NCBI RefSeq assembly: GCF_018760365.1
Contig: NZ_JAHIAB010000010.1
Location: 62,001-126,000 of the forward strand
Length of the DNA: 64,000 nucleotides
DNA from: Pseudooceanicola endophyticus
GTDB lineage: Bacteria > Pseudomonadota > Alphaproteobacteria > Rhodobacterales > Rhodobacteraceae
Direction: 5' to 3'
In this document: positions 1 to 64,000 of the stretch, in pieces
How the letters are laid out: the number at the start of each line of letters is the position of its first letter
How positions within the stretch are numbered: position 1 is the stretch's first letter
The notes under the pieces: model-generated
The model's input: the letters and a program-made list of their open reading frames with translations, nothing else
Told to the model about the DNA's origin: nothing
Databases searched by the model: none
Program-made: the position numbers and the translations under genes

Positions 1-343
1 CCTCCAGCACCTCGGCATTGGAAAACGGCTTGGTCATGAAATGGCTTGCCCCGGCCTCGCTCGCCAGGCGGCGTTCGCGGGCCTGGCCGCGGGCCGTCAG
101 GATCAGCACCGGCAGGGCGCCGGTGGCGGCATCCGCGCGCAGATCGCGCAGGATGTCATAGCCCGAACGCCCGGGCAGCATCACGTCCAGGATCACCAGA
201 TCGGGCTTGCGCGCCTGCACCGCCTCGACCGCATCGACACCGTTGGCATGGGTTGCCACGCGCCAGCCGTCGCGCGACAGGATGAAGCCGATGGCTTCGC
301 TGATGTTCGGCTCGTCCTCGATGACAAGCACGGATTTGCCCAT
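1..343 (-). CDS. Response regulator receiver domain protein (3' end outside window)
   Basis: This is the N-terminal 114 residues of a CheY-like receiver domain; the C-terminus runs off the left edge of the window. It shows the acidic pocket (VIEDEP near residues 7-12), the phospho-acceptor Asp in LVILDVMLPG (about residue 53), the conserved Thr in LILTARG and the Lys in MTKPF. The ATG at 343 follows a purine-rich stretch (gggaggacc). Whether an output domain follows cannot be seen. It lies close to the ScfR-type regulator and the transporter-acs operon. In other bacteria acs is controlled by a two-component system (CrbS/CrbR), so a link is conceivable, but that is inference. Confidence 0.85.
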   Translation of the reverse strand, partial: MGKSVLVIEDEPNISEAIGFILSRDGWRVATHANGVDAVEAVQARKPDLVILDVMLPGRSGYDILRDLRADAATGALPVLILTARGQARERRLASEAGASHFMTKPFSNAEVLE

Positions 344-457
344 TCGGTCCTCCCCTCCCTCCTGGCCAAGTCACACCGTTGTTACCAGCCCCGAGGCCGG
401 TCGGGGAAGTCCCATATGCGGATCACGCGACATTTGCCGCAGATCAGGGAATGCCGG

Positions 458-1783
458 TCAGGGGACCTCGGCCAGGATCGAGGGATCGCGGCGGCCCCGG
501 CACGCGGGCTTGGGGCAGATCCGGCAGGTGATGCCGATGCGCGGCAAGGTGGCGGCGGCCTCGATCCCGGGGGCGGGCTGGAACAGCATGTGCGCCTCGA
601 ACATCGGTTCGCGGTTGGGCACCGGGGGACCGAAGGGCTGGGCGATGGCATGGATGCGGAACACCCGGTCGCTGCGCCCCGCCAGCCGCACCACCGAGGC
701 CAGCGGCATCATCGGGCGGCTCAGCGCCTGGAACAGCGGCCAGAGCGGACAGGCGGCACCGAAACGCGGCAGGGCGAACCGCTCCAGCGGCTTGCGGAAG
801 GTCAGCGTGCCAGAGGCGTCGCAGGCCACCAGCCCCGGCACCGGCTGGCCGACTTCTTCCCAGGCGGCTCGCGGCAGCGCCGCAAGGCGCCGCATCATCC
901 GCGCCGGGTCCAGCCCGAAGCGCACCGCCAGCGCCCCGGGATCCAGCGGCCCCTTCGGCAGCGCCGCCGCCAGCCGGTCGGCGGGCAGCAGCGCGGCATC
1001 CCCGGCATAGCGTTCCAGCAGCCGCCGGGCCAGGCGCCGGGCAGTATCGGTGCCAAGGCGGGTTTCGCCTTCCAGCAGCGCATCGACGCTGCCGCCGGCT
1101 TCCAGCGCCGGGAAATGATGCTCATGGGCGGCCAGCCAGGCCTCCACCTCGTCCTCCGGCGTGGCAAGGTCGGCGGCCTGGGCCTCCTCGTCCTCAAGCT
1201 CGGCCACCAGGCGGCGGGCGCCCTCGGCCAGGCGGGCGCTGTCCTCGGCGATATTGCGGTGGAAGCGGTCGCGCCATTCGGGCTCCAGCGCGGTCTCGGC
1301 CACCAGGATCCCGGCGGCGGCATGGATGGCGGTCACGGTCGAAAGCACCTCGTGCAGCGAGGCCGCAAGATGGGGATCATGGCTCATCCGGTCGCTCAGC
1401 GCCTCGACGCTGCGCTCCAGCGCCGCCAGCCTGCGCCCCTGCGCCGAAACCACCCCAGCCCAGCCCGGGAAGCGCCCCGAGAATTCCTCGATCCGCTCCA
1501 GCTCGGCACCGGCCTGGGGCACCGAGGCGGCGGCCTGACGCAACCCGGCCAGCAGCGCGGCCTCTGCCCCCTCGCTCAGCGCCGAGGGTTCCACCCCCAG
1601 CGCCGCGGCGAGCGAGAGCAGAAGCTTGCCGCCGATTCTCCTGCGGTTGTGCTCGATCAGGTTGAGATAGGAGGCCGAGATCCCCGCCGCCCGCGCCAGA
1701 TCTGCCTGCTTCATCCCCAGATGCAGCCGCCGTTCCCGGATCCGGCTGCCCGTCAGGTCGAACCCGCGTCCCTCCCGTGGCAT
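458..1783 (-). CDS. XRE-family short-chain fatty acyl-CoA regulator (ScfR/RamB type)
   Basis: This is a 441-residue DNA-binding regulator. An N-terminal HTH_3 domain (RIRERRLHLGMKQADLARAAG to about residue 65) is followed by a long helical middle and a C-terminal DUF2083-like domain ending in the Cys-containing motif CRICPKPACRGRR. That layout is typical of ScfR regulators (PccR, RamB), which sense short-chain acyl-CoAs and control acetate or propionate genes. The ATG at 1783 is preferred over an in-frame TTG at 1804 because AGGACAGGG lies just before it. It is divergent from the ABC transporter-acs operon, which it probably controls; the 235-bp gap holds a clean AT-rich palindrome. Confidence 0.85.
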   Translation of the reverse strand: MPREGRGFDLTGSRIRERRLHLGMKQADLARAAGISASYLNLIEHNRRRIGGKLLLSLAAALGVEPSALSEGAEAALLAGLRQAAASVPQAGAELERIEEFSGRFPGWAGVVSAQGRRLAALERSVEALSDRMSHDPHLAASLHEVLSTVTAIHAAAGILVAETALEPEWRDRFHRNIAEDSARLAEGARRLVAELEDEEAQAADLATPEDEVEAWLAAHEHHFPALEAGGSVDALLEGETRLGTDTARRLARRLLERYAGDAALLPADRLAAALPKGPLDPGALAVRFGLDPARMMRRLAALPRAAWEEVGQPVPGLVACDASGTLTFRKPLERFALPRFGAACPLWPLFQALSRPMMPLASVVRLAGRSDRVFRIHAIAQPFGPPVPNREPMFEAHMLFQPAPGIEAAATLPRIGITCRICPKPACRGRRDPSILAEVP

Positions 1784-1859
1784 GGCTTTTCCCTGTCCTT
1801 TCAATCCGTTTCTGCGACCGCGAATGAAGGAATTTACGACTTCCCCAAGGTCATGGTGA

Positions 1860-1873
1860 TTTTGTTTACAAAA
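1860..1873. promoter_or_regulatory. AT-rich palindrome, candidate operator between scfR-like gene and transporter operon
   Basis: TTTTGT-TT-ACAAAA has two perfect 6-bp arms. It lies 77 bp upstream of the scfR-like start and 146 bp upstream of the substrate-binding protein start, in an AT-rich pocket of an otherwise GC-rich region. RamB/ScfR-type regulators are known to bind short AT-rich palindromes resembling TTTGCAAA, so this is the best local candidate. Binding is inferred, not shown. Confidence 0.4.
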
Positions 1874-2018
1874 AAACCCTTCATTTCAAGTGTCTTGTTG
1901 CGTGATTTTCCATTTCCCTGCGATGATGTCTTTGCATCGCGGATCATGTGGGGACATGGACCGCCTGCACGCGGCCCGGGCGGAGGAGGTCCGGTCGCAC
2001 AATCCAGGGAGGAAATCT

Positions 2019-3359
2019 ATGTCGAAGCTTCTGACACGTCGGGGCCTTCTGAAGACCGGGGCCATCGGCTCGGCCGGTCTGGCGATGCCCACCATCTTTA
2101 CCAGCGCGGCCCATGCCTTCACCAATGCCCCCACCGGCGGCTCGGTGACGCTGGGCTTCAACGTGCCGCAATCGGGCCCCTATGCCGACGAGGGCGCGGA
2201 TGAGCTGCGCGCCTTCCAGCTGGCGGTCGAGCACCTGAATGGCGACGGCGACGGCGGAATGCTGCAGACCTTCAGCTCCAAGGTACTGGAGGGCAACGGC
2301 ATCCTGGGCAAGAAGGTCGAATACGTGACCGGCGACACCCAGACGAAATCCGATGCCGCCCGCGCCTCGGCCAAGTCGATGATCGAGAAGGACGGGGCGA
2401 TCATGATCTCGGGCGGCTCGTCCTCGGGCGTGGCCGTCGCGGTGCAGGGCCTCTGCCAGGAGGCCGGCGTGATCTTCATGTCGGGGCTGACCCATTCCAA
2501 CGACACCACCGGCAAGGACAAGAAGGCCAACGGTTTCCGCCACTTCTTCAACGCCTACATGTCGGGCGCCGCGCTGGCGCCGGTGCTGGCCAAGAACTAC
2601 GGCACCGACCGCAAGGCCTATCACCTGACTGCCGACTACACCTGGGGCTGGACCCAGGAAGAAAGCATCAAGGCCGCCACCGAGGCGCTTGGCTGGACCA
2701 CCGTCAACACGGTGCGCACGCCACTGGCCGCGACGGATTTCAGCTCCTACATCACGCCGATCCTGCAAACCGATGCGGATGTGCTGATCCTGAACCACTA
2801 CGGCGGGAACATGGTGAACTCGCTGACCCAGGCGGTGCAGTTCGGCCTGCGCGACAAGGTCGTCAACGGCAAGCAGTTCGAGATCGTCGTGCCGCTCTAT
2901 TCCCGCCTGATGGCCCGCGGCGCGGGCGAGAACGTGAAGGGCATCTACGGTTCCACCAACTGGCACTGGTCGCTCCAGGACGAGGGCACCAAGGCCTTCG
3001 TGAAGAGCTTCGGCACTAAGTACGGCTTCCCGCCCAGCCAGGCGGCCCATACCTGCTACGTGCAGACGCTGCTTTATGCCGATGCGGTGGCGCGGGCCAA
3101 GTCCTTCAACCCCTGCGACGTCGGCGCGGCGCTGGAAGGCTACGAATTCGACGGGCTGGGCAACGGCAAGACCCTGTACCGGGCGGCGGACCACCAGTGC
3201 TTCAAGGACGTGCTGGTCGTGCGCGGCAAGGAGAACCCGCAGTCCGAATTCGACCTGCTGGAAGTGGTCGAGGTGACGCCGGTCGACCAGGTCACCTATG
3301 CGCCCGACCACCCGATGTTCGCGGGCGGCTCCCTCGGCGCCTGCAATCCCGGGGCGTAA
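2019..3359 (+). CDS. ABC transporter substrate-binding protein, Tat-exported
   Basis: This 446-residue periplasmic binding protein belongs to the branched-chain-amino-acid/urea/amide type (Peripla_BP). The N-terminus carries a twin-arginine signal (LTRRGLLK at residues 5-12), a hydrophobic stretch and an AHA cleavage site near residue 33, so it is probably exported folded by Tat. The mature part begins with SVTLGFNVPQSGPYADEGADEL, typical of the first lobe. The ATG at 2019 follows AGGGAGG. It is the first gene of a five-component transporter operon ending in acs. The substrate is unknown; linkage to acs and an ScfR regulator suggests a short-chain carboxylate or a compound degraded to one rather than an amino acid. 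Confidence 0.88.
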   Translation: MSKLLTRRGLLKTGAIGSAGLAMPTIFTSAAHAFTNAPTGGSVTLGFNVPQSGPYADEGADELRAFQLAVEHLNGDGDGGMLQTFSSKVLEGNGILGKKVEYVTGDTQTKSDAARASAKSMIEKDGAIMISGGSSSGVAVAVQGLCQEAGVIFMSGLTHSNDTTGKDKKANGFRHFFNAYMSGAALAPVLAKNYGTDRKAYHLTADYTWGWTQEESIKAATEALGWTTVNTVRTPLAATDFSSYITPILQTDADVLILNHYGGNMVNSLTQAVQFGLRDKVVNGKQFEIVVPLYSRLMARGAGENVKGIYGSTNWHWSLQDEGTKAFVKSFGTKYGFPPSQAAHTCYVQTLLYADAVARAKSFNPCDVGAALEGYEFDGLGNGKTLYRAADHQCFKDVLVVRGKENPQSEFDLLEVVEVTPVDQVTYAPDHPMFAGGSLGACNPGA

Positions 3360-3367
3360 CTCCTGAT

Positions 3368-3478
3368 CCGCGCGGGCCTTCGGGGCCGCGCGCCTTCGCC
3401 CTGCGGGCCGTGCCATGGCGCGGCCCTTCACCCGGGCCGTGGGTCCCTTCCTCCGGAGGGCCCCGCCCGGGTCCCTTC
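3368..3478 (+). promoter_or_regulatory. Structured intergenic spacer between binding protein and permease genes
   Basis: The 139-bp gap contains a hairpin at 3370-3391 (arms GCGC-g-GGCC and GGCCGCGC around a 5-nt loop). A second larger fold pairs CCCGGGC near 3431 with GCCCGGG near 3466 and contains the self-complementary CCTCCGGAGG. There is no T-run. Such structures between a binding-protein gene and its permease genes usually stabilise the upstream mRNA or reduce read-through, giving more binding protein than permease. Folding was judged by eye. Confidence 0.5.
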
Positions 3479-3498
3479 GCAAAAACCGAGGTAGGGAC

Positions 3499-4530
3499 AT
3501 GGACGCCATCATCCTGCAAATCCTGAACGGGCTCGACAAGGGCTCTGCCTATGCGCTGATCGCGCTCGGCCTGACACTGATCTTCGGCACGCTGGGCGTC
3601 GTGAACTTTGCCCACGGGGCGCTGTTCATGATCGGCGCCTTCTGTGCCGTCACCCTGAACAAGATCCTCAACCTCTCGTTCGAGACGCTCGATCCCACCC
3701 GCACCGACTTCCTGGGCAATCCCCTGAAGGTGAAGACCCCCTATGTCGAAAGCTGGTTCGGCCCCGATGTCGGCGCCGCGATCATCGACTGGTCGGTGCC
3801 GCTGGCGATCCTGTTCTCGATCCCGGTGATGATCGCCATCGGCTTCATCATGGAACGCGGGCTGATCAAGCATTTCTACCGCCGCCCCCATGCCGACCAG
3901 ATCCTGGTGACCTTCGGCCTGGCCATCGTGCTGCAGGAGCTGATCAAGCATTACTTCGGCGCCAACCAGATCGCCACCCCGGCCCCCGACGCCTTCCGCG
4001 GCAGCTTCGATTTCGGCGCCATGCTGGGGCTGGATCCGAACGTCATCATCTATCCCTACTGGCGGCTGGTCTATTTCGCCTTCGCCGCCGTGATCATCGG
4101 CGGGGTCTTCGCCTTCCTGCAATTCACCACCTTCGGCATGGTGGTGCGCGCCGGCATGGCGGACCGGGAAACCGTGGGCCTGCTGGGCATCAACATCGAC
4201 CGCCGCTTCACCATCATGTTCGGCATCGCCGCCGCCGTCGCCGGCATGGCGGGGGTCATGTATGCCCCGATCAATTCACCCAACTACCACATGGGCATGG
4301 ACTTCCTGGTCCTCAGCTTCGTCGTGGTGGTGGTTGGCGGCATGGGCTCTCTTCCGGGCGCGGTGCTGGCGGGCTTCCTGCTGGGTGTGCTGGAAAGCTT
4401 CGCCTCGATGAACGCCATCAAGAGCCTCATCCCCGGCATCGACCAGATCATCATCTACGTCGCCGCCATCATCATTCTGCTTATGCGTCCGCGGGGCCTG
4501 ATGGGCCGCAAGGGCGTGATGGAGGACTAA
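3499..4530 (+). CDS. Branched-chain-type ABC transporter permease (LivH-like)
   Basis: This 343-residue polytopic inner-membrane protein begins MDAIILQILNGLDKGSAYAL, the classic LivH start, followed by GLTLIFGTLGVVNFAHGAL. It contains the EAA-like segment with RETVGLLGINIDRRF and ends with a membrane segment and RPRGLMGRKG, as in the family. The ATG at 3499 follows GTAGGGAC; longer in-frame starts overlap the structured spacer and are unlikely. It would pair with the next permease to form the channel. The stop is 3 bp before the next gene, so translation is probably coupled. Confidence 0.92.
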   Translation: MDAIILQILNGLDKGSAYALIALGLTLIFGTLGVVNFAHGALFMIGAFCAVTLNKILNLSFETLDPTRTDFLGNPLKVKTPYVESWFGPDVGAAIIDWSVPLAILFSIPVMIAIGFIMERGLIKHFYRRPHADQILVTFGLAIVLQELIKHYFGANQIATPAPDAFRGSFDFGAMLGLDPNVIIYPYWRLVYFAFAAVIIGGVFAFLQFTTFGMVVRAGMADRETVGLLGINIDRRFTIMFGIAAAVAGMAGVMYAPINSPNYHMGMDFLVLSFVVVVVGGMGSLPGAVLAGFLLGVLESFASMNAIKSLIPGIDQIIIYVAAIIILLMRPRGLMGRKGVMED

Positions 4531-4533
4531 TCC

Positions 4534-5730
4534 ATGCTGGGTCTCGGAAAGAAAGACTTCATCCTGCTGGGGATCGTCGCGGCGCTGGTGCTCCTGGCCC
4601 CGTTCATCCTGAACCCCTTCCCGGCGGACAGCGCCCTGGCGCAGTTCAACGCGGGCTATCCCGACCTGATGCAGCGCTTCATGATCTTCGGGATCTTCGC
4701 GGTGGGCTTCAACATCCTGTTCGGGCTGACCGGCTACCTGTCCTTCGGCCATGCGGCCTTCCTGGGGGTCGGCAGCTATTCGGCAGTGTGGATGTTCAAG
4801 CTGCTGTCGATGAACGTGATCCCGGCGATCATCCTGTCGGTCGTCGTCGCGGGCCTCTTCGCGCTGCTGATCGGCTTCATCTCCCTGCGCCGCTCGGGCA
4901 TCTACTTCTCGATCCTGACGCTGGCCTTCGCCCAGATGAGCTTCAACCTCGCCTATTCCGTCCTCACCCCGCTCACCAACGGGGAAACCGGGCTGCAACT
5001 GACGCTTGAGGATCCGCGCATCCTCGGCGTCTCGCAGACGGCGGCGGGCGGCATCCCGGTCACCAACCTCTTCGGGATGGAAATGCGCGAGACGACGACC
5101 CTGACGCTGGGCGGCTGGGCCTTCCAGTTCAACAACGGCTACTACCTGTGCGGCGCACTGCTGCTGCTGGCCTTCTACATCTCCATCCGCATCTTCCGCT
5201 CGCCCTTCGGGCTGATGCTGCGGGCGGTGAAGTCGAACCAGACGCGGCTGAACTACACCGGGCTGAACACCAAGCCCTACACCCTTGCGGCCTTCGTGAT
5301 CTCAGGGATGTATGCGGGTCTTGCGGGGGGTCTGCTGGCCTCCATGGATCCGCTGGCAGGCGCCGAGCGGATGCAGTGGACGGCTTCGGGCGAGGTCGTG
5401 CTGATGACCATCCTGGGCGGTGCGGGCACGCTGATCGGCCCGGTGCTGGGCGCGGGCTTCATCAAGTACTTCGAGAACATCTTCTCGAAGATCAACGACA
5501 ACGTCCTGCATTCCTGGTTCCACATCCTGCCCGACAGCATCGAAAACGCGGTGATCTGGGTGGTCGAGCATTTCGTCGGCTCCGGCTGGCACCTGACGCT
5601 GGGCCTGCTGTTCATGCTGGTCGTGACCTTCCTGCCCGGCGGTCTGGTGCAGGGCGGACAGAAGATCGGGCGGCTGTTCCGCCGCCGCGACGCGGCCGCC
5701 AAGGCCACCCAGTCCACCCCGGCCGAGTAA
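4534..5730 (+). CDS. Branched-chain-type ABC transporter permease (LivM-like)
   Basis: This 398-residue second permease has the LivM hallmarks: [21 protein letters not shown] near residues 60-80, the cytoplasmic segment [18 protein letters not shown], and a hydrophobic C-terminal stretch ending [10 protein letters not shown] followed by a basic tail. There is a roughly 35-residue periplasmic insertion ([13 protein letters not shown] region) between membrane segments, larger than in plain LivM. It starts 3 bp after the LivH-like gene and is followed by GGAGG and the ATPase gene 10 bp further on. Confidence 0.92.
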
Positions 5731-5740
5731 GGAGGCAACC

Positions 5741-6505
5741 ATGGGCATTCTCGAAGTCAAGAACGTGGGCAAGCGCTTCGGCGGGTTGCAGGCGCTCTCC
5801 AACGTCAATCTTTCGATTGCGGAAAACACCGTACATGCGCTGATCGGACCGAACGGCGCGGGCAAGTCCACCCTGCTGAACTGCCTGGTGGGCAAGCTGA
5901 TCCCCGATACCGGCTCCGTCATGTTCGACGGCCAGTCGGTGCTGGGCCGCACGCCCTATGAAATCAACCAGATGGGTATTTCCCGCGTTTTCCAGACGCC
6001 CGAGATCTTCGGCGACCTGACGGTGATGGAGAACATGATGATCCCCTGCCTTGCCAAGCGCGACGGGGTCTTCAAGCTGAACGCCCTGCGCACCCTGGGC
6101 CGCGATGCGGAGATCCGCGACAAGGCCGAGCAGATGCTGATCGACATGAACATGATCGAGAAGCGCGAGATGCATTCGGCCTCCATGTCGCGGGGCGACA
6201 AGCGGCGGCTGGAAATCGGCATGTGCCTGGCGCAGGAACCCCGCCTGCTGCTGCTTGATGAACCCACCGCCGGGATGGCGCGGGCGGATACCAACAACAC
6301 CATCGACCTGCTGAAGCAGATCAAGGCCGAACGCGACATCACCATCGCCATCATCGAGCACGACATGCACGTCGTGTTCTCTCTTGCCGAAAGGATCACC
6401 GTTCTGGCCCAGGGCACCCCCCTGGTCGAGGACGTGCCGGAGAAGATCAAGGGCCATCCGAAGGTGCGCGAAGCCTATCTGGGCGAAAGCGCGGCAGCCG
6501 CATAG
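5741..6505 (+). CDS. ABC transporter ATP-binding protein (LivG-like)
   Basis: This 254-residue nucleotide-binding subunit has Walker A GPNGAGKST at residues 36-44 and Walker B LLLLDEPTAGM near 170, followed by the LivG-type AIIEHDMHVVFSLAERI. The ABC signature is unusual: the canonical LSxGxQ region reads SMSRGDKRRLEIG, with Asp where Glu/Gln is common and no Gln. The strong ribosome site GGAGG precedes the ATG. It would form a heterodimer with the following ATPase, and because signature motifs act on the partner's ATP, the deviation may make one site weaker. Confidence 0.92.
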   Translation: MGILEVKNVGKRFGGLQALSNVNLSIAENTVHALIGPNGAGKSTLLNCLVGKLIPDTGSVMFDGQSVLGRTPYEINQMGISRVFQTPEIFGDLTVMENMMIPCLAKRDGVFKLNALRTLGRDAEIRDKAEQMLIDMNMIEKREMHSASMSRGDKRRLEIGMCLAQEPRLLLLDEPTAGMARADTNNTIDLLKQIKAERDITIAIIEHDMHVVFSLAERITVLAQGTPLVEDVPEKIKGHPKVREAYLGESAAAA

Positions 6506-6514
6506 GGGACAGAC

Positions 6515-7270
6515 ATGAACACCAGAGCCGATTTCTCGAAGGGCCACAACCTGGCCGAAACCGCGCCCGCCTTCCTCTCCGTCTGGAACATGGAGAGCTA
6601 CTACGGCGAAAGCTACATCGTGCAGAACGTCAGCTTCAACGTCCACGAGGGAGAGATCCTGGCACTGCTGGGGCGCAACGGCGCCGGCAAGACCAGCACC
6701 CTGCGCTCCATCGCGCGGATGAACGCGCCGCAGGTGATGAAGGGCGAAATCTGGCTGGACCACCAGCCCCTGCACCGGATGACCAGCTACCAGGCAGCGC
6801 AGGCGGGCATCGGCCTCGTGCCCGAGGACCGCTCGATCATTCCCGGCCTGACGGTCGAGGAAAACATCAAGCTGGCTCAGATCGCCCCGCCCATCGGCTG
6901 GTCCATCGACCGTCTCTACGACCTGTTCCCGCGCCTCGGCGAACGGCGGATGCAGGAGGGCGTCACCCTCTCGGGAGGCGAGCAGCAGATGCTGGCCATC
7001 GCCCGGGCGCTGGCGCGCGACATCAAGGTGCTGCTGCTGGACGAACCCTACGAGGGGCTGGCCCCGGTCATCGTCGACGAGATCGAGAAGACCCTGCGGG
7101 TGATCAAGGAACAGGGCATCACCACGATCCTGGTCGAACAGAATGCCGTGAGGGCGCTTGAACTGGCCGACCGGGCGGTCATCCTCGATACCGGGTCGGT
7201 GGTCTACGACGGCTCTGCCGCCGAGGTCCTCGCCAACGAGGAACTGCGCGCCGAATATCTGGCGATCTGA
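6515..7270 (+). CDS. ABC transporter ATP-binding protein (LivF-like)
   Basis: This 251-residue second nucleotide-binding subunit has Walker A GRNGAGKT at residues 53-60, a canonical signature [15 protein letters not shown] near 151, Walker [14 protein letters not shown] and the LivF-typical [19 protein letters not shown]. The N-terminus is about 20 residues longer than E. coli LivF. It starts 9 bp after the LivG-like gene and is followed about 95 bp later by acs on the same strand. The EPYEGLAP walker-B extension resembles transporters of the urea/amide/short-acid branch more than the leucine branch (EPSLGLAP), consistent with a non-leucine substrate. Confidence 0.92.
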
Positions 7271-7364
7271 CCCAGGCCTGCGGCGAACGTATCGGTTGCC
7301 GGTCGTCCGCCGCAGGCGTACCCATATTGTTGAGGAAAGACATTCGAAGGGAGGAGGCCCCGAG

Positions 7365-9314
<1,950 letters not shown>

Positions 9315-9341
9315 CCCCCAGTTCATCGCTGCGAAAATTCC

Positions 9342-9375
9342 GCCCCCGGCCGCGCGAGTGGCCGGGGGCATTTTT
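9342..9375 (+). terminator. Rho-independent terminator of the transporter-acs operon
   Basis: A perfect 10-bp GC stem (GCCCCCGGCC / GGCCGGGGGC) with an 8-nt loop is followed by ATTTTT, 28 bp after the acs stop codon. Confidence 0.9.
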
Positions 9376-9464
9376 CCGCCTATGGCGAAAGCTGCATGAA
9401 ATCAATCGGAACCCAGGGCGGCCCGGCCTCGTTATCTCCCCGAACGACGGAAAGGAGATCCGCC

Positions 9465-10187
9465 ATGAAACCGATCAAGACCCTGATGACCAGTGTTGCC
9501 GCCCTTGCCATCCTTGCAGGTCCGACCCTGGCCCAGACCACGACGAGCTCCGACTCCGAGCTGAACCTCTCTGCCGGGGTCAACAACGGCCAGGTGACGA
9601 CCGACGCCCAGGCGCAGACCCAGACCGACAGCGACGGCACGCTGAAGAAGAAGGTCGAGAACGGCGCCGATGCCACCGCCGATGCCGCCGGCAAGGCCGG
9701 TGAGGCGATCAAGAACGGCGCCCAGAACACCATGGAGGCCGCCGGCAACGCCGCCGACACCGCCGGCGAGAAAATGAAGGAAGGTGCCTCTGCCACCGCC
9801 TCGGCTGTCGACAAGGGCATGACCAAGGCCGGTGAGAAGATGGAGGATACCGCCGACAAGATGGCCGGCAACGACCTGTCGCCCTCCACCCTGACCGTGG
9901 GTGCGCTGCTGGGCGCCGACGTGATGGTCGGCGAGAACGACAGCATCGGCGAGATCGACAATGTCGTCGTCGTCAACGGCAAGGAAATGGCCGTCATCGG
10001 TGTCGGCGGCTTCCTGGGCCTGGGCGAACATGACGTCGCCGTCCCGCTGAGCGACCTCTCCAGCGACGGCAGCAATGTCTGGGCCAAGGGCTATTCCAAG
10101 GACCAGCTGAAGCAGATGGCCGAGTTCGACGCGGATAGCGCTACCGCCGTCAGCAACGACGAACCGGTGCAGCTGGGCGCCTCGTGA
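9465..10187 (+). CDS. Secreted PRC-barrel domain protein with LEA-like helical repeats
   Basis: This 240-residue exported protein has a Sec signal peptide (MKPIKTLMTSVAALAILAG, cleavage near LAQ-T at residue 24), then an acidic polar linker. A roughly 75-residue Ala/Lys/Glu/Thr segment of degenerate 11-residue repeats (ADATADAAGKAGEAIKNG style, about 65-145) recalls LEA and apolipoprotein helices. A PRC-barrel-like domain follows (LLGADVMVGENDSIGEIDNV onward). PRC-barrels often bind other proteins or RNA. The likely location is the periplasm. The ATG at 9465 follows AAAGGAG. It is monocistronic, between two terminators. A role in envelope or desiccation/osmotic stress is plausible by analogy only. 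Confidence 0.8.
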   Translation: MKPIKTLMTSVAALAILAGPTLAQTTTSSDSELNLSAGVNNGQVTTDAQAQTQTDSDGTLKKKVENGADATADAAGKAGEAIKNGAQNTMEAAGNAADTAGEKMKEGASATASAVDKGMTKAGEKMEDTADKMAGNDLSPSTLTVGALLGADVMVGENDSIGEIDNVVVVNGKEMAVIGVGGFLGLGEHDVAVPLSDLSSDGSNVWAKGYSKDQLKQMAEFDADSATAVSNDEPVQLGAS

Positions 10188-10219
10188 CGCCAGATCACCG
10201 GAATTTGCAATGAAATGCA

Positions 10220-10249
10220 GGGGGCCGTTCCGTCAGGAGCGGCCCCCGT
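10220..10249 (+). terminator. Strong hairpin terminator after the PRC-barrel gene
   Basis: A 12-bp stem (GGGGGCCGTTCC / GGAGCGGCCCCC, one G-U pair) with tetraloop GTCA lies 33 bp after the stop codon. The T-run is weak (GTCCTGTC). Confidence 0.7.
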
Positions 10250-10340
10250 CCTGTCATCCACGGCTTTTCCTTGCCCCATGCATTCACTATAAGCGGTGCA
10301 TCACGGGGGCCGGAGGGCCCGCAATCCGACCGAGGGTGCA

Positions 10341-10835
10341 ATGACCGAAAAGACGCATGACGCAGACGTGGCCTTCATCAAGGCTCTGGCAGAGCTGCTG
10401 CGCGACAACGACCTGACCGAACTTGAAGTGAAGCGGGAATACGCCAAGGACGACCAGCTGAACGTCCGAGTGAGCCGCAAGGCAGAGATCGCCGCGACCG
10501 TGGCGATGCCGGCTCCGGTGGCCGCGGCCCCGGTGGCCGCCGCCGCTCCGGCCCCGGCTGCCGCTCCGGCCGCCGCCGCTTCCGACGATCCCGCCGACCA
10601 TCCCGGTGCGGTGACCTCGCCCATGGTGGGCACGGTCTACCTGCAGCCGGAACCCTCGGCCCCCGCCTTCGTCAAGGTGGGCGACCAGGTGTCCGAAGGC
10701 GACACGCTGCTGATCGTCGAAGCCATGAAGACCATGAACCACATTCCGGCGCCGAAATCCGGTACGGTCAAGCGCATCCTGGTCGAGGACAAGGCCGCGG
10801 TCGAATACGGCTCGCCCCTCATGATCATCGAGTGA
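10341..10835 (+). CDS. accB: Acetyl-CoA carboxylase biotin carboxyl carrier protein
   Basis: This 164-residue carrier subunit of acetyl-CoA carboxylase has an N-terminal helical region (to about 45), a Pro/Ala-rich flexible linker (50-82) and a C-terminal biotinyl domain with EAMKTMN, the acceptor Lys at about residue 130. The start ATG at 10341 follows GAGGG. It lies 10 bp upstream of accC, the usual accBC operon. It carries CO2 on biotin between AccC and the AccAD carboxyltransferase (not in this window) to make malonyl-CoA for fatty-acid synthesis. Confidence 0.97.
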
Positions 10836-10845
10836 GGATCGTCCC

Positions 10846-12195
10846 ATGTTCGACAAGATCCTGATCGCGAACCGAGGCGAGATCGCGCTGCGCGTGATCC
10901 GCGCGGCGCAGGAAATGGGCATCAAGAGCGTCGCGGTGCATTCCACCGCCGATGCCGATGCCATGCACGTCCGGATGGCCGACGAAAGCGTCTGCATCGG
11001 GCCGAATTCCAGCGCCGAAAGCTACCTCTCGATCCCGGCGATCATCGCCGCGGCCGAGGTGACCGGCGCCCAGGCGATCCACCCGGGCTACGGCTTCCTG
11101 TCGGAAAACGCCGCCTTCGTGCAGATCGTCGAAGACCACGGCATCTCCTTCATCGGGCCGCGTGCGGAGCATATCCGCATCATGGGCGACAAGATCACCG
11201 CCAAGGACACCATGAAGAAGCTGGGCGTGCCCTGCGTGCCCGGCTCTGACGGTGGCGTGCCCGATCTCGACGCAGCCAAGAAGCTGGGCGAAGAGATGGG
11301 CTATCCGGTGATCATCAAGGCGACCGCCGGTGGCGGTGGTCGCGGCATGAAGGTCGCCCACAACGCGAAGGAAATGGAGCACGCCTTCATGACCGCGCGT
11401 TCGGAAGCCAAGGCGGCCTTCGGCAACGACGAAGTCTACATCGAGAAGTACCTCACCACCCCCCGCCACATCGAGATCCAGGTCTTCGGTGACGGCAAGG
11501 GCAAGGCGGTGCACCTGGGCGAACGCGACTGCTCTCTCCAGCGGCGCCACCAGAAGGTGCTGGAAGAGGCCCCCGGCCCCTGCATCACCGCGGAAGAACG
11601 CGCGCGCATCGGCAAGGTCTGCGCCGATGCCGTGGCCGAGATCGGCTATGCCGGTGCCGGCACGATCGAGTTCCTCTACGAGAACGGCGAGTTCTACTTC
11701 ATCGAGATGAACACCCGTCTTCAGGTGGAACACCCGGTGACGGAATCGATCTTCGGTGTCGACCTGGTGCGCGAACAGATCCGCGTTGCCGAAGGTCTGC
11801 CGCTGTCGTTCTCGCAAGAGGACCTGGTGATCAACGGCCACTCGATCGAAGTGCGCATCAACGCCGAGACGGTCCCGGGCTTTGCCCCCCGCCCCGGCAC
11901 CATCACCGCCTACCACGCCCCCGGCGGGCTGGGCGTGCGGATGGATTCGGCGCTCTACGACGGCTACAAGATCCCGCCCTACTACGACAGCCTGATCGGC
12001 AAGCTGATCGTGCACGGCCGCGACCGCCGCGAGGCGCTGGCGCGTCTGCAGCGCGCCCTGGGCGAGCTGATCGTGGACGGCGTGGAAAACACCGTGCCGC
12101 TGTTCGAGATGCTCCTGCAGGAGCCCGACATCCAGAACGGCAACTACAACATCCACTGGCTGGAACAATGGCTGGAGCGCACCTTCGCGAAGTGA
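10846..12195 (+). CDS. accC: Acetyl-CoA carboxylase biotin carboxylase subunit
   Basis: This 449-residue ATP-grasp enzyme carboxylates the biotin of AccB. It starts [20 protein letters not shown], has the Gly-rich ATP loop [13 protein letters not shown] near 158, and the catalytic motif [14 protein letters not shown] near 287. The length equals the family norm (about 450). It is the second gene of the accBC operon, 10 bp after accB. Confidence 0.98.
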
Positions 12196-12218
12196 CATCG
12201 CTTCGGACCGCGCAAGCG

Positions 12219-12250
12219 GCAGGGCCTGGCGATCCGTCGCCCGGCCCTGC
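12219..12250 (+). terminator. Intergenic hairpin between accC and aat
   Basis: GCAGGGCC-t-GGCGA pairs with TCGCC-c-GGCCCTGC around loop TCCG. There is no T-run, so it is more likely a processing or stability element, or a weak terminator, than a strong stop. aat follows after 51 bp. Confidence 0.5.
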
Positions 12251-12301
12251 GCGCCTCGAAAGACACTCTTTCGCAATCCCTTTCGTCGGAGGATCGTCCT
12301 C

Positions 12302-12949
12302 ATGAAGGACAATGACACCGGCATTTCCCCCGAGCTTCTGCTGCAGGCCTACATGTCCGGGATCTTCCCGATGGCAGAGGGCCGCGATGATCCGGAACTG
12401 TTCTGGGTCGATCCGCGCCGGCGCGGGATCTTCCCGCTGGACGGCTTCCACATCTCGCGCTCGCTCGCGCGGGAGATCCGCAGGATGGATTACACCGTCA
12501 CCTTCGACCAGGACTTCGAAGGCGTGATGGAGGGCTGCGCCGAGCGCCCCGAAACCTGGATCAATGACGAGATCCGCGCGCTTTACGGCGCGCTGCACGC
12601 CCGCGGCAATGCCCATTCGGTCGAGGTCTGGAACCTTGAGGGCGACCTGATCGGCGGCGTCTACGGGGTCAGCCTGGGGGCGGCCTATTTCGGGGAAAGC
12701 ATGTTCTCAAGGCGCACGGGGGGATCGAAGATCGCGCTGGCCTGGCTGATCGACCGGCTGCGCCTGACCGGCTTCACCCTGTTCGACACCCAGTTCCTGA
12801 CCGATCACCTGGCCTCGCTCGGTGCAGAGGAAATCAGCCGCGCCGACTACCACGCCCGCCTGCACGAGGCGCTGCGCCTGCGCGCCGATTTCGATGCCGC
12901 CCCGGCACAGGACCGTGACGGCCTGCTGAAACGGCTGAGGGGCCGCTAG
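12302..12949 (+). CDS. aat: Leucyl/phenylalanyl-tRNA--protein transferase
   Basis: This 215-residue enzyme transfers Leu or Phe from tRNA to N-terminal Arg or Lys of proteins, creating ClpS/ClpAP N-degrons. Motifs: LLLQAYMSGIFPMAEGRDDP at the start, ELFWVDPRRRGIFPLDGFHISRSL, and VYGVSLGAAYFGESMFSRRTGGSK near 120-143, the conserved catalytic core. GGAGG precedes the ATG. It follows accBC in the same direction, an order common in Rhodobacterales. Confidence 0.96.
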   Translation: MKDNDTGISPELLLQAYMSGIFPMAEGRDDPELFWVDPRRRGIFPLDGFHISRSLAREIRRMDYTVTFDQDFEGVMEGCAERPETWINDEIRALYGALHARGNAHSVEVWNLEGDLIGGVYGVSLGAAYFGESMFSRRTGGSKIALAWLIDRLRLTGFTLFDTQFLTDHLASLGAEEISRADYHARLHEALRLRADFDAAPAQDRDGLLKRLRGR

Positions 12950-12982
12950 GGCCCCTCTCCTGCCGTCATCCTGGCAGATCGA

Positions 12983-13480
12983 TCAGTCGTTCGGAATGTC
13001 CGACGGCGCGCTGTCGCTGTCGCCGCTGTCATCGGGCACGGGGTTCGCCCCTTCACTGAAATCGGGCGCGGTGGCGGGCTGTTCGGCCCCGGCCGGCACC
13101 GTGCAGCGCAGCGCCCAGACATCGTAGCGGAAATGATCCAGCGCGTTCAGCGCCGGGCTGGAGGCGATCATCCAGCCATCGAACAGGTCGCTCTTGGCCT
13201 TGCCGGGTTCCGTGATGGTCAGGTAGGCGAAGGCATCCCCCGCCGGGTTGCCGACCGGATAGCGGCAATCCTTCAGCGTGATGACCAGCGTGCCGTATTT
13301 CACGCTTTCGCCGTTCTTGAGGGTGAAGTCCGTGGTCCTGGCGTCGATCTTGTCGAGGCCCCGGATCATCGCTCCGGTGCCCTCGCTGACCTGGTCCTGG
13401 ACTACGGTCTGCGCATCGGCGCTGCCCGCCATCGCCAGTGCGGCGGCAGAGGCCAGCACGAGGCCTTTCAGTCTTGTCAT
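12983..13480 (-). CDS. DUF2155 family secreted protein
   Basis: This 165-residue exported protein has a signal peptide (MTRLKGLVLASAAALAMAGS, cut after ADA near residue 23) followed by a beta-rich domain with ARTTDFTLKNGESVKYGTL, two Cys (KDCRYP and ALRCTV) likely forming a disulfide, and the DUF2155 motif FDGWMIASSPALNALDHFRYDVW. The tail is acidic and Pro/Ser-rich. The function is not established. Its start overlaps the mlaD stop by 4 bp (ATGA), so the two are translationally coupled; a role in the cell envelope is plausible. Confidence 0.85.
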   Translation of the reverse strand: MTRLKGLVLASAAALAMAGSADAQTVVQDQVSEGTGAMIRGLDKIDARTTDFTLKNGESVKYGTLVITLKDCRYPVGNPAGDAFAYLTITEPGKAKSDLFDGWMIASSPALNALDHFRYDVWALRCTVPAGAEQPATAPDFSEGANPVPDDSGDSDSAPSDIPND

Positions 13481-13956
13481 TGCGTCCCCGAGGAATCGTC
13501 GCTGCTCTTGTCGCCACCACCGGCGACGAACTTCAGCAGAAGGTTGATCAGGCTGACCGCACCCTGGGTATCCACCACCTCATCTCCGGGAGCGAGGTTC
13601 ATCGGAGAGCCGCCGGGCAGGATCTCCACGTAATTGCCACCAAGCAGCCCCTCCGAGGAAATCACGATCTGGCTATCCTCGGGGATCTCGATGTTTTTCT
13701 GCACGGTAAAGTTGGCATCCGCGCGGAAGGTCTTGGGATCAAAGCTGATGCCGGTGACGGTGCCCACCTTCACGCCGGCCATGCGGACATCGGTGCCCAG
13801 CTTGACCCCCTCGATCGAACGGAAGGAGGCATGCAGGTTGTAGCCCGCCGGCCCGCCGCCGACACCGGCGACCTGGCCGATGTAGATCAGGAAGGCCGCG
13901 GCAACGGCCAGCACGCCCGCGCCGACGGCGACTTCGGTGGTCTTGTAGGTGGACAT
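13477..13956 (-). CDS. mlaD: MCE-domain lipid-asymmetry protein MlaD
   Basis: This 159-residue inner-membrane-anchored protein has one N-terminal TM segment (VAVGAGVLAVAAAFLIYIG, about 8-27) and a single MCE domain (YNLHASFRSIEGVKLGTDVRMAGVKVG onward) with GGNYVEILPGG near the end. MlaD forms a hexameric ring that carries phospholipids between the inner and outer membranes. No mlaE, mlaF, mlaC or mlaB genes are adjacent, which is usual for this gene order in Rhodobacterales but means partners act from elsewhere. It is coupled to the DUF2155 gene. Confidence 0.93.
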   Translation of the reverse strand: MSTYKTTEVAVGAGVLAVAAAFLIYIGQVAGVGGGPAGYNLHASFRSIEGVKLGTDVRMAGVKVGTVTGISFDPKTFRADANFTVQKNIEIPEDSQIVISSEGLLGGNYVEILPGGSPMNLAPGDEVVDTQGAVSLINLLLKFVAGGGDKSSDDSSGTQ

Positions 13957-13997
13957 CAGAGTTTCCGGCTGTTGGGAGGACAGGGAGGAGGAGCGCC

Positions 13998-14381
13998 TTA
14001 TTCCGGCTGCCAGGCTTCGTAATCCTGGCGCGGACGGGGTTCGGGCCGCCGGATCGAGCCCGCCGGCGCATAGGCCAGCGGCGTGCCCGTCAGGTTCTCC
14101 TGGTGGGGTTTTTCCCAGGGCTTGTGGGCCAGAGGCTTGTCGGTCGGCGGCGCATCATAGGTGTGATGCAGCCAGCCATGCCAGTCCGGGTCGATCCGGC
14201 TGGCCTCGACCTCACCGTTGTAGATGACCCAGCGGCGGGCACCGTCGCCAAGCTGGTAGAAGACGTTGCCCTGGCTGTCCTCGCCGACCTTCTGGCCCTT
14301 GCGCTTGGTGTAAAGCGCCGTGCCGATGGTCGAACCGTTCCACCAGGTGACGGCTTTCAGGAAATTGCTGAGAATGGCCAT
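13998..14381 (-). CDS. NDUFA12-like subunit of NADH:ubiquinone oxidoreductase
   Basis: This 127-residue protein resembles the accessory complex I subunit NDUFA12 (B17.2), known in alphaproteobacteria. Motifs: [62 protein letters not shown] and [14 protein letters not shown]. The ATG at 14381 follows AGGAG; a TTG two codons upstream is less likely. It lies 41 bp upstream of mlaD on the same strand, and a stop-to-start gap that small suggests co-transcription. Confidence 0.94.
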
Positions 14382-14489
14382 GAACAACTCCTCTGTTGAT
14401 CGGGTCCGTTATGACGAATGGGGCGGCTGAGGTCCAGAGGCAGGATGCCCCGCCCCCGCCGGGGGCAACCGCCCCGGGCAGCACGCCGC

Positions 14490-14846
14490 TCAGGCAAGCG
14501 CGGTGACCTCGATTTCGATCCGGTATTTCGCGTCGATCAGCCCGCTTTCGATCATCGTCGCGGCGGGGGGATTCTTGCCGAAGGCCTCCCGCAGGATCGG
14601 CCAGCAGGGCTCGAATTCCGTCCGGTCGGGCAGGTAGTAGGTGACCCGCACCGCCCGCTCCAGCGAGGAGCCGGCCTTTTCCAGCGCCGTGCGGATGACC
14701 GCCAGGGCGGAGCGGCACTGCTCCTCGACGGTATCGCCCTGACCGACGGTGCCGGCGACATGGACGAAACCGCCGGCGACGACCGCGCGACAGTAGCCGA
14801 TCTTCTCTTCGAAGGGGCTGCCGGAGGACAAACGGGTGATGGTCAT
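14490..14846 (-). CDS. RidA/YjgF family protein
   Basis: This 118-residue protein of the RidA superfamily usually trimerises and may hydrolyse reactive enamine/imine intermediates from amino-acid metabolism. Motifs: GYCRAVVAGGFVHVAGTVG, EEQCRSALAVI, and the RVTYYLPDRTEFEPCW segment. The consensus Arg of active RidA (near residue 105, in the R-x-x-x-E-I/V-E context) appears in KYRIEIEVTALA, so deaminase activity is possible. The ATG at 14846 is preferred over a longer alternative-start ORF. It is followed 67 bp downstream of the clpX stop on the same strand. Confidence 0.85.
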   Translation of the reverse strand: MTITRLSSGSPFEEKIGYCRAVVAGGFVHVAGTVGQGDTVEEQCRSALAVIRTALEKAGSSLERAVRVTYYLPDRTEFEPCWPILREAFGKNPPAATMIESGLIDAKYRIEIEVTALA

Positions 14847-14912
14847 GGGAACCTCATGAAAAAGGCGGGGCACTGCGCCCCGCCTTGCGATATTTCAGCC
14901 CTGCCGCCGGGA

Positions 14913-16178
<1,266 letters not shown>

Positions 16179-16269
16179 TTCTATTTACCTTTCGCCCCGC
16201 AGGGCTCTGCTTGCGCACCTCGGACCCCACGCCATCCTCTGTAACAAGAGTAGGACAGCACCCGCGGGT

Positions 16270-16289
16270 GGACAACACCTGAGTTGTCC
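16270..16289. promoter_or_regulatory. Inverted repeat in the clpP-clpX intergenic region
   Basis: GGACAAC and GTTGTCC arms surround 6 nt, between the clpP stop and clpX start. It may be an operator or a small mRNA hairpin separating the two genes. No matching known box was recognised. Confidence 0.35.
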
Positions 16290-16329
16290 TTTTGCCCTCC
16301 CCCGCCGTCACGGAAGAGGGCTGGACGAT

Positions 16330-16962
16330 TTACGCAGCGCCGCCCGTCAGGGCGTCACGGCTTTCGACGATCTCGTCGATCAGACCCCAGTCCTTGGCTT
16401 CCTGGGCCGACATGAAGTTGTCACGCTCCAGCGCATCGACAACCGTCTGGTAGTCCTGGCCGGTATGCTTGACGTAGATCTTGTTGAGGCGCTCTTTCAG
16501 CTTCTCGGTGTGGCGGGCATGGATCAGGATGTCCGTCGCCTGGCCCTGGTAGCCGCCCGAGGGCTGGTGCACCATGACTTCCGAGTTCGGCAGCGAGAAG
16601 CGCATGCCGGCGGCACCGCCCGCCAGCAGCAGCGAGCCCATGGAGGCCGCCTGGCCCACCACCAGCGTCGAGACCTTCGGCTTGATGTACTGCATGGTGT
16701 CGTAGATCGACAGGCCGGAGGTCACGACACCACCCGGGCTGTTGATGTACATGGAGATTTCCTTGGACGGGTTCTCCGCCTCCAGGTGCAGCAGCTGGGC
16801 CACGATCAGGCTGGACATGCCGTCATGCACCGGGCCGGAGAGGAAGATGATCCGTTCCTTCAGCAGCCGAGAGAAGATGTCGTAGGCGCGCTCCCCGCGG
16901 CTCGTCTGCTCGACGACCATGGGAACCAGATTGTTCATGTAAAAGTCTACCGGATCGTGCAT
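16330..16962 (-). CDS. clpP: ATP-dependent Clp protease proteolytic subunit ClpP
   Basis: This 210-residue serine peptidase forms tetradecameric chambers with ClpX or ClpA. The catalytic Ser is in [14 protein letters not shown] (about 102), His in VMVHQPSGG (about 127) and the Asp is expected in [11 protein letters not shown] (about 176). The N-terminus [29 protein letters not shown] matches the family, with a short propeptide. It is upstream of clpX in the standard order. Confidence 0.98.
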
Positions 16963-17223
16963 TCCGCCCCTGCCTTCGATGTACTTTTCGACCCCTAGCG
17001 ATCGAACCCTAACAGAGTCTTAGTTGTGGCCCTGCCCCGCTGCAAGGGCAGCCGGTCAATTTGCGTCGCCTGCGGTTAACGGGCGCCCCGCGCAGGGCGG
17101 CCCTTCGGGGCCGGGGCAATGACGCGAACGTGACGCCACCGGCGCCCTGCCCGGATCTGCGCGCCGGTCATTTCCCTGTCATCCTGCAGCCGCTAGAAGG
17201 GCCGAAATGCCGCGGAGGATCCG

Positions 17224-17916
17224 ATGACCTTTTTCACGCGCTACGCGATCTACTACCTGCCGGAGCCCGGGCCGCTGGCCGATTTCGGCGCCCGGTGGCT
17301 GGGCTGGGATGTCCAGGCCGGCACCCCTGCCGCCCCGACCGAAACCGACCTGCCGCTGGAGCAGCTGACCGCGACGCCGCGCAAGTACGGCTTCCACGCC
17401 ACCATCAAGCCGCCCTTCCGCCTGCCCCCCGGCACCACTCCCGAGGCGCTGGCTGAAACCGCCCGCGCGCTCTGCGCCGCGCTGGCGCCGGTGACACTGG
17501 AGGGGCTCTGCCCGACCCTGCTGGGGCGGTTCCTGGCGCTGACACCCGAAGGCGACACGGCGGCCCTCTCTGCCCTGGCCTCCGAAGTGGTGCGCGACCT
17601 CGACGCCTTCCGCGCCCCCGCCACCGAAGCCGAGCTGGAAAAGCGCCGCAAGGCCCGGCTCAGCCCGCGCCAGGACCAGCTGCTGACCCGCTGGGGCTAT
17701 CCCTACGTGCTGGAAGAGTTTCGCTTCCACATGACCCTGACCGGGCGACTGACGCCCGGGCAGGCCGGGGCCACCGCCGCCGCACTGGCGGATCTGCTGA
17801 AAAATGTGCCGCTGCGCCCGCTGGAGATCCGCGACCTGTGCCTGTGCGGCGAGGATGCCGAGGGCCGTTTCCATCTGGTCGAACGCCTGCCGCTGGGACA
17901 GGGCAACAGGCCCTGA
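17224..17916 (+). CDS. DUF1045 family 2H-phosphoesterase-like protein
   Basis: This 230-residue protein begins MTFFTRYAIYYLPEPGPLADFGARWLGWD, the DUF1045 signature. It has two His-x-Thr/Ser-like motifs, FHATIKPPF (about 58) and FHMTLTGRL (about 163), as in 2H phosphoesterases. DUF1045 genes are usually found in phosphonate (phn) operons; none is seen here, so this may be a detached copy. GGAGG precedes the ATG. The substrate is unknown. Confidence 0.85.
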   Translation: MTFFTRYAIYYLPEPGPLADFGARWLGWDVQAGTPAAPTETDLPLEQLTATPRKYGFHATIKPPFRLPPGTTPEALAETARALCAALAPVTLEGLCPTLLGRFLALTPEGDTAALSALASEVVRDLDAFRAPATEAELEKRRKARLSPRQDQLLTRWGYPYVLEEFRFHMTLTGRLTPGQAGATAAALADLLKNVPLRPLEIRDLCLCGEDAEGRFHLVERLPLGQGNRP

Positions 17917-18026
17917 GCCGCGCCGCAGTCCGGCAATGGCGGATTTTCGCTTTTCCTGCGGCCCCCTGTCACTGGCACGACATTTTCGGCTGCGATAAAG
18001 ATCGGGAAAAGTGATTTCATCAGGTT

Positions 18027-18064
18027 AGGCGGCGCTCTTCCTTCGGGAAGGCGCCGCCTTTTTT
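18027..18064 (+). terminator. Rho-independent terminator downstream of the DUF1045 gene
   Basis: A long stem (AGGCGGCGC-t-CTTCC / GGAAG-g-CGCCGCCT) closed by TTCG is followed by six T. It lies 110 bp after the stop, so a short transcript of its own could also end here. Confidence 0.85.
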
Positions 18065-18074
18065 CCTGCGGCGG

Positions 18075-18932
18075 TCAGTCCCGGACCCGCAGCAGCGCCT
18101 CCTGACGAACGCTGGCGACCAGCTGGCCCTCGCGGGTGAAGACCCGCCCCTCGCACAGGCCGCGCGACCGGCCCGCCCAGGAACTGCGCAGCCCGTAAAG
18201 CAGCCAGTCATCCATCCGGAAATCATCGTGGAACCACAGCGCGTGATCCAGAGAGGCGGTGCGGTTGCCCTCGTCGAACAGATCGCGCCCATGCTTCCAC
18301 AGCGCGCTCGGCAGCAGGCCAAGGTCCGAGGCATAGGCCAGCGCGGTGCGATGCAGGCCCGGATCCTCGCCCAGCGGCTGGCGGGCGCGCATCCAGCGAA
18401 AGATTTCGCCCTCGACGGGACCGTCCGCGAAGGGCGGCGTGGGGGTGGCGGGGCGGATCTCGATCGGGCGGTTGCGTTCGTAGAAGGCCCGGGCCCGCGG
18501 GCTGAGCCCCTCGCCCATCGCCATCACCAGATCGTAATCGCTGGGCAGGTCCTCGGGCGGGGCGATGCCTTCGGGCATCGGATCCTGGTGCACCATGCCC
18601 CCCGTACCCCGGTTGAACGAGGCCGAAAGCGTCAGGATCGGGCGGCCGGCCTGGATCGCCACCACCCGGCGGGTGGAAAAGCTGCGCCCCTCCATGTCGC
18701 GGTTGACCTGGTAGAGGACGGGCTGCGTGGCATCGCCCGGACGCATGAAATAGGCATGAAGGGAATGGCAGGGCCGCTCTGGCTCGACCGTGCGGGTGGC
18801 GGCGGCCAGCGCCTGGGAGATCACCTGCCCGCCAAAGCTGCGGCCCTGCCCGTTCGGGGTGGCAATGCCGCGGAAATAGTCCTGCTCGATGGTCTCGACA
18901 TCGAGAATGGGAACGAGGATGTCGCTGCTCAT
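18075..18932 (-). CDS. tesB: Acyl-CoA thioesterase II
   Basis: This 285-residue double-hotdog thioesterase hydrolyses acyl-CoA to free acid and CoA. Motifs: YFRGIATPNGQGRSFGGQVISQAL with the catalytic Gly/Asp region, CHSLHAYFMRPGD near 55, SFSTRRVVAIQ, and in the second hotdog ALAYASDLGLL and SLDHALWFHDDFRMDDWLLY, carrying the catalytic Asp/Thr-Gln surface. Length matches E. coli TesB (286). It converges with the DUF1045 gene. Confidence 0.95.
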   Translation of the reverse strand: MSSDILVPILDVETIEQDYFRGIATPNGQGRSFGGQVISQALAAATRTVEPERPCHSLHAYFMRPGDATQPVLYQVNRDMEGRSFSTRRVVAIQAGRPILTLSASFNRGTGGMVHQDPMPEGIAPPEDLPSDYDLVMAMGEGLSPRARAFYERNRPIEIRPATPTPPFADGPVEGEIFRWMRARQPLGEDPGLHRTALAYASDLGLLPSALWKHGRDLFDEGNRTASLDHALWFHDDFRMDDWLLYGLRSSWAGRSRGLCEGRVFTREGQLVASVRQEALLRVRD

Positions 18933-19000
18933 GGGGCCTCCTGCCGTGTCGAGCCGGAGGATCGCTCTTCCGGCCCGGATTGCAAGAGGTTCGGCCCGCC

Positions 19001-20200
19001 TCAGGTCGGCATCATGCCGCGGCGGCTGGGCGCATCATCGACGACCGCGACGATCCAGACCAGGATGCCGGCGACAGACAGCCCGGCACCGACCAGGCCC
19101 ATGGTCGGCCAGCCGGCCCCCATCGACAGCGCCATGCCGCCCAGGAACGGGCCAAGCGCGTTGGCGACGTTGAAGGCGCTGTGGTTCAGCGCCACCGCCA
19201 GCGTGGGGGCCTCGCCGCCCAGATCCATCAGGCGCATCTGCAGGATAGTGCTGAGGCCGCCGGTCAGACCGATGGCAAACAGCGCGGCAGCGGTCAGCCA
19301 CATGCTGTAGATGTCGACGGCGAACCAGTAGCCCACCAGCAGCACGGCGCTGCAGGCCAGCGTGATGCCGGTCGCACCGGTCACCGACTTGTCGGCGCCC
19401 CAGCCGCAGACCATCTGCCCCAGGGTCATGCCGATGCCGAAGATCATCAGCATGATCGGCGCGGCGGTTTCCGGGGCGTGGAAATGCAGCATCATGGTCG
19501 AAGCCACGTAGGTATAGACCGCGAACATGCCGCCGGTCCCGATGGCGCCGATCAGCAGGGTCAGCCAGATCTGCCGCGATTTCAGCGCCGAAAGCTCGTT
19601 CAGGGGGCTGGCATTGGCCGGCGCGGGCAGCTGCGGCGCAAGCGCGCGCACGGTCAGGGCACAGCCTGCGGCCAGCGCCACCACCAGCACGAAGCTCCAG
19701 CGCCAGCCGATCTGGGCGCCGAAGATATTGGCCATCGGCACGCCGAGGATCGTCGCCACCGTCAGGCCCATCATCACGCGGCTGACCGCCTGGGACCTCT
19801 TGCCGCGCTCGTACATCGAGGCGGCCATCAGCGCGGCCACGCCGAAATAGGCGCCATGCGGCAGCCCGGCCAGGAACCGGGTCGCCACGAAGGTGCCCCA
19901 GGTCGGGGCCAGGATCGAGAGGCCGTTGGCCACGGCATAGAAGCTCATCAGCGCGACCAGCAGGGCCCGGCGGGACACCCTGGCGCCCAGCAGCGCCAGG
20001 ATCGGCGCGCCGATGCACACGCCCAGGGCATAGGCGCTGATCGCATGGCCCGCCGGGGCCTCTCCGACCCCGTAATCGCGGGCGAAATACGGCAGAATCG
20101 ACATGGTCGCGAATTCGGCCACCCCGATGGCGAAACCACCCAGGGCAAGCGCCAGCATAATCAGGCCGCGGCGCGCGGCAGTCGCATCATCGCTCATCAT
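19001..20200 (-). CDS. MFS transporter (DHA1 drug/sugar efflux type)
   Basis: This 399-residue, roughly 12-TM major-facilitator transporter has the DHA1 start GFAIGVAEFATMSILPYFARDYGV and the motif-A-like ILALLGARVSRRALLVAL between TM2 and TM3. GLPHGAYFGVAALMAASM in TM4-5 is typical of the AraJ/PbuE-like group. It probably exports a small molecule by proton antiport; the substrate is unknown. Two adjacent ATGs (20200, 20197) could serve as start. Confidence 0.88.
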   Translation of the reverse strand: MMSDDATAARRGLIMLALALGGFAIGVAEFATMSILPYFARDYGVGEAPAGHAISAYALGVCIGAPILALLGARVSRRALLVALMSFYAVANGLSILAPTWGTFVATRFLAGLPHGAYFGVAALMAASMYERGKRSQAVSRVMMGLTVATILGVPMANIFGAQIGWRWSFVLVVALAAGCALTVRALAPQLPAPANASPLNELSALKSRQIWLTLLIGAIGTGGMFAVYTYVASTMMLHFHAPETAAPIMLMIFGIGMTLGQMVCGWGADKSVTGATGITLACSAVLLVGYWFAVDIYSMWLTAAALFAIGLTGGLSTILQMRLMDLGGEAPTLAVALNHSAFNVANALGPFLGGMALSMGAGWPTMGLVGAGLSVAGILVWIVAVVDDAPSRRGMMPT

Positions 20201-20521
20201 GAGGATAACTCCGGTACGGATTGCGGCTGCCGCAGGGCCGTCATCCGCAGCCCCGGCGACAGCCGGTCATTCAAATCATCAGTGAGTCGGGCCTGAGGGA
20301 GGAAAGCCCGCTTCCTGACATGATCATCGCCCTCCCGGGGCCTCAAGCCCCGCAGAGTGCCAAGACGGGTTTGCATCGCGTGCACCTGCTCATCAGCGCA
20401 CAACCGAAGGGTTAAAACCCCCTCTTCTTCGCGCCTGCAGCATGATCCGGAGCCTGCCCCGGGCGATGCCAAAAACGAAAGCGGCCCCTCTTGCGAGGGG
20501 CCGCTTTCGCTAGCCTCTAAC
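20201..20521. other. Non-coding gap between MFS gene and tRNA-Leu
   Basis: About 320 bp hold no convincing gene. Short open frames on both strands lack ribosome sites and typical codon use. The right end holds the tRNA terminator (20471-20508). Confidence 0.6.
20471..20508 (-). terminator. Terminator of the tRNA-Leu gene
   Basis: A perfect 14-bp stem (GAAAGCGGCCCCTC / GAGGGGCCGCTTTC) with a 4-nt loop is, on the minus strand, followed by GTTTTT. Confidence 0.9.
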
Positions 20522-20608
20522 TGGTGCGGTCGAAAGGACTCGAACCTTCACGGGTGTTACCCCACAGCGACCTCAACGCTGCGCGTCTACCAATTCCGCC
20601 ACGACCGC
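20522..20608 (-). tRNA. tRNA-Leu (anticodon GAG)
   Basis: The acceptor stem GCGGTCG pairs with CGACCGC and is followed by A and an encoded CCA. The anticodon stem CAGCG/CGCTG encloses loop TTGAGGT, giving anticodon GAG (reads CTC/CTT). A long variable arm, as expected for class II tRNA-Leu, and a TTCGAGT T-loop are present. It is followed by a strong terminator. Confidence 0.96.
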
Positions 20609-20847
20609 ACGTGATCAGGTAGATGTGAGGGGCGTATACCCATGGCGTTCCGCGATGCCAAGAGGAAAATCGCACGTCCCCGAAGTTTTTCCGGACGCCC
20701 CCCGAAATTCCCTTTTTTCAAAGGCTTCACGGCCCAAACCCTATCCTTACGTCAGCTCCGGGGCAGCGGCCCATGGCCTTTTGCGCGGGATCGTCCTAAG
20801 CCCTAGCAGACGAATCCCGCAGCACGCCCTTTCAGCGGAGAGCCCTC

Positions 20848-21525
20848 ATGAACACGCAAGACGTCGAATGGATCATCAGCCCCGGCCAGGTCGGCTACGA
20901 GGAGGCGCTGGCCTTCATGGAGGCGCGCGTCGCCGCCATTGCCGCCGGTGAGGCCCCCGAGGCGATCTGGCTGCTGGAGCATCCCCCGCTCTATACCGCA
21001 GGGACCTCGGCGAAGATCGAGGACCTGAAGGACCCCGAGCGTTTTCCGGTCTTCGAGGCGCGCCGCGGCGGGCAGTACACCTATCACGGCCCGGGCCAGC
21101 GGGTGATCTACGTGATGCTGGACCTCAACAAGCGGGGCCGCGACATTCGCGCCTTCGTCGAGCAGCTGGAGACCTGGGTGATCCGCACCCTGAACGGCTT
21201 TGGCATCTCGGGCCAGATCCGCGAGGGGCGCGTCGGCGTCTGGGTGCCCCGCCCCGAGAAGGAACGCCTGCCCGACGGCCAGACGCGCGAGGACAAGATT
21301 GCCGCCATCGGCATCCGACTGCGCAAATGGGTCAGCTTCCACGGCATCTCGATCAACGTGGAGCCCGAGCTGGAGCATTTCAGCGGCATCGTGCCCTGCG
21401 GCATCACCGGCCACGGCGTCACCAGCCTGGTCGACCTGGGCCTGCCGGTGACGATGACCGATCTGGACGTGGCGCTTCAGCAGACCTTCGAAGAGGTCTT
21501 CTCTTCCACTGCCGCCACCGCCTGA
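20848..21525 (+). CDS. lipB: Octanoyltransferase (lipoate biosynthesis)
   Basis: This 225-residue enzyme moves octanoyl from octanoyl-ACP to the E2 or GcvH lipoyl domain. Motifs: [22 protein letters not shown] near 72-93, the catalytic Lys in [21 protein letters not shown] and the catalytic Cys in [15 protein letters not shown] near 182. The last 49 bp overlap the convergent TetR gene, so the extreme C-terminal residues are constrained on both strands. Confidence 0.97.
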
Positions 21526-22118
21526 GGGTCCGAAAGGCCCATCAGCAGGGTGTGGATCATCGCGGACAGCAGGCGCCGGTATTCCCCCGGCCCCTGCCCC
21601 GCGACATGGGTGCAACCATGGGCGGCGGCGATCATCTGGGTCGCGGCGGCCGGCAGGCCGGCAATGTGCAGCACGGCTTCCACGTCCTCCCAGATCGCGG
21701 CCTCGTAGGCGGTGATCGTGCCCTCCGCGACGACGCGCTTCAGGTAGACCAGCTCCTGCGCATGGGGCGAGGAAAAGAGCACCCGCCAGGGTTCACCAAC
21801 CGCATGGTCCAGATAGGCGGCCAGGGCATGGCCCAGCTCATCCTCGGCGGTCAGCGCCTCGCGGGCGCGCTCCAGGAAATCGCGGGTCATGCCGGCGGCC
21901 AGGGTCGCAAAGATCTCCTCCTTTGAGGAAAACTCAAGGTAAACCGATCCCTTGGCGATGCCGGCGGCGCGGCTGATATCCTCGACCGAGCTGCGCCGGA
22001 TGCCGCGTTTCAGATACAGCCTGCGCGCCGCATCGAGGATGCGCTGGCGCCGGGCGGTTTCCTGGCTGGGCACCCCGGCGGTGCTGCGGGGCGGCTTCGG
22101 CGCGACCGCCGGGCTCAT
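21477..22118 (-). CDS. TetR/AcrR family transcriptional regulator
   Basis: This 213-residue repressor-type regulator has HTH residues about 20-66: [48 protein letters not shown]. The C-terminal ligand domain is all-helical. The ATG at 22118 was chosen because it is the first ATG in frame and directly precedes the conserved domain by 20 residues; a longer frame upstream is non-coding. The ATG overlaps the stop of a possible 17- or 24-codon upstream ORF (ATGA). A palindrome at 22186-22201 is a likely autoregulatory site. Its target is unknown; the divergent neighbour is a cytochrome c gene. Confidence 0.9.
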
Positions 22119-22185
22119 GCGCGGGATCCCCGCCGTGTCTGCCGCAGGCTCTGGCCGTCCGATTGCATCACTCGTCTCCCCGGGA

Positions 22186-22201
22186 ACATCGTTAACGGTG
22201 T
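22186..22201. promoter_or_regulatory. Imperfect 16-bp palindrome, candidate TetR operator
   Basis: ACATCGTTAACGGTGT is centred on a perfect CGTTAACG, with one T/G mismatch pair in the arms. It is 68 bp upstream of the TetR start and 190 bp upstream of the divergent cytochrome c gene, a typical place and size for a TetR-family operator. Assignment is by position only. Confidence 0.45.
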
Positions 22202-22391
22202 CGGTATAGCGTCGCCGCCGCGCCGCTCGCAAGCGCGCGGCGAAAGGTGGCGGGGGTTTGCCATCGCGCCGCGCGCTTCGGGTCACATTCGCGCGATGCG
22301 ACAAATCGTCCATGGGCGGCGGCTTCGGTTCGGCGGCGGAATCCTCTATCCCCTCAGCACCTTGCCATCCTTCCGCCCGCGGAGATCTGCC

Positions 22392-22832
22392 ATGTACCGT
22401 TCCCTTTACGCCGCCGCCCTGCTGAGCCTGCTGGCCGGTCACGCCCTGGCCCAGCCCGCCGGAGACCCGGAGGCCGGCAAGCGCCTGTTCAACCGCTGCA
22501 AGGCCTGCCACTCCATCGTTTCGCCGACCAAGACCTACGTGCTGGGCGGGCGTACCGGGCCCGACCTTTACGGGGTGATCGGCCACCAGGCCGGCGCGCG
22601 GGACGATTTCCGCTATGGCGACGACCTGAAGGAAGCCGGCGAGAAGGGCCTGGTCTGGAACACCGAAAACATCCAGGACTACCTGAAGGATCCGCGCGGC
22701 TTCATCAGCGATCAGCTGGGCCGCAAGGCCCGGGTCAAGATGACCTTCAAGCTGGCCAAGGATCAGGCCGATGTCGCCGCCTACCTGGCGCAGTTCTCGG
22801 ATGCGGACGGGGCGGCCAAGACCGGCAATTGA
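22392..22832 (+). CDS. Class I c-type cytochrome (c2/c550-like)
   Basis: This 146-residue periplasmic electron carrier has a signal peptide (MYRSLYAAALLSLLAGHALA, residues 1-20), the heme-binding CKACH near 37-41, GGRTGPDLYGVIGHQAG, and a distal Met ligand in RKARVKMTFKL near 119. The internal insert (KEAGEKGLVWN) is as in larger c2/c550 cytochromes. It lies upstream of ctaD and could donate electrons to the aa3 oxidase, but the 195-bp gap suggests separate promoters. Confidence 0.9.
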   Translation: MYRSLYAAALLSLLAGHALAQPAGDPEAGKRLFNRCKACHSIVSPTKTYVLGGRTGPDLYGVIGHQAGARDDFRYGDDLKEAGEKGLVWNTENIQDYLKDPRGFISDQLGRKARVKMTFKLAKDQADVAAYLAQFSDADGAAKTGN

Positions 22833-23027
22833 CAACCCTGAATTGAACCCTTTCGGATGCACCTGCCCCTGCGGGCGCACCCGGCCCGGGTCGGTCGCGG
22901 ACAAAAAAATGTGATCCGGAGCGAAAGCATTTGTTGCCGGATGCGCCCTGCTCTTCTAAGAATCCTTTATTCACAGGCAGTCCGGGGCGTCTCGGGTCCC
23001 CCGGTGCCGTCCCGGCAGGAGGCGCAG

Positions 23028-24698
23028 ATGGCGGATGCGATCGTTCACGATCATGGGGAGAAGGACAACCGTGGGTTTTTCACCCGCTGGTTCATGTCCA
23101 CAAACCACAAGGACATCGGGATCCTCTACCTGATCTCCGCGGCGGTGGTCGGGCTGATCTCGGTGATGTTCACCGTTTACATGCGCATGGAGCTGATGAC
23201 GCCCGGCGTCCAGTTCATGTGCCTTGAGGGCGCCCGCTTCTGGCCCTCTTCCGCGGAATGCACACCCAACGGCCACCTCTGGAACGTGATGATCACCTAC
23301 CACGGCGTGCTGATGATGTTCTTCGTGGTGATCCCGGCGCTGTTCGGCGGTTTCGGGAATTACTTCATGCCGCTGCAGATCGGCGCGCCGGACATGGCGT
23401 TTCCGCGGCTGAACAACCTGTCCTACTGGCTTTACGTCACCGGCACCGCGCTTGGCGTGGCCTCCTTCCTTGCGCCGGGCGGCAACGGGCAGACCGGCGC
23501 GGGGGTGGGATGGGTGCTGTACCCGCCGCTCTCGACCTCGGAAGCCGGGCACGCGATGGATCTGGCGATCTTCGCGGTGCACGTCTCGGGGGCGTCGTCG
23601 ATCCTGGGGGCGATCAACATCATCACCACCTTCCTGAACATGCGCGCGCCGGGCATGACGCTGTTCAAGGTGCCGCTGTTCGCCTGGTCGGTCTTCGTCA
23701 CCGCCTGGCTGATCCTGCTGTCGCTGCCGGTGCTGGCAGGCGCCATCACCATGCTGCTGACGGATCGCAACTTTGGCACCACCTTCTTCCAGCCGGCGGG
23801 CGGAGGGGACCCGATCCTCTATCAGCACATCCTGTGGTTCTTCGGGCACCCGGAGGTCTACATCATCATCCTGCCGGGCTTCGGGATCATCAGCCACGTC
23901 ATCGCGACCTTCTCGCGCAAGCCGATCTTCGGCTACCTGCCGATGGTGCTGGCGATCATCGCCATCGGCGTGCTGGGCTTCGTGGTCTGGGCGCATCACA
24001 TGTACACCGTGGGCCTTTCGCTGACGCAGCAGAGCTATTTCATGCTGGCCACCATGGTGATCGCGGTGCCCACCGGCGTGAAGGTCTTCAGCTGGATCGC
24101 GACGATGTGGCAGGGCTCGATCGAGTTCAAGACGCCGATGCTCTGGGCCTTCGGCTTCCTGTTCCTCTTCACCGTCGGCGGCGTCACCGGCGTGGTTCTG
24201 AGCCAGGCGGCGGTGGATCGGGCCTATCACGATACCTACTACGTGGTGGCACATTTCCACTACGTGATGTCGCTGGGCGCGGTCTTCGCGATCTTCGCCG
24301 GGATCTACTTCTGGTTCGGCAAGATGACCGGGCGGCAGTACCCGGAATGGGCGGGCAAGCTGCATTTCTGGATGATGTTCATCGGGGCGAACCTGACCTT
24401 CTTCCCGCAGCACTTCCTGGGCCGCCAGGGGATGCCGCGCCGCTACATCGACTATCCGGAAGGCTTTGCACTGTGGAACTTCTGGTCCTCGATCGGGGCC
24501 TTCATCAGCTTCGCGAGCTTCCTGTTCTTCTTCGGCATCGTGTTCTGGTCGCTGTTGCGGGGCGCGAAGGTGACGCAGAACAACTACTGGAACGAATATG
24601 CCGACACGCTGGAATGGACCCTGCCCTGCCCGCCGCCCGAGCATACCTTCGAGGAGCTGCCGAAACCCGAGGACTGGGATCACGCCCATGCCCATTAA
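23028..24698 (+). CDS. ctaD: Cytochrome c oxidase subunit I (aa3 type)
   Basis: This 556-residue, 12-TM heme-copper oxidase catalytic subunit has the signature [20 protein letters not shown], including the CuB His and cross-linked Tyr plus the channel Glu. WAHHMYTVG carries two CuB His, and [14 protein letters not shown] carries the heme a3 and a ligands. Start: the ATG at 23028 after AGGAGG; the longer frame upstream is an artefact. It reduces O2 to water while pumping protons. Subunits II and III are not in the window, as usual for the isolated ctaD of Rhodobacterales. Confidence 0.97.
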
Positions 24699-24721
24699 GG
24701 GCCGCGCATGAGCAAGGCGTG

Positions 24722-24749
24722 AAGGGCGTCCACCCGGGGGCGCCCTTTT
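24722..24749 (+). terminator. Terminator after ctaD
   Basis: An AAGGGCG / CGCCCTT stem with a GC-rich loop is followed by TT, 24 bp after the ctaD stop. Confidence 0.7.
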
Positions 24750-24770
24750 GCTTGCGGCGCGGGCAGGACC

Positions 24771-24803
24771 GCCTCCGGCGGCCGTATTTGGGGAAAGATG
24801 AAA
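24771..24803 (+). repeat. Dispersed repeat, class 1, tail only
   Basis: GCCTCCGGCGG followed by CCGTATTTGGGGAAAGATGAA. It matches the tails of the complete copies at 32813 and 48833 and is followed 21 bp later by a second tail copy in the same orientation. Confidence 0.75.
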
Positions 24804-24824
24804 GGGCGGGGACGGGCCCGGAAC

Positions 24825-24858
24825 GCCTCCGGCGGGCATATTTGGAGAAAGATGAAAC
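24825..24858 (+). repeat. Dispersed repeat, class 1, tail only, serving as ribosome site
   Basis: GCCTCCGGCGGGCATATTTGG then AGAAAGATGAAA; the final ATG of the downstream gene begins 2 bp after the repeat. GGAGAAAG in the repeat is the only Shine-Dalgarno-like sequence for that gene. Confidence 0.75.
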
Positions 24859-24859
24859 C

Positions 24860-25330
24860 ATGCCCTACCGCTGGAGCGCCCCCGACCGGCTGGAGCTGTG
24901 GCCGCATCAGGCGCTGTCGCGGCGGGGATTCGCGCGGGTGATCGCCGGATTTGCCGGGCTGGGGCTGCTGCCCCTGGCGGGGGTGCTGGGGACCGGGGCG
25001 CTCTGGGGGCTGCTGCCCTTTCTGGGACTGGCGCTGGCGGGGCTGTGGTGGGGATTGCGGCGCAATGCCCGGGACCGCGAGATCCGCGAGGTGCTGGAGA
25101 CCAGGCCCGGGCTCTGGCGGTTGCAGCGGCTGGGACCGGGAGACAGACGGGCGCAGTGGCAGGGCGATCCGTTCTGGCTGGAGCTGCGCCTGCATGCCAC
25201 CGGCGGGCCGGTACCCGACTACCTGACGCTGCGCGGTGGCGGACGCAGGGTGGAAATCGGCGCCTTCCTGAGCCCGGCGGAACGCCGCGCCCTGGCGCAG
25301 GAGCTGCGCCGGAAACTGCCGGCAAAGTGA
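24860..25330 (+). CDS. DUF2244 family membrane protein
   Basis: This 156-residue protein has two close N-terminal TM segments (about 27-65: RVIAGFAGLGLLPLAGVLG and LLPFLGLALAGLWWGL), then a soluble domain with RDREIREVLETRPGLWRLQRLGP and the DUF2244 end EIGAFLSPAERRALAQELRR. The function is unknown. In many alphaproteobacteria DUF2244 genes lie next to cytochrome oxidase or nth genes. Here it follows ctaD behind a terminator and two repeat tails. Confidence 0.85.
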   Translation: MPYRWSAPDRLELWPHQALSRRGFARVIAGFAGLGLLPLAGVLGTGALWGLLPFLGLALAGLWWGLRRNARDREIREVLETRPGLWRLQRLGPGDRRAQWQGDPFWLELRLHATGGPVPDYLTLRGGGRRVEIGAFLSPAERRALAQELRRKLPAK

Positions 25331-25380
25331 TCCGGTGCGCCAGGATCCGCGTAGCAGGAGGAGTGACAGAGGAGATCTTC

Positions 25381-25818
25381 ATGACCATCCGACGGACCCG
25401 TCCCGCCCTGGCGCTGCTGAGCGCCGGCCTGCTGTTCCCGATGGCGCTTCCGGCCGCCGCCGAGGCCCTGTTCCGCCCGCTTCCGCCCGCAGCCCGGGAC
25501 CTTGACCCGATGCGATGGCAGAAGCGCCCGGTGCTGATCTTTGCCCCCTCGGAAAGCGATCCCGCCTACCGGGAGCAGCGCGCGCTGCTGGAGGCCGCCC
25601 AGCCCGCCCTGCAGGAGCGCGACATCGTCGTGCTGAGCGACACCGATCCCGCCGCCGGGGGCGCACTGCGCAAACGCCTGGATCCGCAGGGCTTTACCGT
25701 CATGCTGGTGGGCAAGGACGGCGGCATCAAGATCACCGAGCGCACGCCGCTGAGCGTCGAGCGGCTGGTCGAGACCATCGACCGGATGCCGATGCGCCGG
25801 CGCGAAGTCCAGCCCTGA
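25381..25818 (+). CDS. DUF4174 family periplasmic protein
   Basis: This 145-residue protein begins with a signal peptide (MTIRRTRPALALLSAGLLFP, cleavage near AAAEA at residue 28), followed by a thioredoxin-fold-like DUF4174 domain: RPVLIFAPSESDPAYREQRALLE, RDIVVLSDTDP and GFTVMLVGKDGGIKITE. It lacks the CxxC of true thioredoxins. The function is unknown. The ATG lies 50 bp after the DUF2244 stop on the same strand. Confidence 0.8.
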   Translation: MTIRRTRPALALLSAGLLFPMALPAAAEALFRPLPPAARDLDPMRWQKRPVLIFAPSESDPAYREQRALLEAAQPALQERDIVVLSDTDPAAGGALRKRLDPQGFTVMLVGKDGGIKITERTPLSVERLVETIDRMPMRRREVQP

Positions 25819-25827
25819 ACGCCATGA

Positions 25828-25858
25828 AAAAGGCCCCCCGGATCTCTCCGGAGGGCCG
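25828..25858 (-). terminator. Terminator of the yqeY-like gene (bidirectional)
   Basis: GGCCCCCCGGA / TCCGGAGGGCC (one mismatch) with a 4-nt loop is, on the minus strand, followed by TTTTT. It sits between convergent genes. Confidence 0.8.
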
Positions 25859-25881
25859 CTTCAGGCAATGGGATGGCGGGA

Positions 25882-26343
25882 TCAGGCGGCGAAGCGCTTT
25901 TTCACCCGGGCGCCGGCCGCGCCGAAATCCATCTGGCCGGTATATTTCGTCTTCAGATGCGCCATGATCTTGCCCATGTCGCGGATCGAGCTGGCGCCGG
26001 TGGAGGAGATCGCTTCCTCGATGGCGGCCTGCACCTCGTCCTCGGAAAGCTGGCGCGGCAGGAATTCCTCGATCACCTTGATCTCGCCAAGCTCCTGCTC
26101 GGCCAGATCCAGACGCCCACCCTCTTCGTAGGCGCGCGCGCTTTCCTGGCGCTGCTTGGTCATCTTGCCCAGGATCGCGAGCACTTCGTCCTCGCCGACC
26201 CCGTCCTCGTTGCCCTCTCCCCGCGCGGCAATGTCGCGATCCTTGATGGCGGCATTGATCAGCCGCAGGGTGCAGAGCCTGTTCGTGGCACGGTCCTTCA
26301 TCGCCTGCTTGATCGCGGCGTTGACTTGGTCCCTGAGTTGCAT
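25882..26343 (-). CDS. GatB/YqeY domain-containing protein
   Basis: This 153-residue helical protein resembles the tRNA-binding tail domain of GatB: MQLRDQVNAAIKQAMKDRATNR, LRLINAAIKDRDIAARG, and a C-terminal segment with IRDMGKIMAHLKTKYTGQMD. Freestanding YqeY proteins may assist amidotransferase-type reactions, but no function is firmly established. It is divergent from carA, a frequent pairing in alphaproteobacteria. Confidence 0.92.
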   Translation of the reverse strand: MQLRDQVNAAIKQAMKDRATNRLCTLRLINAAIKDRDIAARGEGNEDGVGEDEVLAILGKMTKQRQESARAYEEGGRLDLAEQELGEIKVIEEFLPRQLSEDEVQAAIEEAISSTGASSIRDMGKIMAHLKTKYTGQMDFGAAGARVKKRFAA

Positions 26344-26565
26344 CTCGCCTCTACCCTTGAGTTGATTGCAGGTGCCGACCTTATACGAACGTCTGTCTTG
26401 CAACAAGCGCCGCGCAGGCCGGACCTCCTGCCGGAAGGGGTGCAGATACTCCCGCCCTGCGCAAGGCGCAAGGCCGGCCTGCCTTTGCTCCTGCGGGCCT
26501 TGACCCTTTCCGCCGTGCCCAATAGGTATGCGCCAATTTGCCCAGATCAGAGAAGAGTCGCCCCC

Positions 26566-27723
26566 ATGCCCCTTTCCCAAGGACAGAAACCGACCGCCTG
26601 CCTCGCGCTTGCCGATGGCACGATCTTCTATGGCAAGGGCTTCGGAGCCGTCGGCGTGACCGAGGCGGAGCTCTGCTTCAACACCGCGATGACCGGCTAC
26701 CAGGAGATCATGACCGATCCCTCCTACGCGGGCCAGATCGTCACCTTCACCTTCCCCCACATCGGCAACACCGGCGTGAACGCGGAAGATGACGAGACGC
26801 TGGACCCGGTGGCGGCCGGCATGGTGGTGAAGTGGGACCCGACCACCCCGTCGAACTGGCGCTCGGCCGGAGAGCTGGGCGACTGGCTGGCGGCCCGGGG
26901 CCGGATCGCCATCGGCGGCATCGACACCCGCCGCCTGACCCGTGCCATCCGCGCCCGCGGCGCGCCGCACGCGGCCCTGGCCCATGATCCCGAAGGCAAT
27001 TTCGACGTCGAGGCCCTGGTCGCGCGGGCACGCGGCTTCAAGGGCCTGGTCGGGCTGGACCTGGCCAAGGACGTCACCTGCGCCCAGTCCTACCGCTGGG
27101 ACGAGATGCGTTGGGCCTGGCCGGGCGGCTTCCCCAAGCAGGAGGCGCCGCGCCACAAGGTCGTCGCCGTAGATTACGGCGCCAAGCGCAACATCCTGCG
27201 CTGCCTGGCCTCGGCCGGCTGCGACGTGACCGTGCTGCCCGCCACCGCGACGCTTGAGGACGTGCTGGCCCACAATCCCGACGGCGTCTTCCTGTCGAAC
27301 GGCCCGGGCGACCCGGCGGCGACCGGCGAATATGCCGTGCCGATGATCCGCGGCGTGCTGGACAAGACCGACCTGCCGATCTTCGGCATCTGCCTCGGCC
27401 ACCAGATGCTGGCGCTGGCGCTTGGCGCCAAGACCGTGAAAATGAACCACGGTCACCACGGCGCCAACCACCCGGTGAAGGAACTGGAAACCGGCAAGGT
27501 CGAGATCACCTCGATGAACCATGGTTTCGCGGTGGACAGCCAGACCCTGCCCGAGGGCGTCGTGGAAAGCCACGTCAGCCTGTTCGACGGCTCGAACTGC
27601 GGCATCCGCATGACCGACCGCCCGGTGTTCTCGGTGCAGCACCACCCCGAGGCCTCTCCGGGCCCGCAGGACAGCTTCTACCTGTTCGAGCGCTTCGCCG
27701 CCTCGATGGAAAAGGTCGCCTGA
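26566..27723 (+). CDS. carA: Carbamoyl-phosphate synthase small subunit
   Basis: This 385-residue glutamine amidotransferase subunit supplies ammonia to CarB for carbamoyl phosphate, used for arginine and pyrimidines. The N-terminal domain has TACLALADGTIFYGKGFGAVG and FNTAMTGYQEIMTDPSYAGQ. The GATase class I domain has the catalytic Cys in FGICLGHQMLALALG (about 275) and His/Glu in QHHPEASPGPQD (about 359). carB is not adjacent. Confidence 0.97.
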   Translation: MPLSQGQKPTACLALADGTIFYGKGFGAVGVTEAELCFNTAMTGYQEIMTDPSYAGQIVTFTFPHIGNTGVNAEDDETLDPVAAGMVVKWDPTTPSNWRSAGELGDWLAARGRIAIGGIDTRRLTRAIRARGAPHAALAHDPEGNFDVEALVARARGFKGLVGLDLAKDVTCAQSYRWDEMRWAWPGGFPKQEAPRHKVVAVDYGAKRNILRCLASAGCDVTVLPATATLEDVLAHNPDGVFLSNGPGDPAATGEYAVPMIRGVLDKTDLPIFGICLGHQMLALALGAKTVKMNHGHHGANHPVKELETGKVEITSMNHGFAVDSQTLPEGVVESHVSLFDGSNCGIRMTDRPVFSVQHHPEASPGPQDSFYLFERFAASMEKVA

Positions 27724-27748
27724 CCCGGACACCTTCCGATGTGTCGCA

Positions 27749-27779
27749 ACGGCCCGCCCTTTGGCGGGCCGTTTGCATT
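27749..27779 (+). terminator. Terminator after carA
   Basis: The stem ACGGCCCGCC / GGCGGGCCGT with loop CTTT is followed by TTGCATTT, 25 bp after the stop. Confidence 0.85.
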
Positions 27780-27808
27780 TGGCAGGTGGTTAACGGCGAC
27801 CTTCCGCA

Positions 27809-27845
27809 TTAAGACTTCTTTAACAATAAGTTAAGCCTCGATTAA
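27809..27845 (+). promoter_or_regulatory. Four TTAA boxes in exact 11-bp phase (CtrA-like site array)
   Basis: TTAA occurs at 27809, 27820, 27831 and 27842, each pair separated by exactly 7 nt (GACTTCT, CAATAAG, GCCTCGA), giving three overlapping TTAA-N7-TTAA sites. That is the full CtrA consensus of alphaproteobacteria, and the last box continues as TTAACCA, like the extended half-site. The array ends 50 bp before the GTG of the glycosyltransferase gene. TTAA is scarce elsewhere in this GC-rich window. A further TTAA at 27790 is out of phase. Confidence 0.7.
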
Positions 27846-27895
27846 CCAAGCCCTGTCACTCCTGTCCCCGCCGGATCCAGAAGGGAGGGCACGGG

Positions 27896-29770
27896 GTGGC
27901 GGAACTGCATCGGCCGGGACGCTCGAAGGCGGCCGAATCCGGCCCCCTGGTCTATGCCCATGGCCTGCCGCGCAGCGGCGGCGCGCTGGAGGAGGCCGCC
28001 GCCCCCTTCCTCGGGCGGGCGCCCGTCTCGGCCGAGCTGGTCGAGGGGCTGCGCCGTGCCCATGCCGAAGGCCGCATCACCGAAGACCACCTGCTGGACC
28101 TTCTGGGCGGCTATTTCGGCATGCGCTGCATCGACCTTTCAGAGGATCCGCCCGATCCGGAACTGGCCGACCTGCTTGACCCGGGGTTCTGCCTGGGTCT
28201 GCAGATCGTGCCCTGGCAGCTGGATCAGGGGGTGCTGATCATCGCCACCGCCCGCCCCGAGGGCTTTGCCGAGATGGCCGCCCGGATCTCTTTCGCGCTG
28301 CGCGAGAAGCATCGCCTGGCGCTGCGTCCGGTACTGGCGCCGCGCGCCGCGATCCAGGCCCTGGTCGCCAGCCGCGCCCGGACCGAGCTGACGGCGGCGA
28401 TGTCGGCCCGCGTGCCGCTTTCAGAAAGCTGCCGCGGCTGGGGCCAGACCGGCACCCGGCTGCTCTGGCTCAGCGGGCTGGGCGCGCTGGCGGCGCTGCT
28501 GACGCTGCTTTTTCCCCATGCCGCCTTCCTGCTGCTGTTCGCCTGGGCGACGCTGACGCTGATCTTCGCCATCCTGCTGAAGACCGGCGCCGCGCTGGCC
28601 CAGCTGTTCCACCCGCCGCCGCCCCTCCTGCCCCGGGCCGAGGGCCCGCTGCCGCATATCTCGGTGCTGGTGCCGATGTTCCGGGAACGCGACATCGCCG
28701 GCACCCTGATCGCCAACCTGCAACGGCTGGACTATCCGCGTGACCGGCTGGACGTGCTGCTGTGCCTGGAAGAGGCCGACCAGGTGACCCAGGACACCGT
28801 CGCCGCGATCGCCCTGCCCAGCTGGATGCGGGTCGTCGTGGTGCCCCGCGGTGCCCCCCAGACCAAGCCCCGGGCGATGAACTACGCGCTGGATTTCTGC
28901 CACGGAGAGATCGTCGGCATCTTCGACGCCGAGGACCGGCCCGAGCCCGACCAGCTTTACCGGGTGGCGCGGCGCTTTGCCGATGCCCCGCCCGAAATGG
29001 TCTGCCTGCAGGGCGCGCTCGATTATTTCAACAGCCGCCAGAACTGGATCGCCCGCTGCTTCGCCATCGAATACAACAGCTGGTTCCGTCTGGTCCTGCC
29101 CGGCATGGAAAAGCTGGGCCTGCCGATCCCGCTCGGGGGCACCACGCTTTACATGCGCCGCAACGTGCTGGAGCGGATCGGTCGCTGGGACGCCCACAAC
29201 GTCACCGAGGATGCCGACCTGGGCATCCGCCTGGCCCGGCGCGGCTACCGGACCGAAATCCTGGATACCACCACCTGGGAAGAGGCCAACTGCCGCGCCT
29301 ACCCTTGGGTGAAACAGCGCTCGCGCTGGCTGAAGGGCTATATCGTGACCTATCTGGTGCACATGCGCCGGCCCGTCGCGCTGCTGCGCGATCTGGGCCC
29401 CTGGCGTTTCCTGGGCTTCCAGATGCATTTCACCGCCGCGATCTCCCAGTTCCTGCTGGCACCGCTGCTGTGGTCGTCCTGGCTGATCGTGCTGGGCCTG
29501 CCGCATCCGCTGTCACAGCATGTCGCCCATTCCTGGCTGGTCGCGCTGGCCCTGCTGTTCTTCGCGGCGGGGGCGGTGAACATCCTGCTGGGCCTGGTGG
29601 CGACGCGCGGAGCGCTGCACCGCCACCTCTGGCCCTGGGTTCCGACGATCTCGTTCTATTTCCCGCTGGGCTGCCTGGCCTGCTACAAGGCTGCCTGGGA
29701 AATGGTGGTGAACCCGTTCTACTGGGACAAGACCAGCCACGGCCATGCCCAGCCCAAGCGCAAATCCTAG
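27896..29770 (+). CDS. Membrane family-2 glycosyltransferase with GspE-N/MshEN-like N-terminus
   Basis: This 624-residue processive-type glycosyltransferase starts at a GTG behind GGGAGGG. Residues about 40-160 resemble the GspE/PilB N-terminal fold (LLDLLGGYFGMRCIDLSEDPP, LQIVPWQLDQGVLIIATARPEG). MshEN members of that fold bind cyclic di-GMP. Two TM helices (about 186-232) precede the GT2 domain. Catalytic motifs are DAED near 344, TEDADLG near 436 and QRSRW near 473, all as in cellulose-synthase-like enzymes, followed by about four more TM helices. It probably makes and exports a polysaccharide; the polymer is unknown. No co-subunit gene adjoins. A CtrA-like box array is upstream. Confidence 0.9.
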   Translation: MAELHRPGRSKAAESGPLVYAHGLPRSGGALEEAAAPFLGRAPVSAELVEGLRRAHAEGRITEDHLLDLLGGYFGMRCIDLSEDPPDPELADLLDPGFCLGLQIVPWQLDQGVLIIATARPEGFAEMAARISFALREKHRLALRPVLAPRAAIQALVASRARTELTAAMSARVPLSESCRGWGQTGTRLLWLSGLGALAALLTLLFPHAAFLLLFAWATLTLIFAILLKTGAALAQLFHPPPPLLPRAEGPLPHISVLVPMFRERDIAGTLIANLQRLDYPRDRLDVLLCLEEADQVTQDTVAAIALPSWMRVVVVPRGAPQTKPRAMNYALDFCHGEIVGIFDAEDRPEPDQLYRVARRFADAPPEMVCLQGALDYFNSRQNWIARCFAIEYNSWFRLVLPGMEKLGLPIPLGGTTLYMRRNVLERIGRWDAHNVTEDADLGIRLARRGYRTEILDTTTWEEANCRAYPWVKQRSRWLKGYIVTYLVHMRRPVALLRDLGPWRFLGFQMHFTAAISQFLLAPLLWSSWLIVLGLPHPLSQHVAHSWLVALALLFFAAGAVNILLGLVATRGALHRHLWPWVPTISFYFPLGCLACYKAAWEMVVNPFYWDKTSHGHAQPKRKS

Positions 29771-30417
29771 AGAGAACCCTCGACCCGCGCGGCATCCAGC
29801 TTGAGCCGGGTCATGAACGCCTTGGAGATATGGGTGCGCAGCGCCTCGGCGGCCTTGGCCTCGTCATGGGCGGCAATGGCACGCACGATGGCGTCATGTT
29901 CGGCCAGCGCATCGCCGCCACGCCCTTCCGCCGCCAGCGAGGTCGTCGCCAGCAGCGCCATGGAGCGGTGCACCAGGTCAAGCTGCTGCACCAGGAAGCG
30001 GTTGTGGGACGCCAGGTGGATCTGGTGGTGGAAGCGCCGGTTCGCCCGCGCCAGCGCCGAGGGGTCGTCCATCAGCTTGCGGTCGTCCTGCACCATGTCC
30101 TGAAGCACCCGCACCTCTTCGGCAGAGGCATGGCGCGCGGCCAGGCGCGCGGCCAGCGCCTCCAGCTCGGCGCGCACGACGTAAAGCTCCGAAAGCTGGT
30201 TGTGATCCAGCGATGCCACGATCAGCGAACGTCCGTCGCGGGTCAGCAGCGCCTGGGTTTCCAGCCGTTGCAGGGCTTCGCGGATCGGGGTGCGCGAGAC
30301 GCCGAAACGCTCGGCCAGCTCGCTTTCCACCAGCCGGTCGCCGGGGCGGTAGACACCGACGTCAATGGCTTCGAGGATCAGCGAATAGGCGTCGCCCTGG
30401 GCGGGTTTGCTGGCCAT
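29767..30417 (-). CDS. GntR family (FCD subfamily) transcriptional regulator
   Basis: This 216-residue regulator has an N-terminal winged helix (GVYRPGDRLVESELAERFGVSRTPIREALQRLE) and a C-terminal FCD helical ligand domain with the metal-site pattern of Asp and His residues (ANRRFHHQIHLASHN, LAEHDAIVRAIAAHD and RTHI). AGGAGG precedes the ATG. Its stop shares the tetramer CTAG with the stop of the convergent glycosyltransferase gene. FCD regulators often sense organic acids; the target is unknown. Confidence 0.92.
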   Translation of the reverse strand: MASKPAQGDAYSLILEAIDVGVYRPGDRLVESELAERFGVSRTPIREALQRLETQALLTRDGRSLIVASLDHNQLSELYVVRAELEALAARLAARHASAEEVRVLQDMVQDDRKLMDDPSALARANRRFHHQIHLASHNRFLVQQLDLVHRSMALLATTSLAAEGRGGDALAEHDAIVRAIAAHDEAKAAEALRTHISKAFMTRLKLDAARVEGSL

Positions 30418-30555
30418 GCAGGGCCTCCTTAACAAGTCCGCGCAGATTAGGCGGCGCGATTCCTCATGGCAAGCGCCCGGGAACCGCGTGGTTTCCGCAG
30501 GGCCGGTGCTGTCGCCCGCTTGCGCCGGACGAAGCCGCGCACTAGCGTCCGCGCC

Positions 30556-31200
30556 ATGCTTCAGCAATCCTTCTCTCACGTCACCACCTGGGTCTTCGAC
30601 CTCGATAACACCCTTTATCCGCCCGAGGCGCGGCTTTTCGATCAAATCGAGGTGCGCATGACCCGCTGGGTGATGGACACGCTCAAGGTCGATCACGCCG
30701 AGGCCGACCGGCTGCGCGCCGCCTACTGGCGCGATCACGGCACCACGCTGGCCGGTTTGATGCGCGAACACGACGTCGATCCCGGCCCCTATCTGGTCGA
30801 GGTGCATGACATCGACATGAGCCCGCTGCGCCCCGATCCGGAGCTGGCCGCCCATATCCGCGCCCTGCCCGGTCGCCGCATCGTCTATACCAACGGTTCC
30901 GCGCCCTATGCGGAACGGGTGCTGGAGGCGCGCGGCCTGAGCGGCCTGTTCGATGCGATCTACGGGGTCGAGCACGGCAACTACCTGCCCAAGCCCGATC
31001 ATGCCGCCTTCGAGACGGTCTTCGGCCTGGACGGGTTCGACCGCTCCAGGGGCGCCATGTTCGAGGACGATGCCCGCAACCTGGCCGTGCCCCATGCCAT
31101 GGGCCTGCGCTGCGTCCATGTCGCCCCCGAAGCCGCCCCGGCGGCGCATATCCACCACCACACCGATGACCTGAGCGGTTTTCTGGCGCAACTCGTCTGA
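30556..31200 (+). CDS. HAD-family pyrimidine 5'-nucleotidase
   Basis: This 214-residue haloacid-dehalogenase hydrolase is of the SDT1/pyrimidine nucleotidase type. HAD motif I is FDLDNTLYPPEARLFDQIE (Asp nucleophile at about 15), motif II YTNGSAPYAERVLEARGL, motif III Lys in YLPKPDHAAFE, and motif IV FEDDARNL. The cap domain between motifs I and II is about 80 residues. It likely dephosphorylates nucleoside monophosphates such as UMP or CMP. The ATG at 30556 gives the family-typical N-terminus. Confidence 0.93.
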   Translation: MLQQSFSHVTTWVFDLDNTLYPPEARLFDQIEVRMTRWVMDTLKVDHAEADRLRAAYWRDHGTTLAGLMREHDVDPGPYLVEVHDIDMSPLRPDPELAAHIRALPGRRIVYTNGSAPYAERVLEARGLSGLFDAIYGVEHGNYLPKPDHAAFETVFGLDGFDRSRGAMFEDDARNLAVPHAMGLRCVHVAPEAAPAAHIHHHTDDLSGFLAQLV

Positions 31201-31285
31201 AAGTGGCGGAACGGGACAGCTTGTCGCCTTGACCGTGCGCATGGCACACTCCATCTGCGCCGGAACGTGACAACAGGAGGCTCAC

Positions 31286-31522
31286 ATGTCCGCACCCCCC
31301 GCCGCCCCGAAGGGCTGGTTCTACAAGATCCCCGTCATCGGCTGGATGGCCCGGGACCTGGCGCGCGACTTTCACGGCAACATCTATTACGCCCTGATCG
31401 CCGTGCTGACGCTGCTGGTCGTGGCGGTGAAGATCTGGGGCCTGGTGGCCCTGGGCCTGACCGCCGTCCTGCTGACGCCGGTGATGTTCGTCATCCTGAT
31501 CCTGCTGACCCTGGGCGACTGA
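31286..31522 (+). CDS. Small two-TM membrane protein, unknown function
   Basis: This 78-residue protein has an amphipathic N-terminus with aromatic residues (GWFYKIPVIGWMARDLARD), then two hydrophobic helices (about 33-52 and 55-76) ending LLTLGD. AGGAGG precedes the ATG by 6 nt. I do not recognise a named family. It lies between the HAD hydrolase and the UbiH-type hydroxylase, all on one strand. Confidence 0.8.
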   Translation: MSAPPAAPKGWFYKIPVIGWMARDLARDFHGNIYYALIAVLTLLVVAVKIWGLVALGLTAVLLTPVMFVILILLTLGD

Positions 31523-31612
31523 ACTGTCGCAGGTGGCGCGCGGGGCCTTTCCCCCGCCTGCCCGTCGGCCTAGAACCTGCCGGGAAGCAGCCCACCGCAG
31601 GAGAACCGGACC

Positions 31613-32812
31613 ATGGATGAACGCTACGATATCGTGATCTCGGGCGGGGGCGTCGCCGGTCTGGCGGCGGCCTGCATCTTCGGCGCGGAAGGGTTCAAGG
31701 TGCTCTGCCTCGACCCCACCCCCCCGGTCACCCTGCGCGAGGCCGCGGGATCGGACCTGCGCACCACCGCCTTCCTGCAACCGGCCCGCGCCCTGATGGA
31801 AGAGGCCGGCCTGTGGGAGGTCCTGGCCCCCCATGCCGCGCCACTGCAGATCATGCGCATCGTCGATGCCGGCGGCCCCGAGCCAGAGGCCCGCATCATC
31901 AAGGATTTCAACGCCTCCGACATCTCGGATCTGCCCTTCGGGTGGAACCTGCCGAACTGGCTGCTGCGCCGCGAGATGCTGGCGCGGCTGGAGGCTCTGC
32001 CCTCGGTCACCTTCCGCGCCGGGATCGGGACGAAGACCCTCTTCACCCGCGAGGCCGAGGCCATGGTGGGGCTGAGCGATGGCAGCAAGCTGCGCTGCAG
32101 ACTGGTGATCGCCGCCGACGGGCGCAATTCGCCGATGCGTCAGGCCGCCGGAATCGGCGTGAAGACGCGCCGCTACGGCCAGAAGGCCCTGGCCTTCGCG
32201 GTCACCCATCCGATCCCGCATCAGAACGTCTCGACCGAGGTGCACCGCAGCGGCGGGCCCTTCACCCTTGTGCCCCTGCCCGATTTCGAGGGCCGCCCCT
32301 CCTCGGCCATCGTCTGGATGGAAGACGGCGCGCGAGTGCAGGAGCTGGCCGCCATGGACGTGGAGGATTTCGAGGCCGAGATGCTGCGCCGGAGCACCGG
32401 GATCCTGGGCCCGCTGAAGCTGGAGACCCGCCGTTCGGTCTGGCCGATCATCAACCAGGTGGCCGAGCGCATGGCCGGGCAGCGGCTGGCGCTGATCGCC
32501 GAGGCCGCCCATGTGGTGCCCCCGATCGGTGCGCAGGGGCTGAACATGTCGCTGGGCGACATTCGGGTGCTGCGGGATCTGGCACTGAAGGATCGCGCCG
32601 GCCTCGGCAGTGTCGCCATGCTGGAGCGCTTCCACCAGGCCCGCCACCGCGAGGTCCAGATCCGCGCCGCCGGCATCGACATGCTGAACCGGGCCAGCCA
32701 GGTCTCGGCGCAGCCGCTGCGCGATCTGCGGGCAGCGGGGCTTTCCGCGCTTTATTCCGCAGCGCCGGTGCGCAAGGTGCTGATGCAGATGGGCCTGGGG
32801 GCGAAGGGGTAA
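31613..32812 (+). CDS. UbiH/UbiF/COQ6-family FAD-dependent hydroxylase
   Basis: This 399-residue flavoprotein monooxygenase is probably for ubiquinone ring hydroxylation. The FAD dinucleotide motif is GGGVAGLAAACIFGAEGF near 12-29, and the DG motif is VIAADGRNSPMRQAAGI. The third motif, normally GDAAH-x-x-P-x-x-G-Q-G, reads AEAAHVVPPIGAQGLN, so the Gly-Asp that contacts the FAD ribityl is Ala-Glu. AGGAG precedes the ATG. Which ring position it hydroxylates is not decidable from sequence. Confidence 0.88.
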   Translation: MDERYDIVISGGGVAGLAAACIFGAEGFKVLCLDPTPPVTLREAAGSDLRTTAFLQPARALMEEAGLWEVLAPHAAPLQIMRIVDAGGPEPEARIIKDFNASDISDLPFGWNLPNWLLRREMLARLEALPSVTFRAGIGTKTLFTREAEAMVGLSDGSKLRCRLVIAADGRNSPMRQAAGIGVKTRRYGQKALAFAVTHPIPHQNVSTEVHRSGGPFTLVPLPDFEGRPSSAIVWMEDGARVQELAAMDVEDFEAEMLRRSTGILGPLKLETRRSVWPIINQVAERMAGQRLALIAEAAHVVPPIGAQGLNMSLGDIRVLRDLALKDRAGLGSVAMLERFHQARHREVQIRAAGIDMLNRASQVSAQPLRDLRAAGLSALYSAAPVRKVLMQMGLGAKG

Positions 32813-32873
32813 GGGGGCTCTGCCCCCATCGGCCTGCGGCCGATTCCCCCGCCATATTTGAGGAAAGATGAAA
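32813..32873 (+). repeat. Dispersed palindromic repeat, class 1, complete copy
   Basis: Stem 1 GGGGGC-TCT-GCCCCC; stem 2 ATCGGCC-TGC-GGCCGAT; tail TCCCCCGCCATATTTGAGG then AAAGATGAAA. It starts at the ubiH-like stop and ends at the stop of the convergent Lrp gene, so it may also act as a bidirectional terminator. Confidence 0.8.
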
Positions 32874-33332
32874 TCAGCCGAGGGGGCCCGGCAGGCGCTC
32901 CTCGGTCAGCATGACGTTGGCATCGACGCTGCCGACGCCCGGCAGCGTCATGATGCGGCGGCGCAGGACGCGTTCGAAATCGGCAATGTCGCGGGCTGTG
33001 ACACGCAGGCGATAGTCGTAGGCGCCCAGGATGTGTTCGACCGTCTGGACCTCGGGGATGGCCATGATGGCGCGTTCGAAATCCTCCAGCGAGACCCGGC
33101 CCTTGGCGGCAAGCTTGATGCCCAGGAAGACCGTGACGCCGAAGCCGAGCGCGGCGAAGTCCAGATCCAGCTGGCGCCCGGCGATGGCGCCGGCCTCCTC
33201 CAAACGGCGGATGCGGCGCCAGGTGGCGGGCTGGGACAGCCCGAAGCGGCGTCCGAGCGCACCGGCGCTTTGCGTCGCGTCCTCGGCCAGGGCGCGCAGG
33301 ATCTTGCGGTCGATGGTATCGAGCTCGATCAT
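32874..33332 (-). CDS. Lrp/AsnC family regulator (second of a pair)
   Basis: This 152-residue regulator has an N-terminal HTH (MIELDTIDRKILRALAEDA ... QPATWRRIRRLEEAGAIAG) and a C-terminal RAM ligand domain (GVTVFLGIKLAAKG ... EHILGAYDYRLRVTARDIADFERVL). Its ATG overlaps the stop of the upstream paralogue by 4 bp (ATGA), so the two are co-translated. Possibly they form heteromers. The pair faces ilvC. Confidence 0.94.
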   Translation of the reverse strand: MIELDTIDRKILRALAEDATQSAGALGRRFGLSQPATWRRIRRLEEAGAIAGRQLDLDFAALGFGVTVFLGIKLAAKGRVSLEDFERAIMAIPEVQTVEHILGAYDYRLRVTARDIADFERVLRRRIMTLPGVGSVDANVMLTEERLPGPLG

Positions 33333-33790
33333 ATCGGCAGGCTTTCGTCGTACTTGATGCGCGCGATATGCATCAGCGCATCCAGGTCCGTGACATGGGG
33401 CAGATGCAGGATGCGTTCACGATAGATCTGCTGGTAATGCGCCAGATCCCGCGCGATCAGCCCCAGCCGCACATCGACCTGACCGAGGAAGGTCTGGATC
33501 TCCAGCACTTCGGGGATCTGGCGCGCCCGGGCGGCGAATTCATCGAAGGCCCGCGGCACCGACTTGTCCAGCGTTACCCGCAGCGAGACCTCGACCGTGT
33601 AGCCAAGCGCGCGCCAGTCGATCCGGGCGCGCGTGCCGCGGATGATCCCCGCCTCCTGCAGTTTCTCGATCCGGCGCCAGCAGGTCGCGGGGGCAAGCCC
33701 CGCCCGTTCCGCGATCTGTGCCGAAGAGGCGTGCGGATCCGCCTGCAACTGCCGCAAAATGCGCCGGTCCGTGTCGTCCAGAATAGCCAT
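33329..33790 (-). CDS. Lrp/AsnC family regulator (first of a pair)
   Basis: This 153-residue paralogue of the next gene has an HTH (MAILDDTDRRILRQLQADPHASSAQIAERAGLAPATCWRRI...) and a RAM domain (VEVSLRVTLDKSVP ... IQTFLGQVDVRLGLIARD). The start ATG at 33790 is preceded by GGAAAGATGAA from a class 1 repeat tail, its only visible ribosome site. It is divergent from ilvC with a 116-bp AT-rich gap, so control of branched-chain amino-acid synthesis is likely. Confidence 0.94.
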   Translation of the reverse strand: MAILDDTDRRILRQLQADPHASSAQIAERAGLAPATCWRRIEKLQEAGIIRGTRARIDWRALGYTVEVSLRVTLDKSVPRAFDEFAARARQIPEVLEIQTFLGQVDVRLGLIARDLAHYQQIYRERILHLPHVTDLDALMHIARIKYDESLPI

Positions 33791-33811
33791 TTCATCTTTC
33801 CAAAAATACGG
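33791..33811 (-). repeat. Class 1 repeat tail at the start of the Lrp gene
   Basis: Read on the minus strand it is CCGTATTTTTGGAAAGATGAA immediately followed by ATG. It matches the tails near 24790, 24840, 32850 and 48840. Confidence 0.6.
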
Positions 33812-33816
33812 AATAG

Positions 33817-34929
<1,113 letters not shown>

Positions 34930-34954
34930 TCCCTTCGGGACCCGGTTTCACGGA

Positions 34955-34984
34955 AGGCCCTGCCGCTTGCGGCAGGGCCTTTTC
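34955..34984 (+). terminator. Terminator after ilvC
   Basis: AAGGCCCTGCCG / CGGCAGGGCCTT with loop CTTG is followed by TT and CCGTTT. Confidence 0.9.
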
Positions 34985-35225
34985 CGTTTCCCGCGCCGAC
35001 TGGACAGGCCGCGACCGGCAGCGCCCGGGGCGGTCCGCTCGCGCCAGGGATGTGCGCCCCGCGAAAGGCCTTTTTCTTAAGCTCCGGGATCGCTCCCGGG
35101 GTGTGCAATTCCTGCAAGCCTGCGGTCACGCAGTTGCTCCTTGCCGGGGCCCGGGCATGGGGCTAACCGTCGCACCTTGTCAGCCCGGCCAATGGGGTAG
35201 CGGGCAGAAACGAAAGGGCTTTTTC
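34985..35225. other. Non-coding gap upstream of the bestrophin-like gene
   Basis: About 240 bp have no recognisable gene. An in-frame extension of the downstream gene through this stretch is possible but lacks similarity to the family, so I treat it as leader sequence. Confidence 0.55.
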
Positions 35226-36077
35226 GTGATCCTCCGCAAGCGACCCAGCATGCTCGGGCTGTTTTTCGTCCTCAAGGGATCGGTCATCCAGCGAATCTGG
35301 ATGCAGGTCACCGCGATCTTCCTGATCGGGATCGCCGTGGTCTGGGCGCACCGCAACCTCGACGGGGTCGTGCCGGGGCTGGATCCGACGCCCTTCAGCC
35401 TGATCGGGGTCGCACTGTCGATCTTCCTCAGCTTCCGCAACGGCGCCTGCTACGACCGCTGGTGGGAGGCGCGCAAGCTCTGGGGGCTGATGATCCAGAC
35501 CGCCCGCGACATCCAGCGCCAGTCGGTCGTGCTGGAGGGCACGCCGGAGCGCCGCCAGCTGCTGCTTTCCCTGGTCGATTTCGCCCGCCGCTCGGGCAGC
35601 CAGCTGCGCGGCAAGCCCGAGGCGAAAAGCGCCGACGACGCTCTGGCCGAGGCCACCCGCGTCCTCTCCAAGCTGGAGACCCAGGGCCGGCTCAGCCATG
35701 TGCAGGCGCTGGTGCTGCATGAAAGCCTCAATCGCATGAACGCCGCCCTGCTGGGCTGCGAGCGGCTGGCCAACACGCCCGTCCCCTTCGCCTACACGCT
35801 GCTTCTGCACCGCACCGCCTATATCTACTGCACCATCCTGCCGGTCGGCTTCGTCGACACGCTGGGCTGGGTGGCGCCCTTCGTCTCTGCGCTGGTGGCC
35901 TATGCCTTCTTCGGCCTCGATGCCCTCGCCGAGGAGCTGGAAGAGCCCTTCTCGGGCCAGCTGAACGCGCTGCCGCTCTCGGCCTATGCCACCACGGTGG
36001 AAATTTCGATGCGCCGCGCCCTTGGCGATACCGAGCTGCCCGAACCGCCGAAGGCCGTGAATTTCGTTCTGAGCTGA
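35226..36077 (+). CDS. Bestrophin-like/UPF0187 membrane protein
   Basis: This 283-residue protein starts at a GTG giving (V)ILRKRPSMLGLFFVLKGSVIQRI, which fits the family N-terminus. A first TM helix (about 25-45, MQVTAIFLIGIAVVW) is followed by the hallmark FRNGACYDRWWEARKLWGLMIQTARDI, two central helices (RTAYIYCTILPVGFVDTLGW and VAPFVSALVAYAFFGLDALAEELEEPF), the bestrophin Ca-clasp-like acidic run, and a C-terminal tail. Bacterial bestrophins form pentameric ion channels, often cation-selective. GTG chosen over an ATG 70 bp upstream on family grounds. Confidence 0.88.
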   Translation: MILRKRPSMLGLFFVLKGSVIQRIWMQVTAIFLIGIAVVWAHRNLDGVVPGLDPTPFSLIGVALSIFLSFRNGACYDRWWEARKLWGLMIQTARDIQRQSVVLEGTPERRQLLLSLVDFARRSGSQLRGKPEAKSADDALAEATRVLSKLETQGRLSHVQALVLHESLNRMNAALLGCERLANTPVPFAYTLLLHRTAYIYCTILPVGFVDTLGWVAPFVSALVAYAFFGLDALAEELEEPFSGQLNALPLSAYATTVEISMRRALGDTELPEPPKAVNFVLS

Positions 36078-36141
36078 GCGGTCTTGCAGCTTCCCGCCCG
36101 GCGCACTAGGAACTCCGACTTTCTGGACAGGGAGAGTCGGC

Positions 36142-37392
36142 ATGGACGCAGTGACGCTGGGCGTGGATTTCGGGACCTCCAACTCGGCTGCGGCCGTGGT
36201 CGAGAACGGGCAGCTTCGCCGCCTGCCCATCGAGGACGGTGCAGAGACCCTGCCCACGGCCGTCTTCTTCCCCACCGGGGGCGGTCGGATGCTGATCGGC
36301 GAGGCCGCTGGCCATGCCCTGATCGAGGGCGAGGACGGGCGTTACATGCGGGCGCTGAAAAGCGTCCTCGGCACCCCCCTCTTCCATGAGAAACGCCTGA
36401 TCGGCGGCAAGCGCCAGACCCTGTCCGACGTGGTCACCGCCTTCCTGTTCCGCCTGCGCGAACGCGCCGAGGCGGAGCTGGGGCGCAAGGTCTCGGGCGT
36501 GCTGTCGGGGCGGCCGGTGCATTTCCACTCGGCCGATCCGGCGCGCGATGCCCAGGCCGAGGCCGACCTGCGCGGCTGCTACGAGGCCGCCGGCTTCACC
36601 GATATCTCTTTCCTCAATGAACCCGAGGCCGCCGCGCGCGCCTCGCTCGGCACCGGGCATCCCGGAGAGGTCGGGCTGGTGGTCGATATCGGCGGCGGCA
36701 CCTCGGACTTCACGCTGTTCCGCACCGGCGACTCGGGGATCGAGGTCCTGGCCAGCCACGGCATCCGGCTGGGCGGCACCGATTTCGACAGCGCGATCTC
36801 GCTGTCCCATGCCATGCCGCTGCTGGGCCATGGCGGCCAGCTGAAGCGAGAGATGGGCGCGGGCCTGCTGCCGATGCCGGTGGCGGTCTATGCCGACCTG
36901 TCGACCTGGGCCAAGATCCCCTTCCTCTACACCCCCGAGACCCGCCGCGCCGTGGCACATCTGCTGCGCGACGCGGTGGAGCCCGAGAAGGTCGCGCGCC
37001 TTGCGGAGGTGCTGGAGCACGAACTGGGCCACGAGCTGGCCTTCGCGGTGGAAAAGGGCAAGATCCGCGCCAATGGCCTTGAGGGCGGCGAGGCGATGAT
37101 CCGCATGACGATGATCAAGCGCGGCCTGGGCGCCCCTGTCACCCCCGGCACGCTGGCCGCGGCGCTGGAAGATGCGCGCAATGCCCTGCTGAAGGCTGCC
37201 GCCGAGACGCTGGAGATGGCGGGGATGAGCCCCGCGCAGGTCGATGCGGTGATCCTGGTCGGCGGCTCCAGCCTGATGCGGATGGTGGGCGACGTGGCCC
37301 GCACCCTCTGCCCCGAAGCGCGGATCGAGACCTCCGAGGCCTTTACCGCCGTGGTCGACGGGCTGGCGCTGACGCTGGCGGACGGACGCTAG
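36142..37392 (+). CDS. Hsp70-family protein (YegD type, lacking substrate domain)
   Basis: This 416-residue actin/Hsp70-fold ATPase has phosphate 1 LGVDFGTSNSAAAVVE, phosphate 2 LVVDIGGGTSDFTLF, and the adenosine motif VILVGGSSLMRMVG near 373. It ends after the nucleotide-binding domain, so there is no canonical peptide-binding domain, as in YegD. No dnaJ or grpE is nearby. The chaperone role is uncertain. The ATG at 36142 follows GGGAGAG. Confidence 0.9.
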   Translation: MDAVTLGVDFGTSNSAAAVVENGQLRRLPIEDGAETLPTAVFFPTGGGRMLIGEAAGHALIEGEDGRYMRALKSVLGTPLFHEKRLIGGKRQTLSDVVTAFLFRLRERAEAELGRKVSGVLSGRPVHFHSADPARDAQAEADLRGCYEAAGFTDISFLNEPEAAARASLGTGHPGEVGLVVDIGGGTSDFTLFRTGDSGIEVLASHGIRLGGTDFDSAISLSHAMPLLGHGGQLKREMGAGLLPMPVAVYADLSTWAKIPFLYTPETRRAVAHLLRDAVEPEKVARLAEVLEHELGHELAFAVEKGKIRANGLEGGEAMIRMTMIKRGLGAPVTPGTLAAALEDARNALLKAAAETLEMAGMSPAQVDAVILVGGSSLMRMVGDVARTLCPEARIETSEAFTAVVDGLALTLADGR

Positions 37393-37407
37393 GCCCGAAG
37401 GCGGGCC

Positions 37408-38415
37408 TCAGGCCCGCCCCGCCTGCACCGCCTGCCACAGCCGGATCGCCTGCGCGGTGCCCGCGACATCGTGGACCCGCACCATCTGCACCCCCTGGGC
37501 AATCCCCGCCAGCGCCACGGCGATGGAGCCGGGATCACGCTCGCTCGGCGTGGTGGTCTGGCCCACGGTGCCGATGAAGCGCTTGCGCGACACCCCCAGC
37601 AGAATGGCGCAGCCCAGCCCGTGGAACAGCGACAGCCGGTTCAGGATCTGCAGGTTGTGGCCGACGTCCTTGGCAAAGCCGATGCCCGGATCGGCCAGGA
37701 TGCGGGCGCGGGGAATGCCGGCGGCCTCGACCGCGTCGATGCGCTCGGCCAGCTCGTCATAGGTGTCCAGCAGCGCGTTGTCGAACTGCGGGTCGATATG
37801 CATGTCCTCGGGGGCGCGGCGCATATGCATGACGCAGACCGGTGCGGCCAGCGCGGCAGCCAGCGGCGCCAGCGCGGGATCGAAGGCAAAGCCCGAAACA
37901 TCGTTGATCAGCTGGCCCCCGGCGGCCAGCGCGGCCTTCGCCACCCCGGCCTTTCGGGTGTCGATGGAGATCGGCACGCCCAGCGGCGCGATCCGTTCGA
38001 TGGCCGGCGCGGTGCGGGCGATCTCTTCCGCCACCGGGACCTCGGCGGATCCGGGGCGGGTGCTTTCGCCGCCCACGTCGATCATGTCGGCCCCGGCGGC
38101 AATCATCGCCCGGGCATGGGCAAGGGCCGCGTCCGGCGCATCGTGGCTGCCCCCGTCCGAGAAACTGTCGGGCGTCACGTTCAGGATGCCCATCACCCGG
38201 GGCACATCCAGCGACAGGCCGGCAATCGCGGGGCGCGGGCGGCAGATGCGGCGCTGCCAGTCCTCGGGCAGCTGATCGGCGGGCAGGACCTGCGCCCCCT
38301 CCCGCGTCAGCCGTTCGACATGGGTGAACCACAGCGGGCCGCCACAGAGCGGCAGCGCCCCTTCGGGACGGGGAAGGCCCCCCTGCGGGATCGGGCGGTA
38401 ATAGACCTTGGTCAT
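37408..38415 (-). CDS. folP: Dihydropteroate synthase (N-terminally extended)
   Basis: This 335-residue enzyme condenses pterin diphosphate with p-aminobenzoate. The TIM-barrel signature is MGILNVTPDSFSDGG (about 75-90) and MIDVGGESTRPGS (about 110-123), with later motifs ISIDTRK, INDVSGF, DPGIGFAKD and GVSRKRFIG. The first 70 residues (YYRPIPQGG...) are an extension not present in E. coli FolP. It lies 11 bp after folB on the same strand. Confidence 0.96.
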   Translation of the reverse strand: MTKVYYRPIPQGGLPRPEGALPLCGGPLWFTHVERLTREGAQVLPADQLPEDWQRRICRPRPAIAGLSLDVPRVMGILNVTPDSFSDGGSHDAPDAALAHARAMIAAGADMIDVGGESTRPGSAEVPVAEEIARTAPAIERIAPLGVPISIDTRKAGVAKAALAAGGQLINDVSGFAFDPALAPLAAALAAPVCVMHMRRAPEDMHIDPQFDNALLDTYDELAERIDAVEAAGIPRARILADPGIGFAKDVGHNLQILNRLSLFHGLGCAILLGVSRKRFIGTVGQTTTPSERDPGSIAVALAGIAQGVQMVRVHDVAGTAQAIRLWQAVQAGRA

Positions 38416-38426
38416 GAGAGCATCCT

Positions 38427-39365
38427 TCAGGGCAGCGGCAGCACCGGCGTATCGGCCGACACCTTCAGCAGCGACACGCCCTCGGGTGCCTCGGCCTCGG
38501 CGCCGATCAGCAGCAGACCCGAGGCCTGCATCTGCCCCGCGAACCAGCGGGCCAGCCCGGTGCCGTCACCCACCGCATCGGGGCGATCCCCGGCGGCGTC
38601 CAGCACGATCTTCGAGGGCGCCCAGAGGCAAAGCTGGCGCTGCTTCATCGCCCAGTCGATCTCGGTCCGGGTGTTGACGACCACGCAGCGGCGATCCCGG
38701 GCCGCCAGAAGCCAGGCCGCCTGTTCGATGGCCAGCAGGTCGATCCGGCGCTGCACCGGTGCAGAGGGCGCCTGGGGCGGCACCACGGCGCCGCGCCCGC
38801 AGGTCAGGATCACCGGGCGCCCTGCCCGCTCCAGCTGGTCAAGCCAGGTCGGCAGATGCGCCGAGGCAGCGGCCCCGGCCCCCAGGAAGACGACCAGCGG
38901 ATGGGGAATGCCCTTCAGCTGCTCTTCCTCAAGCTGGGGCAGCGCATCGCCACGCGCACGCACGATCTCGACCCCCAGGGCGCCGGGGCCGCGATCCAGC
39001 TTCTCGATCCGGATGAAGGCGCGCTGCGCCATGGGCTCGGCCAGGATGCGGGCGGCGATGCGCTCGGCCAGGGTTTCCAGCAGGTTCAGCCGCTCGGCGG
39101 CAAGCTCTGCGGCGATGGCCTCGGTCACCTTGTCGTAGGACAGGATCCGGTCGACGTCATCCTCCAGCGGGCCGGGATCGTGACGGACCTCGACCACGAT
39201 GTTGAAGCGCAGCCGCTGGCGGTGGCCGCGTTCCTGCTGGAAGGCGCCGATCTCGACCTCGACGGGATAGTCGCGCAGGGAAATGCGGTCCGCCGGCGTG
39301 TCGCCGCTCAGGGCCTCGGATCGCTCGATCGGGTGGCCGAAGGCCTGGGTAATCTGGTCGCTCAT
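38427..39365 (-). CDS. folB: Dihydroneopterin aldolase fused to amino-acid-kinase-like domain
   Basis: This 312-residue protein is about 2.5 times normal FolB length. Residues about 25-140 are FolB-like (DRISLRDYPVEVEIGAFQQE, catalytic Lys in RILSYDKVTEAIAAELA, LLETLAERIAARIL). Residues about 155-310 contain LVVFLGAGAAASAHLPTWLDQLE, RPVILTCGRGA, RRIDLLAIEQAAWLLAA and a C-terminal GTGLARWFAGQMQASGLLLIGAEA. These look like a degenerate amino-acid-kinase fold as in the MfnE or dihydropterin-kinase-like proteins. It is in an operon with folP. The role of the C-terminal part is unknown. Confidence 0.88.
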   Translation of the reverse strand: MSDQITQAFGHPIERSEALSGDTPADRISLRDYPVEVEIGAFQQERGHRQRLRFNIVVEVRHDPGPLEDDVDRILSYDKVTEAIAAELAAERLNLLETLAERIAARILAEPMAQRAFIRIEKLDRGPGALGVEIVRARGDALPQLEEEQLKGIPHPLVVFLGAGAAASAHLPTWLDQLERAGRPVILTCGRGAVVPPQAPSAPVQRRIDLLAIEQAAWLLAARDRRCVVVNTRTEIDWAMKQRQLCLWAPSKIVLDAAGDRPDAVGDGTGLARWFAGQMQASGLLLIGAEAEAPEGVSLLKVSADTPVLPLP

Positions 39366-39496
39366 GCTTCCCCCGGAATTCTTGCGGCCTACATGACGCA
39401 GCTTGGCCCGAAAGGCAAAGCACCCGCCCCGCGAAAAGAGACATTCCGGACCGAACTTCCGTCACGATCGGAAACATCCGCCCCCCGGAAATGGAA

Positions 39497-39520
39497 AAAG
39501 GGCCCGCCTGGGCCCTTTGC
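39497..39520 (-). terminator. Terminator of the cell-wall hydrolase gene
   Basis: AAAGGGCCC / GGGCCCTTT with a 4-nt loop is, on the minus strand, followed by TTCC. Confidence 0.7.
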
Positions 39521-39553
39521 GAAACGTGCCGGATTGCACGTGGTTGGGTGGAT

Positions 39554-40177
39554 CTAGTTCTGGGTAAGCTGGGTGGGTCTTCGGTAGAATTCGTGGACCC
39601 CGATTGTCGCCGTATGTGTGAACCTCTTGGACCATCCCGGCTTGACGTGGAGCGTGTGGTAGAAGGTCGCCCCATTTGTCAGAGGCCTCGGCGCGCCCTC
39701 CAGCATCAACGCGGCCACCTTGGCCACCCGGGCGTAGGCCGAGGGCTCCGAGATGGTCTCGGCCAGGCCGTCGCAGGTGTAGGTGAACTGGCAGGCGAAC
39801 TTGCGGCCTGTGCCCTGGTGGACAACGCCGCAAACGCTGTCGGGGAAGTTCTGGCTGTCGACGCGGTTCATGATGACCTCGGCCACCGCGAACTGCCCCT
39901 CGACGCTTTCGCCGCGGGCCTCGAAGTAGAGCGCCTCGGCCAGGCACTTGAACTGGTCGCCGCCCGAGCCCTTGGGCTGCTTGGCAAGCCAGTCCCGGCT
40001 GTAGGTGATGCCAAGACCGGAGGTGCGCGGCGCCTGGAACATCGCGGCAAGCTTGCTGCTCGACACGGATTTCAGCCCCTGCGTTTCCACCTGCATCGCG
40101 TCCGTCATCGGGTTGTCCGCCCACGCGGGAACGGCAAGCATCATGAATGATGCCAACAACGCAGCAGCAAATTTCAT
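39554..40177 (-). CDS. Cell-wall hydrolase (SleB/CwlJ family)
   Basis: This 207-residue exported hydrolase has a signal peptide (MKFAAALLASFMMLAVPAWA, cleavage near residue 20), a linker, and a Hydrolase_2 domain: CLAEALYFEARGESVEGQFAVAEVIMNRVDSQNFPDSVCGVV with the catalytic Glu in EARGE (about 95), then Cys-containing QFTYTCDGL and a C-terminal THTATIGVHEFYR. It probably cleaves peptidoglycan glycan strands. The ATG at 40177 follows GAGGGACAG. Confidence 0.92.
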   Translation of the reverse strand: MKFAAALLASFMMLAVPAWADNPMTDAMQVETQGLKSVSSSKLAAMFQAPRTSGLGITYSRDWLAKQPKGSGGDQFKCLAEALYFEARGESVEGQFAVAEVIMNRVDSQNFPDSVCGVVHQGTGRKFACQFTYTCDGLAETISEPSAYARVAKVAALMLEGAPRPLTNGATFYHTLHVKPGWSKRFTHTATIGVHEFYRRPTQLTQN

Positions 40178-40335
40178 CGTCTGTCCCTCGTGGATTTGGG
40201 CTTGCGCCAATCTCGACCGGCCCGGTTCCCTAGCGAAATGTTACGGGACCGTCCACCCCGAGGGGTCTTTTTTGGCGGCAGTTTGCTGCCAGCGGGTTAA
40301 ACCGATCCCGGATCGGAACCGGCAAACACCTGTGT

Positions 40336-42903
40336 TCAGGAGGTTTTCAGAGCCCTCGGCGGCAGGGTCGGACGGATGCGCAATTGCGCCGCAGCCAGCC
40401 GTGCGACCGGAACCCGGAAGGGCGAACAGGACACATAATCGAATCCCACGTCGCGGCAGAAAGCGATTGATTCGGCATTTCCGCCATGCTCGCCGCAAAT
40501 AGATAACGTCAGGTCAGGCCGTGCCGCACGCCCCCGCTCTGCCCCGATCATGAGCAGTTCTCCGACCCCCTCGGTGTCGAGCGTGTGGAACGGATCCTCG
40601 CGGTAGACACCCTGCTTCACGTATTCCGACATGAACTTGCCGGCGTCATCGCGCGACAGCCCGTAGGTCATCTGCGTGAGGTCGTTGGTGCCGAAGGACA
40701 GGAAGGCGGCATGGGGGGCGATCTCTCCGGCGCGCAGGGCGGCACGCGGGGTCTCGACCATGACGCCAAGGCGGTAGGTAAAGTCGCGCCCGGTCTCCAT
40801 CTTGACGGCGGCGGCGACCGCATCAATGCGTTTCTTGACCATCTCGACCTCGCGCTTGGCCGAGACCAGCGGGATCATGATCTCGGGCACCACGGGGGCG
40901 CCATTTCGGCTGGCCTCCAGCGTCGCCTCGAAGATGGCGCGGGCCTGCATGTCGTAGATCTCGGGCATGGTGATGCCCAAACGCACGCCGCGCATCCCCA
41001 GCATGGGGTTGTATTCCGACAGCGCCTCGACCCGCCGGGTCACATCCGAAAGCGGCATGGAGAGCGCCTCGGCCAGCTCGCGCATCCCGGCCCGGTCGGC
41101 GGGCAGGAATTCGTGCAGCGGCGGATCGAACAGCCGAATGCAGACCGGGCGCCCCTGCATGATATTGAAAAGCTTGATGAAGTCGGCCCGCTGCATGGGC
41201 AGGAGGCGTTCCAGGGCCGCCGCGCGGTCGGCGCCTTCGCGGGCAAAGATCATCTCCCGCATCACGGTCAGGCGACCGGGATCGAAGAACATGTGCTCGG
41301 TCCGGCACAGGCCGATGCCCTGGGCGTTGAAGCGGCGGGCGACCTCGGCATCGGCGGGGGTGTCGGCATTGGCGCGGATGCCGATGTCGCAATATTCCTC
41401 GGCCCAGGTCATCATCGCCTGGAAGGCGTCATCCTGCGCGGCCTCGTGCAGCGGCGCCTCTCCGGCCAGGATATCGCCGTTGGTGCCATCGACGGTGACG
41501 ATGTCGCCGGCGCGGAACACCCGGCCATCGCGGGTGCGCAGCAGCTGCTCCTTCATGTCGAAGATCAGCCCTGTGACCCCCACCGCGCAGGGCAGGCCCA
41601 AACCGCGCCCGATGACCGCCGCATGAGAGGTGATGCCGCCGCGTTCGGTGATCACGGCGACGGCGGCATGCATGCCGCGGATGTCCTCGGGGCCGGTTTC
41701 GCGCCGGGCCAGGATGCAGGGCTCGTCACGGGCATGACAGGCCTGCGCCGCCAGGGCCGAGAAGACCAGCTTGCCGCTGGCCGCCCCCGGGCTTGCGGCG
41801 ATCCCCTTGCCGATCACGTCACGCGGCGCCATCGGATCGACCTGACGGTGCAGCATCTCGTTCAGGGCGCGCGGATCGACCCGGCAAAGCGCCTCGTCGC
41901 GGGGGATCACGCCATCCTCGGCCAGCGCCACGGCAATGCGCACCGCCGCGCGGGAACTGCGCTGAGCCCTGAGCGCGTCCAGCACATGGACCTGGCCGTT
42001 CTCGATGGTGAACTCGGCCTGCATTTCCTCGCGCAGGCGAAAGCGCATCAGCCCGCAATATTCCACCAGCTGCTCGAAAGCCTCGGGGGCCAGGTCCTGC
42101 AGGGAGGGCCCGCGCGCATCCCGCGCCAGATAGAGGGCCCCCTCACCGCTGTCCTGCAGCGCCTCGCGGCCCTGGCTCTGGTTCATGTAGCGCCCGGTGA
42201 TGCGCAGCCGGCCCGTCCCCGAGGAGACCAGCTGGATCACCCCCGATCCGCAGACCCCGCCCTTGCCAAGCCCGAGCGCCATTTCCTGCACCACGAGGCC
42301 CAGCCCGGCATCCGCCGGCGCCCCCTTGGCCTGCCGCAGCAGCCGCGCGGTGGTGCCCCGCCAGGCCCGCGCCATGGATTTCAGCACCGCCGCCAGCTGA
42401 ACTGCCGCATCCTGGGGGAAAGGCTCGTCAGTCTCGTCCTGATAAGCCGCCAGCGCCCCCTCAAGCGCCGCCGGACCGGACATCGGCAGATCGTCGAAGA
42501 CATCCGGATCCAGCCGCTCGACATGGATCGCATAGGTCCGCACGAAACGACCGTAAAGACGGGTGGCCGCCTCGATCCCGATCCGCTCGGACAGTGCCGC
42601 ATGCATGGCGTCATTCATGCCGATATTCAGAACGGCCGACGGCCCGCCCCAATCCGGATCCTCCGACGAGGGCCGCACGCAGAGCAGCGGATGCGCCCCG
42701 AAGGGTTTCAGCAGGGCACGGATGTCGGGCATCCTCCCTTCCGCAATGTCATGAACCGCCCGGAAGGACAGGGCCACAGTCAGCGGCACGGGCAGCGACA
42801 GGCGAACGAGCCTTTGCAGGCACTTCGCGCGCCCGCCATGGGTCTCCGTCTTGATCGGAGCCGTCTCGGTGACGAGAGTGATAATGGGATCGTCTTGCTG
42901 CAC
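40336..42903 (-). CDS. ppdK: Pyruvate phosphate dikinase-like protein with divergent ATP-grasp part
   Basis: This 855-residue protein starts at a GTG (VQQDDPIITLVTETAPIKTETHGGRAKCLQRL). The C-terminal two-thirds carry the phospho-His domain (TERGGITSHAAVIGRGLG, about 433-447) and the PEP-binding barrel (GLCRTEHMFF, RLFDPPLHEFLP, GMRGVRLGITMPEIY, LSFGTNDLTQMTYG, and the acid/base Cys in SICGEHGG). The N-terminal ATP part lacks several PPDK hallmarks such as the RSGARASMPGM loop and the QTRNGKRT end, which read RPSSEDPDWGG and DALRAQRSS. It interconverts pyruvate and PEP or has drifted in function. Confidence 0.85.
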   Translation of the reverse strand: MQQDDPIITLVTETAPIKTETHGGRAKCLQRLVRLSLPVPLTVALSFRAVHDIAEGRMPDIRALLKPFGAHPLLCVRPSSEDPDWGGPSAVLNIGMNDAMHAALSERIGIEAATRLYGRFVRTYAIHVERLDPDVFDDLPMSGPAALEGALAAYQDETDEPFPQDAAVQLAAVLKSMARAWRGTTARLLRQAKGAPADAGLGLVVQEMALGLGKGGVCGSGVIQLVSSGTGRLRITGRYMNQSQGREALQDSGEGALYLARDARGPSLQDLAPEAFEQLVEYCGLMRFRLREEMQAEFTIENGQVHVLDALRAQRSSRAAVRIAVALAEDGVIPRDEALCRVDPRALNEMLHRQVDPMAPRDVIGKGIAASPGAASGKLVFSALAAQACHARDEPCILARRETGPEDIRGMHAAVAVITERGGITSHAAVIGRGLGLPCAVGVTGLIFDMKEQLLRTRDGRVFRAGDIVTVDGTNGDILAGEAPLHEAAQDDAFQAMMTWAEEYCDIGIRANADTPADAEVARRFNAQGIGLCRTEHMFFDPGRLTVMREMIFAREGADRAAALERLLPMQRADFIKLFNIMQGRPVCIRLFDPPLHEFLPADRAGMRELAEALSMPLSDVTRRVEALSEYNPMLGMRGVRLGITMPEIYDMQARAIFEATLEASRNGAPVVPEIMIPLVSAKREVEMVKKRIDAVAAAVKMETGRDFTYRLGVMVETPRAALRAGEIAPHAAFLSFGTNDLTQMTYGLSRDDAGKFMSEYVKQGVYREDPFHTLDTEGVGELLMIGAERGRAARPDLTLSICGEHGGNAESIAFCRDVGFDYVSCSPFRVPVARLAAAQLRIRPTLPPRALKTS

Positions 42904-42998
42904 TGCGGCACCCGAAAATTCGTTCCAGCAGCATAGTCGTGCGGGGATTCGGGGCAAGGGGAAAGCAGTGCGGCGGATGCACAGGATATATCGAGAAG

Positions 42999-43067
42999 TG
43001 GGGGCTCTGCCCCCGCCCGCCTGCGGCGGCCTCCCCCGGGATATTTCTGGCCAGATGATGAAGAGCC
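42999..43067 (+). repeat. Dispersed palindromic repeat, class 2, complete copy
   Basis: Stem 1 GGGGC-TCT-GCCCC; stem 2 around GCC-TGC-GGC; tail CCTCCCCCGGGATATTTCTGG then CCAGATGATGAAGAGCC. It lies between the ppdK-like start and glyS and faces an inverted copy 10 bp away. Confidence 0.8.
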
Positions 43068-43077
43068 GGTCTACCCG

Positions 43078-43150
43078 TCATCTGGCAGGAAATATCCCGG
43101 GGTGAATGCCGCCCGGAACGGGCGGCAGAGGGGCAGCGCCCCTCCCCGGA
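43078..43150 (-). repeat. Dispersed palindromic repeat, class 2, inverted partner
   Basis: On the minus strand the copy ends CCGGGATATTTCCTGCCAGATGA. Its tail can pair with the tail at 43036-43058, forming a 23-bp near-perfect hairpin. The GC-rich head (GAGGGGCGCTGCCCCTC) lies 3 bp past the glyS stop. Confidence 0.75.
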
Positions 43151-43152
43151 CC

Positions 43153-45222
43153 TCAGCCCTCGATCTTCGTCAGGTCGGCGACCTTCAGAACCGTGGAACG
43201 GATCGTCGACAACAGGTTCAGGCGGTTGCGGCGGACAATCTCGTTCTCCGCGTTCACCTGGACCGCCTCGAAGAAGGCGTCGATCGGTGCGCGCAGGGCG
43301 GCCATGGCGGCCATGGCCGTCGCGAAGTCCTGCGTTTCCAGAGCCGCCGCAATCTTCGGGCCCGCTGCTTCCAACGCATCGAACAGCGCCGTTTCGGCAG
43401 CGTCTTCGGCGAACTTGCGATCCGCGCCGAACTCGTAGGCGACGCCGTCCTTCTCCTCAGCCTGGGTGAGGATGTTGTTGGCGCGCTTGAAGCCCTGCAC
43501 CAGGTTGGTTCCATCGTCGGTCGCAAGCGTCTCGGAGAGCGCCCGGGCGCGTTTCACCAGCAGGGTGATGTCGTCGTTGGCCTCCATCGCAAGGCAGGCG
43601 TCAATCACGTCGTGGCGGATGCCCTCGTCGCGCAGGTGCACCTTCAGGCGGTCGTGGAAGAAGGACAGAAGATCGGCGGAAACCTCCGGAGCCAGGTCAT
43701 GGCCTGCGCCTGCGAAGATCCCGGTGAGCGGCGCGGTCACGTCGTTCACCAGCAGCAGCCGGATCACCCCCAGGGCGGCACGGCGCAGCGCGAAGGGATC
43801 CTTGGAGCCGGTGGGCTTTTCGTCGATGGCCCAGAACCCGGTCAGCGTGTCCAGCTTGTCGGCCAGGGCCACGGTCGCAGAAACGGCCGCCGTCGGCACG
43901 TCATCGGTCGGCCCCAGGGGCGAGTAATGCTCCTGGCAGGCCAGCGCCACTTCCGCCGGAAGACCGGCGGCCTCGGCGTAGTAGCGGCCCATCAGGCCCT
44001 GAAGCTCGGGGAATTCGTAGACCATTTCCGACGAGAGGTCGGCCTTGGCGGTGCGTGCGGCCTGTTCGGCCAGGTCCGCATTGGCGCCAAGCGCCGGGGC
44101 GATCACCCGCGCCAGAGCCGCGATCCGGTCGATCCGCGCCGCCTGCGAGCCGAGCTTGGCATGGAAGGTCACATTGGAGAGCTGGTCGATCCAGGGCTGC
44201 ATCTTCTGCGCCCTGGCGACCCGCAGGTCGTTTTCCCAGAAGAACTTCGCATCCGACAGGCGGGCCGAAAGCACCTTCTGGTTCCCGGCCAGGATCGTCG
44301 CGCCGTTGTCGCGCGTCTCGCGGTTGGCAACCGTGATGAAACGCTCGATCCGGCCCGTCTTCGGGTTCTTCACCGAGAAGAACTTCTGGTGTTCCTTCAT
44401 CGAGGTCTGCAGCACCTCGGGCGGCAGGCCCAGGAAGTCGGCGCCGATCTCGCCCATCAGGACCACGGGCCATTCGACCAGGCCCGAGACCTCGGCCAGC
44501 AGGCCGCGGTCCTCGACCACTTCAAGGCCGCAGGCGAAGGCCTGGTTGGTGGCTTCCTGCCAGATCGCATCGGCACGCTCTGCGGCGTCCAGCACCACGA
44601 AGCGCCGTTTCAGCTGGGCGGCATAATCGTCGAACGAGGACACCACGAAGCGCCCCGGAGCCATGAAGCGATGCCCTTCGGTGGTGTTCGAGGAGACGAT
44701 CCCCTCGACCTCCAGAGGCACCACGCGGGCGCCGGCCTCATCGCTCAGGATGCACAGGATCGAATGCAGCGGGCGCACCCAGCGCAGGCTGCCGGCGCCC
44801 CAGCGCATGGATTTCGGCCAGGGGAAGTTGCGGATCGTGCGGTCGAGGACCTCGGCGATGATCTCCTCCGCCGGACGGCCCGGCTTCTCGATCACCGCGT
44901 AGAAGACCTTGCCCTTCTTCTCGTCGCGCTCTTCCAGCTGGTCGCGCGTCAGCCCGGTCGAGCGCAGGAAGCCCTCCACCGCCTTTTCCGGCGCATCCAC
45001 GCGCGGGCCCTTGCGCTCTTCGCGCAGGGTGGGGCTGTTCGCCAGCAGGTCGCTCAGCGTCAGGGTCAGGCGGCGCGGCGTGTGGAAGGCGGCGGCACCT
45101 GCATAGGTGAGGCCGGCATCCACCAGGCCATCGGTGACGAGCTTCTTCAGGTCCTCGGCGGCACGGGCCTGCATCCGTGCGGGGATTTCCTCGGAGAAGA
45201 GTTCGATCAGGAGATCGGGCAT
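43153..45222 (-). CDS. glyS: Glycyl-tRNA synthetase beta subunit
   Basis: This 689-residue tRNA-binding subunit of the alpha2beta2 enzyme has MPDLLIELFSEEIPARMQARAA at the start, FFSVKNPKTGRIERFITVANRE, and VFYAVIEKPG... as in the family. The C-terminal DALR-like helical tail ends RSTVLKVADLTKIEG. Starts at 45222 or 45231 are both possible. It pairs with glyQ, from which it is separated by the DUF6446 gene on the same strand. Confidence 0.97.
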   Translation of the reverse strand: MPDLLIELFSEEIPARMQARAAEDLKKLVTDGLVDAGLTYAGAAAFHTPRRLTLTLSDLLANSPTLREERKGPRVDAPEKAVEGFLRSTGLTRDQLEERDEKKGKVFYAVIEKPGRPAEEIIAEVLDRTIRNFPWPKSMRWGAGSLRWVRPLHSILCILSDEAGARVVPLEVEGIVSSNTTEGHRFMAPGRFVVSSFDDYAAQLKRRFVVLDAAERADAIWQEATNQAFACGLEVVEDRGLLAEVSGLVEWPVVLMGEIGADFLGLPPEVLQTSMKEHQKFFSVKNPKTGRIERFITVANRETRDNGATILAGNQKVLSARLSDAKFFWENDLRVARAQKMQPWIDQLSNVTFHAKLGSQAARIDRIAALARVIAPALGANADLAEQAARTAKADLSSEMVYEFPELQGLMGRYYAEAAGLPAEVALACQEHYSPLGPTDDVPTAAVSATVALADKLDTLTGFWAIDEKPTGSKDPFALRRAALGVIRLLLVNDVTAPLTGIFAGAGHDLAPEVSADLLSFFHDRLKVHLRDEGIRHDVIDACLAMEANDDITLLVKRARALSETLATDDGTNLVQGFKRANNILTQAEEKDGVAYEFGADRKFAEDAAETALFDALEAAGPKIAAALETQDFATAMAAMAALRAPIDAFFEAVQVNAENEIVRRNRLNLLSTIRSTVLKVADLTKIEG

Positions 45223-45343
45223 TGGTTCCATCCGGGTCCGGGCGCCGGGACGGCGCGGTTCCGGGGTGGAATATCGGAGGGGGGCCGGGGCGTCCAGAGG
45301 GGGCAGGCCCGGGAATGCGCCTCTTGCGGGCGCAGGCCCCGGA

Positions 45344-45877
45344 TCAGGGCCGCACGGTGCCCTCGGGCGGGGGCGGACAGCCCTCGGGGGTGGGCTTGCC
45401 GTCGAAAACCTCGCGACCGCAGGCGTTGATCTGCTGCCAGGCATAGCCATGGCCATCCGCCGTCACCGCGATCACCCGGTCGACGCCGTAATGGATGTTC
45501 TTCACCGACAGGAAGGCCCGCGCCGAGCCATCCTCCAGCGCCGCCCCGATCCGCCCCGCATCGTAGCAGGAGAACCAGCGCGGCCCGTTCAGCGGATCGG
45601 CTTCGGGATAGGGGCGTGCGGTCTCCGCCAGTTCCTCGGGCGTCACGCGGGTGGTGAAGCAGGCCCGGTAGCGGATCGGAGAGCTGTCGGCGTCGATCGC
45701 CTGGAAGCCGGCATGGGCCAGCGGCATCGCCCCCTGCCCCGCCTGCGGCACCAGCACCACGTCGGAAGGCCCCGTGGCCGGGACCTTCTGGTAATAGGCA
45801 TAGACCTGGAACCAGTAGACGGCCCCGCCGGTCAGCAGCGCTGCGGCAAGGATCACCAGGACCAGGACCTTGCCCAT
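45344..45877 (-). CDS. DUF6446 family membrane-anchored protein
   Basis: This 177-residue protein has one N-terminal TM segment (VLVLVILAAALLTGGAVYWF, about 4-23) and a periplasmic domain with three Cys in PIRYRACFTTRVTP, RWFSCYDAGRIG and INACGREVFDG. The C-terminus ends in a Pro-rich EGCPPPPEGTVRP. The function is unknown. It sits between glyQ (6 bp away) and glyS, an arrangement I recall from Rhodobacterales. Confidence 0.85.
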   Translation of the reverse strand: MGKVLVLVILAAALLTGGAVYWFQVYAYYQKVPATGPSDVVLVPQAGQGAMPLAHAGFQAIDADSSPIRYRACFTTRVTPEELAETARPYPEADPLNGPRWFSCYDAGRIGAALEDGSARAFLSVKNIHYGVDRVIAVTADGHGYAWQQINACGREVFDGKPTPEGCPPPPEGTVRP

Positions 45878-45883
45878 GTCCGC

Positions 45884-46828
45884 TTACTCGGCCGCTTCGG
45901 GCTGCCAGCCCCCGGCCTCGGTCTGCACGAAGGCATCGGCGCATTGCTTGGCCAGCGCCCGCACCCGGCCGATATAGGCCTGACGTTCGGTGACCGAGAT
46001 CACGCCGCGCGCATCCAGCAGGTTGAAGATGTGGCTGGCCTTGATGCACTGGTCATAGGCCGGGTGCGCCATGATGATGCGCTTGCCGGTCTTGGGATCG
46101 TCATGCGGCTGGGACAGGATCGCCTCGCATTCCGCCTCGGCCTCCTCGAAATGCTTCAGCAGCACCTCGGTATTGGCGGTGTCGAAGTTGAAGCGGGAAT
46201 ATTCCTGCTCGGTCTGGCGGAAGACATCGCCGTATTTCAGCGCGATGGCCGCCGAGGGATCGTTGAAGGGCATGTCCATCACGTGATCGATGCCCAGCAC
46301 GTACATCGCCAGGCGCTCCAGACCATAGGTCAGCTCGCCCGAGACCGGCTTGCAGTCATGGCCGCCGACCTGCTGGAAATAGGTGAACTGAGACACTTCC
46401 ATGCCGTCGCACCAGACTTCCCAGCCCAGGCCCCAGGCCCCCAGCGTCGGGCTTTCCCAGTCATCCTCGACGAAGCGGATGTCATGCAGCTCCATGTCGA
46501 TGCCGATCGCCTGAAGCGAACCCAGGTACAGCTCCTGGAGGTTCGCGGGCGAGGGTTTGATCAGCACCTGGTACTGGTAATAATGCTGCAGGCGGTTCGG
46601 GTTCTCGCCGTAGCGGCCATCGGTGGGACGGCGCGAGGGCTGCACATAGGCCGCCGCCCAGGCGTTCGAGCCGAGCGAGCGCAGCGTGGTGGCGGGGTGG
46701 AAGGTGCCTGCGCCCACTTCCATGTCGTAAGGCTGCATGATCGCGCAACCCTGGGAAGCCCAGTAGGATTGCAGCCGCAGGATGATTTCCTGGAAGCTTT
46801 TCGGCTTGTCGATGCTCTGCCCGGTCAT
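45884..46828 (-). CDS. glyQ: Glycyl-tRNA synthetase alpha subunit
   Basis: This 314-residue class II catalytic subunit activates glycine. Motifs: [42 protein letters not shown] (motif with ATP contacts), and [27 protein letters not shown]. It starts at the ATG at 46828. It is transcribed with the DUF6446 gene and glyS. Confidence 0.98.
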
Positions 46829-47030
46829 GTGGCGTCCCTCTTGGCGAAACGGCGTTCAGCGCCCCTGATATGGGCGCCCCCCCGGCGGGTCAATGAGCGC
46901 GTTGCGCATTATTGGGATGAAAGGCGGCGGGGATTTGCTAGAACATCCCCTGACGGCCCCGGTGCCGGGCCCCGTGGGGCCCCGCCCGCAAGAGGGCCCG
47001 GACCCGAGGATCGACGCAGGAGAGCCATCC

Positions 47031-48800
47031 ATGTACCGCATTCTGCTGGCGCTGGCCGTGATGCTGGCGCTTGCCCCCCGCATTGCCACCGCCCAGGGCA
47101 CCGGGGTCTACGTGCAGATCGAGGCGAAACCCACCATGGCCGAGGCCCAGGCGGCGATTTCGCAATATGAAACCTACCTTCAGGACGTGAACGGCTTCAC
47201 CCTGGCGAATGGCTTCTACGCCATCGCCCTGGGGCCCTACACCCGCGAGGATGCCGGCCAGGTGCTGCGCGTGCTGCGCGGCGAGGGGCGCATTCCCGGC
47301 GACAGCTACATCGCCTCGCCCTCCTGGTACGCCGGCCAGTTCTGGCCCCCCGCCGGGGACAGCCCGGCCCCGCAGGCCCCCGCGCCCGCGCCCGAGGCAC
47401 AATCTCCGGCCCCGCAGGCCCAGGCCCCCGCGCCGCAATCCGACGGCTTCCAGAGCACCCTGCCCGAGGAAACCGTGGCCGAGGCCCGCGCCGGCGAGGC
47501 GCAGCTGGACCGCGGCCAGCGCGATCAGCTGCAACAGGCGCTGAAGGCGGCGGGCTTCTATTCCGGCGCCATCGACGGCGCCTTCGGACGCGGCACCCGC
47601 AACGCCATGGCCAGCTGGCAGGCGGCGCAGGGCTATGAGGCCACCGGCGTGCTGACCACCTCGCAGCGCGCGACCCTGGTGCGGGATTACAACGCCGTGC
47701 TCTCCGGGCTCGACCTGCGGCAGGTCGAGGACAGCCGGGCCGGGATCTCCGTGCAGATGCCGACCGCCCGGGTGGCCTTCGACCGCTACGACGCCCCCTT
47801 CGCCTTCTACAAGGCGACCTCGGGCGCGGACACGGCGGCGCCCAGGGTGATCCTGATCTCGCAACCCGGTGATCGCGGCGCGCTCTCGGCGCTCTACGAG
47901 ATCCTGCAGACCCTGGCCATCGTGCCCGCCAACGGGCCGCGCAGCCGCACCGCCAACGGCTTCACCATCACCGGGCGCAACAGCCGGATCGTCTCCTACA
48001 CCGAGGCATCCCTGGAGGACGGCCAGATCAAGGGCTTCACCCTGGTCTGGCCCGCCGGCGACGACAGCCGCTTCGATCGCCTGCGCGCCGAGATGAAGGC
48101 CAGCTTCCGCCGCCTGCCAGACGTGTTGCCGGCCGCCGCGGCCAGGGCCGATGACGGCCAGAGCATCGATCTGGTCTCGGGACTGCAACTGCGGCGCCCG
48201 GCGCAGTCGCGCAGCGGCCTCTTCGTCGACAGCTCCGGCGCGGTGCTGACCGTGGCCAGCGCGGTGGCGCAATGCGCCCGCATCACCCTGGATCAGGACA
48301 TCCCCGCCCAGGTGGTCCAGAGCGATCCCGATACCGGCCTAGCCGTGCTGCGGCCGGACCATGCGATCGCGCCCCGTGGCGTCGCCGCCTTCGCCTCCGG
48401 AGAGGCGCCGCTCGGGGCCAGCATCGCGGTGGCCGGCTATTCCTACCAGGGCGTGCTGGGCGCCCCGACGCTGAGCTTCGGCAAGGTCGCAGGCCTGACC
48501 GGGCTCGACGGCGAAAGCGGTATCGACCGGCTCGCGGTGCGGGTGCAGAAAGGCGATGCCGGCGGCGCGGTGCTCGACATGTCGGGCCGGGTGCTGGGCA
48601 TCCTGCGCGCGCCCGCGGCCAGCCCGGAGCGCAAGCTGCCGGCCAATGTCGCCTTCTCGCTCGAGGCCGACACGGTGACCGGGTTCCTGCGCGATGCCGG
48701 CGTGACGCCGAAGCTCAGCGCCCCGGCGCCCGAGATCGCCCCGGAACGCCTGTCCCGGCAGGCGCGCGACATGGCAGTGCTGGTCAGCTGCTGGAACTGA
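47031..48800 (+). CDS. SPOR-like and peptidoglycan-binding protein with inactive trypsin-like domain
   Basis: This 589-residue exported protein has a signal peptide (MYRILLALAVMLALAPRIATA), a SPOR-like repeat (about 25-95, YVQIEAKPTMAEAQAAISQYETYL), a Pro/Ala/Gln-rich linker (about 110-140) and a PG_binding_1 domain (about 165-225, QLQQALKAAGFYSGAIDGAFG). A central domain follows, then a trypsin-like fold (about 380-560). The protease-like part has TVASAVAQC where THxxH-type His is expected, TGLAVL where DLALL is expected, and GDAGG instead of GDSGG. All three catalytic positions appear replaced (Ser, Gly, Ala), so it is probably a non-catalytic, cell-wall-bound scaffold. Confidence 0.85.
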   Translation: MYRILLALAVMLALAPRIATAQGTGVYVQIEAKPTMAEAQAAISQYETYLQDVNGFTLANGFYAIALGPYTREDAGQVLRVLRGEGRIPGDSYIASPSWYAGQFWPPAGDSPAPQAPAPAPEAQSPAPQAQAPAPQSDGFQSTLPEETVAEARAGEAQLDRGQRDQLQQALKAAGFYSGAIDGAFGRGTRNAMASWQAAQGYEATGVLTTSQRATLVRDYNAVLSGLDLRQVEDSRAGISVQMPTARVAFDRYDAPFAFYKATSGADTAAPRVILISQPGDRGALSALYEILQTLAIVPANGPRSRTANGFTITGRNSRIVSYTEASLEDGQIKGFTLVWPAGDDSRFDRLRAEMKASFRRLPDVLPAAAARADDGQSIDLVSGLQLRRPAQSRSGLFVDSSGAVLTVASAVAQCARITLDQDIPAQVVQSDPDTGLAVLRPDHAIAPRGVAAFASGEAPLGASIAVAGYSYQGVLGAPTLSFGKVAGLTGLDGESGIDRLAVRVQKGDAGGAVLDMSGRVLGILRAPAASPERKLPANVAFSLEADTVTGFLRDAGVTPKLSAPAPEIAPERLSRQARDMAVLVSCWN

Positions 48801-48805
48801 AACGC

Positions 48806-48828
48806 AAGGGGCCCCGCGCGGGCCCCTT
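48806..48828 (+). terminator. Hairpin after the pseudoprotease gene
   Basis: AAGGGGCCC / GGGCCCCTT with a 5-nt loop lies 5 bp after the stop. The T-run is weak. Confidence 0.6.
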
Positions 48829-48832
48829 CCGC

Positions 48833-48892
48833 TTTCATCTTTCCCCAAATATGGCGGGGGAGTCTCCGCAGGAGACGGGGGCAGAGCCCCCT
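48833..48892 (-). repeat. Dispersed palindromic repeat, class 1, complete copy
   Basis: On the minus strand: GGGGGCTCTGCCCCC, then stem GTCTCC-TGC-GGAGAC, then tail CCCCCGCCATATTTGGGG and AAAGATGAAA. It sits head to head with the class 2 copy at 48904. Confidence 0.8.
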
Positions 48893-48903
48893 GCCGACGG
48901 ATC

Positions 48904-48976
48904 AGGGGGGCGCTGCCCCCGCCGGTGCTGCGCACCGCCTCCCCCGGGATATTTCCCGCCAGATGATGAAGAGCCG
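48904..48976 (+). repeat. Dispersed palindromic repeat, class 2, complete copy
   Basis: Stem GGGGGCGCTGCCCCC, second stem GGTGC-TGC-GCACC, tail CTCCCCCGGGATATTTCCC then GCCAGATGATGAAGAGCCG. It ends at the cynS stop, between convergent genes. Confidence 0.8.
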
Positions 48977-48979
48977 CCC

Positions 48980-49447
48980 CTACCAGGCGTTGAACGACAG
49001 GTACTTGCCCGACATCTTCACCTCGACACGGTCGCCCTTCGGGTGCGGGATGCGGTTCACCTCCATGTCGAAGTCGATGGCCGACATGATGCCGTCGCCG
49101 AATTTCTCGTGGATCAGCGCCTTCAGGGTCGGCCCGTAGACTCCCACCACCTCGTAGAAGCGGTAGATGCAGGGATCGGTGGGCACGGCCTGGGTCCAGA
49201 TCTTGGTCGGGCTCTCGGTCAGGATCTCGACCGCCGCCTCTGGCAGGTCCAGCAGGGCCACCAGAGCCTGGGCCTTGCCGAGCGGCATGGCGTTCATCCC
49301 CATGGCGCAGGAATGGGTCCAGACCGGCGACATGCCGATCGCCTCGGCGATGCCCTCCCAGCTGCGCTTGCTGCGGCGCCGGGCCGACAGGATCAGTGCC
49401 GTCACATCCTCCCGGGTCAGATCCTCGGGGTTGGGAATGTCCTTCAT
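48980..49447 (-). CDS. cynS: Cyanate hydratase (cyanase)
   Basis: This 155-residue enzyme decomposes cyanate with bicarbonate to ammonia and CO2, detoxifying cyanate and releasing nitrogen. The N-terminal domain is helical (LTREDVTALILSARRRSKRSWEGIAEAIGMSP). The catalytic part has RFYEVVGVYGPTLKALI (R and E of the triad) and FGDGIMSAIDFDM (Ser). The family length is exact. AGGAGG precedes the ATG. It lies 22 bp after the kinase gene on the same strand. Confidence 0.98.
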   Translation of the reverse strand: MKDIPNPEDLTREDVTALILSARRRSKRSWEGIAEAIGMSPVWTHSCAMGMNAMPLGKAQALVALLDLPEAAVEILTESPTKIWTQAVPTDPCIYRFYEVVGVYGPTLKALIHEKFGDGIMSAIDFDMEVNRIPHPKGDRVEVKMSGKYLSFNAW

Positions 49448-49468
49448 CTTTCGTCCTCCTGTGAATGA

Positions 49469-51205
49469 TCAGCCCTGCTGCAGCCGTGCCAGAAGCACGA
49501 CCACCAGAAGGGCCAGCAGGGCCGAGACGGCCTGCCAGAAACGCACCGGATTGCGGGCCGCCAGCGGCACCGGATGCGCCGCCCGGAAGGCGCGCCCCGG
49601 CGCCCTGAGCGCGGAATCGAATTCCGACAGCGTCGCGAAGCGCCGCGCCGGATCGGGATGGGTGGCCCGGCGCAGCGCATCGTCGAGCCAGGGCGGCACC
49701 CCGGGGGCGCGTTCGCGCGCCGAGCGGTAGACCAGGCGCGCCGCATCGCGCCGGCTGCGCAGTCTTGCGACCCGCGCGCCATAGGGCAGACGGCCCGTCA
49801 GCATCTCGTAGGCGATCACCCCGAGCGAGAAGAGATCGGCCTGCGAGCCGGCCGGATCGCCGAGGAAATATTCCGGGGCGCTGTATTGCAGCGTGCCCAG
49901 CACCGGCGCCGGCGCCGGGGTCCGCATTTCTTCCAGTCCGGCGACCCGGGCAGCGCCGAGGTCGATGATCGTCACCGTGCCAGCGGCGTCGATCATGATG
50001 TTCTCGGGGCGCAGGTCCTGGTGCAGCACCTGGCGGCGGTGCAGCGCCCGCAGCCCCTTCAGCAGCTGCCCGATGATGTCGCGCAGCTGCGCCAGTGTCG
50101 GCGCCGGATGATCCGTCATCCACTGGCGCAGGGTCTGCCCCTCCAGGTATTCGCCAACGAGGTAGAGCGCGCTGCGCCGCTCGGGCGCGGGGGCGGCGGC
50201 CAGCACATGGGGCGAGGAGACCCGCCGGGCGATCCATTCCTCGGCCAGGAACTGGCGCAGCAGCAGCGGGTCCTCATGCAGCTCCGCCGAGGGCACTTTC
50301 AGCGTCACCCGCTGCCCGCTGGGCGCCTGCGCCAGCCAGATCCGCGAGCGGTGGCTTTCGTGCATAAGCCGCAGCAGCTGGAAGCCGTCAAGCACCGCCC
50401 CCGGCGCCAGGGCGGAGGGCAGCGGCAGCTGGCGGGCTTCCTCGAACAGGGTGGCATCGTCGGGATCGGGCAGCGCCTCGATCCGCAGGATCTGCAGCGT
50501 AAGGTTGTCGGTGGCGCCCCGCGCCTTCACCGCCTCCAGGATCAGGTCCACGGCAGCCTGCAGATCACCGGCCTCGCGCAGGGCGCGGGCCACCAGCGGC
50601 CCGTCCCAGTGCCCGTGCACCCCGTCGGTGCTGAGCAGGAAGACATCGCCCACCGCCAGCGGCAGCGTCTGAAAGCCGGTCTCGGCGCGCGGGTTCAGCC
50701 CCATGGCCCGGTCCAGCACCACCGCGCCCGAGGAAAGCCGGCGCTGGTGATCGACGGTCAGCGGCTCGATGCTTTCGCCCGAAAGGCGGCTGACGCGGCT
50801 GTCGCCCAGATGCAGGACATGCGCCTGCCGCCCCTTCAGCACCAGCGCCGCCAGGGTGCAGACCGCGCCCTGCTCCAGCTCTTCGCCCGCGGTCTGGGCA
50901 TGCAGCCAGGCATTGCCCGCCTGCACCACCGCCTCTAGCGATCGGGCGACCGACCAGGCGTCGGGGGTGCAGGGGTAATCTTCCAGCAGGGCGCGCACCG
51001 TCGTCTCGGCGGCCATGCGCCCGCGGGCAGAGGTCGAAATCCCGTCGGCCACCGCCGCCACCACGCCCTTCAGCGTCAGCAGCGGGCCATCGGGAAGGCG
51101 CAGGCCCAGGAAATCCTGGTTCTCCGCCTTGCGGCCCGGATCGGTGCCCTGCCCGACCGAGACGGTCAGACGTGCAGGCGATGTCTGGGGGGTATCCCGT
51201 GGCAT
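49469..51205 (-). CDS. Bifunctional PP2C phosphatase-Ser/Thr kinase, membrane anchored
   Basis: This 578-residue fusion has a PP2C phosphatase at about 10-240, with KAENQDFLG, VVAAVADGIST, LHLGDSRVSRL, LLSTDGVHGHW and RGATDNLTLQ supplying the metal-site Asp residues. An eukaryotic-like kinase spans about 270-540: VTLKVPSAE (Lys), HQDLRPENIMID (catalytic loop, HRD as HQD), IIDLGAARV (DFG as DLG), LGTLQYSAPEYFLG and SLGVIAYEMLTGRLPYG. One TM helix at the C-terminus (about 555-575) anchors the kinase to the membrane. It is flanked by the FNT channel and cynS, so it may regulate one of them. Confidence 0.93.
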   Translation of the reverse strand: MPRDTPQTSPARLTVSVGQGTDPGRKAENQDFLGLRLPDGPLLTLKGVVAAVADGISTSARGRMAAETTVRALLEDYPCTPDAWSVARSLEAVVQAGNAWLHAQTAGEELEQGAVCTLAALVLKGRQAHVLHLGDSRVSRLSGESIEPLTVDHQRRLSSGAVVLDRAMGLNPRAETGFQTLPLAVGDVFLLSTDGVHGHWDGPLVARALREAGDLQAAVDLILEAVKARGATDNLTLQILRIEALPDPDDATLFEEARQLPLPSALAPGAVLDGFQLLRLMHESHRSRIWLAQAPSGQRVTLKVPSAELHEDPLLLRQFLAEEWIARRVSSPHVLAAAPAPERRSALYLVGEYLEGQTLRQWMTDHPAPTLAQLRDIIGQLLKGLRALHRRQVLHQDLRPENIMIDAAGTVTIIDLGAARVAGLEEMRTPAPAPVLGTLQYSAPEYFLGDPAGSQADLFSLGVIAYEMLTGRLPYGARVARLRSRRDAARLVYRSARERAPGVPPWLDDALRRATHPDPARRFATLSEFDSALRAPGRAFRAAHPVPLAARNPVRFWQAVSALLALLVVVLLARLQQG

Positions 51206-51268
51206 GGCGATCCGGATGGCGGAAGGAAAAGGTGGCCCCGCAGGATGCGGGGCCACGGAGCGGGGCGA

Positions 51269-52111
51269 TTACTCGGCAGCCATCGGCGCGCGGGTCTCGT
51301 CCGCGGGCTTGCGCGAGGGGCCGGACTTGTAATGGGTGGCGTAGATCATGCCGCCCACGAAGGTCAGGCCGCCGACGAGGTTGCCCAGAACCACCGGGAT
51401 CTCGTTGTAAAGGAAGTAGTCGGCCCAGGTGAACTGACCGCCCAGGATGATGCCCGAGGGGAACAGGAACATGTTCACGATGGAATGTTCGAAGCCCAGG
51501 TAGAAGAAGACCAGGATCGGCATCCACATCGCCATGATCTTGCCCGAGACCGAGGTCGACATCATCGCCGCGACCACCCCGGTCGAGACCATCCAGTTGC
51601 ACATCACGGCGCGGATGAAGACGGTCAGCAGCCCGGCCCCGCCGGCGGCGGCATAGCCCAGGGTGCGCGCCTCGCCGATCTTGCCGATCTTCTGGCCGAT
51701 GGCATTGGGTTCCTGGCTGAAGCCCATGGTGAAGATGATCGCCATGAAGATCGCCACCGTCATGGCGCCGGCGAAGTTGCCGCAGAACACCAGGCCCCAG
51801 TTGCGCAGCACGCCGCCCCAGGTGCAGCCCGGGCGTTTCGCGATCACCGCCAGCGGCGCCAGGGTGAAGACGCCGGTCAGCAGGTCGAAGCCCAGCAGGT
51901 AGAGCATGCAGAAGCCGACCGGGAACAGCAGCGCGCCGACCAGCGGCTGGCCGGTGTTGACGGTGATGGTGATCGCGAAGGCGGCGGCCAGCGCCAGGAT
52001 CGCGCCCGCCATGTAGGCGCGGATCAGCGTATCGCGGGTGGACATGAAGATCTTGGATTCACCGGCCTCGATCATCTTGGCGGCGAACTCCTTCGGAGTG
52101 ACATAGGCCAT
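51269..52111 (-). CDS. Formate/nitrite (FNT) family channel
   Basis: This 280-residue protein has about six TM helices and is of the FocA/NirC type: YVTPKEFAAKMIEAGESK, RAYMAGAILALAAAFAI, LVGALLFPVGFCMLYLLGFDLLTGVF, RAVMCNWMVSTGVVAAMMSTSVSGKIMAMWMPILVF and GFEHSIVNMFLFP with the pore His. Such pentamers pass formate, nitrite or hydrosulfide. Its neighbours (kinase/phosphatase, cynS, cysG) favour nitrite. The C-terminus carries Ser and Thr (HYKSGPSRKPADETRAP), possible kinase targets. It is probably the first gene of the operon with the kinase and cynS. Confidence 0.92.
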   Translation of the reverse strand: MAYVTPKEFAAKMIEAGESKIFMSTRDTLIRAYMAGAILALAAAFAITITVNTGQPLVGALLFPVGFCMLYLLGFDLLTGVFTLAPLAVIAKRPGCTWGGVLRNWGLVFCGNFAGAMTVAIFMAIIFTMGFSQEPNAIGQKIGKIGEARTLGYAAAGGAGLLTVFIRAVMCNWMVSTGVVAAMMSTSVSGKIMAMWMPILVFFYLGFEHSIVNMFLFPSGIILGGQFTWADYFLYNEIPVVLGNLVGGLTFVGGMIYATHYKSGPSRKPADETRAPMAAE

Positions 52112-52610
52112 TTGGTTTCCCTTCTGGTGTTGGTCCAGCCTGATGTTTCAGGCGTTCGTCGATGTGGCAGCGCAGCCCGTGGCCGGGCGGCACCGAAGCC
52201 GGCCGGGGCCGGTCGTGGATGACGGAAAGAAAAGGCCGCAGCCCCGCCTTCCGGCAGGCGCCTCGGGGGGAGGCGCGGTTTCCAGTCGGGATCACGGAGA
52301 GAGAGGCACGCCGCTTTCCCACGCCGGACCCTTCGGGGGGCCGGGCGAAGTCGCAGCGCCATTGCTGCCGCCCCGGATCGGGGCACTTGACGGAAAGCCG
52401 CGCCATTGCGGCGGAACAGGGGCGACGCCTGTGGCCGGTCGCTCCTGTATTCTTCAATACCCGGGAATGTATTTATCGGGCAGAAAAATGTCCCGGCAGA
52501 GCGGGATTTCCGCCTTGCAGACCGAAAATGGTCACAGAATGGTCAGTTTCGGACCCGCAGCCACCGGAATGCCCGGGAATTCAGCCATGCCGAATGACGC
52601 TGGGGCAGGA
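52112..52610. other. Long leader/intergenic region upstream of the FNT operon
   Basis: About 500 bp without a convincing gene. It holds two direct near-repeats (52211-52239 and 52284-52313, sharing GTCG, GGAT, ACGGA, AGA and AGGC) around a GC-rich hairpin (GGCGCCT / AGGCGC), and GCGCCATTGC twice (52356 and 52400). AT-rich arms GTATT-4 nt-AATAC-8 nt-GTATT lie at 52447-52473. The rest is ordinary GC-rich sequence. It is probably a regulated promoter and mRNA leader. Confidence 0.5.
52447..52473. promoter_or_regulatory. Overlapping inverted repeats GTATT/AATAC upstream of FNT operon
   Basis: Arms GTATT (52447), AATAC (52456) and GTATT (52469) give two overlapping palindromes in an AT-rich pocket. 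CCTGTATT here (52444-52451) recurs inverted at 53095-53102, upstream of the Rrf2 gene. It may be a site for that regulator. Confidence 0.35.
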
Positions 52611-53063
52611 TCAGGGATTCGGCACCGGCGTGCGGGCGTTTTCTCCGGCGCCCAGAAGCACCGTCAGGGTGGCGGGATGGGCGCCCACCGCATCGGCGAC
52701 GCTGAACCGGTCAAGGGTGGCATAGAAGCTGCGCTTGGCCTCGGCTAGCACCCGCACCACGCCGCAGGCGCCCAGCAGGATGCAGGTGGAACAATCCACC
52801 ATCTGGCTATCGCCCTCCATGTGGCGCACCACCGCGCCCAGATGCACCTGGTCGGCCGGGCGCGCCAGGCTGACGCCGCCGCGCCGGCCCCGGGTGCTGG
52901 ACAGGAACCCGCCGTCCACCAGCTGGTTGACCACCTTCATCAGGTTGCTTTGCGACAGGTCATGGGCGCGCACGATTTCGGAAATCGGAACCTGCCGGCC
53001 CTGATGCGCCCCCAGGTACAGGCACACCCGCACCGCGTAATCCGAAAATTTGGACAATTTCAT
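52611..53063 (-). CDS. Rrf2 family regulator (NsrR-like)
   Basis: This 150-residue winged-helix regulator begins MKLSKFSDYAVRVCLYLGAH, as in NsrR. The Cys motif in MVDCSTCILLGACGV (C-x2-C-x5-C) can hold an iron-sulfur cluster, as in nitric-oxide-sensing NsrR or iron-sulfur-sensing relatives. The ATG at 53063 was preferred because the in-frame upstream residues do not match the family. Location next to FNT, cyanase and cysG suggests it senses nitrogen oxide stress, but the sensed signal is inference. Confidence 0.9.
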   Translation of the reverse strand: MKLSKFSDYAVRVCLYLGAHQGRQVPISEIVRAHDLSQSNLMKVVNQLVDGGFLSSTRGRRGGVSLARPADQVHLGAVVRHMEGDSQMVDCSTCILLGACGVVRVLAEAKRSFYATLDRFSVADAVGAHPATLTVLLGAGENARTPVPNP

Positions 53064-53198
53064 GTCGGAGCCTGCACGAAAATTCTGCGTTTCCAATACA
53101 GGGTAGAAGACCCCATGGCTGCGACTCAAGCCATGAGGTCATGATAGAGGAGCGTTTTCGCCCTTTGCGGATGCAGACCCGGGTGTGGGATCCTGCAT

Positions 53199-54584
53199 TC
53201 AGACGGCGGATACCCGATTGTGTACATTCCGGGCAACATGGTCTTTCGAATAACGCAACAGAAGGATCGCCGGGCTCTTCACCCCTGCCCCCGCGAGGCT
53301 CTGTGCCAGCCCGTCCAGCCGGGTCGAAAGGCAGCGCTGCGATTCGGTCGAGGCCGAGGCCACCACGTCCACCGGGCAATCCCCCGGCACCCCGGACGCC
53401 AGCAGCGTGGCCTCGATCTGGGGGGCCTTCTCGACGGCCATGTAGAAGGCCATGGCGGTGCCGGGACGCGCCAGCGGCTGCCAGTCGGGGACCGCATCGC
53501 CGGGACGGCACATGCCGGTGGTGATGACGAAACTGTCGGTCTCTCCGCGCTCGGTCAGCGGGCGGGTCAGGGCAGCGGCGGCGGCCGAGGCGGCGGTGAT
53601 GCCCGGCACGATCTCGACCTCCACTCCGGCGGCGCGGGCAGCGGCGATCTCCTCGGCGGCGCGGCCGAAGATCGACGGATCGCCGGATTTCAGCCGCACC
53701 ACGCGACGCCCCTTCGCGGCCTCGGCCACGATCAGCGCGTCGATGCGCTCCTGCGGCCAGGCGCAGGCGCCGACCTCCTTGCCGACATAGACGCGGTCGG
53801 CGTCGCGGCGGGCAAGCTCCAGCACCTCGGGATCGACGAGGCGGTCGTAGAAGATCACGTCGGCCTCCTGCAGGCGGCGCACGGCGCGCAGGGTCAGCAG
53901 GTCACGCGCCCCCGGCCCGGCCCCGACCAGAGAGATCCGGCCCACCGCCTGCGGCGCGCGCCCCTCGGCGATGGCCTGTTTCAGCAGGTCGGCGGCGGCA
54001 TGTTCATCGCCCTGGCGGTGCTTCGCAAAGGCCTCTCCGGCAAAGACCCATTCCCAGAAGCCGCGCCGCGCCGCAGGGGCAATCCTTTCGGCCACCGCAT
54101 CGCGCAGACGCCCCGCCAGCGCCGCGAAGGCCCCAAGGCGGGGATGCAGCAGGGTCTCCACCTCGGTCTTGATGGCGCGGCCCAGCACCGGGGCGGTGCC
54201 CTCGGTGCCGATCGCCACGACCACCGGATCGCGGTCCACGATGGACGGCGTGAAGGCATCGCAATGCTCGGGACGGTCGACGATGTTGACCACCGCGCCC
54301 TTCGCACGGGCCATGGCGGCCAGCGCCAGCTCCTCGGCCTCATCCCCGGTGGCGATGAAGCTCAGGATGCAGTTGTCGAACAGCTCGGGCGTGGCCTCTT
54401 GCACCTGGCGGGCGCGGCCCGCGTGCACCAGCCCCTCAAGCTCCGGATCGAGGGTCTGCGCGCACAGCACGATCTCGGCCTCGGTCTTCAGGATCAGGCG
54501 GGTCTTGCGCGCGGCCTCGGCCCCGCCGCCGCAGATCACGACACGGCGGCCAGCCATCGAAAGAAACATCGGGAAGGTCTTCAT
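53199..54584 (-). CDS. cysG: Siroheme synthase (trifunctional CysG)
   Basis: This 461-residue enzyme makes siroheme from uroporphyrinogen III. The N-terminal precorrin-2 dehydrogenase/ferrochelatase part (about 1-205) has FLSMAGRRVVICGGGAEAARK and NIVDRPEHCDAFTPSIV. The C-terminal SAM methyltransferase (about 215-461) has ISLVGAGPGARDLLTLRAVRRL, ADVIFYDRLVD, and RLKSGDPSIFGRAAEE. Siroheme serves nitrite and sulfite reductases, fitting the neighbouring FNT channel. The ATG at 54584 follows GGAGATCC. A perfect 6-bp-arm palindrome lies 131 bp upstream. Confidence 0.96.
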   Translation of the reverse strand: MKTFPMFLSMAGRRVVICGGGAEAARKTRLILKTEAEIVLCAQTLDPELEGLVHAGRARQVQEATPELFDNCILSFIATGDEAEELALAAMARAKGAVVNIVDRPEHCDAFTPSIVDRDPVVVAIGTEGTAPVLGRAIKTEVETLLHPRLGAFAALAGRLRDAVAERIAPAARRGFWEWVFAGEAFAKHRQGDEHAAADLLKQAIAEGRAPQAVGRISLVGAGPGARDLLTLRAVRRLQEADVIFYDRLVDPEVLELARRDADRVYVGKEVGACAWPQERIDALIVAEAAKGRRVVRLKSGDPSIFGRAAEEIAAARAAGVEVEIVPGITAASAAAAALTRPLTERGETDSFVITTGMCRPGDAVPDWQPLARPGTAMAFYMAVEKAPQIEATLLASGVPGDCPVDVVASASTESQRCLSTRLDGLAQSLAGAGVKSPAILLLRYSKDHVARNVHNRVSAV

Positions 54585-54714
54585 CGGGGGATCTCCGGCA
54601 GGAAGAAAACGAAAAAGGGCCGCTGACCTTCGCAGTGTCGCGAAGAGCCGAGCCGCCTTGCTCTGGTTTTCCCAGTCGTCGGGAGGGGGTCCGGGCGCCG
54701 TTGCCGGGGACTTG

Positions 54715-54730
54715 CCGTCAAGTATGACGG
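54715..54730. promoter_or_regulatory. Palindrome upstream of cysG
   Basis: CCGTCA-AGTA-TGACGG, two perfect 6-bp arms, in the 198-bp gap between trkH and cysG. It is a candidate operator or short hairpin. The bound factor is unknown. Confidence 0.35.
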
Positions 54731-54782
54731 AATCAGCGGGCACCGCGCAAGGATTTTCCCCCGCGGCGCCCGGTTTCGCGCG

Positions 54783-56294
54783 TCAGGCGCGCCAGAAACG
54801 CACGGTCAGCATCGCGTAGACCACCATCAGCTCAAGCCGGCCGACCAGCATCCCGACCGACAGGATCCATTTCGCCGGATCGTTCAGCGTGCTGAAGTTG
54901 CCTGCCGGGCCGATGATGTCGCCCAGCCCCGGGCCGATGTTGGCCAGCGCCGTTGCCGCCCCCGAGATCGCGGTGACGAAATCCAGCCGCGTCAGCGCCA
55001 GCGCCACCGCGAAGACCCCGACCGAGACGACGAAGAACACGAAGAAGGAGATGACGGAGCCCAGCACCTCTTCGCTCAGCGGGCGGCCATCGTAGCGCGG
55101 CACCACGACGGCGTGGGGGGCATGGATCGCCCGGATCCGCGCCCGGATGCAGGCGAACAGGATCTGGTAGCGGAAGATCTTGACCGAGCACGCGGTGGAG
55201 CCCGCGCAGCCGCCGATCAGCCCGACGAAGAAGAAGATGGTGACCAGGAAGGGCCCCCATTTCATGTAATCGACGGAGGCATAGCCCGTCCCCGAGATCA
55301 CCGAGACGATGTTGAACAGGCTTTCGCGCAGCGCCTGTTCCCAGTGATGCGGGAACAGCATCACCAGCGCCACGGAGGAGACCAGCGTCAGCGTGCCGAT
55401 CACCCACAGGAAGCCGCGCACCTGGGTGTCCTGGAACACCGCCCGGCGGTTGCCGTTCAGCAGCTGCACGTAACGCACGAAGGGCAGCGCCGCGAGGATC
55501 ATGTAGGCCGAGGCGGCATATTCCATCTTGCCGGAAAACGCGCCAAAACTGGCATCATGGGTGGAAAAGCCCCCGGTGCTGATCGTCGTCAGCGCATGGA
55601 CGCAGGCGTCGAAGGCCCCCATGCCAAGCGCCAGGTAGGTCAGCATGCAGGCCACCGTCAGCCCGACGTAGATGACCGAGATCTGCCCTGCGATGGCGGT
55701 GGCGCGGGGCAGGATCTTGCCCATCGTCTCGAAGGCTTCGGACTTGAAAACCTGCATACCGCCGACCCGCAGCTCGGGCAGGAAGACCATGGCGACGACG
55801 ATGATCCCGATGCCGCCCAGCCATTGCAGGATGCCGCGCCACAGCAGCAGGCCGCGCGGCAGCGCATCCAGCCCGGTGAAGACGGTCGAGCCGGTGGTGG
55901 TCATGCCCGACATCGCCTCGAAATAGGCGTCGGTGAAGCTGGCGTCGGTGGCGCCGATCATGAAGGGGATGGCCCCGAACAGCGGCAGGATGATCCAGAC
56001 GCCCGAGGCCAGAAGGAAGGTCTGCTGAAGCGTCAGCCCCTCGCGGTTTCCGGTCTGGCAGGCCAGTGCCGTCAGAGCACCGACGAAGAAGGTCAGCAGG
56101 GCCGAGATCGCAAAGACATGCCCCTGCCCGCGACCGTCGATCAGATCGATGGCCATCGGCAGCAGCATGGTCAGCCCCAGCACCGCCACCAGCAGACCGA
56201 TGACATAGCCGATGGGGCGGATGTCGATCAGTTGCCGGCGCCGGGCCGGCGCGCGCAATCCGACGTAGGTGTCAGGCTGCAAGGGCCAGGCCAC
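54783..56294 (-). CDS. trkH: TrkH-type potassium uptake channel protein
   Basis: This about 503-residue ion-conducting subunit has the four pore-filter repeats [47 protein letters not shown] and [15 protein letters not shown] with hydrophobic helices. It partners TrkA for K+ uptake; no trkA gene is near. The start is uncertain: GTG at 56294 lies 4 bp after GAGGAG inside ureG, overlapping its end by 23 bp. A start nearer [18 protein letters not shown] would fit the family, but no ATG, GTG or good TTG exists there. Confidence 0.92.
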
Positions 56295-56898
56295 CGATCT
56301 CCTCGATCAGGGAGAGGACCTGGTCCAGCCCCTCTCCGGTCTTGAGATTGGTGAAGACGAAGGGCCGCGCGCCGCGCTGGATCTTCGCATCGCGCTCCAT
56401 GACCGAGAGGTCGGAGCCCACATAGGGCGCCAGGTCGATCTTGTTGATGACCAGGATGTCGGACTTGGTGATCGCCGGGCCACCCTTGCGGGGGATCTCT
56501 TCGCCGGCGGCGGTGTCGATGACGTAGATCGTCATGTCGACCAGTTCGGGAGAGAAGGTGGCCGACAGGTTGTCGCCGCCCGATTCCACCAGCACCACGT
56601 CCAGATCCGGGAAAGCCCTCACCAGATCGTCGATGGCTGCGAGGTTGATCGAGGCATCCTCGCGGATCGCGGTATGGGGGCAGCCGCCGGTTTCCACGCC
56701 GCGGATACGCTCGGAGGGCAGCACCTGCATGCGCACCAGCGCTTCGGCGTCCTCCTGGGTATAGATGTCGTTGGTCACCACCGCGACGGAAAGCCGGTCG
56801 CGCAGCGCGCGGCAGAGGTTCGCCGTCAGGGTCGTCTTGCCGGCGCCGACGGGGCCGCCGAGGCCGATGCGCAGCGGGCCATGGGGAGATTTGGTCAT
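56272..56898 (-). CDS. ureG: Urease accessory GTPase UreG
   Basis: This 208-residue SIMIBI GTPase drives nickel insertion into urease with UreE/F/D. Motifs: [15 protein letters not shown] (P-loop near 10-24), [10 protein letters not shown]-type [36 protein letters not shown], and the nickel-binding GGCPHT. It is 13 bp after ureF, and its 3' end overlaps trkH. Confidence 0.98.
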
Positions 56899-56911
56899 GG
56901 ATGCCTCCTTC

Positions 56912-57553
56912 TCAGGACCGGAACAGCCGGGTCGTCAGGGTTTCCTGCCGCATGGCGGCAATGTCCGACAATAGCGCAGCCGATCCGAGGGCGTCGAGGT
57001 CTCCCGGTGCGGCATCCCGGGCGATCCGGTCACAGACGGGTTCAAGAGCATGCAGAAGGCGCTGCCCGTCGGTCTGGCCAAGCGGCACCAGACGGATCGC
57101 CGCCGAGGTCAGCGTGGCCGCAAAGGCCTGAAGGAACAGCGTCAGGGTCAGCGGCAGCGGCAGCCCGCAAAGCCGCGCGGCGCGGCCCAGGGCCACCGGA
57201 TAGGCCATGGCGGGCAGGTCGATGCCGTGGACGGCGGCGGTGGTGCGGGCAAAGGCCTCGCCCTGGGCAAGGGTTTCCAGCCGACGATTGGCCGAGGGGG
57301 CCAGCGCGGCAGCCAGATCGGCGATGTCGGGCAGGTCGGCGGGATCGGCATGGAAGGCGGCGGCCAGCAGGATCGCGTCGTTGTGGCCCGCCCCCTGCTC
57401 CAGCACGTCGCGGATCCAGGCGGTGGCGGTGGCGGCGTCCTGCACCAGCCCCTCAGCCACGGCAGCCTCGATCCCGTGGGAATAGGCGAAGCTGCCCACC
57501 GGATAGGCCGGGGACAGCCAGCGGTGCAGCGTCAGCGCCGGATCAGTGATCAT
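56912..57553 (-). CDS. ureF: Urease accessory protein UreF
   Basis: This 213-residue all-helical protein bridges UreG and UreD in the maturation complex: [29 protein letters not shown] near the N-terminus, [18 protein letters not shown], and a C-terminal [15 protein letters not shown]. The ATG at 57553 (or 57559) lies inside the end of ureE, overlapping by 11-17 bp, so translation is coupled. Confidence 0.95.
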
Positions 57554-58118
57554 GGTCATGGGAATGGCTGTGCCCGTGATCATGGTCGCGATCATGGTCG
57601 TGGTCATGATGGTGCGAATGCGCATGGGTGTGATCATGGGAATGCAGCGCCGCCCCGTCATGCAGGGTCTTGCCATGTTCATGGGCATGGGTGCGGCCAT
57701 GGCCATAGGCGCCGCCTTCGGGCAGGAAGGGCGCGCTCACGCGGTGCAGATGCGCCCCCAGATGCACCAGCATCTCTCCGATCACGCGGTCTTCGCGGAT
57801 CAGCAGATGATCAGTGGCGATCTGGCAGGGGGTGTGCCGGTTGCCGACATGCCAGGCCAGGCGGGCCAGTTCCGGCCCCGTGACATGGTAAAGCGGCTCG
57901 GCGGCGGCGAGGATGCCGACCAGGCGGCCATCCTCGAGCTGCAGGGCATCCCCCTCATCGAGGGAGATCGTCTGGACCAGGTCGACGAGGATCTTCTCTC
58001 CTGCGTCGGTGGTCAGGCCCTTGCGGCGAACAAAGCGCTGCTCGTAGTCAAGCGTGACGTGATCGGCAGGGGTGCCGGTCAGGTCGGTGGCCCTCAGGGC
58101 GGTCAGGGCGCGGATCAT
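57543..58118 (-). CDS. ureE: Urease accessory nickel chaperone UreE with His-rich tail
   Basis: This 191-residue protein binds nickel and delivers it to UreG. The N-terminal beta domain (LTLDYEQRFVRRKGLTT) and central ferredoxin-like part (LYHVTGPELARLAWHVGNRHTPCQI) carry the usual metal His. The last 50 residues are a long His/Asp tail (HSHDHTHAHSHHHDHDHD...), about 20 His, much longer than in species that keep only the core. It probably stores nickel. Confidence 0.97.
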   Translation of the reverse strand: MIRALTALRATDLTGTPADHVTLDYEQRFVRRKGLTTDAGEKILVDLVQTISLDEGDALQLEDGRLVGILAAAEPLYHVTGPELARLAWHVGNRHTPCQIATDHLLIREDRVIGEMLVHLGAHLHRVSAPFLPEGGAYGHGRTHAHEHGKTLHDGAALHSHDHTHAHSHHHDHDHDRDHDHGHSHSHDHDH

Positions 58119-58143
58119 GCCGCTTCCCCTGCCCCGGGGGCGA

Positions 58144-58362
58144 TCAGACGTAGAACAGGTCGCGGAAGACGTAGGCCGGGATTTCTTCGCGCTTCAGGCC
58201 CATCTTGGACAGTTCGACGTCGGACTTGGCCTGCAGCTTTGCGATCTGCTCGGAGCGCGAACGGCGTTCCATGTAGGCGGCCAGACCGGCGCCGACGGCT
58301 GCGAAGAAGGAACCCAGTGCGGACTGGCGCGGTGCGGTAACGTTGCTGGAGAAGCTTGCCAT
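58144..58362 (-). CDS. DUF1127 family small protein inside the urease cluster
   Basis: This 72-residue protein ends in the DUF1127 helix pair: RSRSEQIAKLQAKSDVELSKMGLKREEIPAYVFRDLFYV. DUF1127 proteins of Rhodobacter (CcaF1 family) bind RNA and affect small RNAs in stress. The ATG at 58362 precedes an alanine-rich N-terminus. It sits between ureC and ureE on the same strand, with a 364-bp spacer on one side and 25 bp on the other. Confidence 0.85.
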   Translation of the reverse strand: MASFSSNVTAPRQSALGSFFAAVGAGLAAYMERRSRSEQIAKLQAKSDVELSKMGLKREEIPAYVFRDLFYV

Positions 58363-58726
58363 TTTGGACCTCGGATTGAGAAGCTGTGGGGTCGCCCCCG
58401 TTGTCCTCAAAATAGGTCAGTGCCTCAGCCGTTACCATTTTCAATCCTTCAATACCGTCATGCGTGCGCTGCAACGCAGAAAGCGGGGGCTGGAACCTCT
58501 GCGCAAAGCTGACGTGACCTTGCTGCATGGCTTGATCCAAAGCCCCCCAAAAAGTCGCCAGAGTGCAGGAAAACAGGCCATTTTAACAGGCAGTCTGCAA
58601 AGCTCCGCCGTTCGGCGGCGAAACGATGCGCCTGCGACATGGCTGCCCTGCATCGCGCCCCGGGAGAGCGCGAGCCGGGGTGACTCGGGGGGTATGCACC
58701 GCGTGCAGGCCCCCCGAAGCGGGTCT
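58363..58726. other. Spacer between ureC and the DUF1127 gene
   Basis: 364 bp have no convincing gene. They contain the hairpin at 58686-58716 and a pyrimidine/purine-rich stretch; a promoter for the DUF1127 gene is likely here because the gap is far longer than others in the cluster. No sigma-factor consensus was certain. Confidence 0.5.
58686..58716 (-). terminator. Hairpin directly after ureC
   Basis: CGGGGGG-cc-TGCAC / GTGCA-ta-CCCCCCG with a 3-nt loop on the minus strand lies 10 bp after the ureC stop. No T-run, so it may be a partial terminator or an mRNA-stability element that lowers expression of the accessory genes. Confidence 0.55.
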
Positions 58727-60436
<1,710 letters not shown>

Positions 60437-60510
60437 CGGGGGCTCCTGCTGTCGTCCGTTTCACGGTCTGTAGGGGCACCTGGCCGGTCGGGGTGGCTCA
60501 GGCGGCAAAC

Positions 60511-60534
60511 GGCCCGCGCCGGGGCGCGGGCCGG
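60511..60534 (-). terminator. Hairpin after the Ala/Lys/Pro-rich protein gene
   Basis: GGCCCGCGCC / GGCGCGGGCC with a 2-nt loop, about 40 bp downstream of the stop on the minus strand. Weak T-run (GTTTGCC). It lies before ureC and could make ureC partly separate. Confidence 0.5.
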
Positions 60535-60564
60535 AAAAGGGTCAGGCCCGAAGGGCGAAGGGGA

Positions 60565-61485
60565 TCACTCCCCCTCCTTCTTGACGGGCGCGGGGGTGGC
60601 GGCGGGCTTGGGGGCCTCCGCCTTGGGGGCCGGCGCAGGCGCGGCGGCGGGTTTTGCAGCCTCTGCCTTGGCGGCGGGCGCCGGGGTTTCGGCCTTGGGG
60701 GCGGGGGCCGCAGCCTTGGCGGCGGGGGCCGCAGCCTTGGGCGCTTCGGTCTTCGGGGCTTCGGTCTTGGGTGCCGGGGTCGGAGCCGCCTTCGCGGCGG
60801 GCGCCGGGGTCGCGGCCTTCGGAGCTTCCTTGGGGGCCTCGGCGGGTTTCGGCGCCGGCATGGCGACCGGCTTGGCGGTCTCGGCCTTGGGCGCGGGCGC
60901 TGCGGCCTCGGCCTTCGCGGCAGGCTTCGCGGCCTTGCGCGCGGTCGGCGTTTTGCGCGCGGCGGGACGGCCCGTCTTGGGCGAAGTCGGCGAGGCCTTG
61001 CGCGCCGCCGGCTTGCGGGCGGCAGGCTTGGCCTCGGTCTTGGCCGGTTCCGCTACCGGCGTGCTGGCGGTGGCGGCGGGCTTGGCGGCAACGGGTTTGG
61101 CGGCGGGTTTCGCAGCCGCCTTCGGCGCTTCGGCCTTGGCCACCGGCTTGGCCGCCGCCTTGCGGGCTGCGGGCTTCGGCTTGGCCGCCGGAGCCGGAGC
61201 CGGAGCGGGCGCCGGAGCCGCTTTCGCGGCGGGGGCCGGAGCCGCCTTCACCGGAGCCTTCGCAGGCGCCGGGACCGGCACGGCGGTTTCGGACTTGTCC
61301 TCGGCCAGCCGCGCCATCGCGGTCATGCCGTAGCTCAGGGGGCCGAGCGGCGTCAGGGTCATTTCCAGCGGGGCCGTCATCAGGGCGCGGAAATAGCGCA
61401 TCTGCCATTCCGCCATCCGGGCAGAACCCAGCATGAAGGTCTTCATCAAATCGGCCTGGCGCATCATCATCTGGGTGGCATCCAC
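60565..61485 (-). CDS. Low-complexity Ala/Lys/Pro-rich protein within the urease cluster
   Basis: This 306-residue protein starts at a GTG after GGGGAG. The first 65 residues are a Met-rich amphipathic segment (MMMRQADLMKTFMLGSARMAEWQMRYFRALM) resembling phasin-like helices. The remainder is built from short KAEAPKAAAKPAAKP-type repeats, strongly basic, like histone-H1-tail or AlgP-like proteins. It is not a known urease accessory protein. It could bind DNA, PHA granules or nucleic acid-rich material; the function is unknown. Confidence 0.75.
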   Translation of the reverse strand: MDATQMMMRQADLMKTFMLGSARMAEWQMRYFRALMTAPLEMTLTPLGPLSYGMTAMARLAEDKSETAVPVPAPAKAPVKAAPAPAAKAAPAPAPAPAPAAKPKPAARKAAAKPVAKAEAPKAAAKPAAKPVAAKPAATASTPVAEPAKTEAKPAARKPAARKASPTSPKTGRPAARKTPTARKAAKPAAKAEAAAPAPKAETAKPVAMPAPKPAEAPKEAPKAATPAPAAKAAPTPAPKTEAPKTEAPKAAAPAAKAAAPAPKAETPAPAAKAEAAKPAAAPAPAPKAEAPKPAATPAPVKKEGE

Positions 61486-61594
61486 GACGGCGTCTCCCCT
61501 TTGTTTCCTGTTGCGGTTGACGTGATAGTCCCTGCCCTGCCCGACCCGGCCCTTCTGCGGGGCCCGTCCGGATGAGGCCTGCGGCCCGCTCCTG

Positions 61595-61900
61595 TCAGAG
61601 CGGACCCATGACGGCCTGATTGAAGCCGAAAATACGTCGATCCCCCAGGATGGGGATCAGGTTCACTTCGCGGCGCTGGCCCGGCTCGAAGCGCACGGCG
61701 GTGCCCGCCGCGATATCCAGCCGCAGGCCACGCGCGGCGGCGCGGTCAAAGTCCAGCGCCCCGTTCGCCTCGGCGAAGTGGTAGTGGCTGCCGACCTGCA
61801 CCGGGCGGTCCCCGGTGTTGGCGACCATCAGCGTGATCGCCTCGGCGCCCTCGTTCAGCGTCAGCGTGCCCTCTGCGGGCAGCAGTTCCCCGGGGATCAT
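61595..61900 (-). CDS. ureB: Urease beta subunit
   Basis: This 101-residue structural subunit reads [46 protein letters not shown] and [21 protein letters not shown], full family length. Its ATG overlaps by 4 bp (ATGA) the stop of the 36-codon ORF, so its translation depends on that ORF or is coupled to it. Confidence 0.98.
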
Positions 61901-62007
61901 CGGCGACGGTCCCAGGGCTGACGCTTCGGACGTTCCACGCGCACCGGAATCGGCGCGGGTTGCGGGGCCAGCCCCAGAAGGGAGAGGATCTTGTCGAGAA
62001 TGGTCAT
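61897..62007 (-). CDS. 36-residue ORF between ureA and ureB
   Basis: The ORF encodes [20 protein letters not shown] then [16 protein letters not shown]. It starts at an ATG with AAGGGG 10 nt upstream and stops in the ATGA that starts ureB. The first 13 residues form an amphipathic helix; the rest is a Pro/Arg-rich basic tail. I do not recognise it. The coupling and codon usage make it likely translated. Confidence 0.65.
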
Positions 62008-62065
62008 TTCGATACCCCTTATCTACGTCTTTACCCAGCAGGCCCCTCGGGCCCCCTGAAGGATC

Positions 62066-62368
62066 CTAGCGGATCGGATTGTGCACGGTCACCAGTTTCG
62101 TCCCATCCGGGAAGGTGGCTTCGACCTGGACCTCGTGGATCATCTCCGGCACTCCGTCCATGCACTGTTCCACGGTGATGACCCGGGCGCCAGCCTCCAT
62201 CATCTGCGCGACCGAATGGCCGTCGCGCGCGCCCTCGACCACCGCGTCGGTGATCAGGGCAATGGCCTCCGGGTAGTTCAGCTTCACGCCGCGCGCGAGC
62301 CGCTTGCGCGCCACCTCGGCGGCCATGGCCACCAGAAGCTTGTCTTTTTCTCTCGGGGTCAGCTGCAT
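62066..62368 (-). CDS. ureA: Urease gamma subunit
   Basis: This 100-residue structural subunit matches the family: [47 protein letters not shown], and [21 protein letters not shown]. It begins 3 bp after the ureD stop. Confidence 0.98.
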
Positions 62369-62371
62369 GGT

Positions 62372-63307
62372 TCAAAGCGTCCAGGTCTTGGGAATGTCTT
62401 CACCCGAGAGCGCGGTGATGGCCGGCACCAGGCGCTTGCGCAGCGCATAGCCATCCTCGGCAACGATACGGGCGAACAGGAGGTCCGTCGCGACCAGACT
62501 GGCACCACCTTGGGGTCCAAGCAAGCCGCGCAGATGCGAAAGTTGCGCCTCGGCGCCGGGTGCGGCGAAGAGAAGCGCCGCCATGGCCAGGTTTCCCGCC
62601 ATGACACCGGGCCGCGAGAGCTGCGCGGCAATGTCGCCGGACAGGCGGAACTGGTCGGCAAACAGAAGCTGACCGTCGCGGCGCAGGCGCCAGCGGTCCG
62701 ACAGCAGGCCCGAACGGACCGTCTCGCCCATCGCCAGGCGCCCGACCACCAGCGGCTCGACCGCGAGGAATCGGGCATCGGGGGCCAGGTCGACCTCGAA
62801 GCGGCGTTCGACCCGGGCGCCGTCGAACAGGATCGTCTCCTGCGGCAGCCAGTCGAGCCGCCCGCCCGCCCCCACCCGCAGCGCGATGTCCATCCGCCCG
62901 GTTTCGGTCGGCTGGGCACGGTAGAGGCGTTCGGCGGCCTGGCTGGTCAGCATCAGCGATGCCCCGGCCTCTGCCTCGGCGGTGATGACGAAACGGTCGC
63001 CGCCCGTGACGCCGCCGGAGGTATTGAGGAAGACGGAATTCAGGATGCCGCGGCGCGAGGCCGGGAACAGCGCCTTCAGCGATCCCGACTGGTGCAGCCG
63101 GCCGATCCGGGCACCGGGACGCGCGCTGACATGCAGATCCCCGACCGAGCGGGGCTGGGCGCGCAGGGCCCGCGTGTCCTGCGGGCGCGACTGTGTCAGG
63201 CTGGCGTTGATGGCTCCCTCCCGAAGCGGGCCCGCGACTGGGCCGTTCGGATCGAGATTAGCAATAGTTTCAGAGGATGTAAGGGGCATTTCCGGGCGCC
63301 GCGCCAT
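62372..63307 (-). CDS. ureD: Urease accessory protein UreD
   Basis: This up-to-311-residue scaffold protein for nickel insertion has SGSLKALFPASRRGILNSVFLNTSGGVTGGDRF, LTSQAAERLYRA, LDWLPQETILFDGARVERRFEVDL and a C-terminal AEDGYALRKRLVPAI. Starts at 63307 or, seven codons in, 63289 (MPLTSSETIA) are both possible. A large inverted repeat (63289-63339) covers the start. It is the first gene of the urease cluster. Confidence 0.95.
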   Translation of the reverse strand: MARRPEMPLTSSETIANLDPNGPVAGPLREGAINASLTQSRPQDTRALRAQPRSVGDLHVSARPGARIGRLHQSGSLKALFPASRRGILNSVFLNTSGGVTGGDRFVITAEAEAGASLMLTSQAAERLYRAQPTETGRMDIALRVGAGGRLDWLPQETILFDGARVERRFEVDLAPDARFLAVEPLVVGRLAMGETVRSGLLSDRWRLRRDGQLLFADQFRLSGDIAAQLSRPGVMAGNLAMAALLFAAPGAEAQLSHLRGLLGPQGGASLVATDLLFARIVAEDGYALRKRLVPAITALSGEDIPKTWTL

Positions 63308-63339
63308 TCCGCTTGGTCAAGCGGGGTGGCGCCCGGAAA
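63289..63339. promoter_or_regulatory. Large inverted repeat over the ureD start
   Basis: TTTCCGGGCGCC (63289-63300) is complementary to GGCGCCCGGAAA (63328-63339), with an inner CCGCTT / AAGCGG hairpin. No T-run follows on the minus strand. The folded mRNA would hide one of the two ureD starts, a possible translation control; alternatively it helps separate folE2 from ureD. Confidence 0.5.
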
Positions 63340-63346
63340 AAAGGCC

Positions 63347-64000
63347 TCAGCCCGGGTGGTGCAGCGAGGCGAAGAAGCGCGGATCAAGGCTTGCGCCGCG
63401 GAACGTCTCGCCCTCGGTCAGCACCGAGATCGCATCATGGGAGTGCAGGCTTTCCTGGTGGCTGGCCGCGACGCGGAAGTCGCCGACGCGCGGATCGTCC
63501 TGAAGCTGCTCGCAGAACAGGCGCGCCGCGTCTTCCACGAAGATCGGATTGGCGGCGTTCAGCTCGGCGAAGGCCTGTTCGTCCTCGCGCTTGACCATGA
63601 CCTGGGTCTCGGTCGGCACGGCGCGGCGAGCCATGTCGATCAGGTCCTCGAACCACAGGATGTCGTCCGAGACCGCTTCCTGCACCGACAGCCGCGCGAC
63701 CGAACGCTGCGAATGCGGCGTGGCCAGCTGGCCACGGCTCATCCGGGCATGTTCCGACAGCTCAAGCGAGCACGGGCAGGTCGAGGAATAGACGTAATCC
63801 AGGTGGATGAAACGGTTGCGGGTGCCCTTGTGGTCCACCAGCTCCAGCGCGAAATCGTAGTATTGGTAGCCCGACAGGCCCGAACGCAGCGACTTGATCT
63901 TCGCCGGATAGGAGAAGCGCATCATGATGCGCGCATCATGGCTTTCCAGGTCCGCCTTGTAGTCGTCCAGCGCGGCCTCGATCACCTCGAAGCTGAAGGA
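63347..64000 (-). CDS. folE2: GTP cyclohydrolase FolE2 (5' end outside window)
   Basis: The C-terminal roughly 217 residues of the type IB GTP cyclohydrolase are visible; the N-terminus lies past the right edge. Motifs: MMRFSYPAKIKSLRSGLSGYQYYDFALELV, catalytic Cys in VYSSTCPCSLELSEHARM, and SHQESLHSHDAIS. FolE2 makes 7,8-dihydroneopterin triphosphate for folate, and is often used instead of zinc-dependent FolE. It is on the strand of the urease cluster, 40 bp before ureD. Confidence 0.97.
   Translation of the reverse strand, partial: SFSFEVIEAALDDYKADLESHDARIMMRFSYPAKIKSLRSGLSGYQYYDFALELVDHKGTRNRFIHLDYVYSSTCPCSLELSEHARMSRGQLATPHSQRSVARLSVQEAVSDDILWFEDLIDMARRAVPTETQVMVKREDEQAFAELNAANPIFVEDAARLFCEQLQDDPRVGDFRVAASHQESLHSHDAISVLTEGETFRGASLDPRFFASLHHPG

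Follow-up and report, generated by a model that had tools for sequence, protein, structure and literature searches.

The window, that is, the whole stretch of 64,000 nucleotides of Pseudooceanicola endophyticus DNA that was analysed, has a GC content of 67% and carries, between carA and a gene for a glycosyltransferase, four TTAA boxes that start at positions 27809, 27820, 27831 and 27842. The boxes follow each other in an exact 11-bp register and give three overlapping TTAA-N7-TTAA units, as a preliminary description of this DNA had claimed. Boxes 2 and 1, next to the glycosyltransferase gene, form a core CtrA-type full site (TTAAGCCTCGATTAA, 27831..27845, + strand) at the –35 region of a predicted promoter, and are preceded by box 3 (27820..27823) and by the distal box 4 (27809..27812), both listed without a strand. 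Box 1 ends at 27845, and 50 bp, the distance given in that description, separate it from the GTG start codon of the gene at 27896. A fifth TTAA (27790..27793, no strand assigned), possibly an isolated half-site, lies outside the 11-bp register, 19 bp upstream of the array; a distance of 19 bp between two TTAA was seen four times in the family ortholog set described below.

The scarcity of TTAA in this DNA, and the small likelihood of such a cluster arising by chance, were also borne out: the window contains 13 TTAA against 22.2 expected from shuffles, and its three matches to TTAA-N7-TTAA all lie in the array, against a mean of 0.02 in 100 dinucleotide shuffles, none of which reached three. 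The triple TTAA-N7-TTAA-N7-TTAA is unique to this array in the 5.2 Mb assembly as a whole. The pair TTAA-N7-TTAA is found at 27 places, out of 104 matches to TTAA-N0..30-TTAA in which the other spacings average about 2.6 each, while the reversed-pattern control (AATT) gives 16 matches at N7 and 322 over N0..30; it is the N7 share that differs (27/104 vs 16/322), the raw counts of 27 and 16 being fairly close.

The gene thought to be controlled (27896..29770, + strand, GTG start) encodes a GT2 glycosyltransferase of the processive-synthase type, 624 amino acids long, with an N-terminal MshEN domain. The earlier assignment of a glycosyltransferase gene downstream of the array was confirmed by the TED and QxxRW motifs of a GT2 enzyme and by a match to the MshEN Pfam domain; an alignment of 15 relatives shows no variation in DAED and QxxRW and almost none in TED, and the solved relatives found with the profile are PilF, PilB and MshE on the N-terminal side and, for the catalytic portion, cellulose synthase. 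The product is probably a membrane synthase; as to the polymer made, which we infer, a polysaccharide is likely. The c-di-GMP signature of MshEN domains consists of two 24-residue motifs, RLG...LxxxLxxQ (PMC5013675). The motif is not recognisable in the synthase of the window, where the best match covers 8 of 22 positions and shuffles average 8.75, whereas 12 of the 51 family rows scored, all from genera other than that of the window, reach 16–19/22, with the best-kept copy at locus L038 (19/22). The MshEN motifs (residues 1–160, 27896–28400) thus look decayed in this genus and well kept in several other genera, so that loss of c-di-GMP binding by the synthase in the genus of the window is likely, if unproven. 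This apparent decay hints at a lineage-specific switch from allosteric to transcriptional control.

On the carA side, a strong hairpin with an 11-bp stem and a 4-nt loop, followed by TGCATTTG, lies after carA (27748..27773, + strand) and is a possible carA terminator. The segment 27735–27785 folds with –28.7 kcal/mol (z –4.0), and a strict terminator scan of 27650–30000 called none. This hairpin may end carA transcription, in which case the synthase gene would need a promoter of its own.

Conservation of the core site upstream of the synthase gene

Conservation was followed in a family set of 60 genomes (G000–G059), comprising 53 orthologs of the synthase gene with upstream DNA, one (G043) that starts at a contig edge and six genomes without a close ortholog, and in a named set of 80 loci, which overlaps the family set in species. 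The preliminary description had proposed the conservation of the spacing in relatives as a check on its reading, and the spacing is indeed kept: 45 of the 53 family orthologs have TTAA-N7-TTAA no further than 450 bp from the match start, and it is present at 67 of the 80 named loci, the remainder of the latter being five loci with TTAA-N18-TTAA only, seven with neither (one of them near a contig end) and one that was too short. Among the eight family orthologs in which the exact N7 pair is absent within 450 bp, five have TTAA-N18-TTAA, with the outer boxes in register and the middle box reading TTAG or TTCA in four and CACC in L054; the other three (L014, L018 and L022) show degenerate 11-bp repeats, recognised by eye only. 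When fixed 310-bp windows are used, the core site is found in 42 of 53 family orthologs, against 0.06 expected by shuffles, and in none of six paralog or out-of-family copies. Four family genomes contain a second, more divergent synthase-type copy (L057, L058, L059 and L060; 36–39% identity) without a full CtrA-type site upstream.

The distance from the core site to the gene is conserved as well, with a median of 49 bp to the synthase ATG (IQR 44–54, range 24–234; 63 loci). Across the family, the TTAA-to-TTAA distances of up to 45 bp are dominated by 11 bp (51 cases), 22 bp (17) and 33 bp (8), all others being seen four times or fewer. The consensus of the aligned orthologs is TTAAC-N5-(A/G)TTAACC, and the CtrA motif is quoted as TTAAC-N5-GTTAAC (PMC7232146).

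Predicted promoter layout and the CtrA system of the genome

In the CtrA promoters of Rhodobacter sphaeroides, transcription starts 23–24 nt after the site, an A is conserved at –11 and the starts are always purines (PMC6180460). This start distance, together with the A at –11, predicts an A at offsets 16 and 17 from the proximal box, and A is enriched at precisely these offsets, in 29/51 and 33/51 rows, against 1 to 20/51 at the other offsets between 5 and 65; in the named set the figures are 43/72 loci for each of the two. The downstream A was neither used as an anchor nor selected for in the alignment. It falls 13–14 nt downstream of the core site and would place the site near –35; in the R. 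sphaeroides work, activating sites lie near –35 and repressing half-sites overlap –10 (PMC6180460). The window has an A at the predicted position –11 (27858, + strand), in agreement with the enriched offsets, and on this basis the start of transcription is predicted near 27869 (27868..27870, + strand), 23–24 nt past the CtrA site by the R. sphaeroides geometry; the fit is imperfect, in that bases 27868 and 27869 are C and the only purine is the G at 27870. A purine-rich Shine-Dalgarno-like stretch, GAAGGGAGGG, can be read at 27880..27889 (+ strand). No consensus sigma-70 promoter was found in 27650–30000, a result that is little informative because shuffles also gave just 0.1, and 27701–27898 contains no CcrM/GANTC sites.

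The genome encodes the regulator itself, a CtrA with 77% identity to the query sequence and a score of 418 bits against profile NF045991 (cut-off 350). It also encodes a hybrid kinase, named CckA-type for the order of its PAS, HisKA, HATPase and receiver domains, and a TTAA-N7-TTAA site lies 52 bp from the ATG of this CckA-type gene. No full N7 site is present in the 350 bp upstream of ctrA (L177, G000:C12:290696), which contain two single TTAA, at –55 and –18. Other N7 sites precede dprA, radC and a luxR-type gene. Twelve frames adjoining N7 sites, of the 27 N7 places, were scanned: seven matched families, five matched nothing, and none of the 12 matched a flagellar family. Two TTAA-N7-TTAA sites 65 bp apart were observed beside a gene for a PmrA/QseB-like response regulator and a divergent frame (L080 1234–1313; G000:C12:521733–521812), a locus that is possibly a further CtrA target. 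Two frames just downstream of full CtrA-type sites (L086 534–1202 and L088 548–1249) gave no hit to Pfam or NCBIfam under the cut-offs applied. CtrA control of cckA has been proposed in Rhodobacterales (PMC2877005; PMC7232146).

The CtrA reading of the boxes, put forward in the preliminary description, is thus supported by sequence comparison, namely by the conservation, the consensus and the enriched A. The best explanation, to which we give a probability of about 0.85, is that the array is the promoter of the synthase gene and is activated by the response regulator CtrA, with the core site at –35 and boxes 3 and 4 extending it. CtrA~P would bind the proximal full site (27831–27845) at the –35 region and recruit RNA polymerase, and transcription would start near 27869; activation is preferred over repression because of the position of the site, by analogy. 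In this species, and repeatedly in a set comprising Pseudooceanicola, Roseovarius and Lentibacter, the site would have grown to three or four half-sites that keep an unbroken 11-bp register, about one helical turn. Boxes 3 and 4 could then receive a second CtrA dimer in phase, docking head-to-tail on the first in the manner of OmpR/PhoB-family regulators bound to direct repeats, and any such cooperativity might raise expression, steepen its response or protect it against low CtrA~P. The conserved core site before the synthase gene suggests that the timing of polymer synthesis is under CtrA control. Points that weigh against this explanation are the eight family orthologs without the exact N7 pair, the C at 27868 and 27869, the absence of a full site before ctrA and of flagellar families among the 12 frames scanned, and, as described below, the minority of orthologs with a long array, the triple arrays found away from the synthase gene and the behaviour of the Caulobacter pilA promoter. 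The CtrA targets published for Rhodobacterales include flagella, quorum sensing and gene transfer agents (PMC7232146; PMC4046655), and by this analogy lifestyle control may fit better than cell-cycle control, the two options raised in the preliminary description.

The extra in-register boxes and the alternative explanations

The two upstream boxes are less widely kept than the core. Among 105 distinct N7-anchored orthologous promoters, related species being counted apart, an exact TTAA stands at the third in-register position (box 3 of the window) in 18 and at the fourth (box 4) in 7; at off-register upstream offsets of the same promoters exact TTAA occurs 0.51 times on average and four times at most. 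In 123 orthologs, two boxes are found in 89 and at least three exact boxes in 28, so that a long array is dispensable for the synthase gene. Four exact boxes are present in five orthologs, those of the window, Roseovarius litorisediminis (L102), a Lentibacter (L103) and two Rhodobacterales records (L113 and L115). On a quick tree, 22 of the 28 orthologs with at least three boxes fall in one set of 48 rows, and this label requires 16 changes, against 25.5 for shuffled labels (none of 500 as low); the array state is thus clustered on the tree, with repeated gains or losses. Nine of the 60 family genomes contain an exact triple array, at the synthase gene in six and elsewhere in three. One triple array (G022:C22) belongs to a genome that has no synthase match and another adjoins a frame that, by eye, resembles a resolvase (G059:C7); the small genome G054 also has a triple array and is not among the six with an array at the synthase gene.

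Selection for the 11-bp register of the distal boxes is likely, which does not imply the sign of their effect. The core pair could be a real CtrA promoter in which the boxes at 27809 and 27820 are neutral or damp expression, as at pilA of Caulobacter, and we regard this as a possibility to be taken seriously, if the less probable account. Most orthologs have just the two boxes (89/123), and in Caulobacter upstream CtrA sites repress pilA, lowering and delaying its expression, while artificial close tandem sites did not raise activity: two full sites 6 bp apart, an arrangement close to the four-box array, had about the activity of one site, three tandem sites had the lowest activity, and a reduced amount of CtrA affected neither the two- nor the three-site construct (PMC11264516). 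Against neutral or damping boxes stand the recurrence in exact register far above the off-register background (18/105 and 7/105, background mean 0.51), the return of four exact boxes in R. litorisediminis, the Lentibacter and the two Rhodobacterales records, and the 16 changes of a label that is nonetheless clustered on the tree. The pilA gene too is preceded by a number of CtrA sites, including one at –35, but these natural sites are irregularly spaced (31, 3 and 78 bp apart), mix N6 with N7 and are off consensus, unlike the array, in which all boxes are exact TTAA in one register (PMC11264516).

Repression of the synthase gene by bound CtrA is improbable. Some promoters are repressed by CtrA (PMC6180460; PMC11264516), but the enriched A would put the core site near –35, the activating position, and not in the overlap with –10 that is associated with repression (PMC6180460). 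Slightly more improbable still is the binding of another OmpR/PhoB-family regulator, for example the envelope regulator CenR, to the 11-bp direct repeats. Regulators of this family do bind direct repeats about one turn apart (PMC9275681), the genome encodes several further regulators related to CtrA, and the synthase is probably a membrane protein; the repeated word, its flanks and its geometry, however, agree with published CtrA sites, and the CckA-type gene has the same motif upstream. A CenR operator in particular was ruled out by its motif, since CenR of R. sphaeroides uses TGA-N8-TGA (PMC9275681), which is absent from both strands of 27701–27898.

As carA is present in the flank of 77 of the 80 named loci, an element linked to carA had to be excluded. 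No TTAA-N7-TTAA was found within 600 bp after carA in any of five relatives with carA and without a close synthase ortholog (a sixth genome, G020, has no close carA and is not among the five), and the core site is present at L131 although its flank has no carA match. The distance from the carA stop to the core site (median 30 bp, IQR 13–58, range –4 to 146; 63 loci) is also looser than that to the synthase start, and on these three grounds a carA-linked element was ruled out. Chance and an AT-rich spacer were ruled out as the origin of the array by the shuffles of the window (0.02) and of the orthologs (0.06/53), so that assigning the array to carA, as part of its 3' region or terminator, or to a spacer kept by chance, retains a negligible probability.

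Relation to known systems and significance

PhoB operators are tandem direct repeats, arranged head-to-tail about one turn apart. The array resembles such PhoB/ArcA-type operators in its head-to-tail repeats and in being assigned to an OmpR-family regulator, and differs from them in the half-site; triple repeats are mentioned for ArcA (PMC9275681). Closer to the array are the CtrA promoters of R. sphaeroides fla2 (PMC6180460) and of Dinoroseobacter shibae (PMC4046655), which share TTAA-N7-TTAA and, as predicted here, its position near –35, the A at –11 and the spacing from site to start. The fla2 promoters studied, by contrast, have one site each, some with 6 bp between the half-sites, whereas the promoter described here has three to four half-sites in an unbroken 11-bp register and belongs to a polysaccharide synthase gene. 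The gene product resembles NfrB of E. coli, a c-di-GMP-controlled GT2-MshEN exopolysaccharide synthase in which a GT2 domain with TED and QxxRW is likewise joined to MshEN; the MshEN domain is C-terminal in NfrB and N-terminal in the synthase of the window, which, unlike NfrB, has no recognisable 24-residue c-di-GMP motif (PMC8669469).

CtrA promoters are already known in Rhodobacteraceae. The family-wide link to the synthase gene and the exact-register multi-box array appear to be new, in that neither the synthase gene as a CtrA target nor such an array was reported in the portions of the literature surveyed, and these portions of the CtrA literature likewise describe no natural continuous CtrA array of this kind. 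For D. shibae, 101 promoter regions with CtrA sites are tabulated in a supplement (PMC4046655), and this table may list the ortholog.

A more far-reaching proposal, which we consider speculative and rather unlikely, is that CtrA assembles head-to-tail on continuous 11-bp TTAA arrays, that the MshEN-GT2 synthase beside carA has the dedicated array promoter of the Rhodobacteraceae, and that the length of the array (two, three or four boxes) would act as an evolvable dial for the switching of a surface polysaccharide by CtrA~P; in Pseudooceanicola this dial would have replaced control by c-di-GMP, and the motif would have decayed.

The analysis names a widely kept candidate CtrA target in Rhodobacteraceae, a probable polysaccharide synthase with a domain of the c-di-GMP-receptor type. 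Natural arrays of two, three and four boxes occur at this same gene in related species, so that any cooperativity of CtrA on phased half-sites becomes directly testable.
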